NCBI GenBank assembly: GCA_015146655.1
Contig: VKHL01000131.1
Location: 1-64,000 of the forward strand
Direction: 5' to 3'
Origin: Ochromonas danica
Taxonomy: Eukaryota > Sar > Chrysophyceae > Chromulinales > Chromulinaceae
DNA: 64,000 bases
Shown here: one piece after another, positions 1 to 64,000 of the stretch
How the letters are laid out: each line of letters starts with the position of its first letter
Numbering within the stretch: position 1 is the stretch's first letter
The notes under the pieces: generated by a model
Databases searched by the model: none
Seen by the model: only the letters and a program-made list of their open reading frames with translations
Told to the model about the DNA's origin: nothing
Program-made: the position numbers and the translations under genes

Positions 1-465
1 ATAAGCACTCCTCCTCCTCCTCCACCCATCAATACTGGGCAGCTTGACCCACCAGCAGTGCCGAAGAAGAAGCGATTATTGAACGCTTCGCAGCTTAGTG
101 ATAAGGAAAGGTTGAGTCGGCTTGAGTATATAGAGTTATTCGTATCGAGGTCGAATGTTGATGATAGCGAGAGATTGGCAAGACTACGGAACAGTCTGCA
201 GGAGATTACCCATGCTGCAATATCTGTCTTGCAGATAGTGGAGATGGCTAACGCTACTGGGAGTAAGTAGGAAGAAATGGAGCAGCAGAAGGAGGCGTAG
301 GCTCTGAGAGTAGCCTCACTTTCCCCGCAGATGAAGGCAGCGGAAAAAGCTACTGCTATTATCCAAGCAAAGGCAGCTGCAAAGGCTGTAAGAGAAGCGA
401 AGGTTGCCACCAAACGAGATGAAATCAATCATACGAGGCTGTTTGTGCACAATGCCGCGATGTAG
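1..465 (+). CDS. 3' end of a coiled-coil protein gene (partial, cut by left edge)
   Basis: The frame is open from base 1, so the gene begins outside the window. Visible exons are <1-262 and 341-465, joined by a 78-nt GT-AG intron (GTAAGT donor, GGCAG acceptor) that keeps the frame and passes a stop just inside the intron. The protein end starts with a Pro run, has a basic patch (PKKKR) that could be a nuclear signal, then a Leu/Arg/Glu-rich helical stretch. It finishes with an Ala/Lys-rich helix (EKATAIIQAKAAAKAVREAK) that should form a coiled coil. I do not recognise the family. The layout is reminiscent of Myb/SANT-type or transposon-derived DNA-binding proteins with C-terminal helices, but no such domain is visible here. 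The intron is the main uncertainty. Confidence 0.5.
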
Positions 466-1286
466 ATATGTGGATAGTGCAAATATATGTGATAGGAGCT
501 TAGGTAGTGAAGTCGCGAAAATCGACTGTGTGATTTTTGAATATAATGTACCATAATGAGCCTCTAATGTAACCCAACACTTTTTATGACATTAAATTAG
601 ACATTTGGAATGTTAATGGGGGTTGTTATCGTACCTGAACACGAGCTTGATCGATTCTTCCGCCCCTTGAGGGGTGAATGAGTTCACGACCATAACGATG
701 CATCCAATCACAAAACTACGCTCTAACAACCTAACTTATATCAGTTAAGTATAGATCTACCATTTTTTGAAGCAGAATCAGTCGAAAAGGGTGTTAATTG
801 CTGCTCGTCGTTGGGTGGCTGGAAAGCACATGTTGGAATCGAGGAGGTAAGAAAGGTGCTTAGTATGGAATGTATGCTGATACATTCTGTACTAAGAATC
901 TTTCTGCCTTCCTCGATTCCAAGCAAGTGGGCAGGCTGTAGGTCCAAAGAAATACGTGTTTGATCGTGCTGAGGAATTTTCTTCCTTTGCCCATCCCGTT
1001 CTTGGGGTAGGAATGGTTTCTCAGGAAAACTTGTGACTGCCCACAGTGGTAAATCTCTATGAAATAGTGTAGACCTGACCTACAAAATAGTTTGGAAATC
1101 AACCGTTTTGGAGAACTAATCGATTTTCAACCTTGTTCAAAGTGAATGGAAATGGGCGTTGGAAATTGCTAATTGGCGTGGAAGATCACCCTACCGGAAT
1201 TGTTTTGCGAAACGGGGTGGTGGGTCCCGGAAAAGGTGTTTTGGGCACTCTTGCCCGGATCATCGTTGACCAAGAACTAAATCATC
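466..1286. other. Intergenic stretch with a long imperfect hairpin
   Basis: No supportable gene is seen on either strand; the open frames are short and overlap one another. The notable content is an inverted repeat at 832-923, listed separately. The stretch ends at a TTAAGTTAA element upstream of the esterase-like gene. Confidence 0.5.
832..923. repeat. Imperfect inverted repeat (hairpin, arms about 44 bp)
   Basis: Left arm 832-875 and right arm 880-923 are reverse complements over most of their length, with a 4-base GCTG loop. Matching blocks include TTGGAATCGAGGA and GAATGTAT next to the loop. About eight mismatches are spread along the stem. It lies in non-coding sequence. It could be a small-RNA precursor, a foldback element remnant, or a local inverted duplication. 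Confidence 0.7.
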
Positions 1287-1307
1287 TTAAGTTAACACAA
1301 ACGGCTC
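1287..1307 (+). promoter_or_regulatory. Putative promoter element shared with the Kelch gene
   Basis: TTAAGTTAA followed by an A/C-rich spacer and AAACGGCTC lies about 50 bp before the start codon at 1359. Nearly the same string, with one extra base in the spacer, lies at 5746-5767 before the Kelch gene. The match is seen directly; a promoter role is inference. Confidence 0.4.
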
Positions 1308-1358
1308 GACCACATTCGGCATTCCGCCGGCATTGGCATTGTTGGCCTGGTGATAAGA

Positions 1359-2822
1359 ATGGACTTGCTGACATTGATTCTCCTATTATTTTTTGCCCTT
1401 TCCCTCTCTACTGTTGTTAGAGACCCCTCTTGCAATCGTGTGTATCCGGTGGAGGGAGGATTATTTATCCCCAACCCTCCCTATTGGATGACTCCCAAAT
1501 GCCCCACAGACATGTTCTCCCAAGCAAATGTCTCCAACTGTATGAAAGGACGAACCATGTACGCTTTAGGCAACAGCATACCGCGCGGATCCCTCTTCAA
1601 TATGCTGGAGTTGTTGGGCGGCGGGTCCACTTCTCGACACAATCAGAAGGCAGCCTGTCCCAAGCACGAAACAACATGGGGAGAGTCCTGTAGTGAGGAG
1701 TATAATGGGGTGAAACTAAAATTCCTCCATATGGAGTATGCAGATGGTCTTCACTACCAGGATCGTGGGGGCTTTCCTTTCTTTCGTTATGCCCAAGTCA
1801 ATGAATCCACAGGTAGGAAGGAAGTGGTCGTTGGTCGCTTGCCTAATCGCAATGCTACGTATGGAAACAATCCTATGGACGCAAAAGAAGAATGGTTGAA
1901 TCTCTACACTATTGAGGATGCTTGTGTTAACATGCCCGCGCGAGCCTGTTTGAAGCGCTTCTTTGCCAATGCTACCAAAGACGATGTGCTCCTCTTCACG
2001 GTGGGATTGGCCTATCATATTCCCATGGAAAAGGAGTGGAAAGCGGCGACTGAGAGAATTCTGAGTAAGGAAGGAGAGATTGGTTTGGACTTTGAGTCTT
2101 GGCTGCGTGAGTCTATTCGAGCATTTCGAGACAATGTCATGCAATTCTTCCCTGGCACTGTCTTCGATGTCTCACTCGCTCCAATGCACTCAAAGAAGTT
2201 TCTCGTTGGCTGGAATCCAGGTGCTGTGCGTGCAAACGCTGTGGTCTATGAGGAGTTGCACAACACGACGCCTTGGTATTTCATTGACCAATGGGCGATC
2301 AACTCCGGCCGAACAGCCTTCCCTTATTACAATGACCATATCCACTATGATGGACCTCTATCTCATGCTACCTTGTACCAGATGCTGAACGAGCTCTGCC
2401 CTGGTGGAGGCATTCAAGATGCTAACTATTTGCTCTCCAGTCATGTTGGCGAGATCATGTATTCTTCAGACAAGCCAAACATGTTCTACTTCATTACGAG
2501 AGGGCTTTATGTAATTCCTGTCGATGTCAACCCTCATACTCAACATATACCATGGTATTTTGCATCGTGCAGAGTGTTTGAGATCGCTTCTCGCGAAATA
2601 TCTCATTTGCCTGTTAGAGAAAAAGACCGCCTACCTTTCTTGGGTGAGAAGACTTTGCTGAGAGGTAATGGACGTAACGTTTACGTAATTATTGGCAAGA
2701 ACAAGAGACCGTTTGCTTCGGGACAAGAGTTCATGAATCTGGGCTTCTCCTTCGAGGATATTCGTGTCCTGCCTGACGAGATAGTTGAGCTGATTCCAAC
2801 AGGACCTGTCTTTCATGGGTAA
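1359..2822 (+). CDS. Secreted SGNH/PC-esterase-like protein with C-terminal VY..LGF..IPxGP unit
   Basis: Single-exon gene of 487 residues. The first ATG, at 1359, gives a classical signal peptide (MDLLTLILLLFFALSLS), so the protein enters the secretory pathway. Residues 66-79 hold a Gly-Asn-Ser block (YALGNSIPRG) like the catalytic Ser block of PC-esterase/TBL-type SGNH proteins. Residues 325-333 hold NDHIHYDGP, like their Asp-x-x-His block. A further region (CPKHETTWGESC) is Cys-rich, and several N-glycosylation sequons are present. Residues about 437-484 form a separate short unit (VYVIIG...F..LGF...I..IPTGP), a type seen as repeats in many algal and bacterial surface proteins. Likely role: acylation or deacylation of a surface or extracellular glycan. 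The family call is by motif only, and Gly-Asn-Ser in place of Gly-Asp-Ser is atypical. Confidence 0.6.
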   Translation: MDLLTLILLLFFALSLSTVVRDPSCNRVYPVEGGLFIPNPPYWMTPKCPTDMFSQANVSNCMKGRTMYALGNSIPRGSLFNMLELLGGGSTSRHNQKAACPKHETTWGESCSEEYNGVKLKFLHMEYADGLHYQDRGGFPFFRYAQVNESTGRKEVVVGRLPNRNATYGNNPMDAKEEWLNLYTIEDACVNMPARACLKRFFANATKDDVLLFTVGLAYHIPMEKEWKAATERILSKEGEIGLDFESWLRESIRAFRDNVMQFFPGTVFDVSLAPMHSKKFLVGWNPGAVRANAVVYEELHNTTPWYFIDQWAINSGRTAFPYYNDHIHYDGPLSHATLYQMLNELCPGGGIQDANYLLSSHVGEIMYSSDKPNMFYFITRGLYVIPVDVNPHTQHIPWYFASCRVFEIASREISHLPVREKDRLPFLGEKTLLRGNGRNVYVIIGKNKRPFASGQEFMNLGFSFEDIRVLPDEIVELIPTGPVFHG

Positions 2823-3544
2823 GATGGTCGTGAACCACCTCCCGCCCACAAAAGGTCTTGTTTCGATGCCTCCCGTACGTTTGTTTCTCATGTGTAGTTG
2901 ATAGAGACGAAGACAGCAATCCATACTAAATCTGTTGGCTGAAAGGATTTGGCCCGCTTATTTTCATTTTGTTATGTTATGTTTAAGGGTATGTTAAAAC
3001 CACAAATCTCTGCTTCTCGGTGAGTGGCTCCCACAATACCATAGCATTGGGTTGTCCAGAGACATGGAAGACGATGTCAAACTACAGCGTTTGTTGTTCA
3101 ATATTGCATGAAAGCTTCAGAGTTGGGATGAGGAGGAGGAGATTATAGCATGGGAGTGATCCTCTCGATTATCGTCACTCTTCTGTTGCTGTTTTTCCTG
3201 TATCTTATACTGCAAATCTGCTTTTAGTATGTGAACTACTAGTATATACACATGGCGGCACTATTGGGAACTGCCTGAGTGGTATATTCCTTACAATATT
3301 GGGAATGATTTTGCTGCATAATAGATGGCTTAGCGTCCCCTCCCTCGATTGCTTCACACTCGGTTAGATAGTGCTGTACAATGGTTTGTGTGGCAGGAGG
3401 TCTAGCTAGATCTGGAGATCTAGCAGGTAGGCCAACCCCACAGAGTCATGGCGTGTGAAGTTAAGCTGTCTGTTGTGTGGCTGGATGGTCGCTGGCTGTC
3501 CTTTGCCCACAAACAATCCACCACCAGGATTAGCTCAGATAAAG
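2823..3544. other. Intergenic region between esterase-like gene and RPL5
   Basis: No gene is seen. The right part must hold the promoter and 5' leader of RPL5. A short run of TCTAGCTAGATCTGGAGATC (about 3401-3420) is locally palindromic. Nothing else stands out. Confidence 0.4.
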
Positions 3545-4641
3545 ATGGTAAGCCTTCCTTGCTCTTGTTTCAGTTTTCTCCTTTCTGTAGTATGTGATGG
3601 CTAATAAATGGCGGATGGTGATGCAGCCCTTCGTCAAGGTTGTGAAGAACAAGGCTTATTTCAAGACCTTCCAGGTCAAGCTCCGCAGACGCAGAGGTTA
3701 GTGGCAGTGGCAATGGCTATGCCAACAATTGTCTCGTCATCATCTCGTCATCTCACACTGTGTTGGTTGGGACAGAGGGTCGCACTGACTATCGTCAGCG
3801 TCTCAAGCTCATCACTCAGGACAAGAACAAGTACCAGTCCCACAAGTACCGCCTGGTTGTGCGCTTCTCTAACCGCTACGTGCTCTGCCAGATCGTCTAT
3901 GCTGAGATTGATGGCGACAAGGTCCTCTGCTCTGCCTCCTCCAAGGAGCTCGCCAAGCACGGCCTCACTGTCGGCTTGAAGAACTACGCCGCTGCTTACT
4001 GCACTGGTCTTCTCCTCGCCCGCCGTCTGTTGCAGCAGCTCGGCCTTGATGAGGTCTACACTGGTGTTGAGGAGCCCACTGGCGAAGTTGTCTCCACCGA
4101 GGTCAACGGCCGCACTTACTACGTCGAGAACGTTGACGACGAGAAGCGCCCTTTCCGCGCTCTGCTTGACGTCGGAATCAAGAACACCACCACTGGTGCC
4201 AAGGTCTTCGGTGCCATGAAGGGTGCTTCCGATGGTGGTTTGGACATCCCTCACTCCCACAAGCGCTTCCCTGGCTACAACCGCGACACCAAGCAGTTCG
4301 AGGCTGAGACCCACAAGGCTCGCATCATGGGTGAGCACGTCGCTGACTACATGCGCGAAATGGAGGAGGATGATGAGGAGAACTACAAGAAGCACTTCGC
4401 CAAGTACTTGGAGGCTGACATTGAGGCCGATGATATCGAGGAGCTGATGGAGAAGGTCCATGCTTCTATCCGCGAGGATCCTTCCCGTGAGGAGAAGAAG
4501 ACCTTCGCCAACATCGACAAGTCCTTCAGAAAGCCCGTCAAGAAGACCTACGAAGACCGCAAGGCTGATGTTGCTGCCAAGAAGGCTGCCTTCCGCTCCA
4601 ACGACGAGGAAGAGGATGTCGAGGAGGAGGAAGAGGCCTAA
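3545..4641 (+). CDS. RPL5: 60S ribosomal protein L5 (uL18)
   Basis: Cytosolic large-subunit protein that carries 5S rRNA into the ribosome together with RPL11. Exons are 3545-3547 (only the ATG), 3627-3696 and 3776-4641, giving 312 residues, close to the usual length of about 300. The spliced N-terminus reads MPFVKVVKNKAYFKTFQVKL, aligning without a gap to animal MGFVKVVKNKAYFKRYQVK. This supports a first exon holding the start codon alone. An unspliced start at 3621 would add one residue (MQPFVK). Family blocks QDKNKY, NYAAAYCTGLLLARRLL, TTTGAKVFGAMKGASDGG, IPHSHKRFPGY and HIMG-like RIMGEHVADYMR are all present. The C-terminus ends in an acidic run (EEEDVEEEEEA) rather than the usual basic tail, which is odd. 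Codon use is strongly biased to C-ending codons, as expected for high expression. Confidence 0.97.
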
Positions 4642-5004
4642 ACTACCGCCTCTGTGTCGCAACTTCTTTGTCTACACGCTTGTGGATCGCCTTGACAATA
4701 AAGCCCTTAACTGGTGGTGTAATGACTAACAACCTGACAACAAACAAATCTGTATCATAACTTAAACATAACCTACTACCTGAGCCATAAAACCAACAAC
4801 TAATAGCATCATCGTGGCGTTCTCTGCTTGATATTGAGGCTTGCGCTGGTTGGTTGACAGGAGCTGGTGGTGTTAGCCTTCTTTCATCTTGTCTTGTCTT
4901 CGATGAATCGCTAGTGAGCATCAGTCATCATCACAGTTAGTGATGTTTGATCCTCATTAGCAGATCAGTGAATGGCCATTAAAGACCATTCTCCGTTCAT
5001 TCCT
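4642..5004. other. 3' intergenic region between convergent genes
   Basis: This lies between the stops of RPL5 and of the minus-strand IQ-motif gene. AATAAA occurs at about 4697, a plausible poly(A) signal for RPL5. No gene was recognised. Confidence 0.4.
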
Positions 5005-5669
5005 TCACACCACTGCAGCTGTGATCTTCCTGGCATTGTCAAGCACCTGAAAGGAGTGTGAGCAAGGACAAAGAATACAGAAGCAGTATGCGAGATGTGA
5101 GGTCAACAACATGTCTCTAATGCAGTAAACAAGGGTAGCAAGCAGTGGGTACTCACACGAAGTCTTCTAACAATAGCGTCTTCCAGCCACTGCTTCTCCT
5201 CCAGCAGCAGCTTCTCTCTTCTCTGCAGCAAGTCTCCTGTAGATGTGCTGCCAACAACGCCATCGCCTCCATTAGAGGACGCAATGGCTGTGAGGGGTGC
5301 TGGAGAAGTAGTGGTAATGGCAATAGTAGAGGGCGAAGTGCTGGCCTGAGAAGTGACTGCTGCTGGTGCTACCGGCGGTGCTAACGGTTGATGATTCAGA
5401 TCTTCTAAAGGTGATGAGGACGATAGAGTGATCGCATCACAGGGTGTGAGGAGAGGAATGTAAACCACTCCTTCCGAATAGTTCTTGGCCAACACGTCCA
5501 CGCCATCGCAGAAGTGGTAGTCTGGACAAACTGCCTGCATTTCCTGCAGAATCTCCTCGAAACATCCGCTGGCACGTTTCAAAGCCAACTTTAGTCGTTG
5601 ACGAACTTCGTGCCCACGATAAACAGCTTGGATGAGTGTTGCTGATAAAGTGAAGTCATAGTCCAACAT
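5005..5669 (-). CDS. IQ-motif (calmodulin-binding) protein, IQCC-like
   Basis: Two exons, 5157-5669 and 5005-5046, are joined by a 110-nt GT-AG intron in phase 0, giving 184 residues. The first true ATG is at 5669. Residues about 8-27 form an IQ motif (ATLIQAVYRGHEVRQRLK), the signature of calmodulin or light-chain binding. A Ser/Thr/Ala/Pro-rich linker follows, then a C-terminal helix (RREKLLLEEKQWLEDAIVRR) that continues in exon 2 as VLDNARKITAAVV. One N-terminal IQ, a low-complexity middle and a C-terminal helix with LLxxxxWLxxAI resemble vertebrate IQCC. Such proteins are common in ciliated organisms, but a flagellar role is inference. It is divergent from the Kelch gene, sharing a 190-bp intergenic promoter region. 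Confidence 0.7.
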
Positions 5670-5745
5670 CACAGCAATGCTGACAACAGCATCGATCAGT
5701 CTGATTCGAATCGGACAGCTTCATTCTTGTTAAGTTAATGTTGTG

Positions 5746-5767
5746 TTAAGTTAAAACGAAACGGCTC
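5746..5767 (+). promoter_or_regulatory. Putative promoter element (TTAAGTTAA plus AAACGGCTC)
   Basis: It sits about 90 bp before the Kelch gene start. A second TTAAGTTAA lies just upstream at 5730-5738. The same compound element occurs at 1287-1307. It could serve either or both of the divergent genes. Confidence 0.4.
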
Positions 5768-5859
5768 AATAGGCATCAATTGTGTTGCGCAGAGTTGTTA
5801 ATGAAGAATTAGTTGACCTTTCTTCATCTGTTGTTGGTATTGTACTTTGTCGAGCGAAG

Positions 5860-8800
5860 ATGTTTCCTTATTCTTCTCTCTTCTCTTTCTTCCTCGCCCT
5901 GCTGCTCGCCTGCCAGCACTGCACCCTTCACGCCTGGAATGAGTGGGACTATCTGGTCACCTGGGCCACCAATTCAGAGGACGCTGCCTCTCGTTTGTCA
6001 GCCTGGAATGAGACTTGGTTCAACAAGTACTACAAGGGCGACTCCTCTGCTCCGCGGCCACGGCGAGGCCATTCTCTGCACATCATCACCACGGACTATC
6101 GCTCAGACTATGGAACTGCCACCTATATTGTCATGTTTGGTGGAAGAGATAACGATCAAAAGGCTCAGCATATCCCCAGAACATACAACGTGGAAGATGT
6201 GAGTCACTCCTCCTCCTCCTTCTCCTTCTCCTTCTCCTTCTCTGACCTTCGCTTGCTACCATGTGCTAGGTTAATGGAACGATGGAGTTCACCACTTACG
6301 ACCAGAAGCCGGTAGACCCTTGTGACGACCCCAATCAGATCTATTACGACGCCTCTGACCAGACCAGCTGCAACTTCTCCACCGCCTCCATCGTCAACGT
6401 GGGGGTAGTCTACAACGATGTCTGGGCATATCGCCTCTGCAATTCCTCTTCAGGGGAGCGTGACTACGATGACGCCTGTGTATCCAATGGATGGGAGCTT
6501 TGGCATCAAGGAGCCAAGGAAGGAGGATGTGCTATCGAGTTAGGCATTGAGGTCTGCACAGTTCCTTCTGAGAGATACAACCACGGCTCTGTCTTGTTCG
6601 ATGACGGATGTTTATATGTTTATGGCGGATTCAGTCAGCGCTGTGAGGACTACTGTGACGATCTGTGGTTCTTTGATATATACCTGCGGTCATGGCGAGA
6701 GGTCTACTCCACCGGCACTCTGACTAACTTCTATACAGACACCTTCTTTGACGAGACCATCACTTTGAATGTGACCGATGTGCCCCGAACGAACTCGTCC
6801 AGTGCCTTCGCAGGTCCCAGCAAGCGCTGGAGGCACAGCATGGTGGCGGGCAAAGCTTATTACGATGCCAGCGACGGTTATCACAAGCAGAAGATAGCCA
6901 TCTATGGTGGACATCGTCTTTGGCAAGGTTATAGTCCTGAGAATAGCTATGAGAACAACTGGGCCAGCTACATCACTCGCCCTGTGGGGGGATACCTCGA
7001 TGATCTCTGGATCTACACCAAATACCTCGACTTCTCCTACCCTGGGGAAGGCTATCGCGCTAACAATGGCCTCTGGACGATTAAAGAGCCTAAAGAGCAG
7101 TGCTACTCTGACCCTGGGCTGTCTTGGAGCAGTCGCAATGACATCGCATGTGTGACAGTCAAACCCACTGGACGAGCAGGCCATGGCTCGGCCTTTGACT
7201 CTGAGCACGACATCATTTGGATCTTTGGTGGATACACTTCTTACTATCCCTACCTTTCCACTGACGGCATAGGCTCAGGAGCAGGGGTCTCCTCTGTAGG
7301 ATCGGGTGGATTCATCCCCTACCCTGGCTACGATTACTTTCGCAATGACTTGTGGTATTATAACCTTTCCTCCAGCCTTTGGACTGAAGTGGTTCCTCCC
7401 GATGACTCACCTGTTCCGGATGGTCGAGTGGACATGGTCTTCTTGCTGCTGGAGGATAACATCATCTTCATGCACGGCGGCTACAGCGACAACTACATCT
7501 ACGGCGACACCTGGTACTTCAATATCACCTCTTCTCGCTGGCTGGAAAAGACTCATTTCGTTCACCCCATCTATCCTTCGAATTGCACTGATGATTGGGA
7601 GTATATCGCAGCCAACAATTGCACCAGTTTGGTGTGGCCCAAGGAGCTGGAAAGAGAAAGCGACTACCCCTATTCCATCCTGCCGTACAGCCAACAGCCC
7701 TACTACTGGCCCAAGACTGACTCGTCCTTTGCTCCCTACTTTGGGATATTCGACAAGTCTTGGTCAACTAAGACCAATAAGTCTCTCTCTTGGGATAATC
7801 AGGCTGCGAGTGGCACACCTGTAGTGCCTTATGCTGCCACAGGACCTTTGCAGAGTGTTCTTCATTTTGTCTATGAATTGAATTCCACACACAATGCCAC
7901 CATCTATGAGTATTGCACGAGTGTCTATGCTGAACCAACTCGCGGGACAACTCTGGATGGCAAGTATGGGCGAGCTAATGCATCCATTTTCATCGCTCAA
8001 CCTCGTCGGCAACGGCCGGGATGGGATGGATGTCGCGATCGAGCAGATGATCGTACCGATCTGACCGCCACTTTGCAATACAAGCAACCTCTACCGCGCC
8101 ATAGTCATCGCGCCATTTTCTATCCCAATACATCTGAAATTCTCTTCTATGGCGGCATGGCCTACTTGGAAGAGCAGCCGATCTCAGGGCGATTGAACCA
8201 CACCTACTCCTCCTCTGTCTCAAGTGAGATGTGGTATTACAATCTTTATCATTGTGTGAATAATTGCAGCAATCACGGCTACTGCTATTATGGCTATTGC
8301 TACTGTGATGTGGGGTATTATGGTCTGGACTGCTCCAACACGTCCTGCCCGGGAACTTGGTGCTATTATGATGAGATCACGCATGAACAAGTGTGCAAAC
8401 ATGGCTGTCATGCTGGATATTTGCATCAAGATAACGATATCTATCATAGTGATGTGGCCAAGTTGGCGTGCTCCAAAGAACATCCCGGAGAGAGTCACGG
8501 CATTTGCGATGGCTATGGAACTACCATGTGTGCGCCGCCGTTCATCACATCGGATTGTAGTGTGAAAGATTGCAAATCCAATTGCTCTTTCAATGGCTAC
8601 TGCTCAGTGGAGTACCCTGTCAGTCGCTGTCTTTGTCAGCCGGGCTACTTTGGCGAGATCTGCGACAAGATGGTGTGTTTGAATAACTGCACCTATCCCA
8701 ACGGCATCTGCAACACTACGACAGGGAGCTGCGTTTGCAATATGATGTACTCACCCTACAACAACAAACGAGAATACAAGCCTTGGGCTGGAGAGGACTG

Positions 8801-8969
8801 TTCTTACCTCTTCCCCTATGCCGCAGCGGGACCTGTTCGGCACCACCTCCACCTTCCTGGGTGCCTGTGGACCTTATGGATCTCGACAATAATTGGATTC
8901 GTGGTCATGATCATGACAATCTTCACCACGTCCAGCAGTAATTCCTATGAGGATGATGGTCATGGATGA
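5860..8969 (+). CDS. Secreted Kelch-repeat / EGF-like single-pass membrane protein
   Basis: Exons 5860-6198 and 6270-8969 (71-nt intron, phase 0, very pyrimidine-rich) encode 1,012 residues. A signal peptide (MFPYSSLFSFFLALLLACQH) starts the protein. Residues about 65-770 hold at least six Kelch-type blocks, recognised by R..H....., GG, and LW.Y/F pairs, for example RYNHGSVLFDDGCLYVYGG and GRAGHGSAFDSEHDIIWIFG; these predict a beta-propeller. Residues about 770-960 are Cys-rich EGF-like modules (CSNHGYCYYGYCYCDVGYYG, CSFNGYC, CLCQPGYFGEICD). A hydrophobic segment at about 980-1000 (ISTIIGFVVMIMTIF) and a short acidic tail end it. There are many N-glycosylation sequons. The topology is that of a cell-surface adhesion or recognition protein, comparable with Kelch-EGF proteins such as attractin/MEGF8. 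No catalytic domain was seen. Confidence 0.85.
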
Positions 8970-9160
8970 CAATAGACTAATAGACACTAGTCTCCACACC
9001 ACGTTCTTGCCTGTGTATGTAACGCTCTAACCCTTTTCTTTTGTTCTTACTTAGTTTAAAGACAAAATAACAATCGCTTCTCCCTCTTCCTACACCTTCA
9101 CAAACCAACGCACCAATTAGTTGAGATGGTCGCCTCGTCGATTTCAACAGCACAAGTCAT

Positions 9161-9978
9161 TCATACTGTAACACTTACATTGACAGCAGCTGCTTCAGGC
9201 TCAGGACCTTTACTCTCAGCTGGCGCTGGCGCTGGCGCTGGCGGCCTTCTATTGCCCTTGTTTCCCCCTTGTTGAGACTAGATTGAGCAAGAAAGGCGTC
9301 CCATTATAAACAGTAACCACGTCATTGTACAGCAGCGGTGCTTACCATTCGCACAGTTAGCTTGCGGCCAGGGTCAGCATAGAAGAGGTGCATCTCTTCG
9401 ACTGCTCGCTCCGCATCCTCCTTCAAGGCAAACTCAATAAAGGCAAAACCCTTGGACTTCTGATTTTCATCGCGAACCAGAGAGAGATTGGTGATGCCAT
9501 ACTCCGAGAAGAGGTCGCAAATCTCCTTCTCCGTGTAGTGGTAGGGAATGTTGCCAACGAAGACCTCCACTCGATCCATGCGCGAATAGCGGGGAACGTT
9601 CTTCTCCAAAAGAATCCTCTTAACAATCTGAATCTTTTCAGGCGATAAGTCCATGAGATCAGTTGTGCCGTCAACTTCCATCAGCCGATCAGTGGTCTGG
9701 AACCACGCCTTATCACAGACACTACACTTGACGCGGGCACCCCGCTGTCCAAGTTCATTAGCAGACAGTAAATAGGCTGTTTTACAATTGCTGCATTGAC
9801 AGAAGCTGGTGTGCAGTGGCGTTTTGATGAGAGGATCTGTGCTGGTACTGGGGGAAACAGAAAGCAGTTTGGACAGGGAAAGCCTCTTACTTCCGTGAAA
9901 GAATGAGCCTCTTCCACAAAAAGCAGAGAGCATGGCCAAACTGCACAACAGCAGTAGTATTGCAAACTGTTGTTGCAT
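9161..9978 (-). CDS. Plastid-targeted zinc-ribbon plus RRM RNA-binding protein
   Basis: Exons 9346-9978 and 9161-9277 (68-nt intron after ATG-Met, phase 0) encode 249 residues. The start at 9978 is the first ATG and gives MQQQFAILLLLCSLAMLSAFCGRG: a signal peptide ending in SAF, followed by a Ser/basic stretch. This matches the bipartite ASAFAP-type plastid presequence of secondary red algae. Residues about 62-95 hold a Cys-x2-Cys ... Cys-x2-Cys zinc ribbon (CSNCKTAYLL ... KCSVCDKAW), like bacterial MJ0042/GTP-zinc-finger modules. Residues about 128-207 are a canonical RRM, with RNP2 VFVGNI and RNP1 KGFAFIEF. The C-terminal exon is a short Pro/Ala repeat (PAPAPAPA). Likely role: plastid RNA processing or translation. 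The ribbon/RRM pairing is unusual. It converges on the Kelch gene. Confidence 0.8.
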
Positions 9979-11695
9979 CACGGACAATTGATTGCAAATT
10001 GAGCCCAACCAAAATGAGGATCGCAAGAAACGTGTTTGTGGTTGAAGTCCGTTCAAGCTCTGTTTCTTCTACAAAAGAACACTTCATCAAAATGCAGCAA
10101 TGCTCCGCTGGCCACAACCTCTTGAAGATTGTTAAATAAATATCAAATGATCTTGTTGTTTATTATATTTTGTTCTTTGATGGAGATAGACAGATGACTT
10201 GTTACTAAATGACAGAAAAATCTTGTAATCGCCTGAGTTGAATTACATATACATGCAAAAGTGATGGTACTTTTGTTTAAACCTTCTCCAATTCACTTTC
10301 AAGAGTGCTTTGTATGACCAAAGTTAATTGCGCAGATCATCATCATACACACGGTTATATGATATCGATGGTGTGACTAATCTTGGCGACGCTTTTTTGT
10401 GAGGATAATAGGGACATCACATCTACTTTCTTCATTAGCTGATAAATCCACCTACCCAAGTAAGAGTTGATAGCACTGTTCTGCTCCTCTAAGGACCTAA
10501 CTAACACTCACTCCTTCCTGCTTGAGTTGAATGGAATGTTATCAATAACGACTCGTCTTCAAGATTGGATGTTTTGCTCTCATGGTGGTGGCACAGGAGA
10601 AAAAGGACTTTTCGCGTTCATTTCAAAAGCTCTCAAATAGCGACCTACCCACCCCTTCCAGCCCGCCCACACACATAAAAAATATATGTTGTATATTAAA
10701 AATATTCCGTCGTACTTAATATTAATCTTTGTTGTATGGAATATTTCTTTGCGTTGATCTCTCCACAATCTTTTCACGAATGGAATAAAGCCGACAGCTA
10801 GCTGGATTCTCTCATCCTTGTGATCTTGCCGCACGATTGTATTTGTGTGTAATCCATGTGTAGTGTAGATCTTTGCCGCACAGAACCGAACATAAAAGAA
10901 CTTGCGATCTGATCTTATGGTATCTGGAGAGAATTAGAAAAGTCTACATGTGACAAAGGCTTTCAAACCGGAGAAATTTCAGAAAAGTCCTGATGGCACT
11001 TTTTTGGTAATCTGCACCTTTTGTCACTCTTGCAAATCGCTCTTGAACTTTGAGAGTTGCCGGGAAACTTGTAAGAAAGTGCAGTGCCTCTTTTAGTGAT
11101 TGGAAGTGGAGGGGTGTTCCTTTCCGTTTGTTATGTTTGTTTGTGTGGGGCTTTTGTTATTTTTGTCTCCTGCCCAAGAATATTGGCTGGCACTTTGATT
11201 CACAGTGCTTACTTATATCCAATTTGCAGTTTGTCTAACAATTTGCAGAATTATAGTATGTGCGATTTTTTGGCACAGTGGGTCGGTCACCAAAGGCGAG
11301 GTGTGGTGGAGTCGAAAGTGTGGTGGAGTCGGGATCATACATATGGCTGACAGTGGTAGAGAGAGGGTAGAAGACTGAGAGGATCTTGAAATGCAAAGAC
11401 TGTCATAGCTGCTGCTCGTAGTAATTCATGGAATTAGTGAGCAGGAACACATGGAGTGTCATGAAACGTGCCATTCATTCCACCGAGAGTGGAAGGAAGG
11501 ACACTCCTCTCCCTCATCTAAAAGAGTGGTGGGTGTGGAGATCGAAAATGAAGGGGGAAAGCTTCGCAAAGGCTCAATTCAGTGAACATATTTGTTTAAC
11601 CGACCCTGAGCGTAAAGAAGAACCGGCAGTGAGTGGGTGGAGTTAAGTCATGACAACCATGAATGAACTAACTGAATTGAATGAATGAACTAACG
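9979..11695. other. Gene-poor AT-rich stretch
   Basis: No gene with recognisable protein similarity was seen on either strand; the longest open frames are under 90 residues and lack coding character. The first 200 bases should hold the promoter of the RRM gene. Short GT-rich runs and small direct repeats (GTGTGGTGGAGTCG twice near 11300-11330) are present. Confidence 0.4.
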
Positions 11696-11840
11696 GGACT
11701 GGACAAAAGGACGGACTTGCAGAGGACCGGAGACCCCGCGCAATAGTTTCACTCTCTCTGTTGCAGATATTACATTATTTTTATCTTACAACTGAGTGTA
11801 CCTTTGCGCGAGACCGGCGGTCCGTCCTTTTGTCCAGTCC
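11696..11840. mobile_element. MITE-like element with 20-bp perfect terminal inverted repeats
   Basis: Bases 11696-11715 (GGACTGGACAAAAGGACGGA) are the exact reverse complement of 11821-11840. The similarity continues inward imperfectly through CCGG...CGCGCAA blocks for about 45 bases at each end. The 145-bp element has no coding capacity, as expected of a miniature inverted-repeat transposable element mobilised by a DNA transposase in trans. No clear target-site duplication was found. The superfamily cannot be assigned. Confidence 0.6.
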
Positions 11841-11904
11841 GTCCTTTTTGTGTCCAATGTGAGCCATGAATTTGTTGGCCCACATACCGTACCTACCTAC
11901 CCTA

Positions 11905-12820
11905 CTACCCTACTACGCTTGGGTTGGCGGCTTCAAAACGGTCTTGAGATATTATATTCTTAATGTGCTGAACAAGGCACTGACTGACATGCGACTCTTC
12001 TATCCTTTTACGGAGTGATTTGCAATGCTGTTGCCGATGCACCCTTCTGCATACCGTTTGCCTGAAAATGAGAAGGTTATATTGAGTAGATTCAACTTCA
12101 ACACCGTGCTTACAATGTTTGCAGCCACTTTGTAAGTGACTAGCATTGTAAGCCTCTCGCTGACACTCTTCTAAGAATTGTTGTGTTTCCTCTTTATTCA
12201 ATTGAGATACAACGCCCAAATCTCTTCCTTCTGATCTGCTTTCAACAGCTCCCCTGGCAAAGAAACCGCAGATGCAGCCTTCTGCATACCGTTTGCCTGA
12301 AAATGAGAAGGTTATATTGAGTAGATTCAACTTCAACACCGTGCTTACAATGTTTGCAGCCACTTTGTAAGTGACTAGCATTGTAAGCCTCTCGCTGACA
12401 CTCTTCTAAGAATTGTTGTGTTTCCTCTTTATTCAATTGAGATACAACGCCCAAATCTCTTCCTTCTGATCTGCTTTCAACAGCTCCCCTGGCAAAGAAA
12501 CCGCAGATGCAGCCTTCTGATGGCTGAAATGGTACTCATTTACAAGTTTTACAGCTTGTTGATGTGGTGAAAGACCTCGAAATTCACTCATACCGAGTAG
12601 CAGTCGAGTATCTTCCAATCTTTCCTCCGTGTCGAGCGATGTCGGGAAAGCAGCACAAGTTGGGATTGCGCGGGGCGCTCCAGAGTCAGCAAGCACGCTT
12701 TGTTATGCGCTGCTGTTGTTGAAAAATTAGCTAGGATAAAGAGATTTTCTGCTCTATGTGCCAATGTCACCTCTAGAAGGTGTCCTCCAATACTCTGAGG
12801 CTTTCGCTCTCTTTCCATGT
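11905..12820 (-). pseudogene. Relic of a DNA-transposon transposase N-terminus (helix-turn-helix region)
   Basis: Read on the minus strand, 12696 to about 12500 encodes LSPHQQAVKLVNEYHFSHQK and onward, a helix-turn-helix-like stretch. After a frame change, the sequence reads AVESRSEGRDLGVVSQLNKE and EETQQFLEECQREAYN. The order basic helix, EGRD-G-V, L-x-KEE is typical of the DNA-binding N-terminus of eukaryotic cut-and-paste transposases. No DDE catalytic domain is present. At least one frame change and a 235-bp internal duplication show that it is dead. The superfamily is not assignable. Similarity is by eye and only moderately secure. Confidence 0.4.
12046..12515. repeat. Two tandem copies of a 235-bp unit
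   Basis: Bases 12046-12280 and 12281-12515 are essentially identical, followed by the first few bases of a third unit. Because the copies have hardly diverged, the duplication is recent compared with decay of the surrounding transposase relic. The unit contains the EGRD/KEE coding segment, so those residues occur twice on the minus strand. Confidence 0.9.
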
Positions 12821-13182
12821 CATATTCAAGAAGTAGTGATTTTTAACCAATAAACGTGTTTTTGCAATTTGGGGGAATAAGCGGAAATTTATTCATTTTA
12901 ACAAGCTCATAGTTCAGTGAGATGTTTAGATCTATCAAACGTTAGTACCTGGGAGAAGATTGCGAGAGTGTGACTTGTAAAAGATTTCATGTGCCAACTT
13001 CTTCAGAAACTAAAACGATATCTCCGCCAGCATTTCGCATTTCGCTTCGCTCATGGTGCACGTTGACCAGCTTCGGTCCTTTAACATTGGCTTTAATTAG
13101 ACTGCTGCCTATTTTCCAAAAAGACGTTTTCATCGAAACAAAAGACGTCTACCAAAGGGTACATCGTAATTACCACTGAGAA
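12821..13182. other. Short intergenic stretch
   Basis: This lies between the transposase relic and the 3' end of the docking-complex gene. No gene was recognised. Confidence 0.35.
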
Positions 13183-15749
13183 TTATCTTACATCACTTGA
13201 GTTTATCGACGAGCCACTCGCTTGGGATCGCAAAGATATCGATTGCTGCATGCTCGATGTGCTCATCTGGTGAGAAGAAGTAGCAGACATATAGGAACCA
13301 AGACGTTTCCCTCCACCAACTCCAGCCACGAAGGGTGTGTGAGTGTTAGCGTTCCCGTGCATTGATGGATTGGGTAGCGTGGCTTTCTGCAGCTTTTTCA
13401 TGACAATTTCTTTCAGTACGGCCACATTCAATGGTTGAATGCTGAAACCTTTGGTATTGCTCGCATTGTTGGCATTGCTGGAGTTGATGTTACCATTGGC
13501 GTTGATATTATTGTTGCTAGAATCTTCATTGTAGAGCTGGTCGTCATCATCCTCAGCATTACCCAAGTCCATAGAAGGCGGAATAGGGGCCTGGAAAGGG
13601 ATCAAAGAAGGCATCATTGCCATCTCTTGTTTGTTCGTTGGTGGCAATAAAGAGCGCATAAAGTCCTCCCGACGAATGGGTTGATGATTAGCAGCTTTCA
13701 CCATCTAAAAGAGACGAGAGAAACAGTAAATCCACATTAAATCCATCCCCGAGACTCTTGCTCCCATCACAACTTGCTTACCTGAATGAGTTCATCGATA
13801 CGTTGTTCGATGATTGCCAAGAAGTCCAATATGTTACGATCTGTAATTCCCGTGGACAGGAGCTGTTGATCAAGAGCTTCTTCATCGACCGCCACCTGCC
13901 TCAAGTTAATCAATCAGACCAGACCATACAACATCCGAAGGTGTAGGGATCAACTATGTATGTAGCTCACATTCTTTAGGACAGACAGTATAGGCTCTCG
14001 AATGGCAGCGATAATCTCCATGTTCTTAGCATAGTCAGCATCATAGCGGGCCATCTGTGCCTTAAGTTGCAGGATGTTCTGCTCCAACTCCACTTTCACC
14101 TAAAGATAAATCCAGCATGTGGCAAGTGATGCAACAGAGATTATGAAGGACAGAGAGAAAGAGAGTAACCTGTTCTTGATTGCCTTCCAACACTTGCAAT
14201 CGCTTCATCTACGCAATACAAGGTTAGCAATCAGTCGCCAAGACGTAACGCAGCCTTACAGTACAATCAGAGCACATTACCTGTTCTTGCACTTGCTGCT
14301 CGAGGTGCTTGTTCTCTAGTTCCATCTTTTCCACTTCTTCGTGTCTACCTTGTGTCTCGTGATAGAGCGTGAAGATGGACTCTTCGCTTTGTTGAAGCGC
14401 CTTGAGCAGATCGTAGACCGTCTTAAAGGCCGTCTCTTTCAAGAGACTTTCGATCTCGAGGGGCGAGGCAACCGCATTCGAGTGATGACTGCCATGATGA
14501 CCACCGCTGTGTGTGGCACTATGGAGCAAGCCTCCTCCTGCAGACTGAGGTGGGTTGGGTAGAGAAGAGGTGGTCATCAGAGGAGGAGGCGACGCCGACA
14601 TCGATCTGGCTCCTCCTCCTATTAAGGAAGTGGTATTCGGACGACTAAACTGCATAGTGGACGAGGCAAGCTTGTCTCGAATAGTTGTCAAGAGGACATT
14701 GTGTGATTGTGCCAGCGTGTTCTTGGCTTCGTCCAGCTTGCTGTTGAAGTCTTCCATTTCTCGCACCATCTTACCCTTGAGATTGCTGAGCATATCAAAC
14801 ACAGCCAACATCGATTGTAAACATCATGAACGGCGAGGCAGATCTCCTCGACAGTGACACTTCGTTACCTGATAAGCAGCTTGGCTTTGTGCTTCTTCTC
14901 GTTGATGTGCTGCACTTCTTTGGCACAGAATTTGCACCTTCTCCTCGCAGCTGCTCCCTCCTTGTTCTGTTATTATCCAGAAAAAGCACATTACAGTTGT
15001 CAGACAATTGTCTCATAGTACACTACCACTAGCTGACTCTTCTTACCAGGTCATTGAGGATTTGAAGTTGCAGCATCTTCTCTCTTCGCAAGTCATCCAC
15101 CTTGAGCTTCAAAGTCATGTTCTGGCTACGAGCTGTCGAAAGTTTCACCTTAGCTGTCTGCAAGGAATGCTCGCGTCGAGTGACGAGCTTCTGTTGCTGC
15201 TGGTGGTGAGCGCTGACTAGCTGGCCATTGTTCGTTTTGTCTTGCAGGCCGCGCAGCATGGCATGCATGGTCTGTTACACACACAAGCACTTTGTCAGGC
15301 ACAGAGTCATGCCACTGATTGATAATAAGTGATAGCATGCGATAGCATGTGATAGCAAGTGATAGCTGGTGTTGATTGTGTTGGCTGTGTCAGTTACTCT
15401 ACCTCCATGTCAGCGTCGAGTTTCTCGCGACGCTTCTTCTCTTTATCAATCCGTTTCAAATAGACGACGTGCTCTTCTTGCAGGCGAGTCAGCCTCTCTC
15501 TGTGCAACATGGCATGGCACCATTCCATAAGAAAGACAGAGACAGAGAGAAGTCAGAGATTAAGCGCGCAAGGATAGGAAGAGGCATATCTCACGCAAAG
15601 GCATCCGGGGACTGCTGGTTCTGAGTTTTCATGGGCGAGGGAATAGGCGAGGAGATGGGGCCTCCCACCTGCGAGTCCTCCTCGGGCATAGTGGCAGAGT
15701 CCTCGAACATCTCGTATTGAGACTGAGAAGGAGAAGACATCGTCGACAT
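13183..15749 (-). CDS. Coiled-coil protein resembling outer dynein arm docking complex subunits (CCDC63/ODAD1 type)
   Basis: Nine exons, all phase-consistent: 15595-15749, 15403-15499, 15047-15271, 14869-14966, 14281-14785, 14170-14208, 13971-14099, 13782-13895 and 13183-13704. Together they encode 627 residues, near the length of ODAD1 and CCDC63. After a Ser/Pro/Gln-rich N-terminus, residues about 53-330 are charged helical heptads. These include NMTLKLKVDDLRREKMLQLQ, matching the N..L...ID.LR.E+ block of docking-complex proteins. A second helical block at about 335-395 ends in an NILDFLAIIEQRIDELI segment, similar to the conserved (L/I)-x2-(L/I)EQ+.(N/D)E(L/I)(L/I) motif near the end of the coiled coil in CCDC63/CCDC114/CCDC151. 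A poly-Asn/Ser tail follows. The likely role is anchoring outer dynein arms to axonemal doublets. Another axonemal coiled-coil family is the main alternative. Confidence 0.62.
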
Positions 15750-16330
15750 GGTCTCAACAATGTCTCATATAATAGTGAAGCATAGACTACTGCAGATAGC
15801 AAACTGCTCTGTCTGTCTAAATACAGTGTCTAGCTACCCAACCGTTTCATTTCCTTGCAATCTCGTTTGTTGAGAAAAGCTCGTTGTTGGGATGGTGGCC
15901 AAAATAGCAGACGTTAGAAGATCCACCACTTTCCACCATGCAGTAGTAATGCGAGTGTCTAGTGGAGGATTGCAGCTGCTTGATGAGGAAAAGATAGGGC
16001 AGGGCTCATGACAACTTCTTCATTGTAGAGAAAGCACAGCGTAATGAAAGAAGTCATCGAGTCTGACAGATGTCTCACTCATGGAGACTACCAACTGCTC
16101 TGCTGAATGAACGACCCCACAACAATCTCCTAAATTTCCATTGCGAGGCTGCTGTCAAAGCAATCACTCTATCTCATGGCAGCAGTGGCTTGCTGTCATT
16201 CTCTGCAGCACTAACTAATACTACAAGTATATCTCGTCTCTTGTATCCAGTAAACGGATAGACGAGATTGGATTGAATTAGATACACCGCAAAGCCTTTT
16301 CTTATTAAAGTAAATAGAAGGTCTGCTGTC

Positions 16331-16409
16331 ACCCTAACCCTAACCCTAACCCTAACCCTAACCCTAACCCTAACCCTAACCCTAACCCTAACCCTAACCC
16401 TAACCCTAA
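16331..16409. repeat. Interstitial telomeric repeat, (CCCTAA)13
   Basis: About 13 perfect tandem CCCTAA units, equal to TTAGGG on the minus strand, the telomere unit of stramenopiles, animals and many fungi. It is internal, with genes on both sides. The array is perfect, so it is either young or maintained. Possible origins are telomerase-mediated break repair, a chromosome fusion, or an assembly join. Confidence 0.95.
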
Positions 16410-16710
16410 ACTCTGCAGTGGTCTAGTAGTCTAGCTGCATAAGAAGTTACTTCACTCATGCACTGCCATTGTTTGTACAAATAGCATTTGGTGTTTGAAG
16501 TCTTGTTGAAACATATTACGAGGAGATACAGTATGAGAAAGAGAGAGTGATTGACTAATAGTCGTCAGTCAGTATACCAGTGACAGAGTCAAGACTAAGT
16601 TCGGCCAAGACTGGCCTTGATCTTGTAGATTTCATAGATCTACTGGGTATAACGCTAGGCTACACCACACCTCACTGTGTAATTTCATGGTACTGTATAG
16701 AGCTGCACAC

Positions 16711-16741
16711 TGTGGTGTGTGTGTGTGTGTGTGTGTGTGTG
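16711..16741. repeat. (GT)n microsatellite
   Basis: About 15 consecutive GT units in the divergent intergenic region, upstream of the gene at 17001. Confidence 0.9.
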
Positions 16742-17000
16742 TAGTTAAAATGGTATGATGTCATTATTTGTATTGTAGATATCTACATACTGCAGTCTAC
16801 ACACTGGCTGTGGGAGTAGTCTGGTTAGTCTAATTTGGTTAGGAATAGTCTAATTTTGTTGTGTTATGACAAGTTAAAGACAGTTGAGGGGAGGTTGACA
16901 ACTTAAAGTCTGCTTCGCCTCTTGAAAATAAAACGACCAATTAGACTAATTAGACAGACTGCCAGCAGTTCTGCTAACACATTGTCGTTATTGAAGAGGC

Positions 17001-17732
17001 ATGGATCAGACCCCTCGCAGTCTGCTCAAGACTTTCCACCACACTGAGGACGCTCCTCTGAACAGTTTTAGTGGTCACCCTCCTCCAGCAGATGACCCAC
17101 GCCTCGCTATCAAAGGCTTTCTCAGGCCCAAAGAGTCCTCTCTAGCCAATCAAGATATCGGGGGGAAGTATAAAAACGAGGAGGAGGAGGATACATCGCT
17201 CTACAAGGATCTTCTAGAGTCATCTGTGTTCAGGGGGTACGATCCCCAGGTGCAGGACCAGGTATTCCGCTTGGGCCGCTATGCCACCTTCGACTTCACA
17301 CCTGTCCCTATCCTCTCTTCTACTTCCACATCTGCCACTGCTTCCTCTTCCTCCTCAAAGACGCGAACTGACTCGAAGATCGATGACAACCAGAAGAGAG
17401 ACGATGCCACTGCAGTCGTCACAAGCCCTTCCTCCTCCTCCTCCCCCGCTGCTGCTGCTGTGTCTTCTCTTCCATCAGAGTCATTACCGCAGCATCCTCG
17501 CACAGAGTTTATTGTGATGAAGAAGCCCAAGGCGGGGTCAGCTTACAGTGGCTTGGACTACTGTCTCCTTGTGCTGAACGTGCTGGCCTTCTTGGGTATT
17601 CTCTCTGCCATACTCACCTTATTCCTACTCTACTTGCGTCACTCCTGTAGGATGGCTCCTCTAGAGGCAGTCAGCTATTACAATGCAGGAGGCAGTCTAC
17701 ATGCTCTCTTTGGAAGACTGTGTGTGCGATGA
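17001..17732 (+). CDS. Orphan single-pass membrane protein
   Basis: Single-exon gene of 243 residues starting at the first ATG. I do not recognise the family. The N-terminal 110 residues are soluble and charged (KYKNEEEEDTSLYKDLLESS). A Ser/Thr/Ala-rich low-complexity stretch follows at about 105-160. One strong hydrophobic segment at about 185-210 (YCLLVLNVLAFLGILSAILT) is followed by a short basic tail. With no signal peptide, it is probably tail-proximal anchored with the long N-terminus in the cytosol. Codon use resembles the neighbouring conserved genes, which supports a real gene. Confidence 0.6.
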   Translation: MDQTPRSLLKTFHHTEDAPLNSFSGHPPPADDPRLAIKGFLRPKESSLANQDIGGKYKNEEEEDTSLYKDLLESSVFRGYDPQVQDQVFRLGRYATFDFTPVPILSSTSTSATASSSSSKTRTDSKIDDNQKRDDATAVVTSPSSSSSPAAAAVSSLPSESLPQHPRTEFIVMKKPKAGSAYSGLDYCLLVLNVLAFLGILSAILTLFLLYLRHSCRMAPLEAVSYYNAGGSLHALFGRLCVR

Positions 17733-18054
17733 GAGAGAGCAGATGAGGCTTTCTTATGAGAGATGAATCTACTATTCACAATTAAGTCTAATAAAGTTTC
17801 TTCATTTTCTTGGTTGTGGTCCGAGGTGCTAGTCAATAACCAGCAGGTGTAACATGTGCTGCGGCTGTAAGTCATCCCCAAAGTGCCAGATTTGGCTTCT
17901 GGGTCTTCTGGAAGGTTCTGTCTCTGTCTCTCTCTCATCCAATCGAATTGAATAGTCAGCCTGTCCGCACATTCATTTGGTTTAGGCGCTCTAGCGTATT
18001 GCTCACACAAGCGCTCTTTCTTCCAGTTCCTTTTCAAGTAGTAATCGTTTGATA
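17733..18054. other. Short intergenic region before the HspBP1-like gene
   Basis: No gene seen. AATAAA at about 17790 could end the membrane-protein transcript. A CT-rich run (17920-17938) precedes the next gene. Confidence 0.4.
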
Positions 18055-19214
18055 ATGAGTGCTCCCCAATGGCTGGGCTTGCTGAGATGGTCTCTGGCCT
18101 ATCAAGACGGGACCCAAACCTCTCAATTCAACCAACTCTCTGAGCAGGATCGAGAATGGCTGGGGAGTGTTTTGAAGGAAGTGGTCAAGGATGAAGCAGA
18201 GCGTATGAATGAGATCATTCTCTCTTTGCAAGAGAAGCACCAAAGCGGGGCTTTTCAGTCGCAACAAACTGAAGCCTTCAGTTTACTCGAAGAGCTGCAG
18301 GATATCATCGAGCAGGTGGACATGGCGGAGATCTTTGCCAAGTTCCATGGAAGCAGACTGCTGCTGCTCCTTCTGGAGGACAAGATAGCCGTGCCTCTTA
18401 CAGTTCGCAAGCAGGCCGCGGTCGTCCTCGCCACTTTGACACAAAACAATCTTGTCGTGCAAGACAGCCTTGCAAAGCAGGATGTTTTGGAGAGACTGAT
18501 GGCAGTCTTCCTGGAGGCTCAGGATGTTTCCCTCTGCTTGAAGGTGAGATGAACCTGTTCTCCCATCCCATTTCAACTCAACCTCACCCTCACCCTTTCT
18601 CTCCTCCTCCGGAACAGGTTCACTATGCAGTGTCTTGCTTGGTGCGAGGCCACGCTCTCTTGGAAGAGAAGTTCTTCCAGTCCTTCTTCCTGTCCTATCT
18701 TAGTCATATTGCTAGTCTCCCCGATCACTTGTCTTTATTCCACAAGGCCTTCTTCCTGTCTTCCTCGTTGATTTCCTCTGATACGGCGACGGCGGACCGT
18801 GTTGAGAGGATGGTGGACCTGCTGTTGCCGCTGGTTGTGCGACAGCCAAGCAAAGACATCTTGCTCACCCTCTTGCACACGGCCTATGGGTATGATCACT
18901 GTCATCAGAGCCCCTTCAAGGAGAGGCTCGAAGCGCTCTTCCTGCAGGAAGGTGATAGTAGTGAGTTGGGAGAAGCTTTGGAGGAAGTCAGGCAGTGCTT
19001 CGAAAGCCCTTGCACTGCTTGGTACCCAAATCCCGAGGCAGCACGACGACTGAACGAACTGCGACAACAACAAGCGCAATCGTCAGAAAGCCAGATAACA
19101 GGAGATGTTGGATCGTTGGCATTAGTTGCGCCACCATCATCGGTCTCGCTTCTTCCTGCCAACAACAGCAATGATAATGAGGGAGATAGTGTCCCTGCTG
19201 CATTATCGCAGTGA
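18055..19214 (+). CDS. Hsp70 nucleotide-exchange factor, HspBP1/Fes1 family
   Basis: Exons 18055-18543 and 18618-19214 (74-nt intron, phase 0) encode 361 residues, matching human HspBP1 at about 360. The family's N-terminal block is clear: WLGLLRWSLAYQDGT, the counterpart of the W.GLLKWS......DGT block in Fes1. It is followed by an acidic helix (LSEQDREWLGSVLKEVV). Armadillo-like helices span about 60-300, including LLEELQDIIEQVDMAEIF and VRKQAAVVLATLTQNN. The splice joins K to VHYAVSCLVRGH, equal to the family K.(L)YA(L)S.L(V/I)R block. Fes1/HspBP1 binds the Hsp70 lobe and speeds ADP release, helping substrate release and degradation of misfolded proteins in the cytosol. The C-terminal 50 residues are low complexity. 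Confidence 0.9.
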
Positions 19215-19877
19215 TTTCTTACGATGATGCAGTGACACGATTCTTTGCATTAGGATGAGATGCACCTGTTGGCTGATACTTCTACCTCTTAGCTTTGTCC
19301 TGCGAAGTGACCCCTGTATCTTCGATGAGTACTAGGATATTAGATCGAAGCATGATTAAGGGGAAATGGTAACAAGAGCAGTAGCAGCACTAGCAAATTC
19401 GTACTCTGTTGAGTTCTCCATTCTATCAATGAAACCTTCGTGGCTGTCTTCAGTAGACAGCAGTGTCTATGTAACAAGTCTTAATTCGCGCTCTTGTCTT
19501 CGCTTGAAACTGTAACTAGTTACTCTTAATTACACAGTGTGATGGGTATTGATAGCAATTTCGATTCGTGTGGAAACGAGACCATAAAGCCCATCATGAA
19601 GCGGTTCCAGGCCATGGCGTCGTAGACCTTTTCAGGCCATTTTACTTGTACAGTAGTGTGGACGACCAGTCTACGGGAAAGAGGAAAGTATGAAAACCAG
19701 GGTTTCAACTCTCAACTCCTTGTGAAATCCTGATTGCTGCTATTATTGTTTTCCCGCGCCAGTGAACCTCTCTCCACACCAACCAAAAACCAAAGTTGAC
19801 CAAGAGGCCATTTCTCTCTGGCAACCTTCACTACAAACACCTGCTTGCTCGGTCTTAAGCTGTTGAATTAGTTGATC
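19215..19877. other. Intergenic region upstream of the Nop53 gene
   Basis: No recognisable gene or repeat on either strand. Confidence 0.4.
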
Positions 19878-21047
19878 ATGTCAAAGAAGCGTCAGCGCCG
19901 AATCCAAGAGACAAATGCGCTCTATGAAGAGAGTGTCCATGCCCAAGCAGACGGACTGGGTCGCCGAGACGACGCAGATCTCTTCGTGGTTGACCGCGAA
20001 GGTAGCAAACGCGCTCGAAGAAAGATACAGGATGAAGTTTTGCCCAAGAAGGAGGGCACCTATCTGTCGGCCTCCGACAAGGCCGTTCTCAAGAAGATCC
20101 AGCAGCAGCAACATGGGAAGCAGATCTCGCCTTCATCTTCCTCCTCTGTACTTCCTCGCCATGCTACGGGCAAGGTGTCGTCGCCCCTCGAAGATCTCTG
20201 GGCTACTGAATCTGTCCCAGCTTCTGCCGCAACCTCCTCTACCACTGCAATTGTTAGTGTGCAAGCTGGAGGAGAAGGAAGCAGAAGGACGAAGCAAGCA
20301 GTGGCTGCGGGCAATCGCAAGTTGAAAAAGCCGCTACCTGGACAATCTTACCATCCCAGCCAAGCAGCTCATCAAGATGTCCTAGCCGAGGCTCTCGCCA
20401 ATGAGCTCAGACGACAGGCGCAAGAGAAGGACAACGAGAAGGTGGACCTCAAAGCCATCCTCGCTGACAGCCGCGCGGTCACTCATCTTTTCCTCAATGA
20501 CAGTCACGACGACAGCGACGATGATGAGCAAGAGGAGGATGGTGATAAGGAAGAAGAGCATAGCGACAGCAATAGGAAGGAGAAAGTGCGGCCCAGTAAG
20601 CTCACCAGAGCTCAACGCAATCGCCAACAACAGTTGCGCTCACAGGCTGCGCATCTGGTCAAGAAGAAGAGAGAAGCTCGTCTCTTAGCCTCCATTGACC
20701 AGGTCAAACAAATTAACCGATTGATTGATCAAGAAGAGGCTAAGCGAGAGCAAGAACATGCGCTGCGCCAACTACAAGCCTCTTCGTCGTCCTCCTCCAC
20801 TAGTGGGGGTAGTGGAGCTGCTGTCTTAGATGTGAACCAAGTTCCTCTGAGTGATGAACTGCATGGTAGTCTTCGCCTCGTCAAGGCGAAGGGCGTACCA
20901 CTGCGCGATGCTGTGCAGTCTCTCATCTCATCCGGACAGGCCAACAGCCAACAGCGTTTGGGCCGCTTGAAGCGCGCACATCCTCACAAGGGCAAGAAGA
21001 TTAAGTGGGTGGCCAAGTATAAGTACGGCCAAGCGAGTGAGAGGTAG
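19878..21047 (+). CDS. NOP53: Ribosome biogenesis protein Nop53 (GLTSCR2/PICT1 family)
   Basis: Single exon, 389 residues. The first ATG, at 19878, gives MSKKRQRRIQETNALYEESV, a basic nucleolar-type start. Nop53 features appear in order: DLFVVDREGSKRARRK (family F.(V/I)D..G), the LW block EDLWATES, LPGQSYHPS (family P.G.SYNPS), then an acidic Asp/Glu patch at about 210-235. A long basic coiled-coil helix follows (TRAQRNRQQQLRSQAAHLVK), and the C-terminal block has VPLSDELHGSLR and RLGRLKRAH. In yeast, Nop53 recruits the exosome cofactor Mtr4 to pre-60S particles for ITS2 (5.8S 3' end) processing. The N-terminal Mtr4 arch-binding motif was not clearly found. It converges on the DRC8 gene. Confidence 0.85.
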   Translation: MSKKRQRRIQETNALYEESVHAQADGLGRRDDADLFVVDREGSKRARRKIQDEVLPKKEGTYLSASDKAVLKKIQQQQHGKQISPSSSSSVLPRHATGKVSSPLEDLWATESVPASAATSSTTAIVSVQAGGEGSRRTKQAVAAGNRKLKKPLPGQSYHPSQAAHQDVLAEALANELRRQAQEKDNEKVDLKAILADSRAVTHLFLNDSHDDSDDDEQEEDGDKEEEHSDSNRKEKVRPSKLTRAQRNRQQQLRSQAAHLVKKKREARLLASIDQVKQINRLIDQEEAKREQEHALRQLQASSSSSSTSGGSGAAVLDVNQVPLSDELHGSLRLVKAKGVPLRDAVQSLISSGQANSQQRLGRLKRAHPHKGKKIKWVAKYKYGQASER

Positions 21048-21290
21048 CGTCTTGTTGGAATGGTTGTTGTGATAGCCGAGGAGGAATGATAGATGATAGT
21101 GATGATGTAACTAATTGATCAATCTCTTGCTACTCCCCGCGTCACTCCATAGGTTTCTTATTTTCATTCACAGTGTTTATAGCATGGTGTTAGCAGTCAT
21201 CTAGTGAGAAGCAAAGAGATGGAGTTATTATTGTTAGAAATCATATATGTGCATATTTTCAGAGTGACGTTCTATAAGCTGCTGCCCCAG

Positions 21291-21788
21291 CTATGTACTC
21301 TGCCAGGTCTGGCTGTTCTTCATGAGCATAGCCACGTAGTCCTCGTAGTAGATGTTGCCCGTCTCGGGGTCCTTCGCCACAAGGAGGAAGGCCTCCATCT
21401 CCTTGGGGCGGAAGGGCGTGCCTCTTGTTGTCATGACTTCCTCGAGGAATTCTGCAGAGAGGTAGCCCTGGTTCTCACTGTCCAGCGCTCTGAAGGCCTG
21501 GAGGAGGACATCCCCGGAGTCAGGCGCACACTCCTTGGTAGCCAGTAGGTTCTTAACTTTCTTTTCGAACTTATCGTAACTAATGAAGCCAGTGGGCTCC
21601 TCGTCTTGCATTTGAGGCAGCAGGTCCAGGACGAGCGAGCGCTCGGTGGGAAAGACCCCCAGAGAGCGCATTACCGTGCCCACCTCTTCCTGGATAATGG
21701 CATCCGCCTTGTCCTTGTCAAACAAGTCAAAGGCTTCCCGAATACGGGCTTCAGTCTGCTCGATCCATTCTTGAGATTTCGTCTCCAT
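21291..21788 (-). CDS. DRC8: Dynein regulatory complex subunit 8 (EFCAB2), EF-hand protein
   Basis: Single exon, 165 residues, the family's usual size. EF-hand-like helix-loop-helix units are recognisable: IREAFDLFDKDKADAIIQEE, GTVMRSLGVFPTE, DEEPTGFISYDKFE and FRALDSENQGYLSAEFLEE. Order and wording match vertebrate EFCAB2 closely (EVGT+.R.LG..PTE, EEPTGYI....F, LL+AF..LD....G+L, G.PF...EM...L..A.DPE...I.Y.DY...M). Several loops lack canonical calcium ligands, as in other DRC8 proteins. DRC8 is part of the nexin-dynein regulatory complex that controls flagellar beating. The gene is divergent from the gene at 22021, with 232 bp between starts. Confidence 0.9.
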   Translation of the reverse strand: METKSQEWIEQTEARIREAFDLFDKDKADAIIQEEVGTVMRSLGVFPTERSLVLDLLPQMQDEEPTGFISYDKFEKKVKNLLATKECAPDSGDVLLQAFRALDSENQGYLSAEFLEEVMTTRGTPFRPKEMEAFLLVAKDPETGNIYYEDYVAMLMKNSQTWQST

Positions 21789-22020
21789 CTGAAGACGTTC
21801 GTTAGTTCTTGTGTTGGAGAAAAACTGAAAACAGGGTTTGAAGAGGGAGAAGCTGGAGTTATAAACAATAAACTACTACATTCTTGGGACGCCCGTTTCG
21901 ACAACATCTTCCGATTCGGGCATTTTCATCGTCCAAAACTCGCATATTGCCTCTACAAAAGTCTCACCTGGACCTCGGCCACTTCAACGCATTCATTCAA
22001 TCGAGGAAAATAAAAGCGAA

Positions 22021-24336
22021 ATGGCCCTCTCCTCTTCTGCTCTTCTTAATTCCCCGTCTCCCTCTGCTACCCCGTGCTCTCTTGCTTCTCCCCTTCTTCC
22101 CTCTGCCCCTGCTGTTCCTGATGGGACTTATCCTCAAGTCATTCTCTTCAATGACGCCCAAGTCTTCTGGAGGTGTCGCACAACAATTGAGCTGGTGATG
22201 GTGGAGCACCACCTCCCAGACAGCTTCACAGTCTTGGAGGTCATTGCCTACGACCCTCTTCTTCAAGATGAAGCGCCTCGTCTCTATCTTGAGGTTAATG
22301 CGTTGGAAGCTAGTCTGCAGCCAGCCCTACTCTCTCAACTCCAGCGAGAAGAACTGAAAACAAAGTCATTGGGTGGTATCTTTCAGTCTGAAGATCGATC
22401 TCATGTCCTATTGCAGGACCTGAAGATCGACTTTGTGCTAACTCGACTTCATCTCAATACTAAGAACCAGAACAACGTGGAGAAGTTAAAGCAGTTGCTC
22501 ACTGAGAAAGAGAGTCAATGGGGTATCTCCATGATTACTCATTTTAATGACGTTAAGGATCCCGAGACGGGGCAATTAAAGATATTATTGCCTGAAAAGC
22601 CTCCAATGCTATTGCCTGCTGTGGTCAATCACTCTTCGAAGAGGTGAGCGGTGACTACGCAATTCCCTTGCTGATAACTGATGAATTACTTGCTAGTCAC
22701 CCTGCCACTCACACTATCATTGTTGCTTACTGTCTGTGTTAGGAGTGAGCATAGCTGGCTGCTGGTGAAGAAGTTATTGAAAGTGCCAAAGAATTTCCAT
22801 TTGAGACGATCATCATCTCACGACAGCAATGGCGATCACATGCCAACTCTCTTCACTGTGCACTCCTCCTCCTCTGCATCCATGGATAGCGGTGCTACAT
22901 TAGTAGTTGACACGACCAACCGCGGAGTGATGGTGGATAACTCAATCTCCTCCTCTCTGTCTCCTATTCATGAGATAAATTTAAGAGGGGAGAGGAAGTT
23001 GCCGCCACAGCCCACCTCTTCCTCCGCTTTCTCACACTCTGCTGATGCTGCCTACTCTACCCCTTTGGTTGCTTTATCATCACTGGATACTTCCTTTCTG
23101 CCCATGGGGGCGGTGCCGAGCATGCCTGCCACCCCGATGATTGCTGGCGGTGGTGGCCGTCCTCTTGCCATCAACACCAACGCTTTTTTCAATCATTTCC
23201 ACCTCCTCCCCACACACGATGACAATGCTGCTAGCTCTGTGCCATTACTCACTGATGCTACCTACACCACCAGTGTGGATAATCAGCAACACAAAGTGGA
23301 AGGACATGGCAGTGCTATTCGCCTCTTCCCTCTACATCGTCGCAGTCCCAAGACCAACGACCTCAGTCTTGACGGCAACAGATCTCCTTCAGAGACTAGA
23401 GGAGGGGAGAGGAAGATATTAAGCTTCTTGAACACGATCTTCCATTCTTCTAATTCGCCCAAGGCCCAGGATAGTCATGCGAGTCGAGAAGAAGGGGTCG
23501 CTCCTCTCAAACCATTGCACGGCATTCTCAAGACTCCACAGAGCTCTAGCTTGCCTTCAGGTAGTGCTAGCATGAGGGGGCGATCTTCCAGCTCTCCAGC
23601 TCTTCCTCGTGCAAGTACTCCTCTCAGTGTGAAAGGGGGCAAAGAGGGCGCTTCCGCCAGTACTGCCTCTCCTTCACCCTCTTTGCCTCTGAGCCACCCT
23701 AACACACCTTTGGAAGGCAGTAGATCAAGTATAAGGAGCGTCCTCCTCCCACCCTTATCTCCTCCATCACAGCAATCATCCGTAACTACTACGACCAGTA
23801 CGACCACTAATGCAACCACCGCCACTCCTGCTGCCGCTCCATATACTTTCGCTCGTTGTCAAGCTACCTATTACCACAATCTTCACTCCGACCACAAGAA
23901 AAACTTCCAGCAACGCCTGCAGCGAATGAGAAGTGTACGCGGTCGTCTGCTGGTGGGTAATGAGCTGGAGGATACAGGGGAGGTGTCAAAGTGGGACGAA
24001 CAGCAAGAGGATCAAGGGAAGAACAAAGAGCATTCCTGTTCCTCCTCCACCTCCTATCATTCCGAGGATCCATCCCCGCCCACAAGACTATCCCTGGAAA
24101 AGGAGGATAGTGATGATAGTGGCAGCGACAGTGAGAGGTGCCCTACAAGGAAATATTTTGACACCAGCGCATTGCATCAATCTCAGCTGTCCGATCAAGA
24201 CTCTTCTTCAGTAGCCTCTTCCTCTTCAACTTATGTGACTCATCAATCTCCTCCGCCTTTGCTCACTCAAGGCAGTCTGCAGAAACTCCACTCTTTTGTA
24301 TCCCTAGTGGCCCAGCGAGCTTCCATGAAAAACTAA
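22021..24336 (+). CDS. Orphan protein with N-terminal globular domain and Ser/Pro-rich region
   Basis: Exons 22021-22643 and 22743-24336 (99-nt intron, phase 2) encode 738 residues. Residues about 35-250 look globular, with beta-rich blocks such as QVILFNDAQVFWRCRTTIEL and HLPDSFTVLEVIAYDP, then charged helices. I do not recognise the fold. The order Phe-Trp-Arg-x-Arg followed by hydrophobic strands could be a C2-like or lipid-binding beta sandwich, which is speculation. From about residue 260 on, the protein is Ser/Pro/Thr-rich, probably disordered and phosphorylated, with a final helix (LQKLHSFVSLVAQRA). The splice is supported because exon 2 restores frame exactly to SEHSWLLVKKLLKVP. Confidence 0.65.
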
Positions 24337-25604
24337 GGAATCCGTCCATTAAATTGTCGGGATCGACAAATATTTGCTCCTTTGCTCTATCCTTCCGAAC
24401 TTCTACTTTCTGTTATGTTTTATCAAGTGGTTATCAGCACACTACACTACTTCCGTTATAATTATTGTATATAATGCATGCTATAATATTACACCACACT
24501 ACACTCTATACCATACCATATCAATGCTGCATATGCTATCTACATATTCTCCAACAATTGCGCATACGCGCGTTGAGATATGATGCTGCCGATATCAACC
24601 AGTTACAATAAATTGTTGCTGTTGTTGCATCCATGGCGCTTGTTGGGTTTTAGTATATTGTTTTGATTGCTATTATTGCTGTTCCTTCTCCTGCTTGCGA
24701 TTTTGATTTTTACCATAAAGTTGGCCCTCTGTGGCAGCTGTTTAAATGACTATTTTTGATGCTGATTTCTCTATCATCTGGTCTTGTTGGGCAAATCGTT
24801 CATCTGCATCCATGTATTTCACCTCTATTTTGTGGATGGATGGGGACTAACGATCCTCCCTTTATCTGTCTTTTGTGATGACATCGTAACATTGTGTTAT
24901 GTTTGATCCTTCTGTTCTTATTAAATCCTTTCTGTGTGTGGGCAGTGAAGTGCGAACTACTCTGTGGAGCTGGGGACTGGGATCTATCTTGTGTTGCCTC
25001 CATTGGGTCAACTGGGTATATCCGCTGCTCTGCGTGGTCAAAACTCAACATGTTTGCCCCGCTTTTGCTTTAGTCGTAGTTATTTTTAACCAAAAGTAGT
25101 TATTTTTAACCAAAACAAAGATTCTTATCACTCTTCCTCTCTGTTGCTGAATGTCATAAGGAGCTTTTGCTTCGCTTCACACAACAGTCACCCAATGCCT
25201 TTGTCTATTTTACTCAAGCTCGGAAAGCCAAGTACAGATGGTCAACATGGTTGCCCTAAATTTTGTTAGCACGAAACACCACAAACCTCATAACGATCAC
25301 AATCCAAACTGAGGCGTGTGCGTAAATTGTAAATGTTCAGACTTGATAGGTTTCTCTCTCATAGCGCATCTCTCATAGCACTACACTTTTAACCTTCACC
25401 TAACTGTTAGAATCTTTTGAGTCGGAGCACGATCCATTTTGCGTTTAGACTGCAGTACCGGTACCTGTTTACTAGTACTGTACTGCCGGCTGTAGTATTT
25501 TGCGGGCTATATTACTGTTTTGCGTGTGAATGTAGTTGTGGTGGCCAGCCAAGAAAGTTCTCATCAATCAACACATCATCACAGACTTCCAGCACCAATT
25601 GGAC
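24337..25604. other. AT-rich intergenic region
   Basis: No gene seen. It contains a perfect 20-bp tandem duplication at 25076-25115 (unit GTAGTTATTTTTAACCAAAA). The last 200 bases should hold the promoter of the Hgh1-like gene. Confidence 0.4.
25076..25115. repeat. 20-bp direct tandem repeat, two copies
   Basis: Unit GTAGTTATTTTTAACCAAAA occurs twice back to back. A similar GTAGTGATTTTTAACCAA occurs at about 12833. Confidence 0.85.
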
Positions 25605-26901
25605 ATGAGCGACGTGCTGGATATCAACGTGGAGGAGATCCTCAATGGATTTCGTTCCATCCAAGGCAATGATCAACGCCTTCTCCTATTAGAGCTTCTT
25701 GCCAACGTTCTCGCCCAACAAGAGGAGAATCAGGAGAAACAGGAACAGCAGCAACAGGAGCCCAAAGAAGGGCAAGAGCATCAGCAGGAGCAGGAGCGAG
25801 AACAAGAGCAGAATAACGTGGGCCTGGATGATGCCACGGCTTCCCAGCTCTTCTCTACCATTCTCTCCTTCCTAGACAATGGCATCCTCTCTGAGAAGCG
25901 ACAGGCGCTGCGCAAGAAGCTGCTGCAGACCGCCTTTATCGTTTTAACCAATGCTACGAAATCGCAGCATCTGGCTGAGCTCTTTTACTCGGTGGCCCAA
26001 CTCGCTTCTCCCACAGCCGCGTGCTACACCTACCTCGACACCTTCTTGGCATACAACCCACAGCTCGAGTTGCAGGAGGAGGAGGAGGAGGAGGAAGGGC
26101 AGATAGAAGAAGAGGATGAGTGGCAACACGTGGGATCTCTAGTCTGCAATCTCTGTCAGGTGGAAGAGGGCAGGAAGATCTTCTTGAAGATGAGCGATGA
26201 CCGAATGTCTCTGTTGGTCAATCAGATCAGATCCAAGTCTCTCTATCGCCGCCGAGGTGCTATTGGAGCTATCCGAAGGTGAGGGAGAAAAGAAGAAGAG
26301 GGTGCTTGTCTGTCCAAAGCTAATCGACTGCTTCTGTGTGTGTACGAGTAGTTGTCTCTTCGACCCCAGCTGCCATTGGTGGGTAGTAGAGGAGTTGAAC
26401 ATTGTGCCTTGCTTGTGTTTGCCTCTCGTCGTGGGGCCAGCCTTCTCAGAAAAGGTAAGTTCTCTTGGTGTTGCTGAGTCTGTCTATCTCTATCTATCGT
26501 GCTTATGGTGCGTGATCGGGTAGGATATGGATGGCATGGATCCTCGACTCTGGCTGCAAGCCTCTTCTTCGTCATCGCCTGCCAAGCCTCTCGAACGCAA
26601 CCCTGAAATCCAAAAGATGCTATTGGACTGCCTCCTCCTGCTTTGCCAGAGCCGTCGCATGCGCGAGAGACTAAGGCAGAAGAAAGTCTACCCCATCCTG
26701 CGTAACCTTGATCTTATCATCGAAGAAGACCAGGAGGCGATCAGTCTCGTCATCCTCGATGTTGTCAACTTCCTCATAGGTGATGAGGATCCTTATGAGA
26801 TGGCTGAGGAGAAGAGGAAGGAGCAGGAAGAGGAAGAGAAGAAAGGAAAGCAGCTAGAAACAGCGACAGCAATAACACAACTTGAAGGGGAAGTAAGGTA
26901 G
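25605..26901 (+). CDS. HGH1: Hgh1-family armadillo protein (eEF2 folding chaperone)
   Basis: Three exons, 25605-26278, 26352-26454 and 26524-26901, with introns of 73 and 69 nt, give 384 residues, the family's usual length. The start is the ATG at 25605; the frame runs further upstream without an ATG. Helical repeats span the protein. The middle exon reads CLFDPSCHWWVVEELNIVPC and LCLPLVVGP, the Hgh1 block (N.CF....H..LL......LP.+L.PLAG). Exon 3 has DMDGMDPRLW and NPEIQKMLLDCLLLLCQSRR, then VYPILRNL, the conserved C-terminal Hgh1 domain. Species-specific inserts are a Gln/Glu-rich run (about 45-75) and an acidic run (about 165-180). In yeast, Hgh1 delivers eEF2 to the TRiC chaperonin. Confidence 0.88.
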
Positions 26902-27053
26902 TGTCTAGCTAGCATCTGTATATTTATATCTGCACCAAATCTGCCAGTATCTCACTCTTCTAGTTAAATCGCACGCACCACAATAATAGATGACAACTTC
27001 CTCCAAAAGCAGAAGCGAATCAGAACAGGAAAACTGACTTGAGCTATCAGACG

Positions 27054-29263
27054 ATGTGGGACCTCAACATGTTTTTCTATGAAATCCGCCTGACCTTCTC
27101 AATTTTCCTCTTCCTCCTCCTGCTCTATGCGATGAGAGCTGTGGACATCTATCTTCTGGGAATGATGCAGCGCGTGGGAGGAAAAATTCTGAAAGTCCCT
27201 GTCCTGATCGAGGAAGTGCTTTTCACTTTCCCCAGCAAGGTCGTGATCAAAGGGGTACACGTGCAGCCCCCGCCCCAAGAAGTGGACAATCGCTGGGAGT
27301 GGGAGGACATCATCACCGTGGACGAAGTGCACGTGCATTTTCAGTTCCATATTGCTCTGTGGTTTTTCGTGCTCTCTTTTGGGGAACTGGGTGTTGTACA
27401 GCGTGTGGAGGTAGTGGGGTTGCGCTTCTTCGTTGAAGGTCATCGACCCTCGCCACACCAAGACACCGTCTACAACGTCTCTCTGTTGGGCGGTGGTGAG
27501 ACGCTATCTCTTCCCCTCTTCAAACCCATGTGTGTGCTGACTGCGCTGTGATTATCTATGCTGCTGACAGGGAAGAGAAGCAAGCCTCAACATGGCGTTA
27601 GCAGTGGATCAGGAGATGAGGGTCGGGCACTTCTCTATGGCAAGATGGAGGCTGTTGATAACTACTTTGTCCCACCTGGCGACGATCATTCTAAGGATGA
27701 CGGTAACGATGGTTCTAAGGAACCTCATTGTTCCGGGGAATCATCAATTGTCGCCCCTGCTCCGACCCCAGCCCGCTCGAGTGGAAGTGGTAATCACAGT
27801 GGGCTGTGGAAGCATTGGCGCGCTACCACCTCTCAAGCAGTGTCTCATTTTGGCCAACGTCTCCATCGAGAAGCCAGTCAGTTCCACCAGTCTGTCCAAC
27901 AAGAGGGATTCTACCAGGCGACCAAAAAGAAGATCTCCAATATCTATCAGCACACCAAGCAGTCGATAGAGTTATCCGTCAAAGAGCATATTAAGGCAAT
28001 CCATTGCAAGCTTTGTGGACAAGAGCCCACGACCTGCTTGGCAGGAGAGCCTCGGCTGATATGCGAGAAGATGGTCTTCGACGTCATTGAAGTGCACATG
28101 CTTCGCGCACTACCTGTGCAGATCAGACATCTCGAAGATAAACCTTTGACAGTGCGGCAGATCGAGTTTGATCACTTGGGGTATGAGGGATTGACTGTTC
28201 ATCCTCTCCTGGCAGTTGTCACTTCTTCTTCCTTGTCGCCATCTTCTCTCCACCGTGACGATGCAAATCATAATGATTACGAGAAGCATGTTTCTGCTCC
28301 AGTGCAGGTTTCCTTCGGCGATATAACTGAGGGACAGATTATTGCCAAGGTATCTTCTCCTCACCCACACAAGGTGGACAAGAGGCATTCTTTTACCTCC
28401 ACAATCGCTGCCTCATCATTATCATCATCTTCTTCTTCATCTTCCACTTCATTGTCACCATCTTCCACTCCGCTAGCGGCTGCTGCGGTAGCGGCGGCAG
28501 TGGCGTGCACCTCCTCGCATTCGTATGCCTCAGCTGATGACGAAGAAGTGACTGCTCAACATTCTCTCTCTGACAGTCGACTGAGTGTTCAGACAGATCT
28601 GTGCTCGATATCATATGGACAGAGAGTTTCGTCTTCTGACGAGGTGCTGACCTTGAAGGAAGTTCTTGAGCAGGACAACAATAATAACAGCATCAAAAGC
28701 ATCAAAGGAGAGGGCAGTGGACGTATGTCTCTTCATAATCCTAGAGGAGCGAAAGAGAGACTGATTTTGGACTACTCTTCGGTTGATTTCTACTCCTCGG
28801 GACTGCATGTCATGTTGCTGAAGTACAGGTTTGAACAGCAACTGCTCTTGGCTCTTTATCAAGGCAATGCAGGTAATTACTGTCTCATCATCATCACATC
28901 TTTGCTACCTTATTGTCTTACTAACCCTCTTGTGCTCCATTACCAGGTCGCGTGATTATGGACATCCTGAATATAACACATTGGAACATCTCGGCTAGCT
29001 TCGGTAGCAGCCGAAAGCATGACCATCATCAAGATGCGCACGACGCTTCTGCACATGGAAGTCATGGGCATTCCCATCCTTCGTCAAGTGACCTTCATCC
29101 TGCTCGGCACAGCCCTTTCGTCAAGGCTAAGGATGGAGAGGAGTCGCAGTCGTTCCGTGAAGGGAAGAGTCGGCGTGAAGGCGGCCCTGTCACAGTTGCC
29201 ACTGCCATCGCCCATCATCGAGAAGATGTGTTTACTTATTCCAACCCGTTATTCCTGGATTGA
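27054..29263 (+). CDS. Orphan N-terminally membrane-anchored protein
   Basis: Exons 27054-27495, 27571-28872 and 28947-29263 (introns 75 and 74 nt, phases 1 and 1) encode 686 residues. A hydrophobic segment at about 10-30 (LTFSIFLFLLLLYAMRAVDI) acts as a signal anchor. Residues 40-145 alternate hydrophobic and polar residues (VLFTFPSKVVIKGVHVQP, VHVHFQFHIALWFFVLSF). That pattern suggests amphipathic beta strands, as in bridge-type or AsmA-like lipid-transfer proteins, but this is only a resemblance. The middle is low complexity with helices; IEVHMLRALPVQIRHLEDKP is well ordered. The C-terminus is His/Ser-rich (HDHHQDAHDASAHGSHGHSH), a possible metal-binding tail. The stop codon lies inside a long hairpin. 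Confidence 0.6.
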
Positions 29264-29394
29264 GCAACAGTTCTTTGAGAGATCCTACCATTCCCTATCG
29301 CATCTCACTCGCAGGCAAGGCTCTTGCCATGAGATGCGATAGGATCTCCTCTCTAAGAGCTGTTGTTCAATCTAGGATAATGGGTTGGAATAAG
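29235..29394. repeat. Long hairpin (arms about 75 bp) overlapping a gene's 3' end
   Basis: 29235-29307 pairs with 29330-29394 as reverse complements with a few mismatches and small gaps. An inner stem GGCAAG/CTTGCC extends it to a 3-base GCT loop. The left arm contains the last codons and stop of the preceding gene. The right arm reads as an inverted copy of that end, about 85 percent alike by eye. Confidence 0.85.
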
Positions 29395-29639
29395 AGGCAA
29401 GAGCAGACAAAAAAGGAGTTGCATGACAGTTAGGCTACTCCTCTTTGTCCCTTGAAGTGAAGCCATACAGAAATGGTAAGTCTACTATGGATAGACAGAA
29501 GATGATTCATTCATTATCCCTTAAACCAGGCAGTCCAGTGAACACTATCCTGATGACCTCCACCATGCCAGACGAAGAAGAGCAAACGAGACAAATCGTT
29601 GTATGGCTGAAGAAGTATTTGCCTTGCCCAATGTCCTTG

Positions 29640-30000
29640 CTTCCAACAGATCATTTTCTCGCTCCTTTCTCAATGATAAGATGCTTGATGTGTTTGAACT
29701 CCGCAGCCTCAGAGGAGTCTGTCCGGGCTACCCCAGCAACCATTAATCAAAATATGGGTCGAGTCCACCTCGCTAGATGGGATATATGCATGTGTTTAAA
29801 ACCACCGAAGAGCCTTCAACTTGTCCTTGCCTTATCCTTGGCATTCATATTCGCACAGTTATCAGATGGTAACAGCTTGGCCAAATCCACTTTTCCATCG
29901 GAGCATGCAGCATGCAAGGGAGTTGTTCCATCCTGGGAGCACCAAGATCAATATAGCCTTTATCAAGTACTCAGCAGCATTATCCACAATAACAGAACAA
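29640..30000 (-). pseudogene. Ankyrin-repeat gene relic
   Basis: On the minus strand, about 29840-29930 reads DGTTPLHAACSDGKVDLAKL, a textbook ankyrin repeat start, followed by NMNAKDKAR. Upstream AEYLIK and downstream EAAEFKHIKHLIIEKGA are parts of neighbouring repeats, but in different frames with intervening stops. The open frame covering this region on the plus strand is its shadow. It is a decayed fragment of a host ankyrin gene; ankyrin families expand and decay readily in protists. Confidence 0.6.
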
Positions 30001-31089
30001 TAAATCACTTCGGACTTCATTGTATCGCGTAACACTTGCCCATAGCATAAGACCGCATTGCCAGAATATCATCCATCATGCTTACCATACAAATAATAGA
30101 AACATTCAGTCGTAAATATTAGAGGCACACAACATTCCTAAACCCCTAACGTTCAGCATTCTAACAACATCATATCATCGTCATTATTGTCCCATCCACT
30201 GTGACCACAGTTCTGCGTTATATCGAGACATTCATCGGACCGTAGCACAGTAACACCTTGACTTCTAAACGACTTCTTCACTTCAAATTCAATGGCAAGG
30301 TCTGCAGTTGCACGCGGGAAAAAACTAAGGCAGAGAAATGTTGCCGATGCTGCTTCCATCAGGCTAAAGGATTTACTTTCATGTCCAGCAATTGAATGAG
30401 CAGGGCAATTGACAAACGATCCAGGTAGTAAAGTCCCCACCCAGTTTCAATCATGTACTGACTGATGCTGATAAAATGACATGATTGGTTACACAGTTTG
30501 AGCTACAACCACACGATAAGCGCGGAGGCTTTACTACAGTCATCCACTGTAAATCTGGATTGTCAATTGCATCCCTAATCATTACAACATTTTAACGAAG
30601 CTGACTTTCCCAAGCAAGTTAGAGGAACCACCATTATTGTGTTCTTTTCCGTCGTTCACTGGCCAATCATGCCACATTGTTTCCACTCAGCAAGTAGAAG
30701 ATAGCTGATGCGAGGAGCTTATGTGGTTGTTGTTGTGAATATCGACGACCATGTCATACCATATCCATGGAGCTGCAGCCACAGCCTTCTTCAGCACACT
30801 GTTTACACCATGGAGATGAGGATGATTCTTAAGTACCTGTACTACACAATAAAAACAACGCAAACACTTTCAATTACCGATACAACATCATGAATAATAC
30901 GAACGCTTCGCTACTGACTAATTACGATTGCTATTTTCCTATATCCTTAGATGTCAAGGTTAAGATATATATGTCATCGATCTTCTTCAAAAGGAAACTC
31001 CTCCTTGGTGGCCTCCGAGGTGGTAATGTTGCCAAATCTGAATACCTTTGGGATCCGACTCACAAAACTCCGTTAAGTTCCCTCCTTCA

Positions 31090-31235
31090 AGCAAAGATAG
31101 ATGGCAACAATGGTGCTTTGGCGTGTTCGGAAAGAGAGCACATCGCAGAGAAGCTGCTACGATGTACATACAGGATCCAACCGACAAAGCTGTCGGCACG
31201 AGCAAGCAACTCCATATCTGTGAGGAAATCCACAA
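31090..31235 (-). pseudogene. Fragment resembling an alpha-1,6-fucosyltransferase-type (FUT8-like) C-terminus
   Basis: On the minus strand the sequence reads DFLTDMELLARADSFVG, which resembles the FUT8/NodZ block (D+.LL+.CDYFVGT.SSN). The following residues do not continue the SSN motif in the same frame, and a stop follows soon after. It is probably a decayed gene end. Similarity is short and the call is tentative. Confidence 0.35.
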
Positions 31236-31971
31236 AGAAGGGTTTGCGATTAACGTCCTTGCGGTCTCGACCTTAGTAAAGGTCTAAGACAGAGTGAAGG
31301 GGTGACGGATTTTTTTTGACAAATCGGATTTTCTGACGTCTGTGGAATTAACGGAAGCTGCCGAATTGTATAGGGAGACCAAATTGTGTAGGTAGTCCAA
31401 GTTGTATAGGGGCGAGACTCGCAATCATGTACAGTATTGAGTAACATCTCCGGATCTATACACGGCCATCCAGGAATGGATTGGAGTTGGCTGACTTAAC
31501 ATGGAACGAGTTTTACCAGCAGCGAAGTCTTCCCCCACTGCACGAAGACCAAGTAACTTCTCGAGTTTGAGACCAAGATCACTTTGGTGGAGGTGTGGAC
31601 ATTGATCGACAAACTTTGGAACCAAATGTTAGTTGAGGGATTTAGAATGCAATTTGTGATCATATAAGAGTATCTTAGTTTAGTTCATTATTATTAGTAC
31701 ATCCATATCTGCAACTATTGGCTGAGCTGGATATTAAGTACTTCGACAAGATATGTCCTAAGATGTAATGTAAAACTAAGATGTAGCAATGTAATGTTGA
31801 AGTCATTTATCATGTTTTCAACACCAGCACATCTTTATCATACGCGCAAAGACAGAAAATATCAAACTACTCCTACTATAGATGACACCTTGTTTTCTTT
31901 TCTTAACTCCTAAGTTTCCAGTGCCCCCAATATGATAAGACACAAATCCTGTAGTGGTTGATATTTTCAAC

Positions 31972-33796
31972 CTAATCGCAAGCCTCACCCGTGGGATTTC
32001 CTTTCGAGCGCTGCTGGAGAACATTATCCCCGAAATAGACAACATTCGCCATTCGACCATTAGGGTGAGCATGAGCATGAGCATGAGCATGAGCATTGTT
32101 ATGCTGCAGATGCAGTCCAAAGAGGAAAGCTCTACTATTGGTGTTGTCTGCATTGGAAAACTGAACCAGAAACTCATTCTGTCCTACAACCATTGCGCTA
32201 CTATTCACACGGAAAGTATGATAGCCACTGAGCGTTTCAAGCCCAGTATACGCCTGTTGGCCATTGATGTATAACACCAAAGGATCATCATGAGATACGA
32301 AGAGACTCATGCTACTCAACTGTTCAGCCTGTTTGACAACGTAATGACCTCTTGCCCAGACAAAGCAATCTTTGGGATAGCCTTCATTGGTTGCAAATCT
32401 GAAAAAATATTCTCCAACGCTGAGAAAACCAAACGTCGGAGCAAGCCTACGATAAGAAGTGTCGACTCCTTCAATACGACCAATCGATGTAGCCAATTCG
32501 CTAAATGGAAAGACATATGAAATATTCCACTCGGTCACGAAACCTGTCGGAGGCGGGACTGTGAAATCTTCACTGGCATCTTCGCCTAATCGCTGTGCCA
32601 ATGGAGGAAGTCGCTTACTGCTTGCCAGAGCTGGTCCACGTTGATACCAATACATCACAGACTGTGTGAAATCCTGCAACACACCATATTCAAAGCTGAA
32701 GTCGGATGCGAAGGGCAACTGAAACTCTTCGGTGAAAAATCTGTAAGCTGAGAAGTGGTTGCTATTGTCTCCGTACAAGAAACCCCAATCAGGAAAGTTA
32801 TGATTTTTCTCAAACCAGCACGAAGTTCCGAAGAAATCTTCACCTCCTGTGCCCTTTAAAACACGAGGATTTGTGGAAGGATCCATCAAAATCACTTCAG
32901 CACCATTATGAAACCACAAATCACGTCCATCTAGGATAGTCAGACCAAAGGTTAAGCCCAACAAATAACCACTGCCACGAGCATGGCCGATGTGATAGGA
33001 ACGTTTGAACTCATGTGGTTGACCATGCGGTTTCAACTGGCGACGGTCTTCCATTCGATAGCTTGCGTGAAAACGAAGTGGCTCTGGGAAAGGACAACGC
33101 GGATCATACATGTCATAGCTGATCTGAGACCACACACGCATCTTGATATCTCTGGGATCCTCGTTGATCAAGGTGAACTTGATTCTCTTCGCAAAAGGAA
33201 GCGGTGCCACCAGAGTGAAGGCACCGTTCTCCGAGATTTTGAACAAGTTGTTGTCTGCGCCATAACCAGAAAAGGTATTGCCCCACAAATCATCGTGATC
33301 ATGATAGATCCCGAAGAAGGCACCTAGAGGTGCTTCCACGGCAGGAGTAGGCGAGTCATCATAGTAGATGCGCAACACCATCATCATGGAGTCCTTCGTG
33401 CGAACACAGTGCTTAGGACGACCTGGTGAAGCACCCATGCCAGTTACTAACCAGAACAGTCTGTTTACAAGCAGAGAGGAAACCGGAGGAGGTCAACTAG
33501 GATGAGGAAACCGAGAAGTGAAAGGAGACGTACTTTACACAACCTGGCCCTTCTATATCAGCCAGCACAGTCTCTTGTGTTCTGGAAATACATGATCGAA
33601 ATGCGATCTTATTGGGGACGCGAAGTTTGGGTAAGGTCAGCATGCCATGGTAGGAGGTCACAGTTTCTGTACTGGGACAGATGGAGGAGTTCCTCAAACT
33701 GCTGTCTAGATTAGAATAGACAACTAGTGGAAGAAGAGTGAGAAGAAGACCAAATAAGCCAACTCTACCACCAAAGGTGACAGAGAAGAACATCAT
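31972..33796 (-). CDS. Secreted DUF2961 / glycoside hydrolase family 172 protein
   Basis: Exons 33534-33796 and 31972-33460 (73-nt intron with GTACGT donor, phase 2) encode 583 residues. An N-terminal signal peptide (FGLLLTLLPLVVYS) directs it to the secretory route. DUF2961 blocks appear in order: ADIEGPGCVK, VLRIYYDDSPTPAVEAPLGA then FFG, FKISENGAF with PLPFAKRIKFTLINE, FHASYRMEDRR, GSGYLLGLTF and the hallmark LKGTGGEDFFG with its Glu-Asp pair, then YRFFTEEFQLPF. GH172 enzymes act on alpha-fructofuranosides or alpha-arabinofuranosides (DFA I synthase, arabinan-active enzymes). A C-terminal beta-sandwich-like extension and an (Ala-His)n repeat near residues 555-565 are additions. The substrate cannot be told. 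The family is mostly bacterial, so ancient transfer is possible. Confidence 0.85.
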
Positions 33797-34897
33797 GATG
33801 AAAGCGCAAATTGTGACGACAGGAACAGAGTCGAGCTACTGAGAGGACTCTTATTTTGGCGGTTAAGAACTCGGAAAACACGGCTTGAAATCCGGAAATC
33901 GTTCACCAACGGATTTTGTGCTGAAAACCCGGATGCAAAAATTGGGTTTTACGGTTTTACTCATCAATTAACAGTTACTTATCAATTATCAATATGCTGG
34001 AGCTGTTATTGTTGTCCATGGGTCCATGCCATACCCCTTCATAAATCTTACTCATCATGGTTAATTTTGTTCTTGTCCGAATTTGACAAACAGTGCCATA
34101 TCGTAGTGTCTCTCTGCCCCAGCACAAAGCGGTGGCACAGAAGATTGGTAGAGTTGTAGAGCAAGAAAGAACGATGAGTGTGGAGCGCTATTTTCTGGTT
34201 GGTGGATAATGGTGATGGTAGTCTCAACCCCCAACAGCTCTGTCTCAGACACTATTACCTTCTCCATTGAGATCAATCTCCAGCCAGACCAGGATGTGAG
34301 GACTGGCCAGAAGAAGCCTTCACTTTCCGTCTAGAGCCGCTCTATGGAGTGGAGGAGGATATAGAGGACGGCTTCGTTGATGTGGCGACTTGATCTACAC
34401 TCTCAGAAACAAAAGTGTATGTTAAGAGGAAGAGATGAATGGGGAACGTTGTGGAGTGGACGGGAGAGACCTCTTAGGTCGCCAGCGCATGGCTATGTTT
34501 GACGCTGTGGGCAAGAGACTTGATGTTCTGGCGTGATTGTTCTTTCTAACTCCATCTAGGTCTCTTCTGACATTCACATGAGAAAGAGATGATGAGTGTG
34601 CTGCATGGTAAAAAATGTCGTCATCTTTTGGTATCACCATCGTATAGATTGTTGGAGACATCATGTTAGGATGACATGTACTAGAGTCTTGTGCCATGCT
34701 TCTGCACTATAGAATGGAACTTTTCTCTTCGTGTTTTGGATAACAAGACCTCTTATTTGCAAATCGTGGAATGTAAACTAACAAAGAAGAGTCTTAACGT
34801 GGTATCATTTTACGATTAGACTATGGGTGATTTAATGGCCATGTGATTTCCGTCTGAGATAGATAATTGCAATACAATCGTAGCGATGATTTGTATA
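33797..34897. other. Intergenic region with a possible coding fragment
   Basis: No intact gene. On the plus strand around 34200-34395, two coding-like stretches occur in different frames (SVSDTITFSIEINLQPDQD, then EEAFTFRLEPLYGVEEDIED). These may be the end of a decayed surface-protein gene. This is weak and not assigned. Confidence 0.35.
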
Positions 34898-36193
34898 TCA
34901 TTTTAATTCCACTCTAGCAAGAATCTTGTTATCAGCCATTCTCCGAACCACAAGATCTTGTACTGCCTTATGCCAGATGTCATTCCTTTGGAAGCACATC
35001 ACATTAGACCATTGATGAAATTCATACTTCTCATGCCAACAATTTCCTGTTATCTTCCAAAGACGACCTTGTCCTTGAAAGTAACAGTCAAAGTCATAGG
35101 CATGTAAAGAAGCTGAAACCTTAGCCAATGCAATCTCATTCCAAGGATATCTGTTGTGATATTCAAAGATCACGACACGAACATTGTGCATCTCAAAGAG
35201 TTGTCGACAACCTAAGAGAGCTTTAGCATCATATCCTTCCACATCAATCATCAAAATGTCAATAAGGTAATGCTTTCGGCCCGAGGAAGCAACTGAATTA
35301 TTGGATTTTAATGCATTTAACTTGAGATTATGATGATGATGCATATAAGTGGCATGCTTGACAAGGAATGATTGGGTCAAGGAATCAATGGTCCAAGCAG
35401 GGACAATTTTGCTTTTGCGATCACCTGCATGAACAATACTACAAGTCTCAGCACCAAAGTCACAACTGGCCACAGTGATGTTTCCAATGTGATCTGAGAC
35501 AGCACCATAGAGGGTAAAGACTCTGGTATGAATCATTGGATGTGTCTTATTGAGAGGATTGGCTGTCGCGATAACCTTATCAAACAATGTTGGTACGTGT
35601 TCGACACTGACAATGTTTAATTCTGCACCAATCATAGTGAGGGTATAAGGATGCTTTGGATAGGAGACGTTTGAAGGAGGAAATTTGATTCCACAGTCAT
35701 TACAAACCCCACAACAATGAGTAGTATGCTTCAATGGACACATTTCATCTCTCCATTTTGTCGCCGTCACATTCATCCAAGGTGCGAACACATCTAACCA
35801 AATAGCGAAATTATAGCCTTTATTAAATCCCACATTCATGAATATTTTATCTGAATAAGGATCAGTCCTCATCATGATAGGTAGCCAATCTTCCGCAGGA
35901 CAACTGGATTCATCTCGTTGTAAATCAATAAATCGATTAGCAATGAGAGCAGCTGTCTCATTGCTACAGCTTAAGAAGCCATCCTGATGGATCTTGTTAT
36001 AGGAAGGAGAGATCTTCATGGTAGTCTTTGTAGTAGTAGCAGTAGCGGATGGGTGACTAGCAGCAGTCTCTCTGTCATTGTGTTGGTGAAGAGGAAGGGG
36101 CTCCACGGAGTTGTTGTCATTGTTGCCTTGACAAAGAACAATGATGATAGTCCAAATCGTAATTAGCAAGACAATCATCGAATAGTACCCCAT
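34898..36193 (-). CDS. FkbM-family methyltransferase, type II membrane protein
   Basis: Single exon, 431 residues. The N-terminal 20 residues are a signal anchor (MIVLLITIWTIIIVLC), followed by a Thr/Ser/His-rich stem, as in Golgi enzymes. The SAM-binding start lies at about 112-125 (KIFMNVGFNKGYN, the counterpart of D+G.N.G). The FkbM hallmark lies at about 314-327 (LIDILMIDVEGYDAKALLGC), followed by VRVVIFEYH. These fit a SAM-dependent O-methyltransferase acting on a glycan or a small molecule in the secretory pathway. A Cys-rich insert (CPLKHTTHCCGVCNDCG, about 155-171) could bind zinc. Several N-glycosylation sequons are present. Confidence 0.85.
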   Translation of the reverse strand: MGYYSMIVLLITIWTIIIVLCQGNNDNNSVEPLPLHQHNDRETAASHPSATATTTKTTMKISPSYNKIHQDGFLSCSNETAALIANRFIDLQRDESSCPAEDWLPIMMRTDPYSDKIFMNVGFNKGYNFAIWLDVFAPWMNVTATKWRDEMCPLKHTTHCCGVCNDCGIKFPPSNVSYPKHPYTLTMIGAELNIVSVEHVPTLFDKVIATANPLNKTHPMIHTRVFTLYGAVSDHIGNITVASCDFGAETCSIVHAGDRKSKIVPAWTIDSLTQSFLVKHATYMHHHHNLKLNALKSNNSVASSGRKHYLIDILMIDVEGYDAKALLGCRQLFEMHNVRVVIFEYHNRYPWNEIALAKVSASLHAYDFDCYFQGQGRLWKITGNCWHEKYEFHQWSNVMCFQRNDIWHKAVQDLVVRRMADNKILARVELK

Positions 36194-36746
36194 ATGGAAT
36201 TCAACTGGGAAGGAAGAAAGATAAAAGTGAATCTGGGTTATCTAAAAGCTATAATTGATATATTTATTTATATCAATTATAGTTTTATTTAGATATTTGT
36301 ATTTACTGTACGGTGTACGGTGCAATCCATGGGAAACAATCTGGCGTTTCAAACCTCGCATTAATCGAGTTGAAACACACTTTGCTCTATTAGAAAGTTC
36401 ACTATTTCATGGAAAAGGGGCACTATTAAAACCCCTACTTTATGCCATTGAACATCTACTTTATGGAGAATAAAGTCCAAGTCCTACCCTCCCTCTCTGC
36501 TCTCAGTGCAGTGGCAGTTTGTCTGTCAAAGTCACAGCAACAACAACAACTTCTTCTTATCATCGATATCATTAGATCTATCAATCAATCTTCCTCTCTC
36601 TCACACAGAGAAAATAAATAATATAAACAATAATAATAATAATAATCTAATAATAATAATAATATTAATATAAATAGTAATAAATCAGGAGTGAGTGAGT
36701 TTCTTCTTCTTATCTTCTCCTGTGATTTTATCAAGAAAACACAAAC
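36194..36746. other. AT-rich region with a palindrome, upstream of the formin gene
   Basis: It contains a perfect palindromic hairpin at 36249-36282. A short open frame ends at 36473 (ETIWRFKPRINRVETHFALL and onward). That frame has no ATG near its apparent coding part and may be a gene fragment. The formin promoter and an AT-rich leader with (AAT)n runs occupy 36600-36746. Confidence 0.4.
36249..36282. repeat. Perfect AT-rich hairpin
   Basis: CTATAATTGATATA and its reverse complement flank a short loop, about 14-bp stem. It lies between divergent genes (FkbM start at 36193 and formin start at 36747), so it could be a cruciform or protein-binding site. Confidence 0.75.
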
Positions 36747-39700
36747 ATGTCCAACAACAACAATAACAACCAAAATAATAAACCAAAATACACTAAACTT
36801 CCATCATCTAAACCTCTCCGACCCTCTCCTTCCTCCTCCTCCTATCAAGCTGATAACAACAACACAGTGAGATTAAATCCTCCTTCAGCATCGGATAGTC
36901 AACCTCGACCTCCTGCTAGTACAATTGAAAAACTCTATGCTGACATTCTAGACGAAACCTTAACACCACCAGATGTTCGAAGTCGACTCATTGAATCTCA
37001 AACTTTAGAACAAAAATGGGCTTTTGTGAAAGTTCATCGCCATTCCGGTGAAAAACTACAAAATTGGACTGAAAAGGAGACTTCACTTCTTCACACGATT
37101 GAACATTCTATGAAACCTGATATCCTTTCAGTCCTTAACTTAAAGGTGTTACTATCATCAGCTAATCGTGACTTTATGACATCTTTCTTACAAGAACGAG
37201 GTGCTTCTATTCTCATCTTAATTATACTTCGTACAGTCAATAAGAAAGCTAACACTACTAACACAGTTGATGTAGCTTTCTTATATGAAGTGTTACTCTG
37301 TTGTAAGTTAGTAATGAACAATGCCATGGGTATGAAAGGTATCTTAGATGTACCTGGTTCATTAGATGCCATGGCATTATGTCTATCCTTTGATCATAAA
37401 CCATTAGCTCTATTAGTCTTAGAGATCTTATCAGCTAGCTGTTATAGTGAATCCTCCACAGAGTTAGTGTTACATGGTATTGAATTATTAGGTAACAAAC
37501 ATCGTGTAGCACCGTTTACATCTATTAATCAAGCTCTGTTAGAAGAGGATATTGAAGTGAAGACAGCCATTATGCAGTTTATTAATTCTATTATCATAGG
37601 AGGTGATTTAGAGACTTACGATGAGTTAAGGAAAGCATTAGATAGTGTGTATTTCTTTTATTCTTGTCAACAAGCTAAAGAACAAGTTGTGAAAGAGTTA
37701 TCAAGTATTGAAGATTTACAATCTGTTTCAGCACCTGTGTTAATGAAATATGCACAGTTTAGCTTAAGAGAAGGTGGAGCAGGAGGAGGTGGTGGTGGAG
37801 CAGGAGGAGGAGGGGTACCAGGGTTAGGCCCTCAACATCCACCAAAGCGTGTGATTAATATGGGTAAGCTAGAACCTGGTCGTAATCTGATTGCTTTCAA
37901 AGGTGTTCGGAAAAGTGCTATGCGTGGTGGTACTACTGGAGGAGGAGGAGGAGGTGGTGGTTCTTCAACGAATGTATTAGCTCCACCAGGTGCAGAGGCG
38001 TCACCTCGACTATTGGGTCAGTTTGACAGAAGTCGTACTCAAGGTATAGGAGGAGGTGGTGGAGGTGGAGGAGGAGGAGGAGAGACTTCACCTCGACTAC
38101 TTAGTCCGTTTGATAGAAGTCGTACCCAAGGTTTAGGAGGAGGAGGAGGTGAGGCACCACCACGACTATTGGGTCAACATGACAGAAGTCGTACTCAAGG
38201 TGGAGGAGGAGGTGGTGGTGGAGGAGGAGGAGGAGGAGGGAAAGGTCCCTATGTAGCAGTCGATGTAGCCAATCGTCTACAAGCACGAGAAGGACTAACA
38301 CAAGAGTATTGCCATGATGGATGGATCCAAGTGGTCGTGCTAGAACAGTCAACTACCGCTTGTTGCTTTGGTAGCGGTAGTGTTAGACCTTTCTTAAGAG
38401 ACCGTTGGTGTGTATTAGATGGGGAAGTGTTGAAGTTATACCCTATCCAACCTATTGGTAGTAATGGTAAGAAGATGAAAGGTAGTAGTGCACACACTCC
38501 TCCTCCTCCTGCTGCTAGTACCACGCAAGGTAATAATAAGGTACCGTCATTACCAGCACCGAATGAAGAGGTAATCAATCAAATGACAGAAGAACGATCA
38601 GTGCTAGTAAGTGATATTAAAGATCTAAGACGATCCGTGAGTGACAGTCACATGGTACACCTCTCTCAAAAATACCACTTCCCTGTGTTCGAGGTAGTGA
38701 CAAGTCAGGAAGTGTTCTCTATCGCTTGTCGTAGTCAAGAAGAGGTAGAAGGCTGGTTATTGTCATTACAAGCAGCAAGAGATCAGATCGTTATTATGAA
38801 GTCATCGTACTACCTTCATCCTTGCTATTTAGACTTGAAAGATGCGATGTTAGTCTCGAAGAGGTTCTTCATGTTATTAGAACAATATGATACCTTAACA
38901 AAGGAGATTAAAGAACAGTTGTTAGAACAGTCATCATCGATGGATGATGATGGAGGAGGAGGTGGTGGAGGAGGAGGAGGAGGAGGGGATGGTATAGGTG
39001 GTGGTAGTACATCTTCTACTAACATGACATCGTATCTACGAGGGTTAGATATTAACAATCTAGACGCTGTGTTTCAATATCTATCACATGAAGTGGTAGC
39101 ATCCGGTAAAATGCCATTATTATTAAATCTATTGCAAGAGTTATTAGTCATACCATGTGATGCGATTGGTCGATGGGAAGCTATCATACGTGGTATACGT
39201 AATTTACGACGTGTTCATACCAGATTAACAATGGCACAACAACAACAACAGCAACAACAACAAAATGGCAATAATGGTAATATTGGCAATATTGGCAAAA
39301 GTGGCAATATTGGCAAAAGTGGTAATAATGGTCAAAGTATGTATGGTGGAGATATGATGAATGCTGGTGGTGGTAATGTTAACGTTAATATAGCGTTAGA
39401 GAATGCATTTAATGATCGTAGTTTAATTGATCTATTAGAAAAGAAGAATGAAGATGAAGGATTATCATCAGGTTACTATCAAATGTCAAAACTAGCCATT
39501 GACTTAATGAAACTGAAAGAAGAGAAATTCAGTTTACAAGAAAGTTTACAACAGGTAGTACAAGAGAAACAAGAATTAATGAATCAACAAGATAATCAAA
39601 CTATGATAAGACTATTACAACAAAAGGAAGAAGAGGTAATGGAATGTAAACGACTCATTAATGAATATCTTGCTACAATGGAATTACATGAGAAGCAAGT

Positions 39701-42700
39701 GTTAACATTACGTCAACGATGTAGTCAATATGAACAAGAATTACAACAACAAGCTGCTAACATAGCAGCAGGAGGCGGAGGAGGAGGAGCAGGTGGTGGT
39801 GGTAAAGGTAGTGGCGAGGTAGTGGTAGCAGAGGTAGATCCGCGGTATGAGAAGTTTGTGAAGATGAAGAAGATGTTACCTGAAGGAGCAGTTAGACAAA
39901 AGATGGCCTTGGAAGGCTTTACTCCACAAGAGATTGATGCCTTCATAGCCAATGGACCTCCTACTACTGCTACCTCTGCTACCGCCACTACCTCGAACAC
40001 TACCTCGTCTACCACTACCTCGGTAGTGGACGATGAGAAATATGCTAAATATGTGAAAATGAAGAAGATGTTACCTGAAGGAGCTATCAGACAGAAGATG
40101 TCATTAGATGGATTAACTCAACAAGAGATTGACATCTTCTTTGGTGTTATACCTCCTCCTCCTCCTCCTACCACCACTACCTCGGTAGTGGACGATGAGA
40201 AATATGCTAAATATGTGAAGATGAAGAAGATGTTACCTGAGGGGGCTATCAGACAGAAGATGATGATGGATGGGTTAAGTCAACAGGATATTGACGTGTT
40301 CTTCGGTGTAGCTACTACCACTACCTCGAACACTACCTCTGGTAGTAGTAGTGGTAGTGGTAGTGGACCTGCACCACCACCAGCGTTATCCTCTCAACAA
40401 GCTATACGATATAACAAATATGAGAAGTTGTTAAAGAAAGCACTCAGCGCTACCACTGCTACCACTGCTAGCACTACCTCAGCTGCACAAGGTAGTGGTA
40501 GTGGTAGCAGTGGTATAGAAGGAGTATTAAGTGGTCTAGAGAAACAGCTATCTGAAGATGATAATCTATCAGAAGAGGATAAGAAACTCTTCTTAGCTCA
40601 TCTACGCCATCATGCTACCACTGCCACCACTACATCGAAACAAGGTAGTGCTGGCAGTGCTACAGCTAATAAGACAGCAGCAGCAGGAGCTACTAATACA
40701 ACGATATTACGTGTCAAACTAAAGAATCTGTTCTGGAATAAGCTAACCGCTACAGAGATTAGTCATACCTTGTTTAATCGACTAGTAACGATTGAATTGA
40801 CTGAAACACAGAAGATCTTCCTGGAGACATGGTTTGCTAGTAAGTCTATTAATGCTAGTACTACTAACAAGACGAATGATGGGGTATCAAATGGGAAAAG
40901 ACGAAATAGTAGTCTAGCAGGAGGAGGAGGTGGTGGTGGAGCAGGAGGAGGAGGAGGAGATGGTAGTAGTGGTTCAGCAAAGTTAATCTCAGTATTAGAT
41001 AGTAAACGCTTACAGAATGTCTTGATTATTTTAGGTAAACTACGTCGTAGTCCAGAGGAAATGATTGATTTAATCTGGCAGTTAGATGTTAATCAGTTAA
41101 CATTAGACTTAACATCTATTATTACGACTGCATTACCTACACCAGAAGAGGTACAAGCTGTCTCATCCTATACAGAAGAAACAGCACGTAATAGTCTAGA
41201 ATCAGCTAGTCGATTCATCTTTTATCTTACACGTATACCACGTCTAACAATAAGGTTAACATGTCATGAGGTGATGTTAACCTGGACATCTCAAGCGAAG
41301 ACTTTAATAGCACAATTTCAATGTTATCATAGTGCTTATCATGACTTACAAGATGAAGCTTTAACAAAGGCATTTCATAGTTTATTTGCTTTCATATTAA
41401 GTATTGGTAACTATCTTAATCAAGGTAGTTCCTTTGGACAAGCGAAAGGTATACGAATGGATACGTTAGAGAAGATTACAGCGTTAAAGACTTCATCTCC
41501 ATTACCTGTTGATGATGGTCTGCTAGCTAGCTTGAAGGTGAATGAAGAGGTAATGGAGAAGTTACGAGTTTGTCTTCCACCGGGAGCATCTTTAATACAT
41601 GCGTTAGCTTGGATGATTATGAACAGTCAGGAGATGATTGGTAGTGGTAGTGGTAGTAGTTCAACGGCTAGTACTAGTCCTACTCCTACCACTACCTCGA
41701 ACGCTCCCTCTAAACCTACCAAGCCAGCTACCACTACCTCGAACACTACCTCGAACACTAACACAGCAGCGTTATCATTATCATTATTAAATCATTGTAA
41801 ACTCTTCTTACTCTCTCCTTCTTCTTATCAATCTCTCCTCATCGTATCAGAAATGAGTTATGATCAATTAAGACAAGAAGTCTCTAACTTAACAACTAGT
41901 CATAATCTAGTCAAACAAGAATATCTGATACATAAAGAGAATAAACTACCTTTACTATTAGATCATAAGAAAGCAATTGATAAGAATAGTTTGAAATTAG
42001 CTAATCCTTTATATAAAAAATGTAAAAATTTCTGTCAAGAAAGTGAAAAGATTATGGCAAGAGTGAATAAAGAGAATTTACAATTAGAACAAGAAATGGA
42101 TACTTTATTAACTTCTTTTGGTGAGCCACCATTAGTTGTACCTACTACTACTACTAACACTACTGCTGCTGCTACTACCTCTACTAACACTACCTCTACC
42201 AAGGTAGTGACTGGTGATGCTAACACTACTGTAAGTAGTGCTGCTGCAGGAGGTAGTGGTAGTAGTGGAAGTAGTAGTGGTGGAGGTGGTGGTGATCGTG
42301 TGAAAGGGTATTTCAAACTCTTAGCATCCTTCTTGAAAGCTCTTTCTAAAGCACATGAAGAGAATATGAAACGTGAAGAATTCTTATTAACAATGAATGC
42401 TAACCGTCAGAAGAAAGCAGCCGCTGCAGCAGCACAAGCACAGGCAGCAGCGACGGTAACGGTTGTACCTCAGCCTACCAAACCAGCGGTAGCAGCAGGA
42501 GCAGAACGTCCTGCACTACTTCGTAATCGTATGGCTAGTACAAGAAATGAAGAAACAACACCAGTAGATAATATATTTGGAAGATTTCATTCTTTACAAA
42601 CTGAACAAAATGAAGAAGTTTTGAATAACTATCGAATGAAACTCAGGTATGTTAGTCACAGTATATCGTATGTTGGATAAGTAGTTGATTTGGGAGGTGC

Positions 42701-42982
42701 TAATACTATACTGTGTGTGTGTCTGTGTGTGTGTGTGTGTGTGTGTCTGTGTCTGTGTGTGTGTGTCTGTGTCTGTGTAGTTGTCGACAACGAAGTACAC
42801 GAGCAGATAGTGCAAGTATGGCAAGCTACTTGATACAGAATGGTATGATGACCAGTGCTAACCCTACGCCACCACCTGCTACTACCACTACCAAACCTAC
42901 TACTACCACTACCAAGCCTGCGGTTACTACTGCTCCTCGTATCTTGGGACGTCCCCCTTTTCGTGTTCCTACTTCTGCCTAG
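36747..42982 (+). CDS. Giant formin with inserted PH domain, WASHC3-like motifs and FH2 domain
   Basis: Exon 1 (36747-42646) and exon 2 (42781-42982), split by a TG-rich intron in phase 2, encode 2,033 residues. Residues about 50-350 are the GTPase-binding/FH3 armadillo region (LYADILDETLTPPDVRSRLI, LVLEILSASCYSESSTELVL). Poly-Gly linkers lead to a PH domain at about 514-682 (HDGWIQVVVLEQ, FEVVTSQEVFSIACRSQEEV, EGWLLSLQAAR). FH3 helices resume at about 687-830, then a coiled coil at 910-1010. Three repeats of a KMKKMLPEGAIRQKM motif lie at about 1031-1188. FH2 spans about 1318-1890, with LKNLFWNKL and GNYLNQGSSFGQAKGIRM. FH2 dimers nucleate and elongate actin filaments. A Pro-rich FH1 is nearly absent (one run of six Pro). 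Exon 2 adds a Thr/Pro/Lys tail. Codons are AT-rich. Confidence 0.92.
42713..42780 (+). repeat. TG/TCTG tract abutting a 3' splice site
   Basis: Almost the whole 3' half of the formin intron is TG dinucleotides with TCTG interruptions, ending in GTGTAG, with no ordinary polypyrimidine tract. Similar TG tracts precede acceptors in the CYP97 genes. Confidence 0.85.
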
Positions 42983-44575
42983 AAGACTAACTAACTAATG
43001 GTAACCCTCAACCTAGATGGAGAGGAAGAAGGACATGATACTACATCATCATCATCATAACTAACTACACTAACTAACTACACTAACTAACTACATTAAC
43101 TACACTAACTAACTACACTAACTACATTCACTGTACTAACTAACTACACTAACTAACTACATTAACTACACTAACTAACTACACTAACTACATTCACTGT
43201 ACTAACTAACTACACTAACTAACTACACTAACTATATTAACTACATCAACTACATTAACTATACTAACTACATTAACTATATTAACTATATAATATCTAT
43301 TAATAAGTCTGTTTTCATAATATCTGCTTCTGCTATCACTGCTGTTTGTTAACTAGTTGGTGTAAGTGATGGAATGATGTTGAGTGACGTTTGATGATAT
43401 TTTTTGGTTTTTTGGTTTAATTGAATTAATTTTCGTAATGCGTTACCCTCTTCTTCTTCTTCACTACTAACCTCACATTACCACAATACTACTTCTATCT
43501 CTTCAAGCTTAGTGGATGTGATGTAGACTAGTCAGACTTTGTGTGGTGGCGCTAATTGACAACTCTGTACACGGGAAGTTAACATAACATGTGAACTTAA
43601 ACACTGTGTTCGAAAATTCGGGAATTCGAATGTTCGTGTGCATACAGTAGTCCAGTCGACAAAAATACCGACACCCCAAAACAGCCCTGCTGACTGCTGA
43701 CTGCTGACATTTAGACTTTATTTTAGACTTTGCTAAATCTATAGCTTGACAGAAGTGTGGGGCGTGCACAGAACTGTGGGGCACTTCGGCTTTGTTCACA
43801 ATAATATAAGAGTTATAACTCAATAAAAACTGGTTTGATAAAAAACGGCCACCAGAAGTGCTGCTGGGGGGTGTTTGCGTTTTTTCCGAACCCTTAAAAT
43901 AAGATTTAAATCACCCACATCCCTTTCCCAAAAGTCTCATATTGTCCTTCTGTGCATGCCCCACTATAGAAACGCTAAGTTTTGGGACTGACTACTCGTG
44001 CGAGGTTTGTCCTAGAGATGATCACCTAGTGTATGTAGTGTTATTATATTGCAAATCAATCATTCTACACTAACAAACAATAACACAACTAAGTTAATAA
44101 GATAATAACATTGAAGAAATGGCGCTTTTTAAGTTTAAGTTGTTACACGATGGCAATGCAATGAATGGCAGGCAATGCAGAACCAAAAGGTGGGAAGGTC
44201 ACTAGACAACAGACTGCAGCTAAAATCTAACGAACACATTCCTTCCTTCCTCTTGTTTAGTTAGATAGAACAGAAGACAGAGAGAGTTTGAAATAGAGAA
44301 TGAGCGAAGAAGGTTGATAATGGCGGCACTACTGACGTCTAAGTTAGACTTGAAGGAGGAGGGGGAGGAGGAGGTTTAGCAGGGTTAGGATAGGGTAGAG
44401 GTAGTGGGAAAACAAACAAATCATCACAAGAAATCTATCTCTCCTCCACCAAACACACTAACATAACACACTCCATGAGGAGGAGGATATCACAGTAAGT
44501 GTAGAATAATGGATAACAGAGAGTTTTAACACTCAACTATATCATGTGTGTGTCAGTGAGTGAGTGAATGTGTAT
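42983..44575. other. Intergenic region with CTAA-rich minisatellite
   Basis: It holds a minisatellite at about 43060-43290 (listed separately). Elsewhere no gene was recognised on either strand. The 3' ends of the convergent formin and triose-phosphate translocator genes flank it. Confidence 0.45.
43060..43290. repeat. CTAACTA-type minisatellite with about 66-bp higher-order unit
   Basis: Short TAACTACAC and TAACTACAT units are arrayed, with a larger block of about 66 bases, ending in CATTCACTGTAC, repeated twice. It begins about 75 bp after the formin stop codon, so it may lie in the 3' UTR. Confidence 0.85.
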
Positions 44576-45894
44576 TTAGTGCTTGGCAGCACCTTTCTTA
44601 GCGTACTGCTTCTTAGCCAAAGAGTAAAGCAAAGTACCCAACACAGCCACACCAGAGCCAATACCACCTATCAAGGTCATAGGGGTACGGAAGACGATGC
44701 AAGATGCAACAATGATGACAACACGCTTCAATGTGTTCGCCACAGAGTGAGTGACAGGAGAGAGTCTGTCGAGAGCAAGGAAAGATGCCTCATTGTAGAT
44801 ATAGAAGGTGAGACCAGAAAGAAGAGAGTAGATGAGAACTTCCTTGCCCTTGCCAGCCGCGGTGACGAGGTCATAGACAGTCTTGAAGTCCTTGAGATCG
44901 AAGATAGCAACCAAAGGAAGAGTGCTGATCAAAGCAAGAATAGTCACCACAGAGTAGAAGTTCTGAGGACCCAAAGCCTTGGCCCAAGGCTTACCCAAGA
45001 CACCCTTAGAGACGACATTCTTGAAAGCTGCAGCCTGGTTAGCAGCAGAGGCGGCAATGAGAGCAGTCCAAGTGAAGGAAAGCTCCTTAAGAGATGCTAA
45101 GCCAACACCTCCAATAATAGGGATGAGAGCAGCATAGACCATAGGATGATCAATATCCTTGAGTAACAAGGCATTAGTAGCAGCAGCGAAAACAGGTTCA
45201 CCAGCCTTAACAATCTGACCGAAAGAGACAGCTCCAGCACCAAGAGCTAAGACAGAGAAAGCATGAGCTAAGGCAGCCCAAACACCCACAGGGGTCAACT
45301 CCTTCCAGTTCTCAGAGGTCATCTTAGGAGCCTGACGCAAACCAGTGAGCCAGAGAGGGAGAACAAAGACAACACCAACCAACAACTGGAAAGCAGACAA
45401 AGCCCAGTGTAAGTTTGATCCACCAGCAGCATTCTTGCCAAGAGCAATGCATGCCTTCTTGTTATAGATGTTGTCTAGGAAAAAGGTCAAGCATTGTTAT
45501 TAGAAAGAGTCCATCAAAAGCATTAAATCAAGTGTATCTATAACTCACAATAGATGTTGCCAAGATACCACACAGCCAAGTAGACGACAAGCTTGGTGTT
45601 GTCATTCCAGATGGCACTTAAGAAGGACTTCTTCTCTGGGGTGCTAACAGAGCTAGAAGAAGAAGCAGCAGCAACCATCTCACCACCCAGGGCACCATCA
45701 GCTTGATGAGATGAGAGAGGCATGGAGCGGTAGTAGGGCATGACATTCTCGGTATGCTGAGAGATGGGGGATGACTTGGTGAGAGGACGAAGAGCATTCT
45801 GATAGCGGCCATTGCTCATGGGCTTCTCCAAAGAGAAGGCATTAGCAGCTACGGCAGAAGCTAGGATGAGGATGATATGAGTGAGCTTGACCAT
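44576..45894 (-). CDS. Plastid triose-phosphate/phosphate translocator (TPT family)
   Basis: Exons 45549-45894 and 44576-45474 (74-nt intron, phase 1) encode 414 residues. The start MVKLTHIILILASAVAANAF is a signal peptide with an ANA-F cleavage motif, the ASAFAP-type bipartite plastid import signal of secondary red plastids, followed by a Ser/Arg-rich transit peptide. The mature part has the drug/metabolite-transporter fold of plastidic phosphate translocators. It opens with LVVYLAVWYLGNIYYNIYNK and continues through TPVGVWAALAHAFSVLALGA, VKAGEPVFAAATNALLL and FYIYNEASFLALDRLSPVTH, ending LYSLAKKQYAKKGAAKH. The C-terminal Lys-rich end is typical. It exchanges triose phosphates or phosphoglycerate for phosphate across plastid membranes, exporting fixed carbon; which of the four membranes cannot be told. 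Codon use is GC-richer than its neighbours, suggesting high expression. Confidence 0.95.
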
Positions 45895-46874
45895 TTCTTA
45901 CTATAATTCCATGACACAATAAGAGAGAGAGAGGAGGAGGTGAGAAGGAATTCTCAAGGATGACGGAGGATATTCAAATAAATGAAGGAAGATCCAGAAC
46001 ACTTACAATAATATGGGATATGAACAATATTGATTATTGTTGCTTTTTGTAGTAGTAGAAGTTGTTGTTATATTGTGTGTGGTTAAGATTGACTAGGACT
46101 AACTGACAACGGTCTGTCTATTTGTCTGTCTACTTCTGCTTCTTCTTCGTTGTTGTTGTTGTTCTTTATGGCCAGGAGAGCGGCAGGTGGTCTAGGCTAG
46201 CATACGATACGCTGTCGTCGTCGTTGAGGTTGAAAGCTTTGGCTCGCTTCTTCTTCTTCTTCGCTCACCCACCCACTCTCACTGTCTGCCCTCTGTGTGC
46301 AACGATGCACACACTGTCTTTGGCACTGCTGACGTCTGCAACAATGACTGACGCACTCACACTCACAGCGCTGACACAGCAGAACAACTGACACACACAC
46401 AACACTCGCTGAAAAACCAGCAGAACAACAACAAACAGACAGACAGACAGAATTAAGTTCACATCCCCGAAAATACAAGAGCCAAAAACATGATTTAAAA
46501 CTGCATAAAAGGAGTTTGACAACATGAAAACCCTTCACTTCAAAGCAGCAAAGAGAAAGTCGAAATGATTGAGATAGAAGAAAGTATAGTTTGTTGTGAA
46601 AGTTGGAGGTTAGAAAGCCTCTTTTGAGAGTTTTAGGTCTACGCCTCATCATCATGAAGAAGTTGTATGATGATGACAAATGTTAATGACGTGGTGATGA
46701 TGCCATATGATGTCATGTAATGGTGTTGGCGATTGCAAATGAACGAAAGGAGAAGCCGAAGATAACTGACATGGCGACTAGTTAACTTAGTTTGGAAAAG
46801 AGGGCAGGCAGTTCGGAGTTGCTGCTATATTGTAGATTATGTAGCTATTATCCATCATCCCAGCATAAAGAGGG
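45895..46874. promoter_or_regulatory. Upstream region of the translocator gene with TGACGT/TGACGC motifs
   Basis: No gene seen in this 980-bp stretch. Relative to the minus-strand translocator start at 45894, it is upstream sequence. It contains TGACGTC at 46330, TGACGC at 46349 and TGACGTGG at 46687. These resemble bZIP-bound CO2/light-response elements described in diatoms. Their use here is inference. Confidence 0.35.
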
Positions 46875-47791
46875 TTACATCACAGGTACAGGGGGGAAGG
46901 GCGATGGTCGAGCACGAGGCTTTATTTTCATCATTAGTCCATTCTCCGTATGAATAGTAGCTCCTAACACAAAGAACAGAAGTCACAGTCAAGACCCAAC
47001 AGATGAGAAGCACAAAGAGGATTGGGTTTTACCTGTTCGCATACCCACTTTATCGACAGGAATGGCAAGCTCAAGATCAAAGCGTTGCAAGATCAAAGCA
47101 ATGCAAGTAATCGACTCCATAAATGCAAAGGTATCTCCAACACATTTACGAGATCCACCACCAAAGGGCAGGAATGCGTAATTGGCATTCACTTCATTGG
47201 GATAGAGTTGTTTATGAAGAACACTGAAGGAAGAGAATCCTTCCCAACCAATATTCTCTGCATCTTCCTCTTTCAATTGCGTCTGTTGTTGTGGTTTCGC
47301 GGCGGCGGCGGCTTCATTGGTGGTGGCAGTTTGGTGATGGACAGGACATCCTGCCGCTGAACTCTCCGAGGAATGAATAGGACATTTCTTCTTCTCCTCC
47401 GCTGGACCACTCACAGAGGAGCCTTTGTTACCTTCTTCTTCATTCCCTTTATAATAAGCAAAGGCACCTGGAGAGCGATCTTTCAAGAATCTGTCTGGAT
47501 TGAAGACATCAGGTTCATCCCAAAGTAAAGGTGATCGATGCATATTGTAAGTGGACAAGAAGATGTCTGTTCCTTTAGGAACATAGATGACATCATTTCC
47601 ACTTTGCTCTGCTGTCTTGCCGTTGTAAAGATGTTGATTGTGATAGTTTGGTAAGACATCATCTTCCAAAGCACGACGAATGAGTAAAGGAGGTTCGGGA
47701 TAGAGTCGCAAGGTCTCTGCTAAACATAAACGAATTGTTGGCAAGCGCATGACATCGTCATAGGTTGGCAAACGACCCTATGACATATAAC

Positions 47792-47838
<47 letters not shown>

Positions 47839-48887
47839 CAAGCTCACAGTTGATAGATAGAGAGATAAAGACAAGTGTAATCTAACCTGCAAGACATTAT
47901 CAATCTCATCTTGTACACGATAATACCATGTTTTGTTCTTAGCCAATTCGAAAAATGTCCAAGTCAAGACAGCTGCTGTTGTTTCATGTCCAGCTACAAG
48001 CATTGTCATGAGATCATCACGTAGTTGATGTGAAGAAGCATCCTCTCCTCGCATATCCACGAGAAAGCGTAATAGAGAAGGATATTGACGAGCATCTGGA
48101 TGACTCTACAGGACATCATCACATCATATCAAATCATGAGCTGAGCTTAGCACCCACAACGACCAAATCTCAAGGTTATTCTTACCTGTCGAGCATCTTC
48201 TGTTGCCTTCTCCACACGTTTCTCCCAATCATCTACATCACCTAATTGTTGACTAGCAAAAGCTTTCTCAATTAACTCATCCAACACTTCATTCAACATC
48301 TTCATATTATCTTCAAACTCCTTCAATTGTGGGAACAGTCGATTAGCGAAAGGTAAAGACCAATAAGGAATAAAGGATGTAGAACGATGTTCTGCTTCTT
48401 GTAAAGCACGATAGACAGCTTTTACAATGGGTGACGTACGAGCCACAGAATTAAACTCATAGTTAAACACTGCCTTGCCTAATCATCAAATCACAGTGTA
48501 TGACTCTCACAGTTAGTACATGTCTTTCTCTCAGCATTCATTCATTCTCCACTTACCAATAACATCCAGTGAGACGGAACAAAACTCTGTCTCCATATTA
48601 ATCGAACCATCTGCTCTTTGTATTTCTTGTAATTTACGAAGAAGAGGAATATTACAATCTACAAAGAGTGACATCTACAAAAACAACAAAATAGAATCGT
48701 TTGAATCTGTTATGATGATTGTAACAATAGGTCTAATAGAGTATATTATGTCACTAACCATAGAGTTCAGCCATGCTCGATGAAAGCCTGGAACAATAGC
48801 CTTGCGACGAACTTTCCACGTCTCTGGATCAGCTGGAATCAATCCTTTACCCATGATTGGCTTCAAAATCTCAGCTAGAATACCTAT

Positions 48888-48924
<37 letters not shown>

Positions 48925-49753
48925 GAAGCAGAGACAGTGTCAACACAAGATATCTTGTCATTCTTAGCTCATCATCATTCTTATCATTACCTTTATCATA
49001 GCGTAATGGCTTCTCCTTCAAAATATGTTTTGCCATAACAGGATCAGAAATGACAAGAAATGACTTTGGACCAAATGCTAATTTGAAAACAGGTCCATAT
49101 TGTTGATAATAACCTTGTAATAGAAGGAATAAAGGACCTCCAGCTAATTCAGCTAAATTACCATCCAAGATACGTGCTAAGAAATGAAAGAAATTACCAC
49201 GAAAGGTATTAACACCTTGTACCATGGGAGCACCATCTAATGACTTGATTAGACCAAATTGTTGGAATAAATTGGATGCAAGAATTCTCCATCCATCCCA
49301 TGGATAGACGACAGGTGTGTCCTCTGGATTACGATATTCTGGTCTCCATAGTGTCATTCGTAATGGTGAGAAGGATGGACCTTCTTCGAAGAATCTTCTT
49401 GCACGTTCTAATTGCCAATCAAATCCACTTTGATATCCTTCCCATGCTTCTTCAATGACTGGTTGACTAGCATCAACATAAGGAGCATGAATCTCATTTG
49501 GTAGAAGAGGTTCACGACGTTTTTTCAACATTGTTGTTGTTGTTGTGGTGGTGGTTGTAACTTGTTCCTCTTGTACTACTTTCATTTGTAATCGATGAAA
49601 GAGTATATTAGTTTTAGGAGATAGATAACTACTCCTTGGTCTCCATCCTTTTGCATGAAACCAAGTCAATTGACAAAAGATGTAGATTATGATATAGAGA
49701 TGGTAATGATGGTAACGATGATTATGACGTGAACCTTGTAGTAAAGAATGCAT
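46875..49753 (-). CDS. CYP97: Cytochrome P450, CYP97 family (carotenoid hydroxylase-like), copy A
   Basis: Seven phase-consistent exons, 48991-49753, 48759-48883, 48557-48674, 48186-48478, 47887-48105, 47033-47777 and 46875-46963, encode 783 residues. CYP97 features: long N-terminal block with [20 protein letters not shown] and [39 protein letters not shown], oxygen-binding AGHETTAA (471-478), ExxR as ETLR (527-530), and heme Cys 718 in [14 protein letters not shown]97 enzymes hydroxylate ionone rings of carotenes in plastids for xanthophyll synthesis. A hydrophobic N-terminus ([11 protein letters not shown]) suggests secretory-type plastid entry. Residues about 607-680 are a lineage-specific insert holding KCPIH and GCPVHH. 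It is divergent from copy B, and introns 1, 3 and 7 here match or lie near positions in copy B. Substrate unknown. Confidence 0.92.
47793..47835 (-). repeat. TG tract in CYP97 copy A intron 5
   Basis: About 20 TG units (CA on the plus strand) lie 15-20 nt before the acceptor of the 109-nt intron between exons 5 and 6. Copy B has no intron at this position. Confidence 0.85.
48893..48920 (-). repeat. TG tract in CYP97 copy A intron 1
   Basis: About 14 TG units (CA on the plus strand) directly precede the TTAATAG acceptor. The homologous intron of copy B has a TG tract in the same place. Confidence 0.85.
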
Positions 49754-50795
49754 CAAAAAATCAAATTATTTATGCAATTTTTAGCACTAATACAAGCAAA
49801 AGCAAAAGCAAGAATAGACACCAATAGAATTGGATTGTCGTGGAAGGGGGTAGTAGTAGTAGAATCAGAATAATACGAATTTAACTGATTCTTTGAAATT
49901 CAACTCTATCCAATGTCAAGCAAGACAGAGAGAATAAGATAGACTGACTAGAGGAGAGTTGCAATGCAAGCAATAGACTAGACTAGTAGCAGCAGACAGG
50001 GAGAGACAGGGGCGAGAGAGGAAGAAGTTGCAGTCTTGTTGGTGTTGATTGCAATTGGACGTTCTAAGATTGGACTGCATCATGGACCACACCGGCCACT
50101 TCCCTCCTGGGGGAGACTTAATAGTCGGTATTTACTTGTTTGACAGGTGAGATGATGGGGTTTTCTAATTCCGTCTGCTCACTCAGACACACACACTTGT
50201 GACTCACTCACTCAGTGGAAGGAGGGAGAAAGGGTTGGTTGATAGGTTGGTGTAGACAATGTGGCATGTCAGTTCAGTTTCCAAACAGAAATTAGATATA
50301 GATATAGTCTGTTTTGGGAATTGAAAGAAGCTTTGGATTATATAAATAGAATGGTAATTAAATTACAATAACTAGCTAGACTAATATGCATTACGATAGG
50401 TGATAGAGCTAGCTAGTTCCTAATCCAACCTAACCTTCTAATTCATCTATTATAGTAATTGATGTTAATAATCCATAGAAGCATATATATCAGATGTAGC
50501 TATAGTAAGGAGGGTTTTCATCAAACAAAGTACGAGTTAAAACTCTGAAAAGATGAGATTTGACCTGTCCGTCCATGCCATGCATACCATGCCTCAGCGC
50601 CTCTTTGTCTCCATTGAGGTTGACATTGCCAGGTTGCTCCAAATCCTTTCCCTTTGCCTGCCATTGCCTTTGCTTGCCTTTGCTTGCCTTGCCTTGCAAC
50701 TGCTTCTTCCTTTGCCTTGCAAGCCTTGCAAAAATCCACTGCAAGGATATCTTCTTCTCTATTAATCTATTATTATCATAATAACAACGACAATA
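49754..50795. other. Divergent promoter region of the CYP97 pair
   Basis: The 1,042-bp spacer between the two start codons would hold both promoters. A CTTTGC/CTTGC-rich imperfect repeat lies at about 50640-50735, just before copy B. No independent gene was recognised. Confidence 0.5.
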
Positions 50796-51503
50796 ATGTT
50801 TCTTCTTCCTTTTGCTTTCTTCATTGTCATTGTAATTGTTTGCAAGGCATTTCAATTGCCACAACAACAACAACTACTACTACCAAGAATAACAACAACT
50901 ACTACTACAAAGATCTTTCAACAACAACAACAACGACGACAAAGATGTCAAACTAAAATGGAAATCTTTGAAGGAAATCCTTTTGGTTTAAAAGTTTGGA
51001 ATACAGTCTGGAAGCTTCCATTCCTCCAACACAGTGAACCAGGTATCTCCCCTACTGCCTTCGGAGATGCTGCACAAGTTATCAAACATAATATCTTACA
51101 AATCTATGGAAATGAAACAAGTTATGATGGTGCACCAATAGCACAAGGTGAAATTGATGGTTTATTAGAAGGTTCATTATATTTAGGATTAAAAGAATAT
51201 CAAGAACGTGTAAGTCCCCACATGCACACTGACACTGACATAGACGCATACACACACTGTACTGTGTCTCTCTTGGTAGTTGATTACTAATGAATGCCTT
51301 TGTAATGCTTTGGTTTGGTTTGTTTTGGTTTAGTTTGGTTCGTTCTATAAGCTAGTCTTTGGTCCAAAATCATTTATTGTGATTTCTGATCCTGCTGCTG
51401 TACGACATATTTTACGTGATACTTTCCGCTTCTATGACAAGGTAGGTAACCATCACCATCACCATCATCATTATTCGCTATAGAAGACATCATGCTAACC
51501 GCG

Positions 51504-51561
<58 letters not shown>

Positions 51562-53187
51562 CATAGGGAGTGTTAGCAGAGATTTTAAAACCCATTATGG
51601 GTAAAGGACTTATTCCTGCTGATCCTGAAACATGGAGAATACGTAAGAAGGCAATTGCACCAGGATTTCATCGTGCTTGGTATAATGCCATGTGTAAGAC
51701 ATTTACTAACTGTATGGAACCTTTATATAATAAACTTGCTCGAGCTTCTGAGACTGGTGAAGTTATTAATATGGAGATTGAGTTTTGCTCTGTCTCCTTG
51801 GACATTATTGGTAAGACGACCCCATAGACTATAATGGTAACTTCTTCATTTGTCATCATTATGTTTGAATGCTATGATATGATACTAGGCAAGGCTGTCT
51901 TTAATTATGAGTTTGGTTCTGTTACTAATGAATCACCTGTTGTACGAGCTGTCTACTCTGCTCTCAAAGAGGTTAGTCATCGATGATGATGATCTAGTCG
52001 ATCTAGTATGATGACTGATATCTTGTGGTAATGTGTTTGCTCCTATAGGCGGAGCATCGTTCGATGATTCCTTTCCCTTATTGGGATCTTCCCTTTGCTA
52101 ATCAATTAGTACCACGTTTACGTAAATTTAATGCTGATTTGAAGATCTTAAATGATGTCCTTAATAAACTCATTGAAGAGGCATTACTCTCTGCTAATAA
52201 AGGCGATGCTGAGGTACAGTATATATACACTACACACTTACCCTTTCTCCTTCTACCTACTGTACCTTATCAGAGAGCAATAGCTAACATATCCTTTGTT
52301 ATACTCATATATATCAGGAGCTAGAGAATCGTGACTATGAGACGATGGCTAATCCATCTCTCTTACGCTTTCTTGTTGATATGAGAGGAGAAGATGTTAC
52401 GTCACATCAACTACGTGATGATCTCATGACAATGCTTGTAGCTGGACATGAAACAACAGCAGCTGTCTTAAATTGGGCACTATTTGAAATTGTACAACAA
52501 CCTGAATTACTCAAGAAGTTAAGGAAAGAAATTGATGAAGTCTTTGGTCCTTATGATGCTAATCAAACAACGATGAAGACAGACTATATCATGCGTATTG
52601 ATGATATGATGAAGTTACCATTAACTCGTATGTGTTTAACAGAATCATTACGTATGTATCCTGAACCACCATTATTAATTCGACGTGCTTTAGTTGATCA
52701 TGAAATTCCTATTAACCCCAAGAAGATGAAAGTGAATCCTTATGGTGTAGAGAAGTTAAAGATTATGCGAGGAGCTGATCTTTTCATTTCATTATATAAT
52801 ATACATCGTTCAGAAGAATATTGGAAAGATCCTAATACTTTTAATCCTGAACGTTTCTATGAAAATGTTATACCAAAAGAGATTGATCAGACAGAGAAAG
52901 AAGAAACAACATGGCATGGTTATCAAGTTAATCCAAGTATCTTCACGAGTGCATTATATCCTAATGAAGTACATGCTGATTATGCTTTCTTACCATTTGG
53001 TGCAGGTGCAAGAAAATGTGTTGGTGATCAATTTGCTTTCATGGAAGCTACTATCATCTTATCTAACTTGATTCGTAACTTTGATTTCGAGTTTGCTATT
53101 GATCCGAAAGAAGTGGGTACTTTTACAGGAGCAACGATTCATACTCGTAATGGATTACCATTTCGTATTCATCGTCGTAAGGCTTGA
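50796..53187 (+). CDS. CYP97: Cytochrome P450, CYP97 family (carotenoid hydroxylase-like), copy B
   Basis: Six exons, 50796-51209, 51334-51441, 51567-51810, 51889-51971, 52049-52213 and 52318-53187, encode 627 residues. The start [20 protein letters not shown] is a signal peptide ending in KAF, a plastid bipartite presequence pattern. Gln- and Thr-rich low complexity follows, then the CYP97 body: [48 protein letters not shown] (380-387), ESLR (447-450) and heme Cys 572 in [11 protein letters not shown]. It ends [19 protein letters not shown]. Close identity to copy A around the I-helix ([19 protein letters not shown]) shows they are paralogues. Intron content differs: copy A has an extra intron after its first PGFHRAW block, while copy B splits at LKE/AEH. 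Probably xanthophyll biosynthesis in the plastid. Confidence 0.93.
51505..51559 (+). repeat. TG tract in CYP97 copy B intron 2
   Basis: About 27 TG units run up to TTTCATAG at the 3' splice site of the intron that follows YDK, homologous to intron 1 of copy A. Confidence 0.9.
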
Positions 53188-53916
53188 AGAAGTAATGAAT
53201 GAATGAGGAAGAAGTGGTAGGGTAGTAGTAGTAATGAAGTTACGCAAGGTAATACAATGAATTGGGTATGATAGAATAGTTTTGATTGTTAAGATTTTAA
53301 TTGATTAGCAATGGGGAGAAATCAATTCCGAGTTGTTGTTTTTTGTTAACTAGACTAGACTAGACTAGACTAGACTAGTTAGTCTAATAGCAAAACAATG
53401 GTATCTATTCATGTATGTACAGTATACAACTCTCTATTACTACACCATCATTGTAAAACATACTACTAGTACATGATATAACTATACTAAGTACAAGTAG
53501 TACTAGTACTGTATATACTGTATATCATGTAAAACATACTACATGATATACTAGCTAGCACATGTACTAGACTAGTACTGTATGTACAGTATATGTATAT
53601 CATGTAAAACATACTACATGATATAACTAGTACATGTACTAGACTAGAACTGTATATGTATATCATGTAAAACATACTAGTCTACATGATATACTAGCTA
53701 GTACATGTACAAGTAGTACTAGACTAGTGCTCTATGTACAGTATGTATATCATGTAGTAGTCTGTTGTTCGAGGAAGTAAACAGATTAGTTAATGTCCAT
53801 TGACTACGAGTATATACAATCAATATAGACTACCGATAGTACGATTAGGATTAAACTAGAACTATTATGTCGAATAGTCTAGCTTAGTTAGTATCCAAAA
53901 AAATCGAGTTAGAAGG
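53188..53916. repeat. Palindrome-rich repeat cluster (ATGATATAC/TAGTAC units)
   Basis: The 3' flank of CYP97 copy B contains (GACTA)n at 53350-53380. From about 53470 to 53757 there is a three- to fourfold imperfect repeat of about 85-90 bases. It is built from self-complementary words such as GTATATCATGTAAAACATAC, TACATGATATA, CTAGCTAG and TAGTACATGTACTAG. The cluster is non-coding and could fold extensively. The last 160 bases hold nothing recognisable. Confidence 0.7.
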
Positions 53917-55113
53917 TTATACTGTAGGCTTGTTGGTCAAGCTGAGTGTTGCTTGAGTAGTACGAGTACTTGTTACAGCAGGAAGATGATGATGATGATG
54001 TGTAGAGCGAATCTTAGCGAGAGGTAGATGACTAATAGTACTAGCAATGACATCATTTCTATGAACTATAATACAAGGCGGAGGAGGCGACATCATTGTC
54101 ATTTTGGTCACATGTTGTTGTTGTTGTTGTTCATTAATAGGTGCAAGTGTTCGTTTAGCTTTTAATAATGCTGCTGCTTCTCTTGCACGTTGTAATTCAC
54201 GTTTTTTACGTTCATGTAATACATTTCCATTTAATACTTGCCATTGTTTATCAGCAGTAGTACCACTACCACTACCACCACCACTACTACTACCACTACC
54301 TTCTTCAAGTCCAACGTCCATAAAGTAGTTAATCGAATAGAGTTGTTTTAAAGCATCAATCTTCTCATTAGAAGAAAGATGATCATTAAATACATTTTTA
54401 GCTAATCGTTGACGACGTAATTGTGTAGCAAATTGTATAAAAGCAGCTTGTAGACGATGACTAACTTGAGCAATCTTCTCTACACTACCACTACTACCAC
54501 TACCACTACCGTTGTTACCGTTATTGTTACCGTTATTGTCATTAGATCGTGTAGCAGTGACAGCTGCTAAGAACTCAACAAAGTCAACAACACCATTATG
54601 ATTAACATCCATTGATCGAAAGAAATTAGTAATTGCTTTTGTATCTTGTGCACTATAACATTTCCCACCAATCTCAGGACAAGCATCGGATACAAATTTA
54701 ACTGCTTGTTTTAATTCTGTTAGATCAATTTCACCTGATTGATCCACATCAATATTGTCAAAGAGTTGTTTGAGTTGAATAGCTATACCAGGCATAATAT
54801 GTCTAGGAATAGCAACACTATTTTTTGGACGTCTTTTATTCATCCAACGTGTTGTATCAGAGTCCATAGAAGAGATGTATTTCATTACCTCATTGGTGAG
54901 AAGAGGAGGGTAGTTGTTGTTGCCTGTAGTAGCAGTAGTAGTAGTAGTAGCAGTGGGTAGTGTGGTGATTGAAGATGAAGATGATGATGAGGTAGTAGTT
55001 GTAGTTGTTGTAGTTATTGTACTATTATGACCAATTCCTTCACCTTCTTCATCTTCATTTTCATCGTCTAGTTTCAGTTTAGAAAGCTTACTGTTAACAT
55101 GAGTTCTATTCAT
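53917..55113 (-). CDS. EF-hand calcium-binding protein with low-complexity arms
   Basis: Single exon, 398 residues, starting at the ATG at 55113. A Thr/Ser homopolymer N-terminus leads to a conserved core at about 85-260. Two canonical EF-hand loops, DVDQSGEIDLTE (about 118-129) and DVNHNGVVDFVE (about 168-179), have acidic ligands at positions 1, 3, 5 and 12, so calcium binding is likely. A helix-rich block follows (RLQAAFIQFATQLRRQRLAK), then Gly/Ser and Gln/His runs. It is not a kinase (no catalytic domain) and the family is unknown. It resembles the paired-EF proteins common in ciliates and stramenopiles. Shared homopolymers with the formin and bZIP genes reflect regional base composition. 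Confidence 0.8.
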   Translation of the reverse strand: MNRTHVNSKLSKLKLDDENEDEEGEGIGHNSTITTTTTTTTSSSSSSSITTLPTATTTTTATTGNNNYPPLLTNEVMKYISSMDSDTTRWMNKRRPKNSVAIPRHIMPGIAIQLKQLFDNIDVDQSGEIDLTELKQAVKFVSDACPEIGGKCYSAQDTKAITNFFRSMDVNHNGVVDFVEFLAAVTATRSNDNNGNNNGNNGSGSGSSGSVEKIAQVSHRLQAAFIQFATQLRRQRLAKNVFNDHLSSNEKIDALKQLYSINYFMDVGLEEGSGSSSGGGSGSGTTADKQWQVLNGNVLHERKKRELQRAREAAALLKAKRTLAPINEQQQQQHVTKMTMMSPPPPCIIVHRNDVIASTISHLPLAKIRSTHHHHHLPAVTSTRTTQATLSLTNKPTV

Positions 55114-55191
55114 TCATCTATTTGTTTTATATTTAGAAGTAAAAGTGTCTGTGAGATTGATTGAATGGGAATTGTAGTGGTTCCAGAGGAA

Positions 55192-55428
55192 GAGTTTTCT
55201 TATAGAGTTAGTCTAGTTTAAACCTTGAAAATACTAGTTTATCTCTCTGGAAGTGCTTGCTTGCTGTGGTGAGGGTTTTATTGCAGAGTTAGTCTAGTTT
55301 AACTTATGAAAATGTTAGTTTATCTGTGTGAGCTGCTGCTGTCTGGCTGGGAGTGGTTGGGTGGTGGTTCAAAAGGGAGTTTTATCACAGAGTTAGTCTA
55401 GTTTAAACTATGAAAATACTAGTTTACC
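55192..55428. promoter_or_regulatory. Three spaced copies of a 53-bp repeat in a divergent promoter
   Basis: Copies at about 55192-55244, 55273-55325 and 55376-55428 share GAGTTAGTCTAGTTTAA and an A/T-rich AAAAT-TAGTTTA block. They lie between the EF-hand gene (minus) and the F-box-like gene (plus). The spacing is uneven, so this is not a simple tandem array. A cis-regulatory role is inference. Confidence 0.6.
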
Positions 55429-55475
55429 CCCCCGTTTGTGTCAAAAGATCCAACACATTAATTGACAAGGAAAAG

Positions 55476-57293
55476 ATGAAAACAACAACAACAACGACAA
55501 CAACGACAACAACGACAACGACAAGATTATTAGGATTAAGTCGTGATATTCTTCACTATATCTTACAAGAGTGGTTAGAATGGAAAGACATCTCCCAATG
55601 GGATCTTGCTTGTCTAGGAAATAATTGTCGTGGGGAATGGTTAGCAATCTTGGATGGACTGATTGTCCCTCTCTTACCACTTTCCCATGATAGTGACCAC
55701 CCAGAAGAAGTCAAGACAAAAGTAGAATATTCTTGGACACTTCAACGTAAAATCTTTCCACGTGAATATCCACTTTGTCTATCCAAATTAGATGCTGCTT
55801 TACTTCCTATTGTAAACCTACAAGATGAACGAGCATTTACAACTATTCGATCTGTTGCTATCTGTCGTACTTTGTCTATCTTTCAGAATATTAACTATGC
55901 AGAGGATTGGCAAGTGAAAATCAGTCATTTTCTATCTCGTTGTGTTAATATTGAAAAATTACGATTAACAAGTTTTATTCTAAATCATGAACTAGTACAA
56001 CTTATCTTTAATGATCATGTACCACCATTGAAGACTATTGAGTTAATCCATTCTGATCTCTTACTAACTAATTTTAATCATTTACTTTCCAAACATATTA
56101 CAACGTTAAGACAGTTGACTATTAAAGGGAATTGTTTCAGTGTGGATCGAGCCGTGGAGTTTCTTCATCAACACTCTATACGCCTCACTTCACTTCATAT
56201 CTATTGTGCTGACTCTCTTGGTCCCACTGAACAGTTGCTATTGGCTTATCTTTCTGCTAATGGAAAGGACTTGAAATACTTAGCTATTGAGAACAGCTTT
56301 GTCAGCAAAAGACCCACACATAATGTCCTCGTCTCTATTCTACAATATTGCCCACATCTCGAGTCCTTAACCTTTCGACTTGGCCCCGAGGAAGAGGTAG
56401 AATCAATACGTTGCTATGAGCTATATCAGACAGCATCAAGACTCCGTGATATTTCATGTGAAATGTTCTCCATCCATGTGAATGAGAAGAAAGGTATTGT
56501 CCGCTTTGAAGGTGTCTATTCCGCCGATGAAGATCACACAAAGTCATTACTACATGTATTGAAAGAAGGTTATCTATTAGCAATGAAAGGAGATCAAACC
56601 GAAATATCAAACAATGAGCTAACGAATATCATAGAGAAACTAGGTCCTTATCTTGTGTCATTCGAGGAGTTTGCTGTTGAAATGAATGACGATCTGGTCG
56701 AGAAGATAATGCAGACTTGTCCTCGTTTACATACCCTGGTTTTTACCCTGATCGACGAGGGTATCATCACTGACAGAGCATTGCAGGCAATCGCTAATCA
56801 TGGTTCCAACATGAAAGATCTGGAGATTGTTGGTGAGAATAAAGTACTTTGGAGCGATGAAGCGGTAAGTAACATGATTGGATCATGTAGCTCTCTCGTC
56901 TCGCTGTCCATTCCTTTTGTGGGATACCAAACTGTCAAGGCTCTTGTAAGTTTGCCTAAGCTGCAGAACTTTGATCTCAGTTCATCGAATTGGAATGTTG
57001 ACAAGATCTTGCAAGCGTTTTTGGAAGAAAAAGTGAAATGGCCAAACACTTTCCGTCATGGGAGTGTCTTCATGGTTGTAGAAGGATATCATGAAATGGG
57101 TGGATTGAATATTTTTACATCTGATTTTCGATCTCCTTTTGATTTGGAATGCTATCGATTGAATAGTATGGATGACAATGTTGTCTACCTCACTGTACAA
57201 GATGTGGCTGTGGAATGGTTTACCTTGCCTACGGACAGAATGACTGTATTTAAGGATGATGAGGACGAGGACGAAGAGGAGGAGGAAGTATGA
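55476..57293 (+). CDS. F-box/LRR-like protein
   Basis: Single exon, 605 residues from the ATG at 55476. An earlier in-frame ATG at 55410 lies inside the third promoter repeat, so I prefer the later one. After a Thr run, residues about 18-60 (LLGLSRDILHYILQEWLEWK, DISQWDLACLGN) resemble an F-box: L..L+.++L..IL..+...D+...+..C. The rest is a run of about 25-residue leucine-rich units (NIEKLRLTSF, LKYLAIENSF, CPHLESLTF, MKDLEIVGEN, LVSLSIPFVG, KLQNFDLSSSNW), predicting an LRR solenoid for substrate recognition in an SCF ubiquitin ligase. The C-terminus is acidic (DEDEDEEEEEV). The F-box is weak, so a plain LRR protein is the alternative. Confidence 0.7.
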   Translation: MKTTTTTTTTTTTTTTRLLGLSRDILHYILQEWLEWKDISQWDLACLGNNCRGEWLAILDGLIVPLLPLSHDSDHPEEVKTKVEYSWTLQRKIFPREYPLCLSKLDAALLPIVNLQDERAFTTIRSVAICRTLSIFQNINYAEDWQVKISHFLSRCVNIEKLRLTSFILNHELVQLIFNDHVPPLKTIELIHSDLLLTNFNHLLSKHITTLRQLTIKGNCFSVDRAVEFLHQHSIRLTSLHIYCADSLGPTEQLLLAYLSANGKDLKYLAIENSFVSKRPTHNVLVSILQYCPHLESLTFRLGPEEEVESIRCYELYQTASRLRDISCEMFSIHVNEKKGIVRFEGVYSADEDHTKSLLHVLKEGYLLAMKGDQTEISNNELTNIIEKLGPYLVSFEEFAVEMNDDLVEKIMQTCPRLHTLVFTLIDEGIITDRALQAIANHGSNMKDLEIVGENKVLWSDEAVSNMIGSCSSLVSLSIPFVGYQTVKALVSLPKLQNFDLSSSNWNVDKILQAFLEEKVKWPNTFRHGSVFMVVEGYHEMGGLNIFTSDFRSPFDLECYRLNSMDDNVVYLTVQDVAVEWFTLPTDRMTVFKDDEDEDEEEEEV

Positions 57294-57568
57294 TTCTGTA
57301 TGTTAATTGGTTTGTGAGATAGTGTTGTGTGCATTTGTGATGATCCCAGTAAACACGTTTGGTTAACCAGCTGGAGAGATTGGTGGACACTACACAGACT
57401 CACTCATCACCTCATGACGGCAAGATTAGACTAGACTAATGACCACCAAGAAGTACCCAGTAGTCTATTACCTCGTGTCGTGTGAATTGATAGCAATACT
57501 GCTGTAAAGCTTAACGCTAACCATATCCATTGATATTCACAACTGGTGATGAGCACAAGTCATTCTTG

Positions 57569-57576
57569 TGACGTCA
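57569..57576. promoter_or_regulatory. CRE-type bZIP site TGACGTCA
   Basis: A perfect 8-bp palindrome recognised by many CREB/ATF-type bZIP factors. It lies about 850 bp before the bZIP-PAS gene and 280 bp after the F-box-like gene. One chance occurrence in 64 kb is expected, so function is unproven. Confidence 0.3.
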
Positions 57577-57862
57577 GCAAATGATCATCAGTCATCACTC
57601 ATTTCCGATTTCCATTGCTACTCACTTCTCCTCCACTCACTCCTCTCATGACGACTTAAGTTAACATCCCCAAGCCTTTAGACACACGCACGCGCTTCTG
57701 TTTGTGATGTTGAAGGTCCCGGTTCCGTCCATCTTGCATGTTCAACTTGAACTTCTCCACCGACTCCTTCCAACGCGTTTCTTCATGTGAAAAGTCTTCC
57801 TTTATACGGAAAAGTCATCCAAGGTCTAGATTCTAGCCCTCTGGAGTTGAAGTCCCCCCCAC

Positions 57863-57898
57863 CGCGTACGTACCTCTGTGGAGAGGGAAGTACGTACG
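57863..57898. repeat. Hairpin GCGTACGTAC / GTACGTACGC
   Basis: A 10-bp perfect stem around a 16-base GA-rich loop, inside the small open frame 57787-58029. Confidence 0.8.
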
Positions 57899-58427
57899 CC
57901 AAGGCAGCAAAACATCGTTTGAGTCGCTTGGAACTTGGGATAGTGACGAGGATCAAAGGAAAGTACGACCATTTTAAGTACCGTATCGTTGAATTGGGAT
58001 TGATTAAAAGCAAGCTACCTTTCATATAGGATATGTTATCATCAGAGTAAAAAAGAAGAATTTGATTGAAGAAATTTTATATTAAAAAAAAAACGAAAAT
58101 TGTTTTGACGAACCTTTTGTGGAGTGGATTTTTTGTTTGTCTAAAGAATAAAAGAAAAGAAAAAATCCTATAAGCAATAAAGAGGACAAAGCAATAAAAC
58201 AAAGCAAACAAGAAGTCATTCTTGTATTAATACCAACAAGGTTCATTCTATATTTTCCCCCTTCTGGAACAAACACACACACTCTCTCTCTCTATTGCCT
58301 GACGGGAAGAAAAGGAAAGGTAGTAAGAGTCATCACCAAGAAGAACCGACGAGTCCATTGCCCTCCACTACTACTACTACCACTACCAATCAATCGAACT
58401 TGTTGATTCTATCATTTAAAGAAGAAC

Positions 58428-60840
58428 ATGATTCCCACCATGTTTGTCAAGGAACATCCTTATGCACGTTATGCCTCTATGGCTCTCCCTCCTGCTGCAG
58501 GAAGTCATCACCATCATCATCCACATCCTCATCATGTCGGAGTTGGTCCACCAACGGTTCATCTTCGTCCAGGAGAATATCCTGGTGTACATCATGATGC
58601 ACAAGGACTACTTGCTGTCTCACACAGTGCTTTAGAGATTCCACCTAATGCTAATATTGATGCCATCTTACAAGTTCATCGAAGAAAAATGTTAAGACGA
58701 GCTGCTAATCGACGATCAGCTCAACTCTCTCGTGCACGAAAGAAGGTAAACTAAACTAAGCTATGCTAACACTGTATAGAGTGAAATGTGATTGATTGAC
58801 TGAATGCTATGTGTTGTTACCACTGTTAACTAGGCACATTTAGAAGATTTGAAAGCGGAGAATAGTCGATTACAACGACTAGTGGATGTATTAGATTCAC
58901 AACCAGAGTTAATATTCTGTGTTACATCACAAGGAAGGATAACCTATGTTTCAGAACGAACGATTAACTTTATCAAGATTATTGGTAGGCAAATCAATAT
59001 CATCATTCTTCTTTTTCTTCTTCTTCTCTCTTAAACTGTTATGAGTCATTGAACGTGAATTAATGAGGTTTTGAGTATTCTTGTATATCTATCTATATAG
59101 GTTTGTCATACTTACACTCTGATGTACACATGTGGTGCATGTTGTGTACTGTGTCTGTGTGATATATGGTATATCTGTATGTATGTGTGTATGTATCTTT
59201 CTCTCTCTCTCTCCCTGTCTGACTATACAAGCCAAGTAGCTACTGTAACTCGATCTGATCCATTGTATTGCTTCTTGTGCTTCTTCCAGGAGAGGATAGT
59301 GATGAAGATCCCGTTCACCTCTCACAGATCTTAGCGAAAGAGTCTGTGGATAGTGTACTAGATGCCATTGCAAGACTTAAAGTGATGTCTTCTAATAAGA
59401 CAACAGAGAATGACCTTAACCTTTTGTTTTCTGTCAAGGTAAGAGCCAATGATGATACTACCATCACTACTACCAACAATCCAACAACAACGACAACAAC
59501 AAGAAGACTAACGACAATGACAATGGATCCGTTGTTGTTATCGCAGGAGGTGTTCTTTCAAGATGCTTCAGGACAGCAGGTTATGGGTTATTTGAGATGC
59601 TCTAAAGTTCATCGTAGAACTACTTTCCAAGAACTTGCTAACTCGGTTGTCAATGGTAATGGTGCCTCGGTAGGAGGAGGTAATAGTGATGATCCATCAA
59701 CTGTTGCTATGTCCACCTCATACCATTCTCTCCCACCCGCTAAGAAAGCAAAGACCAGACCAGGTAGTAGTATTAATGGCAATGGTGGTGGTAGTAGTAG
59801 CAGTCAATTCCACCACCATCAACATCAACAGCATATTTTGGGATTACCAATTGCTCCAACACCATGTCCTTCTCTTGCCTCGGAAAGTGCCAAACTGGAT
59901 CCTAATAACGACAATATGGATGTGGTATCTAATGGTAATAGTCTATCCAATGGTGGTACTGGTACTGGTGAGAATGGTAGTAGTAGTAATGCAGATTGGA
60001 ATCTCTCCAATTTCAAGTTATTAACAGATTGTGTGTCTTCCTTGACAAAAGAAGATCTTCTTTCTATTCCTCCCAAGGCTATTGTTGCTGCTCATAATGG
60101 TCATGGTAATGGTCAACTGAGTAATGCAGATAGTAATGATAATAACTCGACTGCTAATAGCACATCGAATAGTGGAAGTGGTGGGAATACTGCAGTCAAT
60201 AGTAAGAAGTATCATAAGACATCATCTTCCAAGAGTATAAGTAGTAGTGCTGGAACTTCTTATGGTGCAGGAGTCGTTGTTGGTGTTGGTGGTGAGAATA
60301 GTGTGACCACTATGTTGAACGACTCCATCACTAGCAGTAGTGGTAGTAACAACGGCTATGATGATGATGATGAGTTTGTCTGTGTCATCCGTACAGCTGA
60401 TGAATACTTCTCACCACATCGATCAGAACAAGATTTGCGTATGTTCTCAGTTCTCTCACCAGCTTCTATTGCAGCACATGATCTTATTATGCGTCAACAA
60501 CATCATCAACAACAGCGTGGTGGACAAGGAGGAGTAACAAGTAACAATGGTGATGTAGACTGTCGTCAAAGCTCACCTCATGATTCAGATTCCAGTGGAG
60601 GTAAGTCCATATCATGACTAGACAGACGTTTCCAACACACATCTAATAATCATGTATCAACAACTGTTGGTGAGATTAGTAGCCAAGCATACGTTGAGCT
60701 CTGTGACAAGTACAAGTGGGAGTGGTAGTTTCTCAGGTCAGACGACAAAGAATAATGGTACTTCCTCAGAGACTGGTTCAGAAGATGCTATGAATGAGAA
60801 TGAAAATGATAACGAAACTGGCGAGACGGACTCGAATTGA
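58428..60840 (+). CDS. bZIP-PAS transcription factor
   Basis: Exons 58428-58745, 58834-58984, 59290-60600 and 60680-60840 encode 646 residues; the last intron is modelled at 79 nt. A 25-nt alternative (to 60625) also keeps frame but is too short to be likely. A His/Pro-rich start leads to a bZIP basic region at about 88-106 (RRKMLRRAANRRSAQLSRAR, with N-x7-R) and a short zipper (LEDLKAENSRLQRLVDVLDS). Immediately after comes a PAS core (PELIFCVTSQGRITYVSERT, about 126-190, continuing into exon 3). The blue-light LOV signature NCRFLQ is absent, so this is not an aureochrome. bZIP-PAS proteins are a diatom/ochrophyte transcription-factor class, some linked to CO2, light or redox responses. The C-terminal half is Asn/Ser/Gly-rich, with short acidic patches that may activate transcription. 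Confidence 0.88.
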
Positions 60841-62379
60841 TCGGATCAGATCAACAACAAAGTGTTATTTTGTCTGTGTGCTTCTTCTTCTTCTTCTTCT
60901 TCTTCTTCTTCTTCTCTTGTATCTTAGCAATAACAACAACTTGTGTATATATTGGAAAAGTAGAACCTTCCGATTTTATGCTGTGTGTGTATTGACTTGG
61001 ACAGTTTGGTTTTACATAAAAACTCATCATTGTGTTGTGGTTTGATGTCATCATACATTTGTAAGAGAGAATGAGAGAGACCGAGAGAGATTGATTCTAT
61101 GAAGGGGAAAGCGACAGAATATGTTTGCTCAACCGACTGACTGAGTGAGTGAGAACATAGTAGTCATTGTTATGACTAGTAGATAGTCTACATAGGCTAT
61201 GTGGTGTGTTTATCTTCACTGTACTGTGGACGAGGCAGATGTGTTACTGCACTGTAGTGTTTGTGGGAGGATAGCATTGTTGTATACTATCGGTGTTTTG
61301 ACTTGTCTCTCTCTATCTCTCTCTTATCATGTGGCACAAACCATATCCACCTACCCTGCTGCATTAACTCTATATACTACACCTCGACGCCTACTACTGT
61401 ATCTACAGTATTATCATCTCTAGATACTTATCTTTGATGTGATGTGTGAAACAAACAAACAAACAAACACTTCACTTGCATTCTTCTGCTAGAAGAACCT
61501 ATAAGCACAACTAACCACACAATATAGATATAGATAGTGGTTTGTGATACTAGTCTACCTCTACCGAGTCACCATTACTAAAGTGTGTAGCGGGAGAGCA
61601 ACGAGGATAAGCCATTAGACGACTTTTGGCATCGTAAGATATGAGATTAAACTTCGATAATGTACCTTTCAGTCTCCCATACCAGCAATTAGACGACTTT
61701 TGGCATCGTAAGATATGAGATTAAACTTCAATAATGTACCTTTCAGTCTCCCATACCAACCCTCAAGAATCAACGAAATCAACACGTATGACTTTGCCCC
61801 AGTGACCACTACCACCAGCAGCAAGAGGAAGGTCAGACTTGCTCAGTGAGTTCAAATGGATTGAAAACTAAGTCGTGCTGATGTTCGCGTGGCTGGCTGG
61901 CTGGCTGGCTACTCGTCGAGAGATTCGTCAAGTTTGTTGTGTTGTTGTATGCAATCTGACGCAAGCAATTGAAACACAAACACAGATGGAGAAGATCAGC
62001 AGAGACAACCAGAACAGAGGATCAACTTGATCAGCTTGAAAGTGTTGTTTTTATGACATAGACTATTCCCGATACACGGTGAATACAGACATTATTCACC
62101 CACCCTGTTGTCGAACCACACTGGAGGAGTTGATGTCACATGTCACTGCCATACTCCTGCTGGTGCGTGTGGGTGGGTGGGTGGATGATGCACCCACTAT
62201 CATCCTCTCCCTTGCTCCTCATGAGCAGAGATATCGAGACATGAGAATAGGAAAGTGCTACAACTTACCAATGCTCATGATTGGTCATAACAATGAGTCA
62301 GTCGTTGGCATTCAGTGGAGCAGTAGTTAACCATTCTACAACATTCCCGGGAGGAGGGGGGGGGGTCAGGCAGCAGATA
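60841..62379. other. Intergenic region with simple repeats
   Basis: It holds a (TTC)n run at 60882-60915, (AAAC)n at about 61448-61471, a 74-bp tandem duplication at 61614-61760, (GGCT)n at about 61890-61910, and a G-rich run at 62345-62361. The plus-strand frame 62079-62330 (83 codons) has no recognisable similarity. No gene is supportable. Confidence 0.45.
61614..61760. repeat. 74-bp tandem duplication, two copies
   Basis: 61614-61687 and 61688-61760 are nearly identical (one clear G/A difference). The unit begins ATTAGACGACTTTTGGCATC. It is non-coding and recent. Confidence 0.9.
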
Positions 62380-62640
62380 CAGTACTAGCAGTTTGAAAGG
62401 CAATACTGACCTCATTGTGAATGTCACTACCACTACCACCACTACCACTACCACTACTATCACCATTACTACTAATACTGGATGGTCTAGATGATCTCTC
62501 TAATTACCCAACACACTCTCTTCCATTATCATCTTCTTGACTTCCTTCTCTAGTGTTTTCACTATGTTGATGAGTTACAGTATCCATGAGACTATCTTCT
62601 TCATTGAACCTCTTGTACCTGGTCCAAACCACACCAAATC
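62380..62640 (-). pseudogene. Coding-like Ser/Gly-rich gene end, interrupted
   Basis: On the minus strand, about 62625-62545 reads RYKRFNEEDSLMDTVTHQHS and GSQEDDNGRECVG, then a stop. The same frame continues SSRPSSISSNGDSSGSGSGG and ends DIHNEVSIAFQTASTVSAA. Only one in-frame stop interrupts about 80 codons. It may be a decayed gene end, or the last exons of the minus-strand gene at 63349-64000 with an intron I could not place. The plus-strand frame 62537-62881 overlaps it and is an alternative. Confidence 0.3.
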
Positions 62641-62987
62641 AATCGGTCAGAGACGAGGTTTTAGTGTGAGTTACAAAGGCACACCTGCTGTTAACTCAGT
62701 TACATTATGTGAAAGAGTTCATTTTCGTTCGGGTTTTCGGTCAGATCAAATGCTCGACAGTGGAGAACAAGCGATCACTCATAGTAACCCCGTTGATAAG
62801 ACTAGGATCATGATTATGATCATGACTATGGCCAGAGATGTATGGAATACAATAGTGCAGATCCTCAACAACAATAAGTGATAGTTCTTGTGTTATAGGG
62901 AATTAGATCGATTGATGTCCATTGGATCCATATTGTCAAGTTAATCAAAAGGGATCATGTGCTTTTAGTTTTCTTCTCTAGTTAGTC

Positions 62988-62991
<4 letters not shown>

Positions 62992-63026
<35 letters not shown>
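62992..63026. repeat. (CA)n microsatellite
   Basis: About 17 CA units. Given the TG tracts in introns elsewhere here, it could mark a minus-strand intron. Confidence 0.9.
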
Positions 63027-63027
<1 letters not shown>

Positions 63028-63280
63028 CCCTTGTCTCTTGGAACACTAACACCAACACTAACAGAAGTCACAGGGTTGGACTACACACTGAGAGAGTCTC
63101 TTGGTTTGTTTCAAAGCACAACTATTTCATCTCAATCCAAAGTAGCAGTAATGCTAAAGTTACACTTACACTTACCAACCAGTAATTTAACGTTTTTGAA
63201 GAAAGTGGAAGATATGTTCATGTCAGAGATCTGATGGATTCCCATATTGATGATCAACTGAAGAGAGGCAAAGCAACAAC

Positions 63281-63318
63281 TGAATGGTCATTTGAATGGT
63301 CATTTGAATGGTCATCAT
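63281..63318. repeat. 12-bp tandem repeat GAATGGTCATTT
   Basis: Three head-to-tail copies, in frame on both strands (Trp-Ser-Phe-Glu on plus; Asn-Asp-His-Ser on minus). Confidence 0.85.
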
Positions 63319-63348
63319 CAAAACAGACCAAACACTCGTCCTCAGTGT

Positions 63349-64000
63349 TCACAGTGTGTATAGAGGGGACTGGTTCATCTCCCTCTCTTGTTCCTCCTCG
63401 CCATGGTCGTCATCCTCTCTACATGTGTTTGAAGTGAGGAAGACTGCATAATTTCCATTACAGCCTGTCGCATCTGTTCAATACAAGATCCTGTACTAAC
63501 AGAAGACAAAGCTTCTACTGTCAATCCCCTCCCCACCCCCTTTGCAACTAATCCAAGAGATAAGGATAAGGTGATGATCTCTCAAGCACTCCTCCTCTTC
63601 CACTACTGACTGACCACAGCGATCACTCTGTCAGCCAGCCAATCGAATAGTGATTCCCACAATATGACCCATATACTAGTATGTACTAGACTACAGGCAT
63701 TAGTCGAGATGACATATTGTTGGTACTATGATTGACCCCTTAGAATAATACGATTGATCTCTTTGACTACCGGTACTTGCTCGTTGTCATCATCATAGGA
63801 TTGGGAACGTTCTGATTTCAGCTGTATTTGGTGGTGATTATAATGCCTTCAACTGCATTATTAACTAACATAGATAGACACAGTGTCACCCAGCTGGTCT
63901 CTGTCAACACTACTATTAGAGCTTGCAGTGTAGAGAAGGTACTGCTTCTTCACAAGGTACAGTACTTTCTAGACCAATCTTGAAGTGTCACTTCCAAGAC
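63349..64000 (-). CDS. Possible multi-exon gene running in from the right edge (unresolved)
   Basis: Several coding-like minus-strand segments can be chained through GT-AG sites with consistent phase: VLEVTLQDWSRKYCTL, DQLGDTVSIY, LKSERSQSYDDDNEQVP, SDRCGQSVVEEEECLRDHHL, and finally REDDDHGEEEQEREMNQSPL ending LYTL. The implied introns are about 53, 48, 145 and 63 nt, shorter or more variable than the 68-110 nt norm here, so the model is weak. An adjacent frame reads EDECLVCFDD, a possible RING-like Cys pair, which conflicts with this model. The family is not recognised. It may instead be a decaying gene. Confidence 0.25.

What the first reader, a model, noticed from the sequence alone, without database searches (positions are those of the whole stretch)
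36747..42982. Formin with a PH domain splitting FH3, WASHC3-like motifs beside FH2, and almost no FH1
Seen: a PH-like block (about residues 514-682) sits between two halves of FH3-type helices. Three repeats of a KMKKMLPEGAIRQKM motif precede FH2. The only polyproline is one run of six. Known: the repeat closely resembles the DPRYARYLKM...AIRNKM..EGLDP segment of WASH-complex subunit CCDC53 (WASHC3), and FH1 normally delivers profilin-actin. Inference: this formin may bind phosphoinositides and use the WASHC3-like motifs as actin- or partner-binding modules in place of FH1. Similar single motifs near FH2 may exist in other protist formins, so the combination rather than the motif may be new.
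Basis: partly seen in the sequence, partly recalled or inferred. Interest (0 to 1): 0.72.

Follow-up and report, generated by a model that had tools for sequence, protein, structure and literature searches.

The report
Algal formins with WASHC3-type motif arrays
This algal actin-filament-building protein (a formin) carries, in front of its catalytic domain, three copies of a small module known from a different actin machine (the WASH complex), and most other formins of the same genome carry it too, which hints that the module is a general and still unexplained actin-assembly part.

Summary
Window 36747-42680 is one open frame of 1977 aa; a likely 3' intron moves the stop to 42982. It carries a GBD, a PH domain splitting FH3, a coiled coil (by eye), three CCDC53/WASHC3 motifs (Pfam 6.2e-16) and FH2. 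PH and FH3 are sub-threshold in this protein alone, but a paralog in the same genome (contig C50) has the same order with PH at 7.6e-8 and FH3 at 2.4e-8.

The wider finding: PF10152 matches at 17 places in 7 genes of this photosynthetic alga: the true WASHC3, five of six formin genes (1 to 5 copies, N-terminal to FH2), and an SH3-RhoGEF-PH-FYVE-polyproline protein with a WH2-C-acidic-like tail. So the motif is not special to this formin; it looks like a shared actin-assembly module. AlphaFold predicts three helices (pLDDT 85) with no significant PDB match. PH in heterokont formins is published; my searches found no paper linking CCDC53 to formins. Most likely the array binds a partner, perhaps actin or profilin-actin, beside FH2, supplementing a poor FH1; the partner is inferred, not tested.

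The parts
36747..42680 (+). formin open reading frame, 1977 aa
36906..37445 (+). GTPase-binding domain (Drf_GBD), residues 54-233
   Evidence: Pfam 1.2e-17; 1.3e-18 in the genome search
37404..37724 (+). first half of FH3 region, residues about 220-326
   Evidence: 41% identical to the C50 segment that matches Drf_FH3; own Pfam score only 0.097
38319..38792 (+). PH domain with a long insert, residues about 525-682
   Evidence: fragment 0.0057; paralog PH 7.6e-8; joint profile hits PH proteins in PDB
39045..39266 (+). second half of FH3, residues 767-840
   Evidence: 0.21 on the whole protein, 0.0031 on a fragment, both below cut-off
39459..39746 (+). probable coiled coil, residues about 905-1000
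   Evidence: by eye; no predictor was run
39837..39956 (+). CCDC53 motif copy 1, residues 1031-1070
40032..40151 (+). CCDC53 motif copy 2, residues 1096-1135; three helices predicted
40152..40169 (+). the only PPPPPP run, residues 1136-1141
40194..40313 (+). CCDC53 motif copy 3, residues 1150-1189
40713..41495 (+). FH2, best stretch, residues 1323-1583 (profile 9-239 of 372)
41496..42470 (+). C-terminal part of FH2, divergent, with an S/T-rich insert
   Evidence: second FH2 stretch counted on the whole protein, but no FH2 hit when residues 1583-1902 are scanned alone; extent by eye
42570..42646 (+). C-terminal tail with NIFGRFH, shared with the C50 paralog; DAD not recognised
42647..42780 (+). 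probable 3' intron (acceptor 42780 or 42795)
   Evidence: no transcript data
42781..42982 (+). probable last exon to the stop codon

Best explanation
It is a Diaphanous-type formin of a photosynthetic alga. SHOWN by sequence: GBD, FH3 split by a PH domain, three CCDC53-type motifs, FH2; the same order in one paralog, and the motif N-terminal to FH2 in three further formin genes. INFERRED: a Rho-type GTPase on the GBD and a lipid or protein contact of the PH, which lies inside FH3 (roughly between its inhibitory and dimerisation parts), localise and open the protein. The flexible motif array then works as a string of small three-helix partner-binding modules next to FH2, most likely bringing actin or profilin-actin to the barbed end and so supplementing a minimal FH1. 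WASHC3's C-terminus and the GEF-type protein on C87 would use the same module beside Arp2/3-activating tails.
For: PF10152 gives 17 matches in 7 genes: WASHC3, 5 of 6 formin genes, and one protein that reads polyproline, motif, WH2-like (0.11), basic segment, acidic tail. Each of the 15 aligned copies, scanned alone, matches PF10152; one also matches RecX_HTH1 weakly, 0.064. Copies number 1 to 5 per formin, in low-complexity linkers; K-M, K and G are invariant. Diverged copies show dN below dS, e.g. 0.10 against 0.72 for copies 2 and 3 of this gene. Both GBD formins (2 of 2 genes) have the PH and few polyproline runs. AlphaFold gives a three-helix model at pLDDT 84.9. Profilin, WASH, strumpellin, ARPC2 and CYFIP-family matches are present.
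Against: No binding partner was tested. The motif matches no WH2 model and its model has no significant PDB match. Polyproline and motif coexist in C66, C121, C87 and WASHC3, so the motif does not simply replace FH1. C50 still has 12 prolines per 100 aa before FH2, ours 5.3. C66's two copies are far apart, not tandem. Near-identical C50 copies look like recent repeat expansion, with dN 0.02 and dS 0. The sixth formin, C124, lacks the motif. FH2's C-terminal part scores nothing on its own in this protein, so FH2 activity is not certain. In the passages read of a WASH review (PMC8047104) CCDC53 appears as a coiled-coil assembly subunit, with no actin contact named.
Confidence: 0.36

Rival explanations
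1. The motif is a docking site for a shared adaptor, for instance a WASH-complex or endosomal factor, that brings formins, the GEF-type protein and WASHC3 to the same membrane or network. Actin is not touched by the motif itself.
For: The same motif is in WASHC3, five formins and one protein with PH and FYVE domains. WASH and strumpellin are present. Tandem copies would raise avidity.
Against: The motif lies beside FH2 or a WH2-like tail rather than beside the membrane domains. Formins with quite different N-termini share it. No adaptor is known to me.
Confidence: 0.3
2. The motif is a self-association or autoinhibitory element: copies pair with each other, with FH2 or with FH3, setting dimer state or activity.
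For: Small helical bundle, repeats next to a probable coiled coil and FH2, basic first helix in most copies.
Against: WASHC3 and the C87 protein carry single copies without FH2 or FH3. Copy number varies 1 to 5.
Confidence: 0.13
3. The motif is a UBA/CUE-like bundle that binds ubiquitin.
For: Three short helices with a G/P turn after the first, by eye.
Against: No UBA family hit in Pfam for 15 copies. The one UBA chain among 8 Foldseek rows has E 8.1, probability 0.02, rmsd 11.5. None among the 5 VIA rows.
Confidence: 0.06
4. The arrays are largely spacer: repeat expansion in a low-complexity linker with no specific partner.
For: C50 copies are up to 100% identical at DNA level; flanking linkers are low-complexity.
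Against: Diverged copies conserve protein over DNA; the same motif in 7 genes matches one Pfam family.
Confidence: 0.07

Closest known systems
Diaphanous-related formins (mDia1, INF2, FMNL)
   Same: GBD, FH3-type helices and FH2 in the same order; the best PDB matches are INF2 and mDia1
   Different: PH inside FH3; three CCDC53 motifs and one PPPPPP run where FH1 normally lies; no recognised DAD
WASHC3 / CCDC53 (Pfam PF10152)
   Different: The formin lacks the rest of the family profile; the genome has a separate full-length WASHC3 on C64
PH-bearing heterokont formins (Grunt 2008, PMC2386819, passages read)
   Same: PH together with FH2, reported in two stramenopiles
   Different: The passages do not give the PH position relative to FH3 and CCDC53 has 0 occurrences in the main text
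PHCF formins (Pruyne 2017, PMC5628938, passages read)
   Same: PH domains in a formin
   Different: PHCFs have terminal PH domains and no detectable G, DID or DD; here GBD and FH3 are present and PH is internal
WH2 arrays and FH1 profilin-actin delivery regions
   Same: Repeated short modules beside an actin-assembly unit
   Different: No WH2 match in 15 copies; a small folded bundle is predicted

Membership tests
Diaphanous-related formin | FH2 domain | tested here: met
   PF02181 1.6e-37 on the whole protein; the part after residue 1583 gives no hit alone
Diaphanous-related formin | GTPase-binding domain | tested here: met
   PF06371 1.2e-17
Diaphanous-related formin | FH3 domain | tested here: inconclusive
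   Below cut-off in this protein (0.21 whole, 0.0031 and 0.097 on fragments); over cut-off in paralog C50 (2.4e-8)
Diaphanous-related formin | FH1 polyproline region | tested here: inconclusive
   One PPPPPP run at 1136; 5.3 prolines per 100 aa in 1005-1322
Diaphanous-related formin | DAD | tested here: inconclusive
   No Pfam hit in the tails of this protein or C50
PH domain | Profile match over the curated cut-off | tested here: inconclusive
   0.0057 in this protein alone; met in C50, 7.6e-8
PH domain | Predicted PH fold | tested here: inconclusive
   Single-sequence AlphaFold, pLDDT 39.9
PH domain | Phosphoinositide binding | not testable with these tools
   Needs a lipid-binding assay
WASHC3/CCDC53 | C-terminal motif | tested here: met
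   PF10152 6.2e-16, three stretches
WASHC3/CCDC53 | N-terminal coiled-coil part of the family profile | tested here: not met
   Best stretch covers profile 89-144 of 147, against 1-146 in the C64 gene
WH2 | WH2 profile match in the motif | tested here: not met
   None of 15 copies at E up to 10
PHCF formins | Terminal PH domains and no G/DID/DD | tested here: not met
   GBD present, PH internal
UBA/CUE fold | Structural match of the motif model | tested here: inconclusive
   No significant match

The most novel reading that the evidence does not exclude
The C-terminal CCDC53 motif is an unrecognised general actin-assembly module: a 40-residue three-helix unit that binds actin or profilin-actin. 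In this algal lineage arrays of it have taken over part of FH1's delivery job in most formins, and in WASHC3 the same unit feeds the WASH complex.
Probability: 0.3. Interest if true: 0.85.

Novelty: new variant of a known kind. Interest (0 to 1): 0.57.

Why it matters
In the papers and passages I saw, no function is given to WASHC3's C-terminal motif. Finding it in five of six formin genes and in one putative Arp2/3 activator of the same genome shows that it is not confined to the WASH complex and points to a general role in actin assembly. That makes a simple test possible: does the 40-residue module bind actin, profilin-actin or a common adaptor? It also adds a GTPase- and possibly lipid-regulated, FH1-poor formin architecture.

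Full report
WHAT IS THERE. The window is part of contig C131 of a 31.2 Mb assembly of 337 contigs. The assembly has 47 matches to the light-harvesting family PF00504, so it is a photosynthetic eukaryote; that it is a stramenopile is my guess and was not tested. The formin frame runs 36747-42680 without interruption (1977 aa). Pfam on the whole protein finds FH2 (1.6e-37), Drf_GBD (1.2e-17) and three CCDC53 stretches (6.2e-16). Drf_FH3 is below cut-off and PH is missed. The part of FH2 after residue 1583 is divergent and gives no hit when scanned alone.

PH INSIDE FH3. In this protein PH is weak by itself: 0.0057 on a fragment, matching only the last part of the domain. The case rests on the paralog on C50. 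Its two neighbouring frames give GBD (1.8e-19), FH3 (2.4e-8), PH (7.6e-8, over the cut-off), five CCDC53 stretches and FH2 (6.2e-64). They are collinear with our protein at 27-53% identity in pieces. A profile of the two PH regions finds 17 PDB sequences at E up to 1. Sixteen are proteins that bear PH domains (recalled from their names) and one, VPS38, is not; three lie below 0.002. The profile contains the C50 sequence, so this is not independent. FH3's second half follows the PH in our protein (profile 115-186, 0.0031) and its first half precedes the PH in C50 (profile 15-87, 8.5e-9); the first half scores only 0.097 in our protein and the second half gives no hit in C50. The GBD family is found in exactly these two genes of the assembly. 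The AlphaFold model of our PH, made without an alignment, failed.

THE MOTIF. Three copies lie at residues 1031-1070, 1096-1135 and 1150-1189. A profile built without them still finds all three (143 bits, against 12 for the best of 2000 shuffles). Genome-wide, PF10152 gives 17 matches in 7 genes: C64, a full-length WASHC3 (profile 1-146), C17 x4, C66 x2, C131 x3, C121 x1, C50 x5 and C87 x1. FH2 gives 9 matches in six genes: C17, C50, C131, C66, C121, C124. So five of six formin genes carry the motif N-terminal to FH2; C124 has no PF10152 match and no motif pattern. The five are not independent, since C131 and C50 are paralogs, but their other domains differ: GBD-PH (C131, C50), a PHD finger on the preceding frame (C17), ankyrin repeats and a sub-threshold WW on the preceding frame (C121), long polyproline (C66). 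Joining neighbouring frames into one gene is an assumption. The seventh gene, C87, reads over several frames SH3, RhoGEF, PH, FYVE, polyproline, motif, then a WH2-like stretch (0.11, below cut-off), a basic segment and an acidic tail with one phenylalanine. That tail fits the WH2-C-A pattern of Kollmar et al. 2012 (PMC3298513, passages and section 11 read) by eye only.

Fifteen of the 17 copies were aligned; the two left out are C50 copies identical in DNA to copies kept. K-M, K and G are invariant. There are two subtypes: one with a G before the turn (WASHC3, C17, C66, C121) and one a residue shorter with LPEG (C131, C50, C87). Diverged copies show dN below dS (0.10/0.72 and 0.23/1.0 within this gene; many others are saturated). 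Near-identical C50 copies do not (0.02/0), which fits recent duplication. Each of the 15 matches PF10152 alone; one also matches RecX_HTH1 at 0.064, and none matches WH2. AlphaFold on this gene's three copies gives helices 6-17, 20-29 and 34-40 at mean pLDDT 84.9, pTM 0.59. Foldseek and VIA-align give nothing significant, and no PDB chain matches the motif below E 0.1.

FH1. Our protein has one PPPPPP run, between motifs 2 and 3. The C50 main frame and the C17 FH2 frame have no run of four or more. C66, C121, C87 and WASHC3 have both runs and motif. C50 still has 12 prolines per 100 aa before FH2, against 5.3 in our protein, and two neighbouring profilin matches lie on C59. Replacement of FH1 is therefore a possibility for a few genes only; supplementing it is the safer wording.

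HOW IT MAY WORK. Shown: the architecture, copy number, constraint between diverged copies, presence of the motif in six genes that are formins or WASHC3 and in one putative activator, and a confident small helical model. Inferred: that the array binds actin or profilin-actin and serves FH2 (0.36), with adaptor docking close behind (0.30). The position directly before FH2, or before a WH2-like tail, favours the first. The presence in WASHC3, and in a protein with PH and FYVE domains, leaves the second open. In the WASH review passages read (PMC8047104) CCDC53 acts through its coiled coil, and no role of its C-terminal motif is named.

WHAT IS KNOWN. PH in stramenopile formins is in Grunt 2008 (PMC2386819, passages read), and is cited again by Pruyne 2017 (PMC5628938, passages read). 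The Grunt passages also mention an FH1-less formin, ForC. Searches: formin with CCDC53 (32 papers, 20 listed); formin with WASHC3 (19 listed); PF10152, IPR019309, 'CCDC53 domain' or DUF2360 (2 papers); three or more of CCDC53, domain, FH2, protist, WH2 (156 papers, 20 listed). No listed title or abstract start ties the motif to formins. I opened seven papers in all, in passages or single sections. Domain databases that could not be queried here may already show the combination, so novelty is claimed only against these searches.

Noticed in passing
L022:855-5490 (G000 contig C87): Probable gene with SH3, RhoGEF, PH, FYVE, long polyproline, one CCDC53 motif, a WH2-like stretch, a basic segment and an acidic tail: a possible Arp2/3 activator with its own GEF.
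   Followed up: partly
window 38004-38201: Three PRLLxx(F/H)DRSRTQG repeats, separated by glycine-rich stretches, between FH3's first half and the PH; RSRT is absent from the C50 main frame.
   Followed up: partly
L018 (G000 contig C17): Formin with four CCDC53 matches before FH2 and a PHD finger on the preceding frame; further upstream a PTEN-like stretch by eye, without Pfam hit.
   Followed up: partly
L020 (G000 contig C121): Ankyrin-repeat frame (with a sub-threshold WW) next to a frame with one CCDC53 motif and FH2, probably one gene.
   Followed up: partly
window 42716-42778 and 43060-43300: TG-rich run inside the formin's probable 3' intron, and ACTA-type repeats downstream of the gene.
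   Followed up: no
window 44576-53187: Triose-phosphate-transporter family frame, then three frames matching cytochrome P450, two on the minus and one on the plus strand.
   Followed up: no
window 31972-33438: Frame on the minus strand with a DUF2961 match at 8.7e-33.
   Followed up: no
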